IMG/VR virus record: IMGVR_UViG_3300020182_000169
Location: 1-25,459 of that record
Origin: a virus
Length of the DNA stretch: 25,459 nucleotides
Strand: one strand, 5' to 3'
Numbering within the stretch: position 1 is the stretch's first letter; every line of letters starts with the position of its first letter. Shown piece after piece: positions 1 through 25,459 of this stretch. The position numbers and the translations under genes are program-made. The notes below the pieces were generated by a model that was not told the origin of the DNA, searched no databases, and saw only the letters and a program-made list of their open reading frames with translations.

Positions 1-1
1 A

Positions 2-1108
2 ACTAGTAGATGCGGTTCGTGTGACAGTACAGGTTATCTTTTTATGGATGATAATAAGGTGGTTGGGGGACTGAAGTTTCAAGCACCATCAAAGAAGTGG
101 GTATCTGCTAACGGATTTGCTACAGGCAAAGACAAACTGGAATACCTTGAGGGTATAGCTAGACAACGTGGCATGGATGCTGCGGTACTATTCTTACAAC
201 GAGTACGTAGACTTTCTGCAGTCGACACCTATCTATCCAGTTTTGTAGAGGGCATCCGTACTCATGTAAAACCTGATGGCAAGTTGCATGTACGACTGCT
301 ACAGCACCGCACTGCAACAGGTAGACTATCTGGTGCTGACCCTAATATGCAGAACATGCCACGTGGTGGTACGTTTCCTGTTAAGAAAGTATTCAAGTCC
401 CGTTGGGATAACGGTAAGATTATGGAAGCCGACTTTGCCCAGCTAGAGTTTCGGGTTGCTGCATATTTATCACAAGACATGACAGCAATTGACGAAGTAG
501 CTACAGGCTTTGATGTACACAGCTACACTGCACAGGTTATCTCTGATGCAGGTCAGCCTACGTCACGTCAAGATGCCAAGGCCCACACATTTGCTCCTTT
601 GTACGGTGCCAGTGGATTCGGTCGTACAGAGGCAGAGGCTGCGTACTATGCACAGTTCACTAAGAAGTACAGTGGCATTGCCAGATGGCACAAAGAGTTA
701 GCCAGTGAGGCTCTCAGTACAGGTAAGATACGTACACCATCTGGTCGTGAGTTCTCCTTTCCCGGCGTATCACGTAAGGCAAATGGCACTGTTACATTTT
801 TCACACAGATCAAAAACTTTCCTGTGCAATCCTTTGCAACAGCAGACATCGTACCAATATCTCTGATATACATTGATAAGTTATTAGAGGCTAACAAGTT
901 ACATAGCTGTATAGTCAACACAGTACACGATTCAATTGTGATTGACGTACATCCAGCAGAAGAGGAAAAAGTACTGCGAGTAATAACAGCAGCCAATGAC
1001 AAGCTGCTACAAATTGTCAATAAAAAGTGGGGCTTAGACTTCAACGTCCCACTATTACTTGAGGCGAAGATAGGGCCAAATTGGCTTGACACAAAAGATG
1101 TAGCATGA
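2..1108 (+). CDS. polA: DNA polymerase family A (partial, 5' end outside window)
   Basis: This is the C-terminal polymerase domain of the phage replicative DNA polymerase, which extends primed DNA from dNTPs. The frame is open to the window edge, and the first Met (base 44) sits inside the thumb/palm region, so the gene starts upstream. Counting from that Met, motif A is seen with catalytic D130 (DFAQLEFR). Motif B runs from R175 through K179 and F183 to Y187-G188. Motif C is VHDS with catalytic D296, where Pol I and T7 polymerase have VHDE. F183 aligns with E. coli Pol I F762, the wild-type Phe state. A CGSC pair lies just before the first Met and could be a small metal-binding insert. The exonuclease domain, if any, is not in view. 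An ssDNA-binding-like gene follows after 38 bases. Confidence 0.95.
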   Translation, partial: TSRCGSCDSTGYLFMDDNKVVGGLKFQAPSKKWVSANGFATGKDKLEYLEGIARQRGMDAAVLFLQRVRRLSAVDTYLSSFVEGIRTHVKPDGKLHVRLLQHRTATGRLSGADPNMQNMPRGGTFPVKKVFKSRWDNGKIMEADFAQLEFRVAAYLSQDMTAIDEVATGFDVHSYTAQVISDAGQPTSRQDAKAHTFAPLYGASGFGRTEAEAAYYAQFTKKYSGIARWHKELASEALSTGKIRTPSGREFSFPGVSRKANGTVTFFTQIKNFPVQSFATADIVPISLIYIDKLLEANKLHSCIVNTVHDSIVIDVHPAEEEKVLRVITAANDKLLQIVNKKWGLDFNVPLLLEAKIGPNWLDTKDVA

Positions 1109-1146
1109 TATAACTACAGTTCTTGAAAAATCATAGGAGATTATAA

Positions 1147-2040
1147 ATGACACAAGTAGCAACTATTAACACTGATAACTACGCAGCAATGGCAGAAGCA
1201 ATGGGCATGTCCACAGATGCTGGGCCAAAGAAAGCACAGTCAAGTACACTTGCACGGTTGCGTATCAACCACTCACCTATCATGGGTGAAGCACAGGTGA
1301 ACGGCAAGTCTGTAAAGATGGAAGTAGTACCGGGTGGTACATACAAATTGGAAATCCCAGATGGCCCTACATACTACTCTACTAACGTTACTATCCGTCC
1401 GTTCGTACAACGGTTTATGTACAAACGTTTCATCATGGCGTCAGGCGACACACCTAATCGTTACGTCAAGACACTCATGGCTAACGATCTAAACAGTGAC
1501 CTCAAAGACAATGACGGTGGCTTCAACTGTGGCAAACCAGCTGGCTGGATTGAAGACTTCAAAGCATTGCCAGAGAAGACACAAGAGTTGATCCGTCAGA
1601 TCAAACGTGTTCGTGTCATGTTTGGTACAGTAGAGATGCTTGATGTCATGGATGCACAAGGTAACCCTGTAGACTTGGAACCTCAAGCATTCATCTGGGA
1701 AATTGAGAACCGTGATGCATTCAAGACTGCAGGTGGTATCTTCTCTAAGCTGAGTCGTATGCGCCGACTGCCAGTGCAACACAACATCAAGTCTGGCACA
1801 GAGGAACGTGCATTGCCTAACGGTAATGTATTCTACTTGCCTACTATGGAACTTGACATGAGTGAAACACTAGACGTTTCGGATGCAGCACAAGAGACCT
1901 TTGCAAACTTCTTAGCTTGGGTGGAGAACTACAATGAGTACATCAAGGGTGCATGGCAAGAGAAGGCTTACAAGAATGATGACACGGATACGGATACAGT
2001 AGAAGCATTCGTGGACATTGACGAAGAGGACTTCGTATAA
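1147..2040 (+). CDS. Putative single-stranded DNA-binding protein
   Basis: A 297-residue protein placed between DNA polymerase and a recombination-type exonuclease. The C-terminal 20 or so residues are strongly acidic (Asp/Glu/Thr-rich) and end in Asp-Phe-Val. This is the layout of SSB and T7 gp2.5 proteins, whose acidic tail with a terminal aromatic residue contacts replisome partners. The body is rich in beta-prone stretches and basic or aromatic residues, with several Arg/Lys-Tyr/Phe clusters near residues 80-105, as expected of an OB-like fold. I cannot show homology to a named SSB family; the call rests on tail, position and size. The start is supported by AGGAG at 1135-1139. The stop shares a base with the next start (TAATG), suggesting coupling to the exonuclease. 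Confidence 0.6.
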   Translation: MTQVATINTDNYAAMAEAMGMSTDAGPKKAQSSTLARLRINHSPIMGEAQVNGKSVKMEVVPGGTYKLEIPDGPTYYSTNVTIRPFVQRFMYKRFIMASGDTPNRYVKTLMANDLNSDLKDNDGGFNCGKPAGWIEDFKALPEKTQELIRQIKRVRVMFGTVEMLDVMDAQGNPVDLEPQAFIWEIENRDAFKTAGGIFSKLSRMRRLPVQHNIKSGTEERALPNGNVFYLPTMELDMSETLDVSDAAQETFANFLAWVENYNEYIKGAWQEKAYKNDDTDTDTVEAFVDIDEEDFV

Positions 2041-2891
2041 TGAATCATCCCGGCGAACTGGCACTACACCAGTACATGACAGATGCAGTCAACGGCAAGT
2101 CTACCATGAAGGATGAAACAATCCAACAGGTGGCTACAGAGATTGCAGATGCATTGAAACGTCAGTTTGGTAGTGGTAAGTCTCGTGGCGAGTTTAGAAT
2201 CAGGATGTCCAATGTTGGGCGTCCTACTTGCCAACTGTGGTTTGAGAAGAACAGACCAGAGACTGCACTACCTAAACCGACAACCTTCATCATGAACATG
2301 ATGCTAGGTGACATAGTAGAGGCCGTATTCAAAGGACTACTCACAGAAGCAGGGGTAAAATTTGAAGACACCGATCATGTTACTTTGGACGTAGGTGACA
2401 GTGCAGAAACAAAAGTCAACGGCAGCTACGATCTGATTGTCAATGGGGCTGTCGATGATGTGAAGTCAGCATCAGACTGGTCTTACCGTAACAAGTTTGA
2501 ATCCTTCGATGCCCTTGCAAAGGGAGATGGTTTCGGATATGTAGGACAACTTGCAGGTTATGCCAAGGCTTCTGGAAAACGTGCAGGTGGTTGGTGGGTA
2601 GTGAACAAAGCCAATGGTGAGTTCAAGTATGTACCTGCTGACAATCTTGATATGGATGAAGAGTTAGACAAGATCAAGAATACAGTCGAGACAGTAAACA
2701 AAAATGTATTCAAACGTTGCTTCTCCCCTGTACCTGAATACTTTAGGGGAAAGCCGACTGGCAATACAGTACTAAATGACGGATGTAAATTCTGTGATTA
2801 TCGACAGGCATGTTGGCCCACTATGGTAGAGGAACCAGCACGTATGTCAAAAGCAAAAGACCCTAAGATGGTCTCATATATAGAGGAGTGA
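2040..2891 (+). CDS. Cas4/RecB-like PD-(D/E)XK exonuclease with 4Fe-4S cysteines
   Basis: A 283-residue nuclease of the PD-(D/E)XK superfamily. The active site is visible as D131, then D140-V141-K142, with the Q170-L-x-x-Y motif typical of RecB-type nucleases. Four cysteines lie as in Cas4 and AddB: C64 upstream of the core, then C249-x2-C252-x5-C258 at the C-terminus. In those families this set holds a 4Fe-4S cluster that staples the ends of the domain. The likely role is 5' or 3' end resection during phage recombination or degradation of host DNA, working beside the ssDNA-binding-like protein and endonuclease I. It could equally be annotated simply as phage exonuclease; whether the cluster forms is inferred. 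Confidence 0.85.
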   Translation: MNHPGELALHQYMTDAVNGKSTMKDETIQQVATEIADALKRQFGSGKSRGEFRIRMSNVGRPTCQLWFEKNRPETALPKPTTFIMNMMLGDIVEAVFKGLLTEAGVKFEDTDHVTLDVGDSAETKVNGSYDLIVNGAVDDVKSASDWSYRNKFESFDALAKGDGFGYVGQLAGYAKASGKRAGGWWVVNKANGEFKYVPADNLDMDEELDKIKNTVETVNKNVFKRCFSPVPEYFRGKPTGNTVLNDGCKFCDYRQACWPTMVEEPARMSKAKDPKMVSYIEE

Positions 2892-2893
2892 AT

Positions 2894-3103
2894 ATGCTAG
2901 GTGATGATGAAATTAAACAGATGCAGGAAGAGATTGATCTTCTAGAGGCACAGTTGAAGGAACGTAGGCATGACTTACACAAAGCACGTTATGCAAATCT
3001 GCGTAAAGCAGTACAAGCCCGTAAGGATGCAGAAGAAGAAGTCATGGCAGAGCTAAGTAAGCTAGGCGTCAAAAGCTTTAGAGGTATCTGGGGCTTCCCA
3101 TGA
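2894..3103 (+). CDS. Small coiled-coil protein, function unknown
   Basis: A 69-residue protein not recognised as any family. Residues of about 5-55 are rich in Glu, Lys, Gln, Leu and Ala in a heptad-like pattern and should form one long helix or coiled coil; the last 15 residues (GVKSFRGIWGFP) are hydrophobic. An upstream GTG at 2888 is in frame, but GAGGAG at 2883-2888 is spaced correctly for the ATG at 2894, which I chose. The stop overlaps the endonuclease I start as ATGA, so the two are probably translated together. A helper of nuclease or polymerase is possible from position only. Confidence 0.8.
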   Translation: MLGDDEIKQMQEEIDLLEAQLKERRHDLHKARYANLRKAVQARKDAEEEVMAELSKLGVKSFRGIWGFP

Positions 3104-3552
3104 ACGGCAAGCAGTTCCGTGCTGCTATGAAGCATGGGTATAGGAGTGGGCTAGAAATCAAAGTCAAAGATTACTTGAAAGAACACAAAGTAAAGTTCAA
3201 GTATGAAGCCATTAAGATTGAATGGGAAGACTTGATGTACCGCACCTATACCCCTGACTTTGTATTGCCTAATGGGTTAATCATAGAAGTAAAAGGGTTG
3301 TTTACAGCTAGTGATAGACGTAAGCATCTTGCTATTAAAAAGCAACACCCAAGCTTAGACATACGGTTTGTGTTTGAAAGCAGCAAACGTAAGCTAAGTA
3401 AGGGTGCCAAAAGTACATATGCTACATGGTGTGAAAAGAATAAATTTCTATATGCCGATAGGATTGTACCGGAAGATTGGCTAAAAGAAAAAGGTATTGA
3501 CAACCACCCCGACTTGGTGGTATTCCCTAATGAGAAAATAAAAAGGAGTTAG
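3100..3552 (+). CDS. Endonuclease I (T7 gp3-like Holliday junction resolvase)
   Basis: A 150-residue structure-specific endonuclease, the same length as T7 gp3 (149 aa). It cuts branched DNA such as four-way junctions and helps break host DNA for nucleotide recycling. The match to T7 endonuclease I is recognisable along the whole chain: RSGLE with E19, YTPDF with D53, and E63-V-K65-G. These align with the T7 catalytic set E20, D55, E65 and K67. Further shared blocks are DRRKHL, QHP-LDIR-VF and EKNKFLYAD. No active-site residue is missing. Its start overlaps the preceding stop (ATGA). Confidence 0.96.
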   Translation: MNGKQFRAAMKHGYRSGLEIKVKDYLKEHKVKFKYEAIKIEWEDLMYRTYTPDFVLPNGLIIEVKGLFTASDRRKHLAIKKQHPSLDIRFVFESSKRKLSKGAKSTYATWCEKNKFLYADRIVPEDWLKEKGIDNHPDLVVFPNEKIKRS

Positions 3553-3553
3553 C

Positions 3554-3895
3554 ATGGACAACAATGAAAAAACACTTATAGACTTTGACTCAAACGATTT
3601 CGTAATCCGTATTTCACCCCACGTCATGGAAGACAATTCTTGGTCTGGAGATATTGATGTAGGGGTACTAACCACAGATGACAATACACTAAACAGATCC
3701 GACTTCGATCACTTGTCCATGTTAGCTGACATGTTAGTAGCATCCATACCTTTGATGGAGAGGGATGCAGCTTTCCGTAGCAAGCTATTTGACTTGATCA
3801 ATACAGAGATGAATGCTACACCCACAGAAACAACTAGTGTACCAGAAAAGTATGTATCACTAGATGATAACGTGGTTAAAGTAAAGTTTCACTAG
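3554..3895 (+). CDS. Conserved-looking phage protein, function unknown
   Basis: A 113-residue acidic soluble protein. The N-terminal half (residues 8-45) alternates hydrophobic and polar residues like a beta-sheet (FVIRISPHV, GDIDVGVL). The middle (48-85) is helical with a Met/Leu-rich face, and the tail is Thr/Pro-rich, then basic at the end. The start is supported by AAAGGAG at 3542-3548. Proteins of this layout are common among small DNA-metabolism-region genes of marine phages, but I know no function. It lies between endonuclease I and the RNR group. Confidence 0.85.
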   Translation: MDNNEKTLIDFDSNDFVIRISPHVMEDNSWSGDIDVGVLTTDDNTLNRSDFDHLSMLADMLVASIPLMERDAAFRSKLFDLINTEMNATPTETTSVPEKYVSLDDNVVKVKFH

Positions 3896-3918
3896 TAGGA
3901 GAATACGAATGGAAGAAT

Positions 3919-4080
3919 ATGATAGTTAAAGTATTTTTGACATTAGAAGTATTAGAAGATGAATACCCTGTACCTGTAGACGGTATCATCGACACAGAGA
4001 TAGAAGATAAACTACAGGATTTCATCCATGATGTGGATGGCATGGAAATTAAAAATATAAAAATACTGACACAGGAGTGA
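3919..4080 (+). CDS. Short hypothetical protein (53 aa) upstream of RNR
   Basis: A 53-residue reading frame filling the only gap of the left block. It runs from an ATG at 3919 to a TGA that overlaps the RNR ribosome site. The product is acidic, with a beta-like start (MIVKVFLTLEV), a Pro-rich turn (EYPVPVDG), an Asp/Glu-rich helix (residues 27-40) and a closing strand (MEIKNIKIL). That order looks like a folded alpha/beta miniprotein rather than random sequence. The closest ribosome site (AGGAG, 3897-3901) is better spaced for the out-of-frame ATG at 3909, which gives only six codons before a stop. GGAAGA at 3911-3916 could serve this start. No family recognised. Confidence 0.65.
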   Translation: MIVKVFLTLEVLEDEYPVPVDGIIDTEIEDKLQDFIHDVDGMEIKNIKILTQE

Positions 4081-4082
4081 CT

Positions 4083-5996
4083 ATGAATAATTATTTACCT
4101 ACAGACTACCAAGCATTTATCCACACATCTAGGTATGCTCGTTGGCTAGAAGAAGAAAACCGCCGTGAAGGTTGGGGAGAAACAGTAAACCGTTACATGG
4201 ATAATATTGTGACGCCCTTACTGTCAGAGGAAAAAGACTGGAAGGTATACGAAGATATTCGTGATGCTGTTACCTCGTTGCAGATCATGCCTTCTATGAG
4301 AGCTATGATGACAGCTGGTCCAGCCGCAGCACGGGACAATACATGTATGTATAATTGCTCGTACCTTCATGTAGATCATCCTCATGCATTCGATGAAGCA
4401 ATGTTTATCCTATTGTGTGGGACAGGAGTTGGCTTTAGTGTTGAACGGCAGTTCGTAAGTAAGCTTCCAGAGGTTCCACCTTTGTTTGACAGTGAGACAA
4501 CCATTGTCGTAAAGGATAGCAAAGAGGGCTGGGCTAAATCATATCGGCAGCTGCTTGCACTATTGTGGGCTGGTGAGATTCCTAAATGGGATGTCAGTAA
4601 GGTACGTCCAGCAGGTGCACGGTTGAAGACATTCGGTGGACGTGCTAGTGGTCCCGGCCCTCTGGTTGATCTGTTTAACTTCACAGTACAGACATTCAAG
4701 GCAGCACAAGGACGCAAGCTGTCCTCTATTGAGTGCCATGACTTGATGTGCTTTATCGGTCAGATTGTTGTGGTTGGTGGTGTACGCCGCAGTGCTATGA
4801 TTTCATTGAGTAATCTTAGTGATGATCGTATGCGACATGCTAAGTCTGGTCAGTGGTGGAATGAAGCATCGTATCGTGCACTAGCAAATAACAGTGTGTC
4901 ATACACAGAGAAGCCAGACATGGAGACATTCATGCGTGAGTGGCTATCATTAGTAGAGAGTAAATCGGGAGAACGTGGTGTATTCAATCGTCAAGCAAGT
5001 AAAAAGCAAGCTGAAAAGTATGGTCGGCGTGATCCGAACCATGACTTTGGAACAAATCCTTGTTCTGAAATTATCCTTCGATCTGGTCAGGTATGCAACC
5101 TCACAGAAGTTGTTGTCCGTGCTACGGATACCCTTGAAACTCTGGCGGAAAAGGTTCGACTCGCAACCATTCTGGGTACGATACAATCTACCTACACCAA
5201 GTTCCCCTACCTGCGAAAGATGTGGCAACGAAATACAGAAGAAGAACGCCTGTTGGGTGTGTCACTCACAGGGGTAATGGACAACCCACTTATGACACTA
5301 AAGAATAAGGGATTAGATGAAACACTTTCACACCTTCGTAAGGTGGCTGTCGATACTAATGCTGAGTGGGCTGATCGCCTTGGTATCAATGTTAGTACTG
5401 CTATTAGTTGCAATAAACCTTCTGGTACTGTATCACAATTGGTCGATTCAGCCTCCGGTATACACGCCAGACACAACGATTATTACGTCCGAACCGTTAG
5501 AGGAGACAACAACGATCCCCTAACAGAGATGATGAAAGATCAAGGCATCCCTGCCGAACCTTGCGTGTTTAATCCTGAGACTACTACGGTGTTCAGCTTC
5601 CCTGTGCAGTCACCACCGAATGCCGTGACACGTAATGACATGTCAGCAATCGAACAGCTGGAGACATGGCTTGCTTATCAACGTCACTGGTGCGAACACA
5701 AACCATCGGTGACTTGCACAGTTCGTGACACCGAATGGATGGCTGTGGGTGCATTTGTGTATGAACACTTTGACGAGATGTCAGGTGTGTCATTCTTACC
5801 ACACTCAGACCATACTTACCAGCAAGCACCTTATCAGGATTGCAATAAAGAGGAGTATGAGGCATTACTAAGTAAGATGCCTGAGAAGATTGATTGGTCT
5901 AAGCTGAGTAGCTACGAAAAAGAAGATAGCACAAGCTCTAGCCAAGCATTTGCATGTACTGGTGACTCATGCGAAATCGTAGACATCGGAGCATAG
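4083..5996 (+). CDS. nrdJ: Class II (adenosylcobalamin-dependent) ribonucleoside-triphosphate reductase
   Basis: A 637-residue monomeric-type class II RNR that makes dNTPs for phage replication, using vitamin B12 to generate the radical. By alignment with the Lactobacillus leichmannii enzyme, C327 (in NPCSEI) is the thiyl radical cysteine. C338 lies 11 residues later, as C419 does after C408, and probably pairs with C92 (in YNCSY). The C-terminal swing-arm pair is C625-x4-C630, the same spacing as C731/C736. GTGVGF near residues 115-120 and KPSGTVS in the second half fit the barrel core. It is about 100 residues shorter than the Lactobacillus enzyme. An in-frame GTG at 4077 exists, but AGGAG at 4073-4077 points to the ATG at 4083. 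A glutaredoxin lies downstream. Confidence 0.95.
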   Translation: MNNYLPTDYQAFIHTSRYARWLEEENRREGWGETVNRYMDNIVTPLLSEEKDWKVYEDIRDAVTSLQIMPSMRAMMTAGPAAARDNTCMYNCSYLHVDHPHAFDEAMFILLCGTGVGFSVERQFVSKLPEVPPLFDSETTIVVKDSKEGWAKSYRQLLALLWAGEIPKWDVSKVRPAGARLKTFGGRASGPGPLVDLFNFTVQTFKAAQGRKLSSIECHDLMCFIGQIVVVGGVRRSAMISLSNLSDDRMRHAKSGQWWNEASYRALANNSVSYTEKPDMETFMREWLSLVESKSGERGVFNRQASKKQAEKYGRRDPNHDFGTNPCSEIILRSGQVCNLTEVVVRATDTLETLAEKVRLATILGTIQSTYTKFPYLRKMWQRNTEEERLLGVSLTGVMDNPLMTLKNKGLDETLSHLRKVAVDTNAEWADRLGINVSTAISCNKPSGTVSQLVDSASGIHARHNDYYVRTVRGDNNDPLTEMMKDQGIPAEPCVFNPETTTVFSFPVQSPPNAVTRNDMSAIEQLETWLAYQRHWCEHKPSVTCTVRDTEWMAVGAFVYEHFDEMSGVSFLPHSDHTYQQAPYQDCNKEEYEALLSKMPEKIDWSKLSSYEKEDSTSSSQAFACTGDSCEIVDIGA

Positions 5997-6169
5997 GCAC
6001 TGTAGCATCGCCCTGTGTAAAGGTCTGTCGCATTAACAACGATAGATACTGCACAGGGTGTATGCGAACCATTGACGAGATAAGAGAGTGGCCTATTATG
6101 TCAGAGGAAGAACAAAAGAAACTATTACTTGTAATACAGGAGAGACTAAATGTGGACGGTGATAAGTAG
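5969..6169 (+). CDS. DUF1289-like four-cysteine protein
   Basis: A 66-residue protein with the DUF1289 pattern: SPC-x3-C (C16, C20), then C28-x2-C31, followed by a DEI-x-x-W segment and a helix beginning MSEEEQ. The four cysteines suggest a small zinc or iron-sulphur site; the biochemical role of the family is not known to me. It overlaps the end of the RNR gene by 28 bases in another frame, and its own end overlaps the glutaredoxin start, so the three are probably co-translated. The ATG at 5969 has only a weak ribosome site, so the exact start is uncertain, but the cysteine core lies well inside. Confidence 0.82.
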   Translation: MRNRRHRSIGTVASPCVKVCRINNDRYCTGCMRTIDEIREWPIMSEEEQKKLLLVIQERLNVDGDK

Positions 6170-6386
6170 AGACCAGTGTAACTTCTGTGACTTGGCTAAG
6201 GCAATGTTACAAAGTTGTAACTTGTCTTATGTAGAGTACAACATACAATCACCCAGTAGCAAGTGGGTTCTAACCTTACTGAAAAAGGGTAGCATAACTA
6301 CTGTACCCCAGATATTCCAACCAGACGGAACACTGCTAGGTGGCTACACGGAATTAAAAGAGTTCATAATTAAAAACTATTCATAA
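6150..6386 (+). CDS. Glutaredoxin
   Basis: A 78-residue glutaredoxin. The redox motif is C10-N-F-C13 instead of the usual CPYC. TVPQIF carries the cis-proline and GGYTEL the glutathione-binding turn. The length is normal for the family. It probably reduces the C-terminal cysteine pair of the RNR two genes upstream, recycling the enzyme during dNTP synthesis; that pairing is inferred from the neighbourhood. AGGAG at 6138-6142 supports the start, which lies inside the end of the DUF1289 gene. Confidence 0.92.
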   Translation: MWTVISRDQCNFCDLAKAMLQSCNLSYVEYNIQSPSSKWVLTLLKKGSITTVPQIFQPDGTLLGGYTELKEFIIKNYS

Positions 6387-6399
6387 CTAGGAGATTACA

Positions 6400-6840
6400 A
6401 TGATCAAACATCCTTTTAACAAATCTTGGTACGATCAATTTGACGGGGTAGCTAAGAAAACTTTAGCTCAACACCTGCTCAATAAAGGTCATGATGTAAA
6501 TGACGTTAAGGAAGACTACAATGTAGACGTAGTGTCCACTAAAAACGACTACACATACTTCAATGAGGCAGAAGTCAAACGGGCATGGAAGGGTGACTGG
6601 CCTACCGATTGGGCAGAGATCCGTATACCTGAACGCAAGAAACGTTTGGTAGAAATGTATAAAGAAAAGAATGGAGTGCTAAACTTCTACATATTCCGCA
6701 ATGATCTGAAGCAAGTATTCCGTATCAAAGATACATCTCTTACAGAGGATCGACTTAAAGAAGCAAAGGGACGTTACATCCGTGCAGGTGAGAAGTTCTT
6801 TCACATTCCATATACAGAGGCGGAACTTATTAACCTATGA
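6400..6840 (+). CDS. Unknown protein with possible PD-(D/E)XK-like core
   Basis: A 146-residue protein. Residues 12-30 form a helix (AKKTLAQHLLNKGH), then an acidic strand with D43, then a strand ending in E58-V59-K60, followed by W63 and a basic PERKKR segment. The order helix, Asp strand, E-x-K strand is that of restriction-endonuclease-like folds, so it may be a small nuclease or a dead relative that binds DNA. This is a motif-level suggestion only. The C-terminal third is strand-rich and basic. The start has AGGAG at 6389-6393. The stop overlaps the PhoH start (ATGA). Confidence 0.85.
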   Translation: MIKHPFNKSWYDQFDGVAKKTLAQHLLNKGHDVNDVKEDYNVDVVSTKNDYTYFNEAEVKRAWKGDWPTDWAEIRIPERKKRLVEMYKEKNGVLNFYIFRNDLKQVFRIKDTSLTEDRLKEAKGRYIRAGEKFFHIPYTEAELINL

Positions 6841-7556
6841 TACATGTAGATGAAATGGAGCCACCACAAAAACCCATCAAGTCACGTAGGAAAACTAATT
6901 ACAAAGGAGCATCTGCAAAAAAGACATCAGGCTTTGTGCCAAAGACAAGCAACCAACGTGTGCTGTGGGACAGCATGAAAACACATGATCAGGTGTTTGT
7001 CCTTGGTCCTGCGGGTACAGGTAAGACATACGTAACTGCTACATATGCTGCCGATCTGTACACTACAAAAGAGATTGACAGGATCGTCATCACTCGCCCT
7101 CACGTGGCTGTAGGTAGAGAGCTAGGGTTTTTAAAAGGAGACCTGCATGAGAAAACTATGCCGTGGGCATTGCCTGTACTAGACGTTTTAGAGAAACACT
7201 TAGGAAAAGGAACTGTAGAAACCGCCATCAAGAATGGTAACATTGAAATGGCACCACTTGCTTTGATGCGAGGAAGAAGCTTTGATAGTTCCTTCATCAT
7301 TGTAGACGAGACACAGAACATAACACTACACGAATTGAAAATGCTATTGACACGAGTGGGTGAAGGTAGTACCATTGTGCTGAATGGCGACATACAACAG
7401 AGTGATCTCAAGGAAGCTGACGGATTGAGTAGGGTAGTCCACTTAGCTAAGAAGTATATGCTTCCTGTCCCTATCGTTGAGTTTACGGTAGATGATATTA
7501 TTCGTAGTGACATATGTGCTGAGTGGGTAAAAGTTTTTATGAAGGAGAATCTATAA
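6837..7556 (+). CDS. phoH: PhoH-like ATPase
   Basis: A 239-residue P-loop ATPase of the PhoH family, widespread in marine phages. Walker A is GPAGTGKT at residues 57-64 and Walker B is FIIVDETQN at 153-161. ITRPHV and the later NGDIQQSD block are also typical. PhoH proteins have been linked to phosphate stress and to RNA metabolism, but the phage role is unsettled. The first 40 residues are basic and probably disordered. It overlaps its upstream neighbour (ATGA) and shares a base with the next start (TAATG), so it belongs to one translational chain. Confidence 0.93.
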   Translation: MIHVDEMEPPQKPIKSRRKTNYKGASAKKTSGFVPKTSNQRVLWDSMKTHDQVFVLGPAGTGKTYVTATYAADLYTTKEIDRIVITRPHVAVGRELGFLKGDLHEKTMPWALPVLDVLEKHLGKGTVETAIKNGNIEMAPLALMRGRSFDSSFIIVDETQNITLHELKMLLTRVGEGSTIVLNGDIQQSDLKEADGLSRVVHLAKKYMLPVPIVEFTVDDIIRSDICAEWVKVFMKENL

Positions 7557-7816
7557 TGGATACTAAAAAGCTAACACGTAAAGAACGTGGACTTGGTAAG
7601 TTCGATGCCCCGTTAAAGTTCCAGCACGATAAAGGGTATCGTGACTTTCAAAAAGGTAGAGTGGGCAGTCCCTTTCCCCTCGACACAATGCAATATAGGG
7701 AATGGTTACGTGGGTTTAACAAAGCCTACTTCGAGCAGCTAAAACGGGTAAAGGCTAATGAACAAACTAAAGGAAGAGGCAGAACAATTTCTAAAGGAGA
7801 AGTACACCATGTCTGA
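7556..7816 (+). CDS. RMF-like small protein
   Basis: An 86-residue basic protein. Residues 27-57 follow the pattern of ribosome modulation factor: G27-Y28, G34, P39-F40, then R-x-W50-L51-x-G53-F54-x-x-A57. E. coli RMF has GY, G, PY, R-x-x-WL-GW and A in the same order. RMF pairs 70S ribosomes into inactive 100S particles in stationary phase; a phage version could alter host translation, though related short proteins exist with other roles. Extra basic tails flank the core. An in-frame ATG at 7523 lies within phoH, but AAGGAGA at 7542-7548 selects the ATG at 7556. The family assignment is by eye. Confidence 0.8.
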   Translation: MDTKKLTRKERGLGKFDAPLKFQHDKGYRDFQKGRVGSPFPLDTMQYREWLRGFNKAYFEQLKRVKANEQTKGRGRTISKGEVHHV

Positions 7817-8138
7817 TTTTAATTCGTATCAACGATCAGCTGCAGGTACAGCAATATACCCCGAACAGCACAAGATATTATACCCAGCCCTCGGTCTCGC
7901 AGGTGAGGCAGGTGAGGTAGCAAACAAAGTGAAGAAGCTTGTACGAGATGGCCCAGATAATAGGCCAGATACTTGGCGAGAGGACATTGCTAGTGAGATA
8001 GGTGATGTACTCTGGTACTGTGCTGCACTAGCCACTGATTTAAACCTAACACTAGGTATGATCGCAGCACAGAATGAGAAGAAGCTATCGGCTAGAAAAG
8101 AAGCAGGTACAATCGGTGGGAGTGGAGACACTAGGTAA
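7809..8138 (+). CDS. mazG: MazG-like nucleotide pyrophosphohydrolase
   Basis: A 109-residue single-domain MazG-type enzyme that hydrolyses (d)NTPs or related nucleotides to monophosphates plus pyrophosphate. The metal site is visible as E33-x-x-E36 (in GLAGEAGE) and E63-x-x-D66 (in EIGDVLWY), the normal spacing for the all-alpha fold. Phage MazG proteins have been proposed to act on alarmones such as ppGpp or to tune dNTP pools; the substrate here is not known. An earlier ATG at 7758 would add 17 residues, but AAAGGAGA at 7793-7800 fits the ATG at 7809. It is the last gene of the + strand block and ends inside the A-tract of the terminator. Confidence 0.92.
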   Translation: MSDFNSYQRSAAGTAIYPEQHKILYPALGLAGEAGEVANKVKKLVRDGPDNRPDTWREDIASEIGDVLWYCAALATDLNLTLGMIAAQNEKKLSARKEAGTIGGSGDTR

Positions 8139-8170
8139 AAAAAGAGGGGGCTTAATTGCCCCCTTTTCTT
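8137..8170. terminator. Bidirectional rho-independent terminator
   Basis: A hairpin with stem GGGGGC/GCCCCC (8146-8151 with 8158-8163) and a six-base loop, extended by A/T and G-T pairs. It is preceded by an A-run and followed by TTTTCTT, so each strand reads GC stem then U-tract. It fills the 30 bases between two convergent genes and should stop transcription from both sides. Confidence 0.93.
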
Positions 8171-11100
8171 ATTTAGGTTTTAGATCAACTCCTGCTAAAG
8201 CTAGTAGTTGGTTTAGATGCTTTAGATTAGAGAAATCTATGACACCATCTTTGGTTCTCTTTGAGTATAACCTAACCCACTCAGCCTCTGCTATACGCCG
8301 TACATCTTTAGGCAGTCTAATGAACTGGTCTGTTCTTTTTGCAACAGGAGTATCAATCAATGCTCTACCTTCACCCACAGCTTTTCTAATATCTCGAACT
8401 TGCTGTTGGATGTAACCCCGTTCATACATACGCATGTATGCAGTGAGTGTATACTTCTCTTGAAGCTCTTTACTTTTCTGCCACCGCATCTCTGCACGTT
8501 CACCAGTACGCCTACCCTGAGCCACAAGACTAGGCCAGTATGCACTAACCTTTTCATTCTGATAATTCTGTACAGTTTTCATCTTGTGTTTACTGCCAAG
8601 TGTAAAGTTAGGATCAGTGATACCTATCTCTTGTAGATATTTTAAAGTCTCATTTCTTTCTTTAACATTTATACCAGCAAATATACGAGACTTAATGTAC
8701 TGCCTCTTCTCATTAGTGTCTGTAACAGTTTCTCTTTTGGGTAGCAATGCTTCCTCTTCAGGGTCCAATCCACCACGTTGCATCAAAGAACGTTTAGTCT
8801 CATTCAAGAATTGATTGTCCGTAATTATAAAGTCTGTACCTGCTTCCTTACGTTCCGTAGTACGTAAACCCATGTCACGTTCTAATTCTATGACTTGGAA
8901 ATAGGGGTTAAGGAAGCCACTTACATACTGACCAAATACCCTACCGAAAATTTTATCTCTCTTTGCAGCATCAGTTTCGTTTGAAGCACCACTAAGCATA
9001 GAGGTTAACTCTTCTGTGATAACGTTGCTAACACCTGCACGTTGCTGCATACCAAAGAATAACTCCATCCATTCATCTTTAGAATCCCACATATCAAAGG
9101 TTCCATTCTCACGTTCTACGGCAGCACGAACAATCCAGTTCATTTGTGCCATAGGATACGTACCCAGAATGTTAGCATCTAGTTCAGTGAGGGGTATACC
9201 AATATTCTGATAATCTTTACCCCGATTCTCGTCCTTCTGCCATTGATACAGACCTGTGAATATCCCTAATCCAATTATGTTGTTTGCAATTTTTTCAGAT
9301 TCCCGTGCAGTCAACGGACCCTTTAAACTACGGTCAAAAAATTGAGCTTGTAATTTTCTTTTTATTGGGCCAACTGCACCCATAGTTCCTTCAGCAAAAT
9401 ACTCAATGCCATTTGCAATGAATTTAGGAAAGGGGATAGCTACGGATAGTGGGCTTTTACTAATGAAGTTTGCAGACTTTCTGAGTATGTAATTCTCAGG
9501 TGTTGCGGAGTAAGTTACTCGCATTGCTTTTCGTGTGGCATCATCCATTAAAGCAACAAAAGACCTAGCTCCTGCAGGTTTAACTGTAGACGAATCACGT
9601 ACAAAATCCATAAGCATTCCCCCATCTAAGGAATCCTTTAAATCTATTTTGTATTCATTCTTAACCAGCCTCTTTAGCTCAGACCAGAAGGTAGCATTAC
9701 GAATGTTTAGTTCTTGTATCCGGTTTGGGGTATTGAGTACTCCTGAAAAATCTTCCAACATAGAGTACATTTCATCGGCAACCCGTCCCGGCGCACTCGT
9801 TGCTTGCCCTCTGCCCATGTTTAACTGCATTTCATTTAGGGTATTGTACATCATACGTGCATGATCTGGGCTATGCTCAAGCACGTACTCAGAAAAATGT
9901 TTAGCTTCTCTCACATCCTTAAACATTAATTTGAGATTATCCATACCACCTTTGAAAGAACTTTCTGGGCTATAAGGATTTAAAGATTTAAGTGCGGGTA
10001 TAGCACCTTCATTAGAAGCCTTCCACACAGCATTAGAAATAACTGCATTTAAAGATTCCATTGGTGCTCTTACAAAGTTACTTTGCATGTTACGCATAGC
10101 AACAGCTAGGGGTGATACTAGTATACCTTTACGTAAACCTTCGGTACGCAGGAAGTAACGATTATAGTAATCTTTTATTTTATTGTCTGCCTTTTCAGCT
10201 ACCCGACTATCTAAATCTTCTAGTATACCTTTAGGCTTTGCCCTCATAAGATGGCTAAATCTACCCAGCACTTCCCCTGCTTTAGATACAGAGCCATACG
10301 TAGCAAGAACAAACTCCTCAAGTTGCATACCATTTTCTGCTAAAACATCCATCATCTTTTCAGGCTTCACCTTGCCCTCAATAGTAATGCGTAGCATGTC
10401 ATCTATGAGTGTCTTACTTTTTCCGAACTCTTCAGGTGCAATCTTTTTTAGATCAATCAAAGTCCCAACTAAACTGTCAAAGGTTTCTGCATTTAGTATG
10501 GGAGCAGTTAAAGCATTTGAAGGTAGATTTATTACGGCACCTGTTTCTGACTGCATTAAGTCAAGAGTTTTTCTTTCTCCCACAAGTTTGACTGCATCTC
10601 TGTCAATTACACGTTTACCATTTTCCATTTTAGTAATGGTAACATCAAATTTATTTTCAAACTGTGTCAGCAACTCTTCTCTAACAGAGTTATTTTTTGC
10701 TACTTTTTGTTTTACAGCATCACGTAGTTTTTGTTCACGTATACCACCCGCAGTACGAGCCTTCATAACAACAGAAGGGTCTTCAACCCAACCCTTAATT
10801 TTTTTAATGCCCTTTCCAACAGCCTTCACCCCCGGAATAACAGCTAATAAATTTAGAGTTGCCATCGAAAACGCCCAACCAAAGTCTGCCGCATTGCCAT
10901 TTTTAAATGCGTAGACCAATCTGTTATGATCTTCTTCCGTAGGTGCTACAATTTCATCCCATTCACGTTGTGCCCGATTGGACTCCGTAATAAAGTCATT
11001 AAACATTACAGTAGGGTCAATCCAATCTCGCCCTTCCGCAATATTGGCAATGGCATTCAAACTGCCTTTATACCCCATAAATTCCAACAAGTCGGAATTC

Positions 11101-12041
11101 TCCAACATAAAGGATACTCCCTTTTTATGGACGGAGTTTTCTCCGTTTAAGTACCCATATATAGTAGTAAGGTCATTTTCTATATCGGTTTCTGCCGCAT
11201 ATACTGCTTCGTCAAAGAAATCTTGTACAGTTTGTGGTCCATCAAATTGGCTTACGTATTCAGCAATAGAAATCCCAGCCCTTTGAATATCAAACTCTTT
11301 ATACAGTGTTCCATAATCTAACTGTGGGTCAGACTTAGCTTTACTTCTTAGATACTCTAGTGGAGAATCAAACCCAGCCTCTTTCGCAACCTCTTTAAAT
11401 TCCTCAAGTATAGCATCTCTTCTATTTTTAGTGGCAACTGCCTTTTCTCTTGCCTTTTCTCTAAGGTTAGCTAAACTTTCTTTTGAATATAAAGAATCCA
11501 GATTAGTTTGATAGATTTCCTTTGCACGTGCATCTACTTTAATTTCTGTATTTAAAAGTTCCTGCAAGTATGGGCTAGTTGGATCTTCTTTTAACTGTTC
11601 TTTTATACTATCGATGAAGTTGTTTTTAATTGTTGGTACAACTCTTTGTTCTAAGTCTTCAGGGATAAGTGGGCTAAAAACCATATCTGGAAAGTCTTCG
11701 TTTCCATACATGTCTTCATTTGTAATTTCATCTGGATTTTGTATTTCGTTTAGTGTAGATTCATTCGGTGTAAACTCCACACTAGGTAGGAGAGCACCTT
11801 TAACAGATGGTGCAGTACCTTCGGGTTGTTCCGTGGTAGTACTTTGTATTGTGTCTAAAACATTATTCATGTTTGTTGGAGGAAGAATAGCATCCTTGTA
11901 GAGACTACTACCTGTAGCCTGTTGTTCGTCCTCTACTGTAGTAGCTACAGAATCACCATTGACTACTGGCTCTTCAGACTGTTCTTCTTCATCATCCTCT
12001 ATAGAAAAGGATGGCAATACTGCGGAGTCATATACACCCAT
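8169..12041 (-). CDS. Large internal virion (ejection) protein
   Basis: A 1290-residue protein, close in size to T7 gp16 (1318 aa) and last in the structural block, which suggests an internal core protein ejected with the DNA. I see no lysozyme or transglycosylase active site. The first 100 residues are acidic, Thr/Ser-rich and probably disordered, with three short A-x-L-P repeats. Residues of about 120-240 are charged helices. At about 385-415 a hydrophobic stretch is followed by a Lys/Gly-rich amphipathic segment that could touch membrane. The C-terminal 250 residues are basic and helical. The start is supported by AAGGA upstream (TTAAGGAAAAAACTTATG). The function is inferred from size and position. 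Confidence 0.75.
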   Translation of the reverse strand: MGVYDSAVLPSFSIEDDEEEQSEEPVVNGDSVATTVEDEQQATGSSLYKDAILPPTNMNNVLDTIQSTTTEQPEGTAPSVKGALLPSVEFTPNESTLNEIQNPDEITNEDMYGNEDFPDMVFSPLIPEDLEQRVVPTIKNNFIDSIKEQLKEDPTSPYLQELLNTEIKVDARAKEIYQTNLDSLYSKESLANLREKAREKAVATKNRRDAILEEFKEVAKEAGFDSPLEYLRSKAKSDPQLDYGTLYKEFDIQRAGISIAEYVSQFDGPQTVQDFFDEAVYAAETDIENDLTTIYGYLNGENSVHKKGVSFMLENSDLLEFMGYKGSLNAIANIAEGRDWIDPTVMFNDFITESNRAQREWDEIVAPTEEDHNRLVYAFKNGNAADFGWAFSMATLNLLAVIPGVKAVGKGIKKIKGWVEDPSVVMKARTAGGIREQKLRDAVKQKVAKNNSVREELLTQFENKFDVTITKMENGKRVIDRDAVKLVGERKTLDLMQSETGAVINLPSNALTAPILNAETFDSLVGTLIDLKKIAPEEFGKSKTLIDDMLRITIEGKVKPEKMMDVLAENGMQLEEFVLATYGSVSKAGEVLGRFSHLMRAKPKGILEDLDSRVAEKADNKIKDYYNRYFLRTEGLRKGILVSPLAVAMRNMQSNFVRAPMESLNAVISNAVWKASNEGAIPALKSLNPYSPESSFKGGMDNLKLMFKDVREAKHFSEYVLEHSPDHARMMYNTLNEMQLNMGRGQATSAPGRVADEMYSMLEDFSGVLNTPNRIQELNIRNATFWSELKRLVKNEYKIDLKDSLDGGMLMDFVRDSSTVKPAGARSFVALMDDATRKAMRVTYSATPENYILRKSANFISKSPLSVAIPFPKFIANGIEYFAEGTMGAVGPIKRKLQAQFFDRSLKGPLTARESEKIANNIIGLGIFTGLYQWQKDENRGKDYQNIGIPLTELDANILGTYPMAQMNWIVRAAVERENGTFDMWDSKDEWMELFFGMQQRAGVSNVITEELTSMLSGASNETDAAKRDKIFGRVFGQYVSGFLNPYFQVIELERDMGLRTTERKEAGTDFIITDNQFLNETKRSLMQRGGLDPEEEALLPKRETVTDTNEKRQYIKSRIFAGINVKERNETLKYLQEIGITDPNFTLGSKHKMKTVQNYQNEKVSAYWPSLVAQGRRTGERAEMRWQKSKELQEKYTLTAYMRMYERGYIQQQVRDIRKAVGEGRALIDTPVAKRTDQFIRLPKDVRRIAEAEWVRLYSKRTKDGVIDFSNLKHLNQLLALAGVDLKPK

Positions 12042-12052
12042 AAGTTTTTTCC

Positions 12053-13306
12053 TTAATACCGTCCTACATCAGTGACTTCATAATTGTCACTACCACCTAT
12101 AAACAAAAATGGAAGGTTAACTAAATTGCCTTCTTTACTCAGGCCACCATAAGATAGTTTAATATTACCTGTATAAAGAACTGGCATGTTATCTATCACA
12201 ATAACATCACCCACATTAAAAGCACCTCTACCTGCTAAGTCTAATGCCTCGGACCCAGTATAGGTAGATTTATATTCATTAGTTTCAGGATTGTATGGCA
12301 TCTTATATTTTTCAAGTAAGCCCATGTCACGATCTGGCCCTGCCGTAGCTACAGCTTCTCTAGTCGCATCATTTAAATTACTCGCAGCATAGGCTATACG
12401 TGCACCCCTACTTTTTAAATCAGACAAAGCTGTATTTATTTTTACGTCAGCATAGCTAGTCACATTCGGAGAAGTAAGTCCCGCAGACTTTATACGAGAT
12501 TTCATAGCAAGACCAGCATCTATACTAGCAATATAAGCCTTACCCTGATTACCCGCCTGTACATTTACGATACTACCTTCAAGTGTTTCCATACCTAGAG
12601 GGGTTGCTGCATCTTGTAAAAAACGTCCCCAATCAAGTCGGACATCTGAGTTAGTAAACGGGTCTATGTTTTCAGAATCATCATTTTTTTCATGCTCACG
12701 TTTTATCTCAGCAAGCAATGTATCATTTCTTTTTGAAAGTTCTGAGTACTCTGGGCTATTTGGATCTGTTGACAACATTTTATTAACGACATTAGCACGT
12801 ACAGCTTGCAAACTTGTAACAGGTTTTGATGCAGGTTGAGAAAGTGTAGTAAATACTTCCCGGTCTTGTTCAAAATACTTCGATGCATCTGCGTCTTCTG
12901 GGAGAGAGAAGCCTTCAGGCAATGTCATTTCTTGATCATATGCCTTGTGACCAGAAAGTGTTTTGAACTCATCGATATCACTAGAATACTTTAGTAGAGT
13001 ATTAGGATCTTTACCATTAGTTACAGCAATACCCCCGTACTCTGCCAACCCACTTGCATATGTAGAGCCTTGGGATAGAGCATACGATATTCTGTCAGGA
13101 TCAAATCCTGCAAGCTTCAGCTTCTGTGCAGCTTCCCTAGCTTCTTTTTCATCAGCCCTACGTTGAGTAGCTGCAGCTACACGTGCCCTACGTTTAATCT
13201 CTTTTTCATCTTGATCTTCTTTGTACATCTGTGCTTCTTTAGTCTTGATCATGTCAACCAAGTTCTCAGAAGCCCCACCTATAAATGCCCCAAAATTAAA
13301 CGCCAT
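12053..13306 (-). CDS. Virion-associated protein, probable internal protein
   Basis: A 417-residue protein with no family I can name. A short Gly/Phe-rich start (MAFNFGAFIGGASENL) leads to a very charged helix rich in Lys, Arg, Glu and Ala (residues 20-68), probably a coiled coil. The rest is mixed alpha/beta with an acidic centre, and the last 60 residues are strand-rich (VIVIDNMPVLYTG). It lies between the two giant internal proteins, so it is likely part of the same internal or ejection assembly. AGGAG stands just upstream of the ATG, overlapping the end of the previous gene. Confidence 0.8.
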   Translation of the reverse strand: MAFNFGAFIGGASENLVDMIKTKEAQMYKEDQDEKEIKRRARVAAATQRRADEKEAREAAQKLKLAGFDPDRISYALSQGSTYASGLAEYGGIAVTNGKDPNTLLKYSSDIDEFKTLSGHKAYDQEMTLPEGFSLPEDADASKYFEQDREVFTTLSQPASKPVTSLQAVRANVVNKMLSTDPNSPEYSELSKRNDTLLAEIKREHEKNDDSENIDPFTNSDVRLDWGRFLQDAATPLGMETLEGSIVNVQAGNQGKAYIASIDAGLAMKSRIKSAGLTSPNVTSYADVKINTALSDLKSRGARIAYAASNLNDATREAVATAGPDRDMGLLEKYKMPYNPETNEYKSTYTGSEALDLAGRGAFNVGDVIVIDNMPVLYTGNIKLSYGGLSKEGNLVNLPFLFIGGSDNYEVTDVGRY

Positions 13307-13308
13307 TG

Positions 13309-13815
13309 TTATCTCCTCGCCATCAATCCTGCAGGTGCAGGTTCAGCTTCTTCTACTGGCTCTACTGGCATTTCTTCTGTGCCATCTTCATTTGCCAAAT
13401 CGTCTTTCATTTCACGTAGTACTTTGCTAATGGCTGCACTACTAAATTTATCGGTGTCTCTATCTTCAGGCTCAATACCTACCACGTAGTCTGCTTCCTC
13501 TTCGTCAGCCACGTAGGAGAGCATCTCAACGATGATAGGCATCATCAGGATACCAACATCAATTGTGTGCTTACCCTCCATCACAGAGCCTCCCTGTAGG
13601 GCGTTGGCTATAGTAGTCAGGGGAATACCAGATTCCATAACTTCCACAAGTTGATCCCGTGCTGCCATGTTTAAAATACGTTCAGCATAGTATTCAGCAG
13701 CACGTTCTACTGTTGGGTACTGTGGTGGGTGCTGCCAAGGACGTGCACCTAACTCTGCGGTTAAACTTTGCCCCGGTATAGGAGCACTGAAACTTGATCT
13801 ATAGTCTTGTGACAT
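13309..13815 (-). CDS. Virion-region protein, function unknown
   Basis: A 168-residue protein. The N-terminus carries a Pro-rich signature (PIPGQSLTAELGARPW, then HPPQY) that I associate with structural-region proteins of marine phages. A helical middle with a Met/Ile/Leu-rich hydrophobic section (residues 85-105) and an acidic Glu/Pro tail ending in Arg-Arg follow. The hydrophobic section is too broken by charged residues to call a membrane segment. The role is unknown; co-expression with the internal proteins suggests assembly or packing into the capsid core. Confidence 0.8.
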   Translation of the reverse strand: MSQDYRSSFSAPIPGQSLTAELGARPWQHPPQYPTVERAAEYYAERILNMAARDQLVEVMESGIPLTTIANALQGGSVMEGKHTIDVGILMMPIIVEMLSYVADEEEADYVVGIEPEDRDTDKFSSAAISKVLREMKDDLANEDGTEEMPVEPVEEAEPAPAGLMARR

Positions 13816-13817
13816 TA

Positions 13818-14030
13818 TTATAGGTTCCTATACTTACGAATTTCTTCCATGATATCTAGTGCAATATCTGCAGGTTCTTTACTCTCTGTCTCTTTAGCAC
13901 GAGGACTTGGTGACATCACACGAGATAGTAACCCACTTTTTTTCTCAGGTGCAGCCTTGTTATTCTTACGTTTGTTTAGATTGCTCAAGGCTTTTGCGTA
14001 GCTAACAGCACTTGTATTATACATACTCAT
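13818..14030 (-). CDS. Small basic protein, function unknown
   Basis: A 70-residue protein, Lys/Arg/Ser-rich in the first 45 residues and ending in an amphipathic helix (IALDIMEEIRKYRNL). No family recognised. AGGAG precedes the start (GAATAGGAGTAATAAATATG) and overlaps the end of the 921-residue internal protein gene. Tight spacing on both sides (11 and 2 bases) supports it as a real gene of the late operon. Confidence 0.72.
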   Translation of the reverse strand: MSMYNTSAVSYAKALSNLNKRKNNKAAPEKKSGLLSRVMSPSPRAKETESKEPADIALDIMEEIRKYRNL

Positions 14031-14041
14031 ATTTATTACTC

Positions 14042-16807
14042 CTATTCAATTCCAAGTAAACTTCCACCAATAGTATTCGTCAGTACATTTGTAGGAGTAA
14101 AAAGCAGGGTACTAACAAGCTTACCAAAACTACTACTACTTTGTGCATCGATTCTCATCTTTGCCTCCTCTAGAGAAAGACCTGCTTTTGCATACTCAGC
14201 CAAACGTTCTTCTTGATTTTCGGCACTTGTCCATGCCCATTCCATCTGATCACCGTACATCTGCCAAAGATTATTATAAGCTGTATTGGAAATGTCCAAT
14301 GTGTTTATAGCATTTATTTCGTTAGCACGGTTGATGGCTGCAGTATCTGCAGTAGCAATTTCCCTACGCCATGTAGCATTTGATTGATCTATGACTAACT
14401 GATTCTTTGCATTGAATTGTTCACGTTGATTTTTTATCTCAGCATTAAACTTTCGGATTGCATTTGTTTCTCCGGCATTAAATTTAGCTATGGCATTCTG
14501 CTGTTCTGCATTAAACATGTTTGTTGTATTAGACAGGTTATCATAGAACTGATTATTCTGCTGTTCACTACTAGCATTAAATTGTTTTGCTGCATTCTTT
14601 GCTGCAGTGTCTGTAAAGATAGACTGTACTTGCTGCTGTGATTTAAACATATCAACTTGTTGTTTCCTGTCTGCATCTGCCATACTTACGTTAAGGAAGT
14701 TCTGGGCATTCATAACCGCAGCTTGTTGTACATTGCTTAGGCTTTGAGTTTCTAGGTTAGCTAATGCTGAAGCTTCTGCGAGTACCATAGCTTGGCTATT
14801 ATTCAGATTAGCCAAATTCATAGTATTAACAGCACGAGAGTTCTCAAGCTGTACCTGTTGCTCCGCAGTGAAGTTCATATTAGCAACGTCACTGATCTTA
14901 CTAGCATTGATCACACGTGTCTGAAACTCTTGATCAAACTCCTGACCCATAAACTTTGCACGTTGTTCAGCTGCAAGCATAGCACGTTGCTGACGATTTG
15001 ACAAGTTCATTGCTTCAAACTGTGATTGGGTTTGTGCATCTGCCATTGCAATAGGCAAAGCTGATTCCATAGTAGCTTGAATGATAGCCTGACCTGCCAT
15101 GCTAGAGGCACCAAGCCCACGTTGAGCAAGCTTCTGCGTTGCAGCCCTCATAGAACCAGCTGCCCATGCTGGGGTTTGACCATCGTCAAAGTCACTCATA
15201 AGCTGTTCTAGTTGAAAAGCTACAGATGTCTTTTCACTGGGGTCTGCTTGTGCTGCCTGTACTTGTTCTGTAAACAAGGCAGCTTTTTGGGCATCTACCG
15301 CAGAACCAGATACAAGTTCACCGGCCTGTATATCCCGTTGTACAGGACTGTCAATAATACTGGCTGTACCTTGTGAAGCATTAAGATCCGACACTGCCGT
15401 AGTATCTTGTGTTGCCGCAGTAATAGTAGCACGAGGATCATCGAAGCCTACTTGAGTAGCATCCAATCCCTCTAAAGCTGTATCAACTTGTTCCCCAGAT
15501 TCATCTGCCTCAAAGGTAGATGCGTCTTTTGCTGCTATACCTTGGGCCTCAGTTGCTGTTGCTCGATTTACACGTGCTCTAACGTTTCCTTCAAGTTGTC
15601 CTGATTCACTATCTATAAGCTGATTACGTTTAACTTTAATTCGTTTTGGATCTACTGTTGCACCCTCTGGAAGTTCTGGATTAACAGCCCTGTCAGTCAT
15701 TGCATCCGTAATAGTAGGCTGACTTTTTTGGTATAGTGGTGTAAGCTCTTGCAGACGCAAGTAGGTATCGGATACTTCTTGACCTTTAGCTTCTACTAAT
15801 TCGGCAAGATATGGATCATCTGGGTTTGCTTCAGCTCGTGCTTGCAACCTACTTAACTCTAGACTTAAAGTATCATACTGTGTGTTTGCTTGATTATATT
15901 GTTCTTCGATATTTGTTAGATCTGAAGTAACACCTTCAGACACACCAGTTGAAAGGTATTCACGGTACATATCCTGTTGTTGGTTGTATACGTCTTGCAT
16001 AGGCTTAACGGCTTTAAGACCTGCAGCTACGCCTTTAGCTCTAGCTTTTGCATTAGCTATGCCAGCATATTGCGTATTGATCAAAGTACCGTCAGGGTAC
16101 ACAATATGGTAACGATTACCACGCATCTCAATCTTGTAATCATCTGGGTTAGCCATAATAGCTGTATTACCAGAGAGAGCCTTAGTCTGATCTACAGCAA
16201 ACTTTTTGTTTTTCTCGTAGTCAATCTGATTAACGTAGTAATCCTGTGGGTTAGCCTCTATTAAGCTGGTAACAGTGCTATCTATATCTGGTGCAGTAGG
16301 CATACCTGCAGATGGATCGTATGTTCCATCCATTGAAAAAGGCACACTAGATGAAGTTCCTGTTGATGCATTACTAGTAGCTGATGCAATTTTATTTTTT
16401 AGATTCTCTAGTGGAGTAACATAATTTGCAAGTCCTGTAGCAGCCGCAGCATTATCAGCAGCTTGTGAACTAGAACTTTCATAATGAATTCCACCGGGGG
16501 CTCTGTCTGCGTTAAATTTATCCACTGCTGCTTTAGTTGAGTAATCATTCTTGAAAACAGTGGGGGCAGGGTCACCAGAAGGCATACCACCGGGAGCAAA
16601 GTTCTGTACATACCCACCAGTTGCAAGCTTAGTGGCAGCTTGGCGGTACTCTTCCATCTTACTTTGTTTATCTGGATTGCTATTTAAGTACGCATCAAAC
16701 CCAGACATGTCACCTGTATAACCCATTGTCTGAGCAATACGTTGCATTGCAGAAGGTTTAAATCCTGCAAACTTTAAACGTTTTTTCTTTGTGGTTGGAT
16801 TATTCAT
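14042..16807 (-). CDS. Internal virion protein with hendecad repeats
   Basis: A 921-residue, Gln/Asn/Ala-rich protein. A basic N-terminus is followed by an ATGGYV-FAPGG segment (residues of about 62-75) often seen in structural proteins of marine phages. The centre is low in hydrophobics and probably extended. Residues 600-800 are long helices. At 743-808 six exact 11-residue units begin with Phe (F743, 754, 765, 776, 787, 798), mostly Phe-Asn-Ala, the pattern of a right-handed coiled coil. The last 120 residues carry Trp-rich and hydrophobic stretches. By size, composition and place before the 1290-residue protein it resembles a T7 gp15-type core protein, but I cannot show homology. Confidence 0.75.
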   Translation of the reverse strand: MNNPTTKKKRLKFAGFKPSAMQRIAQTMGYTGDMSGFDAYLNSNPDKQSKMEEYRQAATKLATGGYVQNFAPGGMPSGDPAPTVFKNDYSTKAAVDKFNADRAPGGIHYESSSSQAADNAAAATGLANYVTPLENLKNKIASATSNASTGTSSSVPFSMDGTYDPSAGMPTAPDIDSTVTSLIEANPQDYYVNQIDYEKNKKFAVDQTKALSGNTAIMANPDDYKIEMRGNRYHIVYPDGTLINTQYAGIANAKARAKGVAAGLKAVKPMQDVYNQQQDMYREYLSTGVSEGVTSDLTNIEEQYNQANTQYDTLSLELSRLQARAEANPDDPYLAELVEAKGQEVSDTYLRLQELTPLYQKSQPTITDAMTDRAVNPELPEGATVDPKRIKVKRNQLIDSESGQLEGNVRARVNRATATEAQGIAAKDASTFEADESGEQVDTALEGLDATQVGFDDPRATITAATQDTTAVSDLNASQGTASIIDSPVQRDIQAGELVSGSAVDAQKAALFTEQVQAAQADPSEKTSVAFQLEQLMSDFDDGQTPAWAAGSMRAATQKLAQRGLGASSMAGQAIIQATMESALPIAMADAQTQSQFEAMNLSNRQQRAMLAAEQRAKFMGQEFDQEFQTRVINASKISDVANMNFTAEQQVQLENSRAVNTMNLANLNNSQAMVLAEASALANLETQSLSNVQQAAVMNAQNFLNVSMADADRKQQVDMFKSQQQVQSIFTDTAAKNAAKQFNASSEQQNNQFYDNLSNTTNMFNAEQQNAIAKFNAGETNAIRKFNAEIKNQREQFNAKNQLVIDQSNATWRREIATADTAAINRANEINAINTLDISNTAYNNLWQMYGDQMEWAWTSAENQEERLAEYAKAGLSLEEAKMRIDAQSSSSFGKLVSTLLFTPTNVLTNTIGGSLLGIE
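14384..14581 (-). repeat. Hendecad (33-base) coding repeat
   Basis: Six consecutive 11-residue units in the 921-residue internal protein, each starting with Phe and most reading Phe-Asn-Ala. A seventh, degenerate copy begins Ser-Asn-Ala. Spacing is exactly 11 residues throughout, with no insertions. The DNA copies share GCATTAAA on the + strand but are otherwise diverged, so the repeat is old and held by protein structure. Confidence 0.85.
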
Positions 16808-16817
16808 GATATATGCC

Positions 16818-17282
16818 TTATGGTTTCGTGGGCCAAGTCAAGTCGTATGGAAATGAAGCTTGGTCTGTAATATTACGGAGATCAGAACGGTACTGTTTCA
16901 TATCGGATGCTACAGATTCACCGTTTTCAAGTGCCTTTACTACCACCCAATCTGTATCATCTAGTAGATCATCACGTTGTTTACGGACAGAACTGGCAGC
17001 ACTGTTTGTACGAGCCAGTACCTCAGAGTCTGTTAGATCAACAATACTGTATACGATTGTCCATGCACCATTTACGAGTGTGGGTAGTGTAGGTGTTTCT
17101 ACCTTTTCTGTTCGTGTGTCATAAGAAGGGACGGTGCCATCCACTACAGGATATACATCATACCGTGCCAACATAGCATCAGAAACGATACGTGGAAAAG
17201 ACACGTTAGGATTGTCACGGCGTAGATGTCCAATCGTGTATGGGTATTGATCGACACTACCGTTTGTTAGTTTTACGTACAT
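16818..17282 (-). CDS. Phage tail assembly chaperone-like protein
   Basis: A 154-residue protein. The C-terminal half has the layout of tail-fibre-associated assembly chaperones: R-x-x-RDDLL-DDTDW, then YRSDLRNI, then Q-x-x-FPYDLTWP at the end. The N-terminal half is a strand-rich domain with an SFPR motif near residue 28. Such proteins usually help fold or attach the tail fibre and sit next to it; here it lies two genes downstream of the fibre gene. AAGGAG is well placed before the start. Confidence 0.75.
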   Translation of the reverse strand: MYVKLTNGSVDQYPYTIGHLRRDNPNVSFPRIVSDAMLARYDVYPVVDGTVPSYDTRTEKVETPTLPTLVNGAWTIVYSIVDLTDSEVLARTNSAASSVRKQRDDLLDDTDWVVVKALENGESVASDMKQYRSDLRNITDQASFPYDLTWPTKP

Positions 17283-17296
17283 TTTATATAGCTCCT

Positions 17297-18520
17297 TTAG
17301 CTTGTATATATTTCTCTTGGGTCAACTTGTATATGACCTCTATCATTTAGTTCATTGATTCCCAAATTTTTAGTATTAGCTAGAACTGGTGCAGTTGTAT
17401 CAGCACCTGAAATATCCCATATAGCAAGACGATGTGGCTCGTCTGATTCTACTCCATCATCCCGAATAAGTGCATACAGATAACCTTGTCTGTGCACAAT
17501 ATCAGAACCAAATATATTACCAATTTCCCCTGTGTGCACAGTAACAGAAGTCTGTGCAAACGTTGAAGAGCTACTTTTTGTCACATCTTCATTGTGAAAA
17601 AGAGATACAATAGTAGTTCCATAAAGTAAAGATGCTTCACTGTTCAAGCTATTGGAATCGTTGTCTCCAAAAACACCAGTTGTAGTTATAGATCCTGTAT
17701 CTGCAGATAAGCTGCCAGCAGAATCGGAGAAGTTAAAACTATTAAAGTCAGGATCGTCATTGTTTCTAAAAAGAATAAGTTTTCCACTGTCTGTGTTAGA
17801 GTTGTAATAAGCTAGTCCATTATCAGCATTTATTAATTCAGTACCAATTCCACTAGTACTTACATCTGCGTATTCAACTAAGGTAATTGAAGTTGGGTCA
17901 GAAACATCAAACCACCAAACTACTCTATCAGTGTTATCCTTGTGAACAAAGATGTAATCCGTATTGTACACTTGGTCATATAAAGATTGGCTTAGGTAAT
18001 ATGGATCTACACATTTTTCCACAACATCAAAGTCATTATCCCATGTTTGTCCACCCGTTAGTGCATATCTATCTAGAACTGAAAAATCTTCAGTAGATAT
18101 ATCTATAGTAATTACAGAGTCTGCACGTGTAAATATTGTAATAAATGTGTTTGGGCTTGCGTAGTGTATACGCATTATTTCAGAACTAGCAGTCTCACCC
18201 GTAATATTTTGAATATCTAGTTCGTCTTTATATGTAAGTTTTCCTGTTGCATTGTCTATAGTGTATAGTCTTAAAACTGTATCAGACCCAAATAATTTTA
18301 CTACTACTATATTGTACTCCCAAGCAACAATAAATTGACCATCTAAAACACGAATAGTAGCTTCTCCTGATGCCCGTGCATCTGCGGCTGCAGGTATACT
18401 AGTAGCATCTGTTAGATCTATTTGTTGTAGACTACCACTAGTACGTTGAGTAAAATAGCCCCAACGTTTAGTCAAAGGCTGCGACTGAGTAGCCATAAGT
18501 TTTTTAGTAATGCAACTCAT
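17297..18520 (-). CDS. Propeller-like tail or receptor-binding protein
   Basis: A 407-residue, Asp/Ser/Thr-rich, almost all-beta protein. Blades of about 45-55 residues can be picked out by recurring hydrophobic strands followed by WDIS, FDVSDP or TIDIST turns (for example near residues 150, 205 and 370), a pattern of LVIVD-type beta-propellers. There is no transmembrane or signal segment. It follows the tail fibre gene with an ATGA overlap, so it may be a distal tail or host-recognition part; that is inferred. A second in-frame ATG at 18496 (residue 9) may be the older start, but it has a poor ribosome site. Confidence 0.72.
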   Translation of the reverse strand: MSCITKKLMATQSQPLTKRWGYFTQRTSGSLQQIDLTDATSIPAAADARASGEATIRVLDGQFIVAWEYNIVVVKLFGSDTVLRLYTIDNATGKLTYKDELDIQNITGETASSEIMRIHYASPNTFITIFTRADSVITIDISTEDFSVLDRYALTGGQTWDNDFDVVEKCVDPYYLSQSLYDQVYNTDYIFVHKDNTDRVVWWFDVSDPTSITLVEYADVSTSGIGTELINADNGLAYYNSNTDSGKLILFRNNDDPDFNSFNFSDSAGSLSADTGSITTTGVFGDNDSNSLNSEASLLYGTTIVSLFHNEDVTKSSSSTFAQTSVTVHTGEIGNIFGSDIVHRQGYLYALIRDDGVESDEPHRLAIWDISGADTTAPVLANTKNLGINELNDRGHIQVDPREIYTS

Positions 18521-19584
18521 GCTAATGCATTCCCTGCTCTAAACCCATAAAACGTAGCACCATTATCATGAGTAAAAAATACAAATACGTCAGTCTCTCC
18601 AGAACTAGTTCCTACAGGTTGAGTACCATCAGGCCAATCTACAGTACTAGGCCATGTAATTATAACAGTAGCACTAGGTGTAATCTTCAATGTAAAGCCG
18701 TAGGCAGTACCAGATGCGGGTGCATTAGTAAAGCTGTACGTAACATCTGAAGCAGGAGCATCAACAAAAACGTTACCTGTTTCTAAGTCTAATGCACCTG
18801 CAGTAACAGTACCCAGTGTTTCATTGTAGCTTACAGCACGAAACTCTTGACTTGCTAGTACATCGCCATTGGCATCTGCAGTCAGTACCTTACTGGCCTC
18901 TGACGTACCCAGTGTAGTTATGTCAGTATAGTTTAATTCAGTAACAGTCGCAGTAATACCGTCTAAAGCATTCAACTCTGCAGCACCTGCAGTTACAGCA
19001 ACACCACCTATTTGCAATGTTGTTGGATTAAAGATACCCCCAGATATACTAGTGCTAACTACAGTTGTACCCAGTGTAGCATTGGTTGCATCTAACGTAT
19101 CAATGTAACCTGTACCTGTAATATACGCATCCTTCCATTCAGAACCAGTAGCACCCAAGTCATACGTATTATCAACTGAAGGAATAATGTTAGAAGAAAC
19201 ATCTGCGGTAAAAGTTACTGTGTCAGAAGCAGCATTACCAAGTACAGTGTTACCCTCTACTGATAAAGTTCCTGCAGCCACAATGCTAGTAGCTACATTC
19301 AATGTACCGGACATATAGCCATCTTTAAAACGTAGGGCATCTGTACCCAAGTCTACGACATTTGTAGTCTTAGGACGCAGCACACTGGCTGTAGCAACTA
19401 CATCTTGGGCAGGACCAATTACAAGAATAGGTGCACCCTCTGCAGTAGTGCCATCATGTGCATGACCAGTGCTTGAACTAAAAGCATTTTCTACTTGGTT
19501 AAATTCGTTATCTAAGTCATCCGCATCAATAACATTACCATTAGAAATATTATTGGATGTGTCTTGTCTATTGTAACCTGCCAT
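18517..19584 (-). CDS. Tail fibre protein
   Basis: A 355-residue fibre. The first 50 residues are typical of marine podovirus fibres (NGNVIDADDLDNEFNQVENAF, then GHAHDGT), a likely tail-attachment domain. Two copies of a fibre module follow, VDLGTDALRFKDGY and YDLGATGSEWKDAY, about 80 residues apart. Then comes a LNALDGITATVTELNY stretch and a beta-rich tip ending in FYGFRAGNALA. Glycine, Thr and Ser are abundant, as in trimeric fibres. The start has AAGGA overlapping the preceding stop. It probably sets host range with the propeller-like neighbour. Confidence 0.85.
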   Translation of the reverse strand: MAGYNRQDTSNNISNGNVIDADDLDNEFNQVENAFSSSTGHAHDGTTAEGAPILVIGPAQDVVATASVLRPKTTNVVDLGTDALRFKDGYMSGTLNVATSIVAAGTLSVEGNTVLGNAASDTVTFTADVSSNIIPSVDNTYDLGATGSEWKDAYITGTGYIDTLDATNATLGTTVVSTSISGGIFNPTTLQIGGVAVTAGAAELNALDGITATVTELNYTDITTLGTSEASKVLTADANGDVLASQEFRAVSYNETLGTVTAGALDLETGNVFVDAPASDVTYSFTNAPASGTAYGFTLKITPSATVIITWPSTVDWPDGTQPVGTSSGETDVFVFFTHDNGATFYGFRAGNALA

Positions 19585-19593
19585 AGTTTTTCC

Positions 19594-21144
19594 TTACTGT
19601 CTGTCGTTTTCTTTAAACTCAAATACGGCACTATCAAGTACAAAACTTGAGCTAGTGCTATTGTCTTCAATACGTAAAGCTATGGTATTACCAGAGCCTA
19701 TTAGGTTTTGGGTAAATGTCTGTGTAAATGCTTTACCAAATACTGCAGATCCATAGAGGGATGTTACATCACCGTAGACACCAGCTACACCTGAAGTTGA
19801 TGTCATGTTGAACGTTGGTGGTTGTATCTTAACAGGACTAGCCTGATTATACTTCACAGAACCTACGATGTCAATAGTGCCTAGAGGCTTAATGTACAAA
19901 TCTAGCTTATAAAAAGTTTTACGTTTCTGTGGATCTGCTATAGGCATATAAGGAGTTTCAAATACTGCGTCTATATTTGCACCATCCCGACTTGTACCAT
20001 TTTCCATTTGATAAATGTAACCATCATTATTGGCAAACAGTACTAATTCTGTATTGTCTATTATCTTAGAGTCACCAGAGTATACCTTAAAGCCTTGTAA
20101 CTCAGCCCATTGTAACCCTTGACCACCCTGATCTAAGAATTTAGTGCCTAGTACACCCTTAGAAGTAGCTACCTTATCTGCACTAACATAACTAAAGAAA
20201 CGATACTGTGCTTTTTCCCGAACATTAAGTGCTTGATACGTTTGTGTAGAGTCTAGTAGTTTTTTAACAGTAGGTCTAATATTTTTAGAAGAAACATCTA
20301 ATCCAAAGTCACCGATATTAGCAGTAGAACTGATGGTACGTAAACCATCTGGTGCCAAAAACATTACATCACCACCAATTTCTTTGATGGTATCTGCACC
20401 AATACAACCTAGTTCTTCTGTTATAGGACTAAGCCTAAAGTCTGCAGATGTAGTACCCGACAGATTAAATATCTTATCTTCACAAAAAATAATTAGGTTG
20501 TCCCTAAAAACTTTTAGTCCTGTAATAGTAGAGTTTAAACCAATTGAACCTGCACCATTAGCAGGGTCAAAATCAGAATCTGTGTATGGTGCCGTAAACA
20601 CAAGCTCAGTACCTACGCCAAAGAATAGAGTACTTTTAAATGCCTCAACTACCGAGGCACCCTCTACGGCTGTAGCACCCGTTCCTGAGCCTGTAATGTA
20701 GCTCATAGTGTCTGTGCTATTGGTGTAGTATGCGGGGTAGTTAACACCGTCTACAAATACTATTTTATAAGCATTGTCGTACTTATAGTCTGCATGTCTT
20801 GCTTTAGTGAAAGCAGGGTTTGCCGCAGTAGCTAGAGATGTCCATGATGGTACACTATCTATAGCATCTAGTAAGTAGTACACACCACTTCTTGCTGCAA
20901 TAACTTTCTGGCGACTACTCTCACCTACAACACAAACCGTTTGAACAACCCCAGAGCCAGTAAGTTCCGTAGATGCAAACTTAGAATAGCCTAGTACTTT
21001 CTTATAACCACCGTCTAAAGAAGGTTCAAAGTTACGAAGTACAGAAGCCGTACCAACACCATTGACACCTTGTTGCAGAGGACTCAAGTTAGTAACAAGG
21101 CCGCCGGATAAAGGTACAAGAAAAGTTTGCCACTGTGTAGCCAT
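19594..21144 (-). CDS. Tail tubular protein B-like (tail nozzle)
   Basis: A 516-residue protein placed directly after tail tube A, as gene 12 follows gene 11 in T7. The N-terminal GGLVTNLSPLQQG and NFEPSLDGGYKKVLGYSKF segments are typical of nozzle proteins of marine podoviruses: a plug-like start followed by repeated beta domains. The middle contains several strand pairs ending in Trp/Tyr, consistent with propeller-like nozzle blades. It is shorter than T7 gp12 (794 aa) and nearer the size of P22 gp10. The product would form the lower tail tube through which DNA leaves. Confidence 0.72.
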   Translation of the reverse strand: MATQWQTFLVPLSGGLVTNLSPLQQGVNGVGTASVLRNFEPSLDGGYKKVLGYSKFASTELTGSGVVQTVCVVGESSRQKVIAARSGVYYLLDAIDSVPSWTSLATAANPAFTKARHADYKYDNAYKIVFVDGVNYPAYYTNSTDTMSYITGSGTGATAVEGASVVEAFKSTLFFGVGTELVFTAPYTDSDFDPANGAGSIGLNSTITGLKVFRDNLIIFCEDKIFNLSGTTSADFRLSPITEELGCIGADTIKEIGGDVMFLAPDGLRTISSTANIGDFGLDVSSKNIRPTVKKLLDSTQTYQALNVREKAQYRFFSYVSADKVATSKGVLGTKFLDQGGQGLQWAELQGFKVYSGDSKIIDNTELVLFANNDGYIYQMENGTSRDGANIDAVFETPYMPIADPQKRKTFYKLDLYIKPLGTIDIVGSVKYNQASPVKIQPPTFNMTSTSGVAGVYGDVTSLYGSAVFGKAFTQTFTQNLIGSGNTIALRIEDNSTSSSFVLDSAVFEFKENDRQ

Positions 21145-21147
21145 GTT

Positions 21148-21861
21148 TTATACCTTTGCGATATTTACGTTGTTTACGTTTTTAACAGTTGAACGAACAT
21201 AGTCATACCTGTTAATGTATAGACTACGCATTTGTTTAATACCCATAGCAAGTTTTTGCTCAGACAATTGTGCAGCCTGTAGATCTCCACGAAATGTGTA
21301 GGCATAGTACATTGCACCATCTACAATAATGTGCTTAAACTCTTGTGGAATACTTGGTACATCGTCTTGCAACTCTAGGTCTACAGGATTACGGTAGTAT
21401 TCATACACAAGTTCATATGCATTATTAGGTGTAGGTACAGTAATAAATTCTTGGCTTGGTGTACGTACAATGTAACGAGGAACACCTTGCATATTGTCAG
21501 ATGTATTGTACTCATAGTCTACATACTTATCTAAGTACTCTTGATATGCCAAGTTTTTTAACTTAGTAGTAGCTACGTTTAATGTATCGTTACGTTTAAT
21601 ACGAAAGCTATCCATATTAATTGTTTTTACATCATAGGGGTAGCCGTATCGTGTAGTACCTGCAGTAAGAATATCTTCTTCTTCTACATGGTTCCAAGGC
21701 CACTCAAACTCTTCGTGGTTAATATGCCGAATAGAACTATTAACAGCATCTTTAGCTGTACTGTAGTATCCTGTAGCTGCAGCAAAGTTGGAAGTAGTAA
21801 GCTCTACTTCATTCAATCTACGGTTTACTTCGTTTACTAGACCTAAAAAATTATATGCCAT
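21148..21861 (-). CDS. Tail tubular protein A-like (head-tail adaptor)
   Basis: A 237-residue protein. The N-terminal helices (LVNEVNRRLNE, then a Ser/Ala-rich helix) followed by FEWPWN and a YPYDVK strand segment are characteristic of T7 gp11-type tail tube A proteins, which form the ring under the portal. The C-terminal half has the VDGAMYYAYTFRGDLQAAQLSE helix pair common to the family. Its start overlaps the preceding stop (TAATG). Gene order, adaptor then nozzle then fibre, agrees with the call. Confidence 0.85.
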   Translation of the reverse strand: MAYNFLGLVNEVNRRLNEVELTTSNFAAATGYYSTAKDAVNSSIRHINHEEFEWPWNHVEEEDILTAGTTRYGYPYDVKTINMDSFRIKRNDTLNVATTKLKNLAYQEYLDKYVDYEYNTSDNMQGVPRYIVRTPSQEFITVPTPNNAYELVYEYYRNPVDLELQDDVPSIPQEFKHIIVDGAMYYAYTFRGDLQAAQLSEQKLAMGIKQMRSLYINRYDYVRSTVKNVNNVNIAKV

Positions 21862-22181
21862 TATTTATCCCTCACACGTAGTCGAATGCTTCTTTCTACC
21901 ACTAAAGAATTACTGTCGGTTATTTTACAGTAGAATAAATAGTTAGTATTATTTACACCACCAGCTATATTTGCTGTAGCCACAGTGCTTGTATTAGTTG
22001 CTGCAATAAGTTGAATATTATTTACAGCACTTCCACCGGGTGTTAGTAATGTTTTAGTTCCATCTGAATCTTCGATATACCAAGTAACAGAAACAATTGT
22101 TGCTTCCCCTAGAAAACGAGACCAATCTACACTGTAGTCTAAGGTTTCATCTGGGTCTTTGTTAGGCCATTTTAATGACAT
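21861..22181 (-). CDS. Beta-sandwich virion protein, possible fibre-tail adaptor
   Basis: A 106-residue all-beta protein. It opens with WPNKDPDETLDYSVDWSRFL, a signature I associate with small phage adaptor proteins lying beside tail tube genes, followed by alternating strands of an Ig-like sandwich (VSVTWYIEDSDG, YLFYCKITDS, RSIRLRVRDK). The likely role is attaching the fibrous protein encoded upstream to the virion; this is inferred from position. AAAGGAA precedes the start, and the stop shares a base with the next start. Confidence 0.72.
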   Translation of the reverse strand: MSLKWPNKDPDETLDYSVDWSRFLGEATIVSVTWYIEDSDGTKTLLTPGGSAVNNIQLIAATNTSTVATANIAGGVNNTNYLFYCKITDSNSLVVERSIRLRVRDK

Positions 22182-22192
22182 TATAAATTCCT

Positions 22193-23758
22193 TTAAGCTG
22201 CTACGTAAGCTTTTCTACTGTTGCTCAGAGCTTCTATGTAGACAGTCCTACTTTGCTCTTCCTCTACATATACGGTTCGACTACCAGATTGTGCCTCTAC
22301 GTACACTGTTCTACTCTGACTTTCTTTTACATATGAAGTTTTAGTAGAAAGTAACTCCCGTAAATATACCGTTCTATTTCTGCTGTAATTTTCTTTTATA
22401 GCTTCAAAATCGAATACAACACCACTAGCAATAAGGTTGCTTGTATCTATATTTCCAGACACACCATCAATAGTAACGGCTCTAGAAACTTTAAATCCTA
22501 CCTCACCTACACTAGTTGTAGCTGCAACACTATCTAAATTTACCTGTGCTCCTATCTTAACTACTACTGTATTTACAATAGTGTTAGCAGTAACACCGTT
22601 TAAACTTACATTACTTTCAGAACTAGTAGCTAGTGTTCCTATAAAAGAAGTAATAGCATCTAAAGTTATATTAATAGTAGCTTGAGTAGATACACTTAAA
22701 CTACCTATAGCCCCTGTAGCTTGTGTACCCGTAACTAATACTTCTGTTACAGGAGAACCTGTATCTATCTCTACAATACCTAGTTCTGCGTTAGCACTTA
22801 CCCCAGTTACTGTAGTAGTAGAATCAGAAGAGACATTTACAGAATTTACTGTTGTAATTCCTGCAACACCTGTTAAAGAAGTATTAGAACTTCCCGTAAT
22901 GCTAGGTGCTGTAACTTCTGTATTACCAACTATACCTACAACATTAGTAGAAGAGTTAGCAGAAACACTTACAGTATTAGCTTGTCCTGTGCCAGATACC
23001 CCTGCAATACTTGTAAAAGCCTTACCTGAGATACCTACAGTATTAACTTGTCCTGCAGCACTTACACCAGTAGTTCCTGTAGAAGCTTTACCTGAGATAC
23101 TTGGTGTGCCAACGGCACTTACGCCAGATACACCCGTAACATTAACAACAACACTAACCGCAAAATTTAAATTAAGATTACCAAGCACAAGTGTCTGGCG
23201 ACCAGTATCCCCGGTGTTAGTGGTTAAAGTTGTAGTAGAGTCTCCAACTTCGTAAAAAGTTGCGTTTAACTCTACGCCATCTGTCCCGGTAAACCTTTCG
23301 GTAAAATCTCCGTTTGGAGTTACGTCTATTCCCCCATTAGACCCCCCTGCGTAAACAAGCATGAGAGGCAGAGTACCCGCAGAGGGCGTAGCATTTAGGC
23401 TAATGGCGGTATTGTCCGAAGCCGCATCCGTGCCAGTTACCGATCCAAGTGATGTTATCGTTGCGTCTGGCGTAAGAGAAAAAGCTGCGTAGTTATTATC
23501 AGACCCGGTGAACCAAGACAGACTTGCACCGCCCTCAGTGCCATCCGCAATCTTAGCAATAATGCCAAGAGTGCCTCCAGTCCCCGCACCGGTAAAACTG
23601 TTTATTAACGTCCAGCCAGATGGAGTTGTTGGAATGGTCTCGTTGGTAATGTCATAGTGCATGGCAACCAAAAGGTCGCCAGCCGACACCGTTGCAGGTA
23701 ACGTTATGTCAGCTTGTCTACCGCCAGAACTAGCAGAGTTTAAAGTAAAAGCTACCAT
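22193..23758 (-). CDS. Repeat-rich fibrous virion protein, mosaic
   Basis: A 521-residue protein with three parts. Residues 1-195 form a compact beta domain (AGDLLVAMHYD, PSGWTLI, then a Gly/Thr-rich body) of the type found in phage receptor-binding or decoration proteins. Residues 203-435 are built of 22-residue units with Gly/Ala-Val-Ser turns, probably a beta-helix or stacked shaft. Residues 460-521 are six (R/K)-x-x-Y-(V/I/L) units in alternating 11 and 10 residue steps. The first part is near 50% GC by hand count, whereas a repeat line tested was near 32%, which suggests domain acquisition. It could be a head fibre or accessory tail fibre; I cannot tell which. Confidence 0.8.
   Translation of the reverse strand: MVAFTLNSASSGGRQADITLPATVSAGDLLVAMHYDITNETIPTTPSGWTLINSFTGAGTGGTLGIIAKIADGTEGGASLSWFTGSDNNYAAFSLTPDATITSLGSVTGTDAASDNTAISLNATPSAGTLPLMLVYAGGSNGGIDVTPNGDFTERFTGTDGVELNATFYEVGDSTTTLTTNTGDTGRQTLVLGNLNLNFAVSVVVNVTGVSGVSAVGTPSISGKASTGTTGVSAAGQVNTVGISGKAFTSIAGVSGTGQANTVSVSANSSTNVVGIVGNTEVTAPSITGSSNTSLTGVAGITTVNSVNVSSDSTTTVTGVSANAELGIVEIDTGSPVTEVLVTGTQATGAIGSLSVSTQATINITLDAITSFIGTLATSSESNVSLNGVTANTIVNTVVVKIGAQVNLDSVAATTSVGEVGFKVSRAVTIDGVSGNIDTSNLIASGVVFDFEAIKENYSRNRTVYLRELLSTKTSYVKESQSRTVYVEAQSGSRTVYVEEEQSRTVYIEALSNSRKAYVAA
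22196..22381 (-). repeat. C-terminal 21-residue double repeat
   Basis: The last 62 residues of the fibrous protein hold tyrosines at 465, 476, 486, 497, 507 and 518, with Arg or Lys three residues before each. The steps run 11, 10, 11, 10, 11, giving three 21-residue double units. The core is RTVYVE. At DNA level the units share words such as ACTGTTCTAC and relatives, consistent with tandem duplication followed by drift. Confidence 0.88.
22448..23152 (-). repeat. 22-residue (66-base) coding repeat array
   Basis: In the fibrous protein, Gly-(Val/Ile)-x turns fall at residues 209, 231, 253, 275, 297 and 319, exactly 22 apart. A second phase has turns at 388, 410 and 432, again 22 apart, with two looser units between. 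The unit ends in hydrophobic-Ser/Thr alternation such as VNTVGISGKA. The DNA copies are diverged, although several neighbouring units share 10-15 base words. Confidence 0.85.
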
Positions 23759-23780
23759 ATTACGTTACCTGCATTTTTAA

Positions 23781-24218
23781 TTAGGCAATACGAATAATTG
23801 CATTAGAAGCATCCGCAGTTGGGAAAGTAATAGTAAAGTCACCAGCTGTAGAAGTCTTAGTCCCACCAAAATCAATTACACATATAGCTGCATTAGCTGC
23901 TGTAGAGTTGTAAATAATACAACCGTCTGCAGAAATAGTAGCAGTACTGAATACTTCATCTGCAATATCTACGATTGCTGTTGTCCCTGATACAGAAATA
24001 GTAACACTGTCTAATACAGCACCGCCAGCACTATAGCCAGTACCGGATGCTTCATCTGAGTTACCTGTTACGTCAGAGTAGTTAGTAGTTGCAGCACCAT
24101 ACGTACCCGCAGGTGATGCCTTAATTAGTGCAAGCTTAATACTATCAGTATCTAAATCATGAGTACCACCCAGTAGTTCTGATTTGAAGCTTGTACACAT
24201 TGCTGTTGTGATAGCCAT
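23781..24218 (-). CDS. Small virion protein, possible head decoration
   Basis: A 145-residue, Ala/Thr/Gly/Ser-rich beta protein placed directly after the capsid gene. The SELLGGTHDLDTDSIKLALIK opening, then NYSDVTG and GTGYSAGGAVL, is a pattern shared by many small structural proteins of phages lying near the capsid gene. The second half is four or five strands with no long helix. A head-decoration or head-tail completion role is likely from position only. A longer frame begins at 24257, but AAAGGGA before the ATG at 24218 sets the start there. Confidence 0.78.
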   Translation of the reverse strand: MAITTAMCTSFKSELLGGTHDLDTDSIKLALIKASPAGTYGAATTNYSDVTGNSDEASGTGYSAGGAVLDSVTISVSGTTAIVDIADEVFSTATISADGCIIYNSTAANAAICVIDFGGTKTSTAGDFTITFPTADASNAIIRIA

Positions 24219-24245
24219 ATTTAAATCCCTTTTTACGTACATATA

Positions 24246-24271
24246 AGTGGGCCACAACTAAGCAGCCCACT
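24246..24271. other. Hairpin between capsid and downstream gene
   Basis: AGTGGGC and GCCCACT can pair over seven bases with a 12-base loop in the 71-base gap after the capsid gene. On the - strand it is followed by TATAT, not a clear U-run, so it could be a weak attenuator, an RNA-processing site or a 3' end stabiliser for capsid mRNA. The neighbouring gaps in this block are too short for such a structure. Confidence 0.5.
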
Positions 24272-24289
24272 CATTATTTTAGTTACGTG

Positions 24290-25369
24290 TTAAGCCAAGT
24301 TGTAACGTGCAGTTACAAGTGCTTCTGGACGCAAGATCTTACGACCATACAGATGCATACCACGAACGATGTCAGCAAAGCTGTCTGGGTCACGGTATGT
24401 TTCAGTTTTGTTGATCTGCTCTGCAGTTGCAACAGCTGAGTCATGACCAGCTACGATTACACCGTAGTTGTCATCCTGTGCAGTTGTACCTGTAGTTGCA
24501 GCACCAGTACCCACTGAAGGCAGGTTGTTGGTTACGTGTACACGGAAACCGTGGAAGTTATTCACCACCAAACCGTTCATCAAGCCTGAACCACCGAAGT
24601 CTGAGTTCAAAAGACGTGAATCTTCGTCACGAAGGATCTCCATCATTTCAGGTGAAATGACAACCCAACGACCTGTAGATGGTACACTCTGAGCATCCAT
24701 GACACGAGCCATGCGAGACAGAACCATAGAAGGTGAAGCATACGCAGTTGGCAAGGCAGTCGCACCCGGCAGACGTGCTGCGATTGGGATAGAGTCACCT
24801 GTTGTACCAGCAGAAGCTGTAGTTGTGATGTTGCCAAAGCTTGCCATGTTCAGCTTGTTAGCTGCCAAAAGTTCATCAGAACCAGCTGCAGTGTTAGCTT
24901 TAGTACCATTTACTGTAGTGTTGACGCCATCAGCATTGTCATGCAAAGTAGACTGAGCATAACCGGACAAGTAGCCAAGAACTTCTTGGTCATACTGGTC
25001 AGCCAAACGATAAGCTGCACGATCACTTGCAAGGCTTTGGAAATTGACGTGGCTATGAGCCTCTTCAATATCGTCTACTTTGAAAGCAAAATAGTTAGCT
25101 TTATCAACAACTAACGAGAAATCGGCATCAGCCAAATCCTGTGGTGCAATTGTAGTACCACGCAGATAAGCTGAGACTGAGATTTCAGGCTCTTTGATGA
25201 TTTTTACTGTATCGCCCATGTTGGCGATTTCTCCGAAATAATCATTGTTAGTGATTGCTTCAGTGATAGATGCTTTGCGGAACGCAAGTTGCACCTGTTT
25301 GGAATAGATAACTGGTGAGAAGTTACCATTTGGGAGGTTGCTATAACCCCCTGCGGAACCGAATGCCAT
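24290..25369 (-). CDS. Major capsid protein
   Basis: A 359-residue coat protein, probably of HK97 fold, forming the icosahedral head. After a Gly/Asn-rich start (AFGSAGGYSNLPNGNFSP) come a long charged helix, a GDTVKI strand, an Ile/Ala/Gln loop (TTIAPQDLAD) and a long helical spine (DQYDQEVLGYLSGYAQ). The central part carries WVVISPEMMEILRDE, and the end has a GRKILRPEALVTARYNLA strand pair. This is the layout of capsid proteins of marine T7-like phages. A longer frame starts at 25387, but AAGGAG and spacing fix the ATG at 25369. Codons are richer in G/C-ending types than in neighbouring genes, as expected for a highly expressed gene. Confidence 0.9.
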   Translation of the reverse strand: MAFGSAGGYSNLPNGNFSPVIYSKQVQLAFRKASITEAITNNDYFGEIANMGDTVKIIKEPEISVSAYLRGTTIAPQDLADADFSLVVDKANYFAFKVDDIEEAHSHVNFQSLASDRAAYRLADQYDQEVLGYLSGYAQSTLHDNADGVNTTVNGTKANTAAGSDELLAANKLNMASFGNITTTASAGTTGDSIPIAARLPGATALPTAYASPSMVLSRMARVMDAQSVPSTGRWVVISPEMMEILRDEDSRLLNSDFGGSGLMNGLVVNNFHGFRVHVTNNLPSVGTGAATTGTTAQDDNYGVIVAGHDSAVATAEQINKTETYRDPDSFADIVRGMHLYGRKILRPEALVTARYNLA

Positions 25370-25459
25370 TGTAATTCTCCTTAGCATTAGTTTTACAGAT
25401 GCAAACTATGTATTACTTAGTGTAGAGGCTAATCGTTTGTGGGTGCATTTATTATCTAA
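25370..25459 (-). other. Leader region of the capsid gene
   Basis: Ninety bases upstream of the capsid gene on the - strand hold the AAGGAG ribosome site (25376-25381 area) and A/T-rich sequence. Two frames are stopped soon after the window edge and a third is open for 17 codons, so the end of an upstream gene, perhaps scaffold, may enter here. I see no convincing promoter. Confidence 0.4.

Follow-up and report, generated by a model that had tools for sequence, protein, structure and literature searches.

Most phage tail fibres are anchored by their N-terminus. Recent domain mosaicism in phage receptor-binding and neck proteins is established (Smug et al. 2023, PMC10684548), and otherwise unrelated proteins are classed as mosaic at high confidence when they share a fragment of at least 70% identity, and at very high confidence when that identity is at least 90% (PMC10684548). 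In the fibre example given there, the N-terminus is kept and the C-terminus is swapped. The T4 protein Hoc, which binds capsid hexamers, has a C-terminal anchor and variable outer beta domains toward the N-terminus (PMC10385173).

Here we describe a fibre-like gene in a window of 25,459 nucleotides, positions 1 to 25,459 of IMG/VR virus record IMGVR_UViG_3300020182_000169; ‘the window’ refers to this whole stretch. As in the published mosaics, a highly similar fragment lies in otherwise unrelated proteins, and at 91% identity to the phage contig L002 it falls in the very high confidence class. Unlike in the published fibre example, it is the C-tail that stays and the N-terminus that is swapped, and the window phage has also lost a separate long fibre gene. 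The likeness to Hoc would lie in a conserved C-terminal anchor, suggested here by co-occurrence with a Gp77-like gene, and in variable beta domains toward the N-terminus; whereas Hoc sits on capsid hexamers, the window gene lies beside a fibre-tail adaptor gene, and we claim no sequence relation between them. Genes of the isolates CRP-603 (gp57), CRP-345 (gp55/gp54) and CRP-207 (gp50) resemble the window gene in having shaft and C-tail beside a Gp77-like gene, but they have a short N-peptide and not the imported domain, and CRP-345 encodes the repeat tail in a small ORF of its own. Mosaicism of phage fibres is already known, and the window is a clear case of this domain swapping. Less usual are probable C-terminal anchoring combined with an N-terminal swap, crossing between distinct phage lineages, and loss of a long fibre gene at the same place.

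The explanation that we favour, and hold as a whole to be likely, is as follows. The gene would encode a virion fibre of an HMO-2011-type podophage. Its lineage-typical C-tail would dock via the product of the adjacent gene, a Gp77-like fibre-tail adaptor, and the N-terminus would be carried outward on a shaft built of beta repeats of about 22 residues. Recombination with a phage of 48-51% GC put a 209-residue all-beta virion domain on this shaft, with the 3′ crossover in the shaft-repeat motif V-T-G-V. The window phage lacks the long fibre gene and short N-peptide of its sisters, and the exposed imported domain would change the cell surface bound. The comparisons below show the chimera, its junctions, the derived state and the phage donor, whereas the docking end, the exposure of the domain and its binding role are inferred. 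Features are listed in Table 1.

Table 1. Features of the fibre locus, in window coordinates
Feature	Coordinates	Strand	Basis
Chimeric fibre-like gene, 521 aa	22193..23758	-	ORF
N-terminal all-beta domain, residues 1-209	23132..23758	-	Common to phages of GC 48-51%
Recombined GC-rich block, codons 22-210	23129..23695	-	Codon identity to L002 and drop in nucleotide identity
First 21 codons, donor amino acids with AT-rich synonymous codons	23696..23758	-	GC3 20% versus 45% in donors
AT-rich shaft repeats, residues 210-315, with 2 x 66-bp tandem repeat	22814..23131	-	Missing from sisters
Shaft repeats, residues 316-440	22439..22813	-	Common to sisters L070/L071 (alignment)
C-tail, residues 441-521 (FDFEAIKENY...RTVYVE repeats), lineage-typical	22193..22438	-	Sister and HMO-2011-type matches
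phrog_644 gene, just upstream of fibre gene	23781..24218	-	PHROG match
Gp77-like fibre-tail adaptor gene, just downstream of fibre gene	21861..22181	-	PF23148
SU10-type adaptor	21148..21861	-	PF24175
Major head protein	24290..25387	-	85% to CRP-1, 71% to HMO-2011

By the identity of its coat protein to those of Roseobacter phage CRP-1 (85%) and HMO-2011 (71%), the phage is a marine podophage of the HMO-2011/roseophage type; gene order is as in CRP-603, and the host is probably a Roseobacter-group bacterium. Elsewhere in the window are a ribonucleotide reductase related to the B12-dependent class (4077-5996) and a 1290-residue ORF with no Pfam match (8169-12041). In many of these phages the phrog_644 gene stands immediately before fibre genes; it is also found in pelagiphages, mycobacteriophages, Gordonia phages and the satellite phage MiniFlayer. 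Neither the 521-residue protein nor its N-domain has a significant Pfam or PHROG match, which places them in no named fibre family, and a tblastn search of 50,697 phage records gave no match for the whole protein, the N-domain or an L017 C-tail.

The initial annotation had read the gene as an older shaft to which an N-terminal domain of higher GC had newly been attached, and expected separate homology searches of the two halves to find different relatives; they did. The N-domain (residues 1-209) has amino acid identities of 91% to L002, 87% to L004 and 85% to L007, all IMG/VR phage contigs, and of 63-77% to L005, L006, L023 and L025 (L023 77%, L025 63%); across L002 and L004-L007 the range is 75-91%. 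Contigs L002-L008 have a GC content of 48-51%, and the closest matches are phage fibre genes inside phage structural clusters. The C-tail (last 81 residues) matches a different set of 26 contigs; its identity is 95-97% in the sister contigs L070 and L071 and 40-45% across HMO-2011-type relatives, and it is absent from donor-type phages. Where covered, these contigs have identities to the window of 62-69% in the coat protein, 61-70% in phrog_644, 51-55% in the Gp77-like protein and 58-63% in the SU10-type adaptor. Among contigs with a complete N-domain, neither the window's C-tail nor a Gp77-like gene was found within the contig sequences, except in the near-identical L001. Close relatives with both halves, which would have spoken against the annotation, were not found; only the near-identical copies L001 and L009 carry both.

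Between the window and L002, identity is 91% over residues 2-209 and 36% in the shaft, and the C-tails are unrelated. The protein of the adjacent upstream gene, phrog_644, is 48-49% identical to those of the donors L002, L004 and L007 and 95% to that of sister L070. For the window and L002, dS is 0.43 over the domain versus about 1.95 over the phrog_644 gene. The shared fragment of 91% thus lies in contexts that differ: the neighbour gene is 48-49% identical, and the donors have neither Gp77-like gene nor C-tail. The phrog_644 tree rejects a grouping of the window with L002/L004/L007 (delta lnL 79, AU p 9e-8). The N-domain tree places the window beside L002 with weak support, and an AU test on that tree alone gives 0.36 for a grouping with L005/L006, which leaves the nearest donor unsettled. 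Comparison of the two sets of relatives, together with sisters that lack the domain, shows that the first 209 residues were recombined recently from a GC-richer phage group onto the lineage's own shaft and C-tail, which supports the annotation's core claim of a newly acquired head.

Both junctions can be placed. At the 3′ junction, nucleotide identity to L002 is 97% in residues 183-208 and 46% in residues 209-234; it drops at residue 210 (23129), the last common codons are GGT/GGC GTA, and the V-T-G-V motif found there recurs in the shaft repeats. The 5′ break lies close to codon 22 (23695). In codons 2-21 the residues are the same as in L002 at 18 of 20 positions, with codons identical at only 6 of 18, versus 136 of 171 from codon 22 (p=9e-5). 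This pattern suggests that codons 1-21 derive from a different copy of the domain, richer in AT and perhaps acquired earlier; alternatively, the AT-rich codons 1-21 (23696-23758) may reflect selection at the gene start. Within the shaft, a tandem repeat at 22970-23100 has two 66-bp copies with 78% matches, consistent with lengthening by duplicated 22-residue repeats.

The sisters, which lack the imported domain and carry a short-N-peptide shaft protein, indicate the direction of change. At the DNA level L070 is 91.7% identical to the window over 24578-23780 and 89.6% over 22607-17192, and L071 is 90.9% identical over 22607-19272. Between its two flanks L070 carries a fibre-like ORF of 1113 residues (813-4154) and, after it, an ORF of 318 residues made up of a short N-peptide (MLFSQNPFSVSSFGESF), a shaft and the same C-tail. 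This 3.3-kb long fibre gene is missing in the window. L071 has the same short N-peptide, and its contig ends before the long-fibre position. Since the sisters and the CRP-603, CRP-345 and CRP-207 isolates all carry short-N-peptide versions, which in the isolates adjoin the Gp77-like gene, the comparison shows the window's fibre layout to be derived and that of the sisters ancestral.

The AlphaFold2 model of the N-domain is all-beta, with 13 strands and no helix (pLDDT 74.6, pTM 0.77); the model of shaft and C-tail is poor (pLDDT 48). Foldseek with the N-domain model matched viral proteins in BFVD down to E 4e-6 with TM about 0.6, including minor tail proteins of mycobacteriophages; in the PDB, sequence searches gave nothing usable and Foldseek nothing significant. 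Using a domain-bounded profile, we found members of a wide phage superfamily as standalone proteins of ~240 residues and as domains at the N-terminus or, in long proteins, at the C-terminus. The last ~190 residues of the L070 long fibre belong to it (profile E 1e-9 among local ORFs, hhalign probability 93%). In L006 a relative of GP4 fiber I (Gp80, PF23140) is encoded at 5144-5530, just before phrog_644 and the N-domain fibre, which ties the N-domain cluster to tail fibres. By analogy the imported domain is probably host-binding, and the receptor-binding tip of the annotation is to be read in the same way.

The gene following the C-tail on its 3′ side is Gp77-like in 26 of 26 contigs. In the window it matches PF23148 at 60.7 bits (curated cut-off 27), the family that includes gp77, the fibre-tail adaptor of podophage GP4; it is a clear member of that family, and docking of the fibre on it is predicted from gene order. 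In the window lineage the RTVYV-repeat part of the tail forms one protein with the shaft; in CRP-345, L082-L086, L088 and L089 it has a small ORF of its own immediately ahead of the Gp77-like gene (inspected directly in CRP-345, L082, L084, L088 and L089). This ORF has ~37-55 residues and lies between the shaft and Gp77-like genes (L098:9258-9371, L082:838-1020, L089:4333-4480). Because the C-tail always adjoins the adaptor gene, the C-terminus is probably the conserved end that anchors the fibre on the virion, leaving the N-domain exposed; an outward-facing N-domain agrees with the place of its superfamily at the free ends of other fibres. The pairing of C-tail and Gp77 could also be plain synteny within one lineage.

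The same chimera might be mounted in the opposite orientation, with the N-domain docked, for example on the phrog_644 product, and shaft and C-tail pointing outward, so that the swap changed the attachment site. N-terminal anchoring is the usual arrangement in phage tail fibres, and in each of the donors examined the N-domain gene comes right after phrog_644, so the domain might dock there. However, the C-tail stays 95-97% conserved between sisters with differing shafts and is always beside the Gp77-like gene, the N-domain superfamily is also found at the C-terminal end of long fibres, that of L070 included, and phrog_644 also precedes unrelated long fibres. We regard this orientation as unlikely. 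With the C-end docked, as we prefer, HMO-2011-type podophages may tentatively be seen as having a reversed-polarity fibre class, in which the RTVYV-repeat tail, fused or separate, fits into an adaptor of the Gp77 type and distantly related phages exchange N-terminal heads at shaft-repeat motifs; we hold this broader scheme possible rather than probable.

An assembly artefact, amino-acid composition alone and host origin were each considered and rejected. Two contigs of the same phage, L001 and L009 from sample 3300020187, end inside the domain (23457-23484), as occurs at sequence common to several genotypes, and a chimera made during metagenome assembly could leave such ends. But L001 spans the 3′ junction and L009 the 5′ junction, and L001 is a separate assembly, since it and the window disagree at about 5 of 7289 positions; moreover, the first 21 codons are not donor-like. 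An assembly chimera is very improbable. The ends of L001 and L009 hint that several genotypes in sample 3300020187 carry the 23457-23484 stretch.

Total GC in 180-base windows is 47.8-52.8% in 23220-23759, 42-46% in 22980-23339 and 32-40% in 22200-22980. At fourfold sites GC3 is 38.5% in residues 1-208, versus 7.9% in the shaft and 20.3% in the other genes of the window. The GC-rich N-terminal part and AT-rich repeat array of the initial annotation are therefore confirmed, more strongly at silent sites; the boundary that it set at about residue 160-190 is slightly too early, the true junction being at residue 209/210 (23132-23129). Total GC falls before this point because the last ~26 codons of the N-domain are AT-rich in the donors also (GC3 15%). 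Among 367 windows of domain size in the other genes the highest fourfold GC3 is 37.5%, and none reaches 38.5%. GC3 as low as that of the shaft is normal for the genes around it (6.4% in the adaptor gene), which makes the domain, not the shaft, the exception. Over codons 22-209 GC3 is 41% in the window versus 41-43% in L002, L004 and L007. The GC step is real and marks the recombination boundary.

It is hardly credible that the gene was inherited whole and that the step arose from amino-acid composition or from a conserved domain evolving slowly: the domain is rich in Gly, Ala and Thr, raising GC1 and GC2, but a step this strong at fourfold sites is more than amino-acid composition, the adjacent gene is several times more diverged from L002 at silent sites than the domain is, and the sister loci without the domain refute it. 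The host-like source proposed in the annotation, a gene of a higher-GC bacterium, would suit a domain GC-richer than the phage, but it can be dismissed with similar firmness, as a search of 84,980 bacterial and archaeal species, with one genome for each, gave no relative and the best matches are fibre genes in structural clusters of GC 48-51% phages; the donor was most likely another phage.

HMO-2011-type phages are reported to dominate in the ocean and to be widely distributed there (PMC9038755); little is known of how they change host recognition. This locus allows before and after to be compared: the sisters lack the domain, the donors carry it, and the breakpoints have been mapped. The docking end can be tested directly on it, and in it a fibre head has crossed between phage lineages whose neighbour genes are only about 48% identical.
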